From the NCBI GenBank assembly GCA_017616955.1, contig JAFZXD010000097.1:1-13824 (forward strand): 13,824 nucleotides of DNA, read 5' to 3'. Position numbers and translations under genes: made by a program. This stretch comes from Eubacterium sp. Its GTDB lineage: Bacteria > Bacillota > Clostridia > Lachnospirales > Lachnospiraceae. Below the pieces are notes generated by a model. It searched no databases and was not told where the DNA came from. It was given only the letters and a program-made list of their open reading frames with translations. The stretch's first letter is position 1; each line of letters begins with the position of its first letter. This document shows, one piece after another, positions 1-13,824 of this stretch.

Positions 1-46
1 GAGGTTCGTTTATCCTGAATAATCTTTTCTGAACAAGAGAATGATT

Positions 47-51
47 GGGAG
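47..51 (+). promoter_or_regulatory. ribosome binding site deciding the start of the ABC ATPase
   Basis: GGGAG lies 10 nt before the ATG at 62. The earlier in-frame ATG at 41 has only a weak purine run upstream. The protein from 62 also begins directly with the strand typical of these ATPases (MSYIELKNV), so 62 is preferred. Confidence 0.6.
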
Positions 52-61
52 CGATGATAAT

Positions 62-760
62 ATGTCGTATATTGAACTGAAAAATGTTGAAAAGGAATAC
101 CGTGGAGAAGTCAAAGTTCTGGCCGTCCATGATATGAGCTTTACGATTGAAGAAGGTGAGCTGGTTGCTATTCTCGGACAAAGCGGTGCGGGAAAGACAA
201 CTCTCCTTAACATGCTCGGAGGTATGGACAGTCCTACCGGTGGATCGATCGTTGTCGACGGTAAAGAGATATCCGGAATGAAGAACAGAGAACTGGTCAG
301 ATACAGAAGAAATGATATCGGTTTCATCTTCCAGTTCTATAATCTGGTTGCAAACCTTACCGCGGTAGAGAATGTTGAACTGGCATGCCAGCTTTGCAAG
401 GATGCATTTAATCCTGTTGATGTCATGTATGAGGTGGGACTTGGTGAGAGACTTAAGAATTTCCCAAGTCAGCTATCAGGTGGAGAGCAGCAGAGAGTTG
501 CGATCGCGAGAGCTATCGCAAAGAATCCGAAGATACTGCTTTGCGATGAACCGACAGGAGCACTTGATTCTGAAACAGGAAAGAAGATCATAGAGCTTCT
601 TTTACTGACATGCAGAAATCGAAATGTAACTACTATAATAGTTACTCATAATTCTGACATAGCAAAGATATGCGATAAGATCATAAAAGTGAAAAACGGA
701 ACTGTTGATAAGATTACTGTAAATGAATCTCCACTTAGTGTGGACGATATTGACTGGTAG
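62..760 (+). CDS. ABC transporter ATP-binding protein, LolD/MacB-like
   Basis: This is the cytoplasmic ATPase of an FtsX/MacB-type ABC system, expected to drive the permease encoded immediately downstream. All nucleotide-binding motifs are intact in the 232-residue product: Walker A GQSGAGKT at about 39-46, Q-loop glutamine near 91, signature LSGGEQQR near 138-145, Walker B ILLCDEP near 158-164 followed by the GALD D-loop, and the switch histidine near 196. The length is normal for a stand-alone LolD/MacB/YtrE-like subunit. It ends 3 nt before the permease start, which indicates one operon and probable translational coupling. An alternative start at 41 would add seven residues. The operon promoter is not recognisable in the few upstream bases. 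The substrate cannot be told from the sequence. Such pairs move lipids, lipoproteins, peptides or antibiotics, or act as mechanical transducers. Confidence 0.93.
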
Positions 761-763
761 CTT

Positions 764-3706
764 ATGATAGTAAAAAATACACTGAAGAAAATAGGGAAAT
801 CATTCGGAAGATTTATATCACTTGTTGCTATAATTCTTATCGGAGTTGGATTTTATGCGGGCATCAGACAGTCAATGCCTGCTATTCGTGATGTCCAGAA
901 TCGTTTTACAAAGGACACAAATATGATGGATCTTCATGTTGTAAGTACGCTGGGACTTACTGATTCAGACGTGGAAGAACTATCGAAACTGCCTGATGTA
1001 GATATGGTTACGGGCGGATACTCGAAGTACGTTTACAGTGATGAAGATGTTATACGTGTTATGTCCATAGATCTGGATATAGATATATTTCAGATGAAGG
1101 ACGGCAAATATCCGACAGAAACTAATGAGTGTCTGGCGGATTATAGGAATTATAAAGTCGGAGATATAGTCAGGATAACCGAGCCTCTGAAAACGTCAGA
1201 TGACGATGACGAAGAAGATGATGAGGATGAGAATAAGGATGACATTAACTGTCATACTTATGTTGTTTCGGGTACTGTTGTATCTCCTATTTATATGGGA
1301 AATGACCTCGGCACGGTAAATCTTGGAAATGGTGAACTGAAGTCATATATCCTTGTTAAAGATGATTGTTTTGATTATGACACTTATACAGATGTCTATA
1401 TAACGATGGATAAGACTGAGGAAGATGTCCCTTATTCTGAATCTTATGATAAAAAACTGAAGAAGCTTAAAAAGTCAGTTGAGTCGATCAAATCAAAGAG
1501 ACAGAAAGCAAGAGAAGATGAACTCTTTGAAGAGGCTAAGAATAAGGCTTATGACAAGGTAGAAGAGAAACGTTCTGAGATAGAGTCGGATGTCCGTAAG
1601 GAAGTTGAGACTGAGGTCCGCAAGAAGATAAAAGAAGAGCAGGATGCTCAGAAGAGCAAACTGAGAGAACAGGCGAGTAAACTTGGAACTACATTTGAGA
1701 AGTTGATAGGTACTCTGTCGGATAAAGTTCAGAGTGCACTTTCACCTGTAACGGATGAGCAGGTTAAGAAGCTTGTTGATGAGCAGATGGATGATGCCAT
1801 GGAAGAGGCTATGGATACGGCTAGAAAAGAAGCTGTAGATAAGATAGATATTCCTGAGTGCAAGTGGATAATCCAGACAAGAAATGAAGTTGTTACTTCA
1901 TATAAGATCCTCGTGGATCAGTACCGCGAAGTTGAAAGTATAGCGGATATAATCCCTATATTCTTTATTGTGATAGTTATATTGATGACGTCAAATACAA
2001 TGTCGAGAATGATAGCTGAAGAGCGTCTTGAGATGGGTACATTTACCTCACTTGGATATTCGAATGTGGCTATCATCGGCGGCTATATGATCTATGTATT
2101 GGTTGCTACGATATTTGGAGCGGCCGGCGGATATTTTCTGGGAGTCAGGTTCCTGCCGGATTTTGTCTATGCATGTTTTCCTGTCTCACTGCCGGATATA
2201 TCATTTACATTCAGGCCTGTCATGTTCTGGAGCTGCATGGGTGTATCGTTCGTTGTTATGACTCTGGTAACGGTTGTCTCATGTTTGAAGGAACTTAAGT
2301 CTAAGCCGGCATATCTGATGAGACCGGTTCCGCCTAAGAGTGGTAGAACGCTTCTTTTGGAGCGGGCAGGATTCATATGGGATAAGATTACATTTTCCTG
2401 GAAGACAACTATCAGAAACATTGCAAGATACAGAGGCCGTGGCCTAATGACTGTCATCGGAGTAGGTGGATGTACGTTCCTGATGTTTATCGGATTTGCG
2501 ATAAGAGATTGTACAGGAACGGTTGGTGATAAGCAGTTTGATCAGGTGCTTCACTATGATGTTATGGCTGTTCTTGGGGAGGATGTGAAGTCATTTGATG
2601 GTATACCTCTAAAGAAGAATGAGCTTACCCGTGATGAGCTTGGTGATCTGTTGAAGGATCCGCTCATGTTCAGACAGGAAGTTATGAAGGTGGAGAATAA
2701 GGAAAATTACAGTCTGGATGTTTACCTTATTGTAGTTGATTCGGATGATCCGCTTTTTGACCGATATATGACACTTCGAGAGGCGAATCCAAGAGATGTT
2801 AAGGCTGAGCCGGTTGACGGTTCTGATATAGAAGAGGGTACGCCACTTGAGTTGAGTGACGATAAGGTCATCGTGACTCCGAGGATAGCATATAAAATGG
2901 ATGCGGGGATAGGCGCAAAGCTAAAGATGACAGATTCGGATAATGAAGAATACGAAGTGACTGTCGGTGGAGTTGCCGAGAACTATGTATCCAACTATAT
3001 CTATATGTCTGAGAAGCTATATAAGAAGATATTTGGACAGGATGTAAAGTATAACGCACTTGTTGCAGCAGATGGAACCGGCGGAGTTCAGAGAGCGAAG
3101 GACTCGGTTGAAGAATTGGGATTCTTTGAGAGTATCATAAATATTTATAAAAATGAAACAGCCGGATCTGATGAAGGTGAAAAAATACAGATAGCAAGTG
3201 ATGAAACAAGTGAACTGACTAAAAAACTCTACAAGGTTGAAAGTTTTGTAAGTGTTAATACAACTGATGTGGTCCTGAAAAGGGCAAATGAAGCCATAAA
3301 GGGACTGGATATGGTGGTCGTGATGCTGGTATGCATAGCTTCGCTGCTTGCATTTACTGTCCTGTATAACCTGAATGCGATAAACATCAGTGAGAGGACA
3401 AGAGAGATAGCGACACTTAAGGTGCTGGGTTTTACGCCGGTTGAAACAAATGATTACATTTACAGGGAATCAATAATAAACGGAATTCTGGGAATAGCCG
3501 CAGGTCTGTTGATATCACCTTATCTTCACGGAAGAGTAATGGATGTCATAAGTGTTGATACGCTGGTTTTCCTTAGAGAGGTAAAGACGCAGAGCTTTAC
3601 TTATGCAGCGGTCTTATCGATGATATTTCTTCTGATAATGCTGGTTGTGACATTTTTCAAACTTACAAAGATTGATATGATAGAGTCGCTTAAGAGCGTA
3701 GATTAA
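764..3706 (+). CDS. large ABC transporter permease with two FtsX/MacB domains and a coiled-coil extracytoplasmic region
   Basis: This is the membrane partner of the preceding ATPase. The 980-residue protein reads as two FtsX-type halves. Half 1 has a membrane helix near 17-33, a large extracytoplasmic segment (about 34-393) and helices near 394-412, 436-465 and 485-508. Half 2 has a helix near 560-580, a second external domain (about 581-846) and helices near 847-868, 903-918 and 946-966. The cytoplasmic coupling-type segment follows the first helix of each FtsX core: ERLEMGTFTSLGYS at 420-433 and ERTREIATLKVLGF at 877-890. The first external domain holds a highly acidic run (145-160, Asp/Glu plus Asn and Lys) and a charged heptad-like helix (about 226-305), probably a coiled coil. 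Only a weak ribosome site precedes the ATG, which fits coupling to the ATPase. No clear rho-independent terminator follows the stop. The family call is secure. The substrate is unknown. Confidence 0.88.
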   Translation: MIVKNTLKKIGKSFGRFISLVAIILIGVGFYAGIRQSMPAIRDVQNRFTKDTNMMDLHVVSTLGLTDSDVEELSKLPDVDMVTGGYSKYVYSDEDVIRVMSIDLDIDIFQMKDGKYPTETNECLADYRNYKVGDIVRITEPLKTSDDDDEEDDEDENKDDINCHTYVVSGTVVSPIYMGNDLGTVNLGNGELKSYILVKDDCFDYDTYTDVYITMDKTEEDVPYSESYDKKLKKLKKSVESIKSKRQKAREDELFEEAKNKAYDKVEEKRSEIESDVRKEVETEVRKKIKEEQDAQKSKLREQASKLGTTFEKLIGTLSDKVQSALSPVTDEQVKKLVDEQMDDAMEEAMDTARKEAVDKIDIPECKWIIQTRNEVVTSYKILVDQYREVESIADIIPIFFIVIVILMTSNTMSRMIAEERLEMGTFTSLGYSNVAIIGGYMIYVLVATIFGAAGGYFLGVRFLPDFVYACFPVSLPDISFTFRPVMFWSCMGVSFVVMTLVTVVSCLKELKSKPAYLMRPVPPKSGRTLLLERAGFIWDKITFSWKTTIRNIARYRGRGLMTVIGVGGCTFLMFIGFAIRDCTGTVGDKQFDQVLHYDVMAVLGEDVKSFDGIPLKKNELTRDELGDLLKDPLMFRQEVMKVENKENYSLDVYLIVVDSDDPLFDRYMTLREANPRDVKAEPVDGSDIEEGTPLELSDDKVIVTPRIAYKMDAGIGAKLKMTDSDNEEYEVTVGGVAENYVSNYIYMSEKLYKKIFGQDVKYNALVAADGTGGVQRAKDSVEELGFFESIINIYKNETAGSDEGEKIQIASDETSELTKKLYKVESFVSVNTTDVVLKRANEAIKGLDMVVVMLVCIASLLAFTVLYNLNAINISERTREIATLKVLGFTPVETNDYIYRESIINGILGIAAGLLISPYLHGRVMDVISVDTLVFLREVKTQSFTYAAVLSMIFLLIMLVVTFFKLTKIDMIESLKSVD

Positions 3707-3760
3707 ACAGTTTTTTGTGTGAATAGTTTGTGAATCGAAAAAATTTAGTTAACATAAGTG

Positions 3761-3789
3761 TTGCTAAATCGAACAAAAATAGGTATAAT
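3761..3789 (+). promoter_or_regulatory. sigma-A-type promoter for the SbcD/SbcC-like operon
   Basis: A TTGCTA -35 box at 3761-3766 is separated by exactly 17 nt from a perfect TATAAT -10 box at 3784-3789. Transcription would start near 3796, a dozen or so bases before the structured element, giving a leader of about 207 nt before the ATG at 4003. It may serve the downstream genes, a separate small RNA, or both. Confidence 0.75.
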
Positions 3790-3809
3790 ATGCTAGTTAT
3801 GGTATCGTT

Positions 3810-3944
3810 ACTATTCACAGTTAAGAGATAGCATTGTAAAACAACTGCTTGCATGTTGTTTTTGCAAGGGTATCTCTTAGTACCTGCGAAGCAGGTAACT
3901 CAAAAGGCACGATTAAGAGTGCGTATTGAGTTACTGTGAATAGT
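3810..3944 (+). repeat. compact four-way-junction inverted-repeat element (candidate structured leader RNA or MITE)
   Basis: The outer arms ACTATTCACAGT (3810-3821) and ACTGTGAATAGT (3933-3944) are perfect 12-bp inverted repeats. They enclose three hairpins. A: 3822-3830 pairs with 3871-3879 (9 bp perfect), extended inside by 3834-3845 with 3855-3867, with one bulge. B: 3881-3887 with 3891-3897 (7 bp, GAA loop). C: 3897-3903 with 3926-3932 (7 bp) plus 3907-3910 with 3919-3922. The stems tile the segment almost without unpaired bases; A3897 could pair in either B or C. It lies about 14 nt downstream of the likely transcription start. I recognise no named riboswitch or RNA family. A transposon-derived MITE is also possible, because the outer arms are flanked by TTA on both sides if the arm is taken to begin at 3811. 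The pairing is directly visible; the role is not. Confidence 0.72.
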
Positions 3945-4002
3945 TAGATTGATAGTTGAACAGAAAGTTCAATGAAAAGCTTTAGAAAAATAAGGTGACA
4001 AC

Positions 4003-5067
4003 ATGAAGTTTATTCATATTGCTGATGTTCATCTTTTCGCTACTCCTGATAAGGATTATGAGTGGGGCGAAAACAGAACTAAAGAGATTGAAGAGACATT
4101 TGAAAAAGTAATAGATGCTTGTAATGAGCGAGATATAGATCTTCTGCTTATAGCCGGTAATCTTTTCGACAGATCTCCATCAGTTGAAGATCTAAAGTAT
4201 GTCGACGATAAGCTGAACCGACTTGAGAAGACAAGAACAATCCTTCTTTCGGGATCGGATGATTATATCCCGATGGGACTTACAAGTTCGGCATATAAGT
4301 TTAAGTCGCGTACGGTTCTGCTTCCTTCGGGCAAGACGACGAATGCTTATTTGAAGGGAATCAACACCTGTGTTACAGGTTACAGCTATGCTAAACCGAC
4401 TTACACGGAAAGAGTTCTCGAACAGATAGATCCCGGACGTGAGAATGCGATAAACATCCTGATAGGTCATGGTGGAGATAAGCTTCACATGCCTTTCCGA
4501 AAAGAAGTTATTGCTGCTAAGGGATATGATTATGTCGCTATGGGATATATCAGAAAACCTGTACATATCCTCAAGAACCGTATGGCATACGCAGGTTCGC
4601 CTGAACCTCTTGGACCGGCTGAAACCGGTAGACACGGATATGTTTACGGAGAGATAACTGATGCCGGAACGAAGATTACGTGGTGTCCTATAGCAAGAAG
4701 AAATTATGTGGATATAAGCATTACGCTTAATCCTGACCTGTCTGCGGAAGAGATAACCAAGACAGTTGAGGAGAAGATGCTTAAGCTTGGAAATGAGAAT
4801 ATATATAAAATTGTTCTCAGAGGTTTCTCAAATAATAATGAGAAGATAGATTTTTCAAGAATTAAAAACAGATATAATATTCGAGAGATACTCAATATGA
4901 CTATCTCAAATGAAGATGAAAGAACACTTCGAATTGAGAACGAAACAAATATGATGGGAAGCTTCATTAGAGAAGTCAGAGAAAGCTATACACTTGATGA
5001 AACTATCAGGGACAAAGCACTCCGATATGGAATGGAAGCTCTCATTATGGCAGGAGAAGATAAATAA
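4003..5067 (+). CDS. SbcD/Mre11/YhaO-like metallophosphoesterase-fold protein with a degenerate active site
   Basis: The 354-residue protein has the order and spacing of the SbcD/YhaO nuclease family, which normally uses two metal ions to cut DNA ends alongside an SMC-like ATPase. Motif I is intact (ADVHL, D8 and H10). Motif II reads AGNLFD (residues 51-56), with the metal-binding Asp changed to N53. Motif III reads GSDD (84-87) where GNHD is expected. Motif IV keeps H156 in IGHGGD. Motif V reads GYIRKP (181-186) where GHIHKP is expected. The surrounding family text is preserved (AYAGSPEPL at 195-203), so these look like point replacements in an aligned frame. Five of the eight metal ligands known from Mre11 appear substituted, so nuclease activity is doubtful. 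AAGGTGA lies 4 nt before the ATG. The stop codon directly abuts the ATPase-like gene, so the two are expected to be cotranscribed and to act together. The fold call is firm; the inactivity is inference. Confidence 0.85.
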   Translation: MKFIHIADVHLFATPDKDYEWGENRTKEIEETFEKVIDACNERDIDLLLIAGNLFDRSPSVEDLKYVDDKLNRLEKTRTILLSGSDDYIPMGLTSSAYKFKSRTVLLPSGKTTNAYLKGINTCVTGYSYAKPTYTERVLEQIDPGRENAINILIGHGGDKLHMPFRKEVIAAKGYDYVAMGYIRKPVHILKNRMAYAGSPEPLGPAETGRHGYVYGEITDAGTKITWCPIARRNYVDISITLNPDLSAEEITKTVEEKMLKLGNENIYKIVLRGFSNNNEKIDFSRIKNRYNIREILNMTISNEDERTLRIENETNMMGSFIREVRESYTLDETIRDKALRYGMEALIMAGEDK

Positions 5068-6801
5068 ATGTACGTTACAAAGCTCTTGATAAGAGATTTT
5101 GGAAAATTTCATAACAGAAATATGGATTTTGCCCCGGGTATAAATATCGTTGTGGGAAATGAAGGAACCGGAAAGTCAACATTGCGTGATTTCCTTGTTG
5201 GGCTTATCTACGGTATTCCGAGAAGAGAAGGAATCACAAAGGTTCGTTCAAACTACGATCTTAGAAAACCTAAGGGACGTTCGGGTTATTCCGGAACGGC
5301 ATATATTAAGAGTGATGATAAGTCATATCTGGTTGAGAGAAACTTCCTCGCCGGCGCCAGAAAGGCTTCGGTTTTGGATGTTGCTTCCGGACGTGATGTC
5401 AGACTTAATAATGTGGATACTTTGAGTGGTACACTTTGTGAGACTGACAAAAACACTTATCTTGATACAAGATGTATAATAGAGGATGAGTCAAGCCGTG
5501 CCGATCTTCAGGAATATCTCATAAATATTACTTTGACAGGAACATCTAACATTAACAAGGATGAGGCTATAAAGTACCTTGAAAATGAAAAGAAATCTCA
5601 TGTTCCCAGACCTCTTATCAGACGACTTGATGAGCTTGATGAGAAACTGTCTGAGTATGAGACGGTTGATGATGAGATAGAAGTCGTTGAAGAAGAACTT
5701 AAGAGAATAAATGATGAATTCATGATGGAGGCTGAACGCCGTAAGAGAGAAGCTCGACAGATGGTTGAGAATGAAGACGGAACAGTTTCTTATAAAAATG
5801 ATAGTTCATTTGACGAAAAGATAGATATCCTAACCGAAAAGGATACAACTATCGGAGCCAGCAATAAAGCTGCCGATGCAGAAGAGGCTGCGGAGAAAGA
5901 ACGTAAGAAAAAAGAGAAAGACGGAATCAAGTTCACTGATCGTATTCCTGTTATTCTCGGAACCGGTGTTTTGGTTGTCCTTATAATCGCCGGAATAGTT
6001 ACGTTACTTCCTTTTGAACCTGTAATAAGATCGCTGTTCGTTATATTTACAGCATTGTTTGTTCTGTATACTATATTTGAAGGTTTCCGTATAAAAGGAT
6101 ACTTCAATTCGGACTCGAATGGTGAAGAGGTTCCGGATGAGGATGAGTTCCAGAGAGTCCTTGATGAACTTAAAGAAGAAGCGGCTCAGCAGGAACAGCT
6201 GGAATTCGATATGGAATTTGCAAAAGATTACCAGGAGCAGAAAGAGATACTGAACGATATGCTTGAAAAGCTTCTTGTAAGACGCGGGGAGAGAAATAAA
6301 CTTCGTCAGGAATTTGATCAGGTATTTAAGAAGAAGAGTGAACTTGAAGATGATATGAAAGCTATTGATTTTGCTATCAAAAAGATTAATGCTCTTGCAG
6401 AAAAGTATCGTGTAGATGCATTTAAGAATCTTCTTGGTCACGTATCAACATATATCGGAGCTCTGACATTGGGAGAATTCAGAGGACTTGCTTTCAATTC
6501 AGAAGGTGAAGTTGTGCTGAAGGGAGACTATAAAACAGTTCCTCTTTCCAGTCTTAGTCAGGATGATTCCAGAAAAGTTTATCTTGCAGTCAGACTCAGT
6601 ATCGTAAAGTTCCTTGCTAAAGAGAAGCTTCCGCTTATTATAGACGGTACTTCTTCTATAAAGACTGAGGAAGAGATAAAAGCTCTGGTAGACTCACTGG
6701 TATCAATGAATGAAGAGCAGATTATCATTCTTACGGCAAATGCGGGAATGAATCAGGTATTCAAGAATAAAGGGGTTAAGACGAATCTTATTACCCTATA
6801 A
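5068..6801 (+). CDS. YhaN/SbcC-like AAA ATPase-fold protein with central membrane hairpin and degenerate C-terminal motifs
   Basis: This is the partner of the preceding SbcD-like protein; its ATG follows that gene's TAA with no gap, and AGGAGA lies 10 nt upstream. The 577 residues begin with an SMC/SbcC-type head: a MYVTKLLIRDFGKF strand, then Walker A GNEGTGKST at 30-38. A charged helical region (about 184-235) follows, then two membrane helices (about 293-315 and 319-339), a second helical arm (about 360-445) and a C-terminal half-head. YhaN of Bacillus has the same plan, with membrane helices between the arms, but is much longer, so the arms here are short. The C-terminal motifs are eroded: the signature reads LSQDDSRKVYLAVRL (496-510) without the usual glycine; Walker B LPLIID (521-526) is followed by Gly instead of an acid; the expected D-loop acids are missing; and TANAG (556-560) stands where a Cys-His H-loop is usual. 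ATP binding may survive, but hydrolysis is doubtful. A terminator follows. Confidence 0.82.
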   Translation: MYVTKLLIRDFGKFHNRNMDFAPGINIVVGNEGTGKSTLRDFLVGLIYGIPRREGITKVRSNYDLRKPKGRSGYSGTAYIKSDDKSYLVERNFLAGARKASVLDVASGRDVRLNNVDTLSGTLCETDKNTYLDTRCIIEDESSRADLQEYLINITLTGTSNINKDEAIKYLENEKKSHVPRPLIRRLDELDEKLSEYETVDDEIEVVEEELKRINDEFMMEAERRKREARQMVENEDGTVSYKNDSSFDEKIDILTEKDTTIGASNKAADAEEAAEKERKKKEKDGIKFTDRIPVILGTGVLVVLIIAGIVTLLPFEPVIRSLFVIFTALFVLYTIFEGFRIKGYFNSDSNGEEVPDEDEFQRVLDELKEEAAQQEQLEFDMEFAKDYQEQKEILNDMLEKLLVRRGERNKLRQEFDQVFKKKSELEDDMKAIDFAIKKINALAEKYRVDAFKNLLGHVSTYIGALTLGEFRGLAFNSEGEVVLKGDYKTVPLSSLSQDDSRKVYLAVRLSIVKFLAKEKLPLIIDGTSSIKTEEEIKALVDSLVSMNEEQIIILTANAGMNQVFKNKGVKTNLITL

Positions 6802-6805
6802 GAAG

Positions 6806-6849
6806 AGAAGGTGGAATCGCAAGAAACGGTTTCACCTTTCCTGTTTTTT
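6806..6849 (+). terminator. rho-independent terminator of the SbcD/SbcC-like operon
   Basis: An 11-bp stem (6808-6818 with 6828-6838, including two G-U pairs) and a 9-nt loop begin 6 nt after the stop codon. A T-rich tail with six T at 6844-6849 follows. Confidence 0.75.
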
Positions 6850-6857
6850 GGGTTTAG

Positions 6858-6908
6858 GCAAGTAAGTTGGCAAGTGTAAGAGTATGTATGTTGCTTCAAC
6901 TTACTTGC
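6858..6908. repeat. 12-bp perfect inverted repeat upstream of folC
   Basis: GCAAGTAAGTTG (6858-6869) and CAACTTACTTGC (6897-6908) pair perfectly. GCAA (6870-6873) can extend the stem with TTGC (6891-6894) past a 2-nt bulge, leaving a 17-nt loop. It lies between the preceding terminator and folC and has no T-tract on the right, so it is not a standard terminator. It could be an operator, a 5' mRNA hairpin or part of a small RNA. I see no match to the tetrahydrofolate riboswitch. Confidence 0.6.
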
Positions 6909-6963
6909 TTTCTGCAACGGTAGTATTTGAATAAATTTAATATCGTGAAAATATAAATTGTAT

Positions 6964-6972
6964 GAGGAAAGG
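6964..6972 (+). promoter_or_regulatory. ribosome binding site deciding the folC start
   Basis: The purine run GAGGAAAGG precedes the ATG at 6977, with GAGG ending 9 nt before it. This run lies inside the coding part of the alternative ATG at 6962, which has no ribosome site of its own. Confidence 0.6.
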
Positions 6973-6976
6973 TGAG

Positions 6977-8338
6977 ATGGACAGAATATATACATATGAA
7001 GAGGTAGATAGATATATAAGTGATATCCCGAGGTTTACGAAGAAGACGAAGGTGGATAATACGAAGATTCTTCTGGAGAAGCTTGGGAATCCGCAGAAGA
7101 AGTATAAGTCGGTTCATATAGCCGGAACAAACGGAAAGGGTTCTGTGGCGAAGATGATGTCGCTTCTTATTGAGAAGAGTGGGAAGAAGACAGGACTTTT
7201 TACGTCTCCTCATCTTATTAAGATTAACGAGAGATTTTGCATTAATGGAATTGATATTTCGGATGAAAGACTGGTCGAGTTGTTTAACCGTGTTATGGAA
7301 GCAGTAGAAGAATGTACTATAGAGCTTAAAGAGGTTGAATCGTCCGACGATGGAAATATATGGGTATTTCAGCATCCTGCATATTTCGAGTTTATATTTT
7401 GTATGGCTGCTCTTTACTTTGCTGAGGAAGGCTGCGATTATGTAGTATATGAGACCGGACTTGGTGGAAGACTGGATGCTACAAATGTCATCGAGCCGGA
7501 GGTTTCTATCATTACATCTATCGGGTTTGATCATATGCAGTATCTTGGCAATACTATAGAAGAGATTGCAGGTGAGAAAGCAGGGATTATAAAGCAGGGT
7601 ATTCCTGTTGTTTATAATACCGGAGATGAAAAGGCGGATAAAGTTATAGAAAAGAAAGCTGAACAGATGGGCTCGGACTACTTTAATGTGCCGGAAGTAT
7701 GGGAAGGCATTTCCGATGATTTGAAGGACAGTATCATGTCATATGTAAACGTATCTGTTCCTTATCAGATTGAAAATGTACATACAGCAGTAATTGCCTG
7801 GATGGTTATGCAAGGCGTTATAGATAAGAATGGTGCTCTTCAGGATATGGTGAGTGAGATGTCATTTTCAGGATTGTCATCATTCTATTGGCCGGGGCGT
7901 ATGGAATATATACTTCCTAATGTGGTCATAGATGGAGCACATAATGAAGATGCTATCAGGGAATTCATCAAGGCGATTAAGAGAGAACAGGATGAAAAGA
8001 ATAAGACTAAGTTTAGCCTTATGTTTGCAGTTTCGAGTGATAAGGATTATGAGAGTATCATAAGGATGCTGTGTGATGGTTTGAATCTTGAAAAAATATA
8101 TGTGACCGAGATAGCCTCTGACAGAAAAACAGATGTTGCTGATGTTGTGGAACTGTTTCTTAAATATTTACCGAAGGAGAATCAACTTAATGTTGTCGGA
8201 AACAGTGATCTGAAGAAATCTTTTGAGATGGCAATCGGAGAAACAGACGAAGATACATTACTTGCTATAGTGGGTTCACTCTATATGGTTGGTGAAGTGA
8301 AGGCGTTACTGGAGAATAAGGTAAATGAGAATAATTGA
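6977..8338 (+). CDS. folC: bifunctional folylpolyglutamate synthase/dihydrofolate synthase
   Basis: FolC adds glutamate to folates, and in many bacteria to dihydropteroate, using ATP in the cytoplasm. In the 453-residue product the Mur-ligase-type P-loop GTNGKGS is at about 50-56, FTSPHL at about 75-80, YETGLGGRLDATN at about 158-170, SIGFDH at about 181-186, IAGEKAGIIK at about 197-206 and, in the C-terminal domain, FYWPGRME (about 303-310) and DGAHNEDA (about 319-326). The length is normal. The start at 6977 is chosen for its ribosome site; the ATG at 6962 would add five residues. It begins a three-gene run with the amidohydrolase and the aldo/keto reductase and overlaps the former by 14 bp. 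I saw no convincing promoter in 6909-6961. Whether it also has dihydrofolate synthase activity cannot be read from the sequence. Confidence 0.93.
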   Translation: MDRIYTYEEVDRYISDIPRFTKKTKVDNTKILLEKLGNPQKKYKSVHIAGTNGKGSVAKMMSLLIEKSGKKTGLFTSPHLIKINERFCINGIDISDERLVELFNRVMEAVEECTIELKEVESSDDGNIWVFQHPAYFEFIFCMAALYFAEEGCDYVVYETGLGGRLDATNVIEPEVSIITSIGFDHMQYLGNTIEEIAGEKAGIIKQGIPVVYNTGDEKADKVIEKKAEQMGSDYFNVPEVWEGISDDLKDSIMSYVNVSVPYQIENVHTAVIAWMVMQGVIDKNGALQDMVSEMSFSGLSSFYWPGRMEYILPNVVIDGAHNEDAIREFIKAIKREQDEKNKTKFSLMFAVSSDKDYESIIRMLCDGLNLEKIYVTEIASDRKTDVADVVELFLKYLPKENQLNVVGNSDLKKSFEMAIGETDEDTLLAIVGSLYMVGEVKALLENKVNENN

Positions 8339-9221
8339 TGTACATACACATACATTTCCGGACAAGATAGCTGCTGCGGCGCTTGAGGCTTTGCAGAAGG
8401 ATAGTGGGAGTAAGGCTCATACAGATGGAACGGTAAGTGGACTCAGAAAATCTATGGAAGAAGCGGGAGTAGATGTGTCGGTCGTTTTGCCGGTGGTTAC
8501 AAACCCGATAAAGGCTTCTTCAATCAATAACTATTCTGCGAAACAAAATGAGGATTTTGAGAAAACGGGAGTATTTATGATCGGCGGAATACATCCTGAA
8601 ACTCCCGAATATAAGAAGGTTCTTAGAGAAGCGGCTGACATGGGGGTGAAGGGTGTGAAGCTTCATCCTGATTATTATGGAATCAGTTTCGATGATATAA
8701 GAATGAAGAGGATAATCGATGCGGCTTCGGAGGCAGGGCTTTTTGTTATAACTCATGCCGGAATCGATATCGGTCTTTATCCGCCTATCTGTTGTTCTTT
8801 GGATTCGATTCTCAATGTTTTAAAGGATGTAAGACCTGAAACACTTATTCTGGCACATATGGGCGGCTGGATGAATTGGGAAGAAGTGACAGAGGTGCTT
8901 GCTCCTGTGATGGCGGAATATAATTCAGAGATAAGAAACAAAAACGGAAGAAAAGAGAATGGGGTATATCGTGATACGGCATTTTCTATAGGGGAAATCG
9001 TCTGGCAAGGTGAAGGAGATCATAAGGGATATCATCAGATGCCGGATGAACAGTTTAGAAAAATGGTTAAGACCTTTGGCTCTGAGAATATTCTTTTTGC
9101 AACAGACTGCCCGTGGGCTGAGCAGAAGGATTATGTTATACGAATTAATAATATGGGGTTGGAAGAACAGGAATTAGAGAATATATTCCATAAAAATGCG
9201 GAAAAAATATTGAATTTATAA
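8325..9221 (+). CDS. metal-dependent hydrolase, amidohydrolase-2 family (TIM barrel)
   Basis: The 298-residue protein matches the amidohydrolase-2 (ACMSD-like, COG2159-type) group of cytoplasmic hydrolases and decarboxylases. The metal-site motifs are in order: DVHTH at 5-9 (H7, H9), GVKLHP at 109-114, THAGID at 143-148 (H144), LAHMGGW at 176-182 (H178) and FATDCPW at 258-264 (D261). The first ATG lies inside the end of folC, with GGAG at 8311-8314 and a 10-nt gap, so translation is probably coupled to folC. The aldo/keto reductase follows after 16 nt. The substrate is unknown. Folate breakdown or a link to the neighbouring reductase would be speculation. Confidence 0.85.
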   Translation: MRIIDVHTHTFPDKIAAAALEALQKDSGSKAHTDGTVSGLRKSMEEAGVDVSVVLPVVTNPIKASSINNYSAKQNEDFEKTGVFMIGGIHPETPEYKKVLREAADMGVKGVKLHPDYYGISFDDIRMKRIIDAASEAGLFVITHAGIDIGLYPPICCSLDSILNVLKDVRPETLILAHMGGWMNWEEVTEVLAPVMAEYNSEIRNKNGRKENGVYRDTAFSIGEIVWQGEGDHKGYHQMPDEQFRKMVKTFGSENILFATDCPWAEQKDYVIRINNMGLEEQELENIFHKNAEKILNL

Positions 9222-9237
9222 TGCAAAGGGGTGGCTT

Positions 9238-10275
9238 ATGAAGAATATAGTATTGGGAAAAACAAATATATCAGTTCCACAGAATGGATTTGGTGCACTT
9301 CCGATTCAGAGAGTATCGTTAGATGAAGCTGTTTCTATTTTGAGAAAAGCATATGATGGTGGAATGCGATTCTTTGATACGGCCAGAGCTTATAGTGACA
9401 GTGAAGTGAAACTGGGAGAGGCTTTTGGCACGGGATATATCAATCGTGAAGATATCATTATAACAACAAAGACTGCTTCGAAGACACCGGAAGATTTCTG
9501 GAAGGATTTGGAAACATCCCTTACTAATCTGAAGACAGATTATATTGATGTATATCAGTTTCATATGATGAATCAATGCTGGGTTCCGGGTGATGGAACA
9601 GGAATGTATGAGTGCATGATGGAAGCGAAAAAGCAGGGAAAGATTCGTCATATAGGTGGAACTGCTCATAAGATTGGGGTCGCAAGAGAGCTTGTTGAAT
9701 CGGGATTTTATGAAACGCTGCAGTACCCAATAAGTTATCTGGCCGATGATAAAGAAATAGAACTTATAAAGCTTTGTCAGAAGAATAATGTAGGACTTAT
9801 ATGTATGAAGGGTCTTGCCGGCGGACTGATAACAAATTCAAAAGCTGCGATGGCATTTGTAGGACAGTTCGAAGGGGCTGTTCCGATTTGGGGTATCCAG
9901 CGAGAGTTGGAACTTGATGAATGGCTGTCTTATATGGAAGAAACTCCTGAGATGACAGAAGAGCTTGCTTCGTTCATAAAGAAAGAGCAGGATGAGCTTA
10001 AGGGAGAGTTCTGCCGAGGCTGTGGCTATTGTATGCCTTGTTCGGTAGATATAATGATAAATAACTGCAATAGAATGAGTCTGATGTTAAGGCGTGCTCC
10101 AAGTCAGGCTTGGCTTAATGACTACTGGCAGGGAGAAATGCAGAAAATTGAGAACTGCATAGAATGTGGTGCATGTCTGCCAAAATGTCCTTATGGACTT
10201 AATATTCCGCGACTTCTTAAGAAGAATCTGGAGGATTATCGGGAAGTGTTGGCAGGTAATAGAAAAGTACAGTAG
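9238..10275 (+). CDS. aldo/keto reductase with C-terminal double 4Fe-4S domain
   Basis: This is a predicted cytoplasmic oxidoreductase of the COG1453 type. The N-terminal TIM barrel (about 1-245) carries aldo/keto reductase features: FDTARAY with D47 and Y52, TTKTAS with K78, QFHM with H109, and a GGTAHK segment at 140-145. The C-terminal ferredoxin-like part has two cysteine clusters: C259, C262, C265 and C268, with C277 nearby; and C307, C310, C313 and C317 in the classic C-x2-C-x2-C-x3-C-P pattern. The first cluster lacks the usual proline after its fourth cysteine (CSVDI), so C277 may serve as a ligand. A strong AAAGGGGTGG ribosome site precedes the ATG, 16 nt after the amidohydrolase. 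It ends the operon; a terminator follows. The substrate and electron partner are unknown. Confidence 0.9.
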   Translation: MKNIVLGKTNISVPQNGFGALPIQRVSLDEAVSILRKAYDGGMRFFDTARAYSDSEVKLGEAFGTGYINREDIIITTKTASKTPEDFWKDLETSLTNLKTDYIDVYQFHMMNQCWVPGDGTGMYECMMEAKKQGKIRHIGGTAHKIGVARELVESGFYETLQYPISYLADDKEIELIKLCQKNNVGLICMKGLAGGLITNSKAAMAFVGQFEGAVPIWGIQRELELDEWLSYMEETPEMTEELASFIKKEQDELKGEFCRGCGYCMPCSVDIMINNCNRMSLMLRRAPSQAWLNDYWQGEMQKIENCIECGACLPKCPYGLNIPRLLKKNLEDYREVLAGNRKVQ

Positions 10276-10305
10276 CATTATTCGATAAAAATATATCGGG
10301 TTAGC

Positions 10306-10334
10306 TTGATTTTGCCAGACTTATCAAGTATACT
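10306..10334 (+). promoter_or_regulatory. candidate suf operon promoter
   Basis: TTGATT (10306-10311), a 17-nt spacer and TATACT (10329-10334) fit a sigma-A promoter with a start near 10341. That start falls inside the left arm of the terminator hairpin. A weaker alternative is TTGCCG (10376-10381) with TATATC (10399-10404), spaced 17 nt, downstream of the terminator. I cannot tell which is used. Confidence 0.45.
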
Positions 10335-10335
10335 T

Positions 10336-10376
10336 ATCAGATGGTGCATTTTCGGCACCATCTGATTTTTGATTTT
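10336..10376 (+). terminator. rho-independent terminator after the aldo/keto reductase
   Basis: CAGATGGTGC (10338-10347) pairs perfectly with GCACCATCTG (10355-10364). Two further A-T pairs extend the stem to 12 bp around a 7-nt loop. Two runs of T follow. Confidence 0.88.
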
Positions 10377-10424
10377 TGCCGCATTAGTGGCTGAGATTAT
10401 ATCTTACGATTCATTAACAGACAC

Positions 10425-10431
10425 GAGGAGG
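10425..10431 (+). promoter_or_regulatory. ribosome binding site setting the sufC start
   Basis: GAGGAGG lies 6 nt before the ATG at 10438. The frame is open further upstream with a TTG at 10369, but that lies in the terminator tail and has no ribosome site. Confidence 0.9.
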
Positions 10432-10437
10432 AAAGAG

Positions 10438-11178
10438 ATGTCTGATTTATTAAATGTTAAAGATTTACATGTTAAGGTAGCTGATACCGAAATCCTTCAT
10501 GGTATCAATCTTAAGATTGGTCGTGGAGAGACTCATGTTATCATGGGACCTAACGGTGCAGGTAAGTCTACCCTTGGATATGCCATAATGGGGAATCCTA
10601 ATTATGAAGTTTTAAGCGGAAGCATTAACTTCAAGGATGAAGATATCACAGACAAAGAGACAAATGAGCGTGCGAGGGCTGGTATCTTCCTTTCATTCCA
10701 GAATCCTATCGAGGTTCCGGGTATATCACTTTCTAACTTTATTAGAAATGCCAGTGACACTATAACTGGTACAAGAGCTCGTCTTTGGGACTTCCGTAAG
10801 TCTCTTGAAAAGCAGATGGAGCTTCTTAATATGGATAAGTCTTATGCAGACAGGGATTTGAATGTTGGTTTCTCCGGTGGTGAGAAGAAGAAGGCTGAGA
10901 TTCTTCAGATGCTTATGCTTAAGCCTGATCTTGCTATACTTGATGAGACAGATTCAGGACTTGATGTTGATGCTGTTAGAACAGTATCAGACGGAGTTAA
11001 AGCATTCCATGATAATGGAGATGGATCACTCATCATCATTACACACAGCACAAGAATTCTTGAGGCGCTTAAGGTTGATTACACACATATTCTTGTTGAT
11101 GGAAAGATTGTAGAAACCGGAGATGCTTCTCTTGTTGATGAGATAAATGCACACGGTTTTGAAAAATACGTTTCATAA
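10438..11178 (+). CDS. sufC: Fe-S cluster assembly ATPase SufC
   Basis: SufC is the ATPase subunit of the SufBCD scaffold that builds Fe-S clusters in the cytoplasm. The 246-residue protein has all ABC motifs: Walker A GPNGAGKST at 37-45, Q-loop in FLSFQNP (Q88), signature FSGGEKKKAEI (145-155), Walker B LAILDE (165-170) followed by TDSGLD, and H203 in ITHSTR. The SufC-specific features FLSFQNPIEVPG and FSGGEKKKAEILQ separate it from transporter ATPases. The length is typical. It is the first gene of the suf run; sufB follows after about 64 nt. No IscR-like or SufR-like operator is recognisable upstream. Confidence 0.97.
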   Translation: MSDLLNVKDLHVKVADTEILHGINLKIGRGETHVIMGPNGAGKSTLGYAIMGNPNYEVLSGSINFKDEDITDKETNERARAGIFLSFQNPIEVPGISLSNFIRNASDTITGTRARLWDFRKSLEKQMELLNMDKSYADRDLNVGFSGGEKKKAEILQMLMLKPDLAILDETDSGLDVDAVRTVSDGVKAFHDNGDGSLIIITHSTRILEALKVDYTHILVDGKIVETGDASLVDEINAHGFEKYVS

Positions 11179-11232
11179 GCTAAATAATCTGACAGCCGGT
11201 CGATTGAAGTGATATGAAACTAAGAAGAGTAT

Positions 11233-11239
11233 GAGGAAG
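11233..11239 (+). promoter_or_regulatory. ribosome binding site deciding the sufB start
   Basis: GAGGAAG, with GAGG ending 6 nt before the ATG at 11243, lies inside the first codons of the alternative ATG at 11231. That ATG has only a weak AAGAAG upstream. Confidence 0.55.
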
Positions 11240-11242
11240 AAT

Positions 11243-12658
11243 ATGGCAGATAAAGAAAAGACATACGTTGATGATGTTGACAGAAGTCTGTATGATTTTA
11301 GAAATGTCGATGAAGACGTTTATAAGGTTGCCGAGGGTCTTACTCCTGAGATTGTAGAGCAGATATCTAAGGAAAAGAATGATCCGCAGTGGATGGCAGA
11401 CTTTCGTCAGGAATCACTCAAAATATATAATAGAATAGAAATGAAAGAATGGGGTCCTCCGATCGATGGCCTCAATATGGATAATATAGTTACATATATT
11501 AAGCCTAAAGATAACAAAATGAGCGCTGACTGGGACGAGGTTCCGGAGGATATCAAGGATACATTTGAGAGACTTGGTATTCCGCAGGCAGAGAGAGAGT
11601 CTCTTGCCGGAGTTGGTGCACAGTATGACTCTGAGCTTGTTTATCATAACGTTCGTGAAGATGTTGCAAAGCAGGGAGTTATCTATACTGATCTCGAATC
11701 AGCTATGCACGGTGAGTATGGTGAAATGATCAAAGAACATTTCATGAAACTCATCACTCCACAGGATCATAAGTTTGCTGCCCTTCATGGTGCAGTATGG
11801 TCAGGAGGAAGTTTCGTATATGTTCCGCCTGGAGTTAAGGTAGAGATACCTCTTCAGTCATACTTCAGACTTAATGCTCCGGGAGCAGGTCAGTTCGAAC
11901 ATACTCTTATAATAGTAGATGAAGGAGCAGACCTTCACTTTATCGAAGGATGTTCAGCTCCTAAGTATAATGTTGCAAACCTTCATGCAGGTGCGGTTGA
12001 GCTTTTTGTAGGAAAGAATGCAAGACTCAGATACTCTACTATAGAGAACTGGTCTAAGAATATGTATAACCTGAATACAAAGAGAGCGACTGTAGAAGAA
12101 GGCGGAAAGATGGAATGGGTATCCGGTTCATTTGGATCTCATACTTCTTATCTTTATCCTATGACAATCCTTAAGGGAGATGATTCGAAGGTCGAATTCA
12201 CAGGTATTACATTTGCCGGTGAAGGACAGAACCTTGATACAGGACTTAAGGTTGTCCATACAGGTGAGAGAACTGTTTCTACAGTAAATACAAAGTCTAT
12301 CTCAAAGAGTGGCGGAATCAGTACATTCAGAAGTGCTGTTGTCATCGGACCTAAGGCAAAGGGATCTAAGTCAGCAGTAGACTGTTCATCACTCATGCTT
12401 GATGATATATCACGTTCTGATACGATTCCTGCTATGGATGTAAGATGTGACGATGTTGATATCGGACATGAAGCTAAGATCGGCCGTATCTCAGACGAGG
12501 CGATATTCTATCTCATGAGCCGTGGTATCTCAGAAGAAGATGCACGTGCTATGATCGTAAGCGGTTTTGCGGATAACGTATCCAAGGAACTTCCGCTTGA
12601 GTACGCAGTTGAGATGAATAACCTGATCAGACTTGAGATGAAGGGGTCGATTGGATAA
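11243..12658 (+). CDS. sufB: Fe-S cluster assembly scaffold protein SufB
   Basis: SufB is the scaffold subunit on which nascent Fe-S clusters form, working with SufC and SufD. The 471-residue product has the normal SufB length and beta-helix core: GAVWSGGSFVYVPPGV (183-198), EGCSAP (235-240), an internal SISKSGG segment (352-358) and the C-terminal SRSDTIP and GHEA motifs. Compared from memory with E. coli SufB, C381 in the DCSSL segment matches C405, and H409/E410 match H433/E434, with the same 28-residue spacing. The residues implicated in cluster assembly are therefore present. The start at 11243 (MADKEKTYVDD) is chosen for its ribosome site and its family-like N-terminus; the ATG at 11231 would add four residues. 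sufD follows after 39 nt. Confidence 0.96.
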   Translation: MADKEKTYVDDVDRSLYDFRNVDEDVYKVAEGLTPEIVEQISKEKNDPQWMADFRQESLKIYNRIEMKEWGPPIDGLNMDNIVTYIKPKDNKMSADWDEVPEDIKDTFERLGIPQAERESLAGVGAQYDSELVYHNVREDVAKQGVIYTDLESAMHGEYGEMIKEHFMKLITPQDHKFAALHGAVWSGGSFVYVPPGVKVEIPLQSYFRLNAPGAGQFEHTLIIVDEGADLHFIEGCSAPKYNVANLHAGAVELFVGKNARLRYSTIENWSKNMYNLNTKRATVEEGGKMEWVSGSFGSHTSYLYPMTILKGDDSKVEFTGITFAGEGQNLDTGLKVVHTGERTVSTVNTKSISKSGGISTFRSAVVIGPKAKGSKSAVDCSSLMLDDISRSDTIPAMDVRCDDVDIGHEAKIGRISDEAIFYLMSRGISEEDARAMIVSGFADNVSKELPLEYAVEMNNLIRLEMKGSIG

Positions 12659-12697
12659 TAATTGGAACTTTAAATACACAACCGGAAGAGGTTAAAG

Positions 12698-13753
12698 ATG
12701 AATAATATATCTACAAATAAGTTACCGGCTCCAACATGGACCTGGCTGAATGTAAACGAGCATAGGGTTGAGGTTCCGGAAAATGTCATAAAGGCTGAAA
12801 GCTCTTCAGAGAACATTCCTGAGGAGGTTAAGGTTGGAAAGGTTGACTTCAGTTCAATCTGCCTTGGTGATATAGAACTCGGTGCCGGCGAAGACTTCAG
12901 AAAATATTCTCATGTTGCAAAAACAGGAGGAAATTCATATACGGTTTCAGCCGGAGTTAAAGTGGCAGAACCGCTTCGTATAACATATGATTACAGTGGA
13001 AATGAATCTGCTGAGGAATGTAAGTTATCAAGGGTGGCTGTTGTTCTCGGAGATGATTCCGAGCTTACACTTGTTATTACATATAAGGGTAATCCGGGAT
13101 TTGCTGCTAGTGATATCAGAATCAAGGCAGCAAAGAATGCTAAGCTTACACTTGTCGAAGTATTCCAGCTGGATGACTCATCTACTTTCATCGGAAGTAT
13201 AGGTGGAAGATATCTTGATAACAGTGGTCTTAAGCTTATTCAGTTAACAACAGGATCTGCAAAGATGGGACTTGCCTGTGCTGCTGATCTTGATGGATAT
13301 AAGAGTTGGCTCAATATAGACACAGGATATCTCGTAGAAAAAGACGGTACACTTGATATTAATTATGTTGCAAGACACAGAGGCCGTCTGACTGATTCAA
13401 AGATTGCTGTCAGTGGTGTTCTGAGAGACAATGCTGATAAGACATTCAGAGGAACTATCGACTTCATTAAGGGTTGTAAGGATGCAACAGGAGATGAAAG
13501 AGAAGATGTGCTTCTTATGGATGAAGGAGTACATAACAATACAGTTCCGCTTATCCTTTGTGCGGAAGAAGATGTTGAAGGTGGTCACGGAGCTTCTATA
13601 GGTAAGATCTCCGATGAGATTCTGTTCTATCTTCAGGCAAGAGGAATTCCGGAAGACGAGATAAATGAGCTTATGGCTAAGTCCAGAATAGATGCTGTTG
13701 CAGGAAGAATTCCTGACGAGGTTACAAGAAATATGCTTCTATCTGAAGAGTAA
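12698..13753 (+). CDS. sufD: Fe-S cluster assembly protein SufD
   Basis: SufD is the SufB paralogue that completes the SufBCD complex and supports iron entry into the scaffold. The 351-residue protein has a divergent N-terminal half and a conserved SufB/SufD-type C-terminus: HNNTVPLILCAEEDVEGGHG (279-298), then SIGKISDEILFYLQARG (300-316). H297 matches E. coli SufD H360. The cysteine two residues earlier in E. coli (C358) is glycine here, as I recall for many Gram-positive SufD proteins. GAGG at 12688-12691 lies 6 nt before the ATG. The position between sufB and the next gene fits the clostridial suf order. Confidence 0.92.
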   Translation: MNNISTNKLPAPTWTWLNVNEHRVEVPENVIKAESSSENIPEEVKVGKVDFSSICLGDIELGAGEDFRKYSHVAKTGGNSYTVSAGVKVAEPLRITYDYSGNESAEECKLSRVAVVLGDDSELTLVITYKGNPGFAASDIRIKAAKNAKLTLVEVFQLDDSSTFIGSIGGRYLDNSGLKLIQLTTGSAKMGLACAADLDGYKSWLNIDTGYLVEKDGTLDINYVARHRGRLTDSKIAVSGVLRDNADKTFRGTIDFIKGCKDATGDEREDVLLMDEGVHNNTVPLILCAEEDVEGGHGASIGKISDEILFYLQARGIPEDEINELMAKSRIDAVAGRIPDEVTRNMLLSEE

Positions 13754-13819
13754 AACGCTGATTTATATAATATGATAGATCCTCATGATAGATGGTTGAG
13801 GTATTAAAGGGGTGAAAAT

Positions 13820-13824
13820 ATGGC
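13820..13824 (+). CDS. start of the next suf operon gene, probably cysteine desulfurase SufS (cut by the window edge)
   Basis: Only ATGGC is present. A strong ribosome site, AAGGGGTGA at 13807-13815, lies 4 nt upstream and shows that a gene starts here. Its identity as sufS rests only on the usual sufC-sufB-sufD-sufS order in Clostridia. The 66 nt between it and sufD hold only a weak 5-bp inverted repeat (13781-13785 with 13797-13801). Confidence 0.5.

What the first reader, a model, noticed from the sequence alone, without database searches (positions are those of the whole stretch)
4003..5067. SbcD/YhaO-like protein with most metal ligands replaced
The SbcD/Mre11 family reading frame is intact and easy to align. 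Motif II has GN for GD (N53), motif III has GSDD for GNHD (S85, D86), and motif V has GYIRKP for GHIHKP (Y182, R184). Only D8, H10 and H156 of the eight expected ligands remain. The rest of the protein keeps family text and length, so this is not a decaying pseudogene. It may be a pseudo-nuclease kept for DNA or partner binding, or an enzyme with a rebuilt metal site.
Basis: partly seen in the sequence, partly recalled or inferred. Interest (0 to 1): 0.72.

Follow-up and report, generated by a model that had tools for sequence, protein, structure and literature searches.

The report
Dead-enzyme Mre11–Rad50-like membrane pair
In a genus of gut and rumen bacteria, a two-protein machine whose relatives cut DNA using ATP appears to have lost both its cutting site and its ATP-burning site, yet evolution still guards both proteins closely, so it probably now works as a membrane-bound scaffold instead of an enzyme.

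Summary
The 354-aa SbcD/YhaO-like protein (D) keeps 3 of 8 catalytic-site residues (D8, H10, H156); a 96%-identical orthologue has lost H156 too. The partner ATPase directly downstream (C, 577 aa, Rad50/YhaN-like, predicted membrane hairpin) is also broken: ABC signature, second Walker B acid and D-loop are changed. D orthologues occur in 56 of 61 genus genomes searched; the 60 of 62 genus loci that could be read in full keep 1-3 of 8. In 135 gene pairs, all 75 with a complete D site have an intact C signature; of 60 with an incomplete site, 57 have a broken one and 3 do not, so D seems to decay first. A single loss is rejected (p-AU 7e-6). Purifying selection is strong (median dN/dS D 0.045, C 0.054, SufC 0.055). 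At matched divergence, conservation shifts from ATPase motifs to the coil beside the hairpin. The genome keeps a separate SbcD. Best reading: a non-catalytic, membrane-anchored Mre11–Rad50-type scaffold. Its task is unknown; sufCBD follows in 43 of 50 testable loci. A rebuilt metal site or decay is unlikely.

The parts
4003..5067 (+). D: SbcD/YhaO/Mre11-like pseudo-nuclease, 354 aa
4024..4032 (+). motif I, D8 and H10 retained
   Evidence: sequence; D8 in 121 of 121 aligned sequences, H10 in 80 of 121
4159..4161 (+). motif II, N53 where the bridging Asp is expected
   Evidence: N in 52 of 60 degenerate loci
4255..4260 (+). motif III, S85 D86 where Asn-His is expected
   Evidence: N kept in 3 of 60 and H in 1 of 60 degenerate loci
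4468..4470 (+). motif IV, H156 retained here; Cys in the 96%-identical orthologue
4546..4554 (+). motif V, Y182 and R184 where two His are expected
   Evidence: R at 184 in 34 of 60, Y or G at 182 in 49 of 60 degenerate loci
5068..6801 (+). C: Rad50/YhaN-like partner, 577 aa, degenerate ABC ATPase with a predicted membrane hairpin; starts right after the stop of D
   Evidence: ORF; AAA_23 38.6 bits, cut-off 27; AF2 model mean pLDDT 79, best Foldseek PDB match Rad50 3auy E 4.6e-11
5155..5181 (+). Walker A GNEGTGKST, intact here
   Evidence: lost in 10 of 60 degenerate loci by a GK[ST] rule
5728..5796 (+). coil motif EAERRKREARQMVENEDGTVSYK, in the most conserved 20-residue block (221-240) of C in the degenerate set
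5944..6093 (+). two hydrophobic helices (predicted membrane hairpin), C residues about 293-342
   Evidence: hydropathy 2.81 and 2.24; helices 293-313 and 318-342 in the model
6550..6579 (+). degenerate ABC signature SLSQDDSRKV (complete sister: YLSAGTMEQI)
6628..6669 (+). degenerate Walker B and D-loop LPLIIDGTSSIKTE (complete sister: MPLIIDDIFSSYDE)
3761..3789 (+). promoter-like TTGCTA-17-TATAAT upstream of D; the -10 region is shared with L187
   Evidence: such matches in the region are no more frequent than in shuffles (18 against 22)
6807..6839 (+). terminator-like hairpin after C
8325..9221 (+). amidohydrolase (PF04909), often between C and sufC in relatives
10438..13753 (+). sufC, sufB, sufD, downstream of C on the same strand
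   Evidence: Pfam ABC_tran, SUFBD_core; sufC within 5 kb in 43 of 50 genus loci with at least 2.5 kb of sequence after C

Best explanation
D and C are the two subunits of a Mre11-Rad50-type (SbcD-SbcC / YhaO-YhaN-like) complex that has given up catalysis and is kept as a membrane-anchored structural scaffold. D keeps the phosphoesterase fold, the capping domain and predicted C-terminal helices but cannot assemble the two-metal centre. C keeps the head fold, and in 50 of 60 degenerate loci the Walker A motif, but should not close a productive ATP sandwich because its signature, second Walker B acid and D-loop are gone. It is tied to the membrane by a two-helix hairpin about where Rad50 has its zinc hook. 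What is selected is the coil next to the membrane and the body of D: a binding surface, not an active site. Repair-type nuclease work is left to the ordinary SbcCD elsewhere in the genome. Shown here: both motif sets lost, open frames, purifying selection, more than one loss, D-first order among the pairs read, shift of conservation, a separate SbcD gene. Inferred: lack of activity, the D-C complex, membrane insertion, scaffold role, division of labour with SbcCD.
For: 3 of 8 D-site residues. C signature and Walker B/D-loop degenerate. 75 of 75 complete D sites pair with an intact C signature, 57 of 60 incomplete ones with a broken one; 3 exceptions (L016, L017, L025) have C intact, none of the 135 the reverse (the rule was written after the rows were seen, and 4 of the 75 pass only because it is lenient). 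dN/dS medians D 0.045 (17 pairs), C 0.054 (12), SufC 0.055 (16), SufB 0.019 (14), SufD 0.117 (10), amidohydrolase 0.124 (6). At matched divergence (22 against 22 sequences, about 62% identity) entropy rises in Walker A 0.46 to 1.25, signature 0.32 to 1.43, Walker B/D-loop 0.60 to 1.11, and falls in the coil motif 1.05 to 0.51 and second coil 1.23 to 0.80. One origin of the degenerate D rejected, p-AU 7e-6, ligand columns left out. Folds kept. Separate complete SbcD with an SbcC-like gene beside it in the same genome.
Against: No activity was measured; loss of ligands is strong but not absolute proof. D8 is invariant (60 of 60) and D53 becomes specifically Asn in 52 of 60, so some constraint on the pocket remains. 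Walker A is kept in 50 of 60 and the second Walker B acid in 15 of 60 degenerate loci, so ATP may still be bound and could switch the complex. The mean entropy of the eight former site positions in degenerate D is not significantly above that of other positions (P 0.10). Too few independent contrasts for a sign test of D and C. A second C lineage (P0232-P0239 and kin) has a broken signature, and its D partner could not be linked; a complete D there would break the D-first order. The D-C complex and its membrane topology were not modelled, and the C model is of middling confidence (pTM 0.57).
Confidence: 0.72

Rival explanations
1. The dead pair serves iron-sulfur cluster assembly: it is a membrane platform or assembly factor for the SufBCD machine encoded just downstream.
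For: sufC follows C on the same strand within 5 kb in 43 of 50 genus loci with at least 2.5 kb after C, 47 of 57 in all; gaps of 17-40 nt without a terminator-like hairpin in L131, L162, L189, L191; no suf match was found in the flanks held of the loci with a complete D.
Against: 7 of 50 loci lack suf nearby. Degenerate pairs outside the genus (L010-L013, L166, L169) have no suf in the flanks held either, so loss of catalysis does not track suf. Hairpins lie between C and sufC in L134, L135, L140, L157, L158, L163, L204, and a terminator-like one follows C in the window. The joint absence of D and SufB in G019 and G023 does not help: in G023 a neighbour of the locus is missing too, so an assembly gap is likely. 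Synteny in one genus may be mere inheritance.
Confidence: 0.15
2. The pair still binds DNA ends or the nucleoid and tethers them to the membrane, an anchoring version of SMC-like repair proteins, perhaps helping the ordinary SbcCD (overlaps with the best explanation).
For: Mre11 and Rad50 folds retained; a complete SbcD with an SbcC-like gene is present to do the cutting; the Bacillus relative YhaN/SbcE is described as an SMC-like repair protein (passages read in PMC4205851), and yhaONM is listed with the SOS regulon (passages in PMC3896406).
Against: No DNA-binding residue was tested; no LexA box was searched for; the head motifs of the ATP sandwich are degenerate; the gain of constraint lies in the coil, not the ATPase motifs.
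Confidence: 0.3
3. The metal site is rebuilt: D8, H10, N53, D86 or H156 hold one metal in a new geometry and the enzyme acts on another substrate.
For: D8 invariant and N53 near-fixed in degenerate loci.
Against: H10, H156 and position 86 vary (H10 kept in 32 of 60, H156 in 26 of 60, position 86 shows twelve different residues); H156 is Cys in the 96%-identical orthologue; the partner ATPase is lost in parallel, which a new phosphoesterase activity alone would not explain.
Confidence: 0.06
4. Relaxed selection: the pair is on its way to becoming a pseudogene.
For: Graded loss of catalytic residues in several lineages.
Against: dN/dS near 0.05, like SufC and below SufD and the amidohydrolase; open frames in the genus genomes searched; a more strongly conserved coil block.
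Confidence: 0.03

Closest known systems
YhaO-YhaN (SbcF-SbcE) of Bacillus and the complete YhaO/YhaN-like pairs of Lachnospiraceae
   Same: Two adjacent genes, phosphoesterase then ATPase; in most of the Lachnospiraceae pairs read one or two hydrophobic segments lie in the middle of C (none in L019, L021, L024); the complete sister L164/L008 is 54% identical in D. The name SbcF is recalled
   Different: Here the nuclease site and the ATPase signature, Walker B and D-loop are lost; the coil block is more conserved than the ATPase motifs
SbcCD / Mre11-Rad50
   Same: Fold of both subunits and gene pairing
   Different: No metal centre, no ABC signature; C is 577 aa with a predicted membrane hairpin instead of long coils with a zinc hook; D scores below the TIGR00619 cut-off (41.8 against 77.65 bits)
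Inactive phosphoesterase B-subunits of eukaryotic replicative DNA polymerases (against the active archaeal DP1)
   Same: A calcineurin/Mre11-like phosphoesterase turned into a scaffold after loss of catalytic motifs, as described in passages of PMC4996933
   Different: Those sit in a polymerase holoenzyme; here a paired ATPase is lost as well, more than once, in one bacterial family
VPS29 of the retromer (recalled; only a search listing was seen)
   Same: Phosphoesterase fold used as a scaffold on membranes
   Different: Unrelated complex and no Rad50-like partner

Membership tests
SbcD/Mre11 nuclease | Calcineurin-like phosphoesterase fold with capping domain | tested here: met
SbcD/Mre11 nuclease | Complete set of metal ligands and catalytic histidine | tested here: not met
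   3 of 8
SbcD/Mre11 nuclease | Curated NCBIfam SbcD model (TIGR00619) over cut-off | tested here: not met
   41.8 bits, cut-off 77.65; the complete YhaO-like paralogue L129 of a genome of the genus also falls short (53.3), the SbcD at L082 passes (160.6)
SbcD/Mre11 nuclease | Gene pair with a Rad50/SbcC-like ATPase | tested here: met
   C begins directly after D here; an adjacent same-strand ORF of at least 250 aa was found for 121 of 126 loci (by place and length) and 11 of 12 further loci
SbcD/Mre11 nuclease | Mn-dependent nuclease activity | not testable with these tools
   needs purified protein
Rad50/SbcC/YhaN ABC ATPase | Walker A | tested here: met
   GNEGTGKST at C 30-38
Rad50/SbcC/YhaN ABC ATPase | ABC signature (LSxGT-like) | tested here: not met
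   SLSQDDSRKV
Rad50/SbcC/YhaN ABC ATPase | Walker B with second acid and D-loop | tested here: not met
   IIDGTSSIKT against IIDDIFSSYD in the complete sister
Rad50/SbcC/YhaN ABC ATPase | Head fold of Rad50 | tested here: met
   Foldseek best hit 3auy, E 4.6e-11, probability 1.00, TM by target 0.59; model pTM only 0.57
Rad50/SbcC | Zinc hook (CxxC) at the coil apex | tested here: not met
   no CxxC in C, whose two cysteines are at 124 and 136; hydrophobic helices in the middle instead
PADLOC anti-phage systems (GajA, PtuA and others) | Full-length match of the defence ATPase plus its partner | tested here: not met
   most of the 19 matches cover only the first 40-50 residues of C, two reach 175 and 246; D has no PADLOC match

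The most novel reading that the evidence does not exclude
In one bacterial family the Mre11-Rad50-type machine was turned at least twice into a non-enzymatic, membrane-anchored scaffold, by a recurring order of steps (new conserved coil and membrane hairpin, then loss of metal motif III, then the bridging Asp, then the ABC signature, at times the P-loop), and in the window's genus this scaffold became part of the iron-sulfur (SUF) assembly unit.
Probability: 0.13. Interest if true: 0.82.

Novelty: new variant of a known kind. Interest (0 to 1): 0.62.

Why it matters
Natural loss of both catalytic sites of a Mre11-Rad50-type complex, in parallel and more than once, with strong selection on what is left, would separate the structural job of this widespread machine from its enzymatic job without any laboratory mutation. 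The complete sister proteins at about 50% identity make matched comparisons possible. The conserved coil block next to the membrane hairpin names a place to look for the unknown partner. It is also a caution: some public names for these proteins read exonuclease or SbcCD nuclease subunit.

Tried and rejected
Co-loss with SUF: SufB is missing in G019 and G023, the two genus genomes at 90% completeness or more that also lack the D orthologue, on separate branches of an RpoB tree. I first took this as two co-losses. In G023 a gene next to the locus in its sisters is missing too, so an assembly gap is as likely; for G019 the local neighbourhood was not resolved. Left out of the argument. Of the other three genomes without D, G474 has the pair cut by a contig start, G024 begins inside SufB and G476 has SufB split over contigs.

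Sign test of the correlated loss of D and C on the tree: too few independent contrasts, p 1. AU test on the full 67-row set did not finish; a 26-row set gave p-AU 7e-6. That group was named after the larger trees were seen.

Linking the second broken C lineage (P0232-P0239, P0268-P0275 and kin) to a D: scans of viral contigs with P0092 and P0234 found no relatives.

dN/dS for outgroup pairs (four, one of them with the incomplete L017): synonymous sites saturated, so there is no canonical baseline. Of 26 pairs tried, D entered the median for 17 and C for 12 (dS 0.03-1.6); three of the pairs share L131, two D values are zero because the proteins are identical, and values at dS above about 1 are rough. 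Defence systems: no convincing match. Rfam: nothing at the gathering threshold in the window. A first entropy comparison used a broader canonical set than the degenerate one; replaced by the matched one; a first attempt at matching failed because only one canonical row was present. The matched D comparison was only roughly matched (18 against 18, 69% against 64% identity).

Rows dropped: 158 loci were reduced to 146 by identical last 150 residues of D; of these, 135 with a C and no gap at any ligand or signature position entered. The 75 complete ones include eight distant YhaO/YhaN-like loci (L122-L125, L127-L130). Under a strict LSxG[TSYNI] reading 71 of the 75 pass (L024, L052, L076, L172 do not).

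Full report
Setting. The window is the whole of one contig of an incomplete genome (58.6% complete, 305 contigs). Named relatives are mostly Lachnospiraceae and Eubacterium sp. genomes, many with ruminant samples in their titles. Order of genes, all on the + strand: ABC transporter ATPase and FtsX-like permease (41-3706), D (4003-5067), C (5068-6801), a FolC-like Mur ligase (6962-8338), amidohydrolase (8325-9221), aldo-keto reductase with Fe-S domain (9238-10275), sufC, sufB, sufD (10438-13753).

The observation. D has ADVHL, AGNLF, GSDD, GHGG and GYIRKP where complete relatives have DxH, GD, GNHD, GHGG and GHIHKP. A profile built from 121 sequences aligns these motifs with those of M. jannaschii Mre11 over about 250 positions. 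Three of eight positions are kept: D8, H10, H156. Which residues bind metal is recalled from P. furiosus Mre11: seven ligands plus a catalytic His. In the 96%-identical orthologue H156 is Cys.

The partner. C is a Rad50/YhaN-like protein with a hydrophobic hairpin in the middle and a Rad50-like head in the AF2 model. Walker A is intact, but the signature reads SLSQDDSRKV against YLSAGTMEQI in the complete sister L008/L164, and Walker B/D-loop IIDGTSSIKT against IIDDIFSSYD. Both enzymes of the pair are therefore degenerate by sequence.

Extent. Of 61 genus genomes searched, 56 hold a D orthologue; five do not, of which G474 has the pair cut by the contig start, G024 and G476 are broken inside sufB, and G019 and G023 lack it without a clear reason (see Tried and rejected). 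No internal stop was listed for 55; the 56th, G477, is cut by its contig end and its one stop appears to be the terminal one. Of 62 genus loci held (some of them the same genome from two collections), 60 could be read at all eight positions and have 1 to 3 of 8 (23 with 3, 21 with 2, 16 with 1); two are cut. Some metagenomic proteins that fall in the same clade keep 4 or 5 (P0010, P0025, P0043, P0063), so the loss is graded. Across the wider family, 355 of 397 sampled genomes have some match, distant paralogues included; outside this clade most of the loci that I read carry the complete form.

Coupling and order. Of 135 loci in which both genes could be read, 75 have a complete D site and all 75 an intact C signature. 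Sixty have an incomplete D site: 57 with a broken signature, 3 with an intact one (L016, L017, L025), none the other way round (rule set after seeing the rows, 4 of the 75 pass by leniency). Among the 60, Walker A is lost in 10 and the second Walker B acid kept in 15, so the signature is the part of C most consistently lost. So D seems to go first and C to follow. Within D, intermediates such as DHDEHHHH, DHDDHHHH and DHDSNHHH suggest that motif III goes first; D8 is never lost (60 of 60; 121 of 121). D53 becomes Asn in 52 of 60.

More than one loss. With the ligand columns left out, parsimony needs 9 changes of complete/incomplete on a 131-row D tree and 4 on a 67-row D+C tree (tree, count on 64 rows; 2 for the C signature). 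The complete L164 lies next to the window clade, and complete proteins lie with L010-L013 and L169. Holding the 17 degenerate rows of a 26-row set as one clade costs 55.5 log-likelihood units, p-AU 7e-6. The parsimony count does not by itself tell loss from regain.

Selection. NG86 dN/dS medians: D 0.045 (17 pairs), C 0.054 (12), SufC 0.055 (16), SufB 0.019 (14), SufD 0.117 (10), amidohydrolase 0.124 (6). Window against its 96%-identical orthologue: D 0.038, C 0.050, FolC 0.120. The pairs are not all independent and there is no canonical baseline, because the outgroup pairs were saturated.

What is conserved instead. With 22 complete and 22 degenerate C proteins of about 62% mean identity, entropy rises in Walker A (0.46 to 1.25), signature (0.32 to 1.43) and Walker B/D-loop (0.60 to 1.11), and falls in the coil block 214-242 (1.05 to 0.51) and second coil (1.23 to 0.80); the membrane helices change little (1.13 to 0.91 and 0.93 to 1.06). 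The complete set was chosen by signature and Walker B, which by itself lowers its entropy there; Walker A and the coil have no such bias. The coil motif and hairpin are already present in complete sisters (L008, P0341, P0350) but not in L016-L018, L168 or L170 in the same form, so they seem to have come before the loss of catalysis.

Redundancy. The window's genome holds another phosphoesterase frame on contig 278 with DWHLG, GDVFD, AGNHD and GHLHGP motifs; it passes the SbcD model (160.6 bits, cut-off 77.65), and beside it lies the first 336 aa of an SbcC-like gene (136.6 bits to TIGR00618, whose full-length cut-off of 478.5 a fragment cannot reach). The single-contig genome G004 holds in addition a complete YhaO/YhaN-like pair (L129).

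Neighbourhood. sufC follows C on the same strand within 5 kb in 43 of 50 genus loci with at least 2.5 kb of sequence after C (47 of 57 in all), with an amidohydrolase often in between; the upstream FtsX-like gene is seen in only a few. In L131, L162, L189 and L191 the gap to sufC is 17-40 nt without a terminator-like hairpin, while L134, L135, L140, L157, L158, L163 and L204 have hairpins in it (L145 and L159 could not be read), and in the window a terminator-like hairpin follows C. Degenerate pairs outside the genus (L010-L013, L166, L169) have no suf in the flanks held. This makes a SUF-related role possible but not established.

Mechanism. The best account is a pseudoenzyme pair: a Mre11-like body and a Rad50-like head and coil, fixed to the membrane by the hairpin, used as a binding scaffold. 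The change parallels the inactive phosphoesterase B-subunits of eukaryotic DNA polymerases, described as converted into scaffolds in passages read in PMC4996933. For the Bacillus relative, passages in PMC4205851 call SbcE an SMC-like protein involved in double-strand break repair and passages in PMC3896406 place yhaONM with the SOS regulon; the original SbcE paper was not read.

Novelty. Searches of the paper library for SbcD or Mre11 with pseudoenzyme and catalytic-loss terms gave no paper holding enough of the terms, and a search with SbcCD and Lachnospiraceae found 17 papers of which the six titles shown are not on point. That covers open-licence papers only. The kind (pseudo-phosphoesterase scaffold) is known; the double, repeated loss in a Mre11-Rad50-type pair is to my knowledge a new variant.

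Noticed in passing
window 3803-3946: A multi-branch structure (three hairpins closed by ACTATTCACAGT/ACTGTGAATAGT; RNA MFE -64 kcal/mol, z -8.5) sits between the promoter-like site and D. It is absent at the same place in the 96%-identical orthologue L187, and blastn found it in no other locus held apart from copies of the window itself, so it looks like a recent small insertion with inverted ends; no Rfam match.
   Followed up: partly
proteins P0232-P0239, P0268-P0275 and kin: A second lineage of YhaN-like partners with a broken ABC signature (FLGHEVVRQ type) but, in the rows seen, intact Walker A and Walker B DD; some clusters are large (P0234 stands for 1101 sequences). Its D partner is unknown.
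   Followed up: partly
L016, L017 (and L025): D with lost site residues next to a C with intact ATPase motifs: apparent early stages of the same process in other Lachnospiraceae.
   Followed up: partly
L009, L011, L012, L159-L162, L169, L204, L207: Partner ATPases of full length that have lost even the Walker A GK[ST] motif (KRRS and similar); in L200 it is shifted.
   Followed up: partly
window 9238-10275: Aldo-keto reductase with a C-terminal 4Fe-4S domain between the amidohydrolase and sufC; its place next to an Fe-S assembly operon may be meaningful.
   Followed up: no
window against L187, FolC and amidohydrolase: FolC and the amidohydrolase are only 76-80% identical, with dS 1.3-1.7, while D, C and Suf are 94-98% identical with dS 0.6-0.8, as if one of the two segments had been exchanged.
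   Followed up: no
G019, G023: Two genomes of the genus at 95-97% completeness without a D orthologue or SufB; an assembly gap was not excluded.
   Followed up: partly
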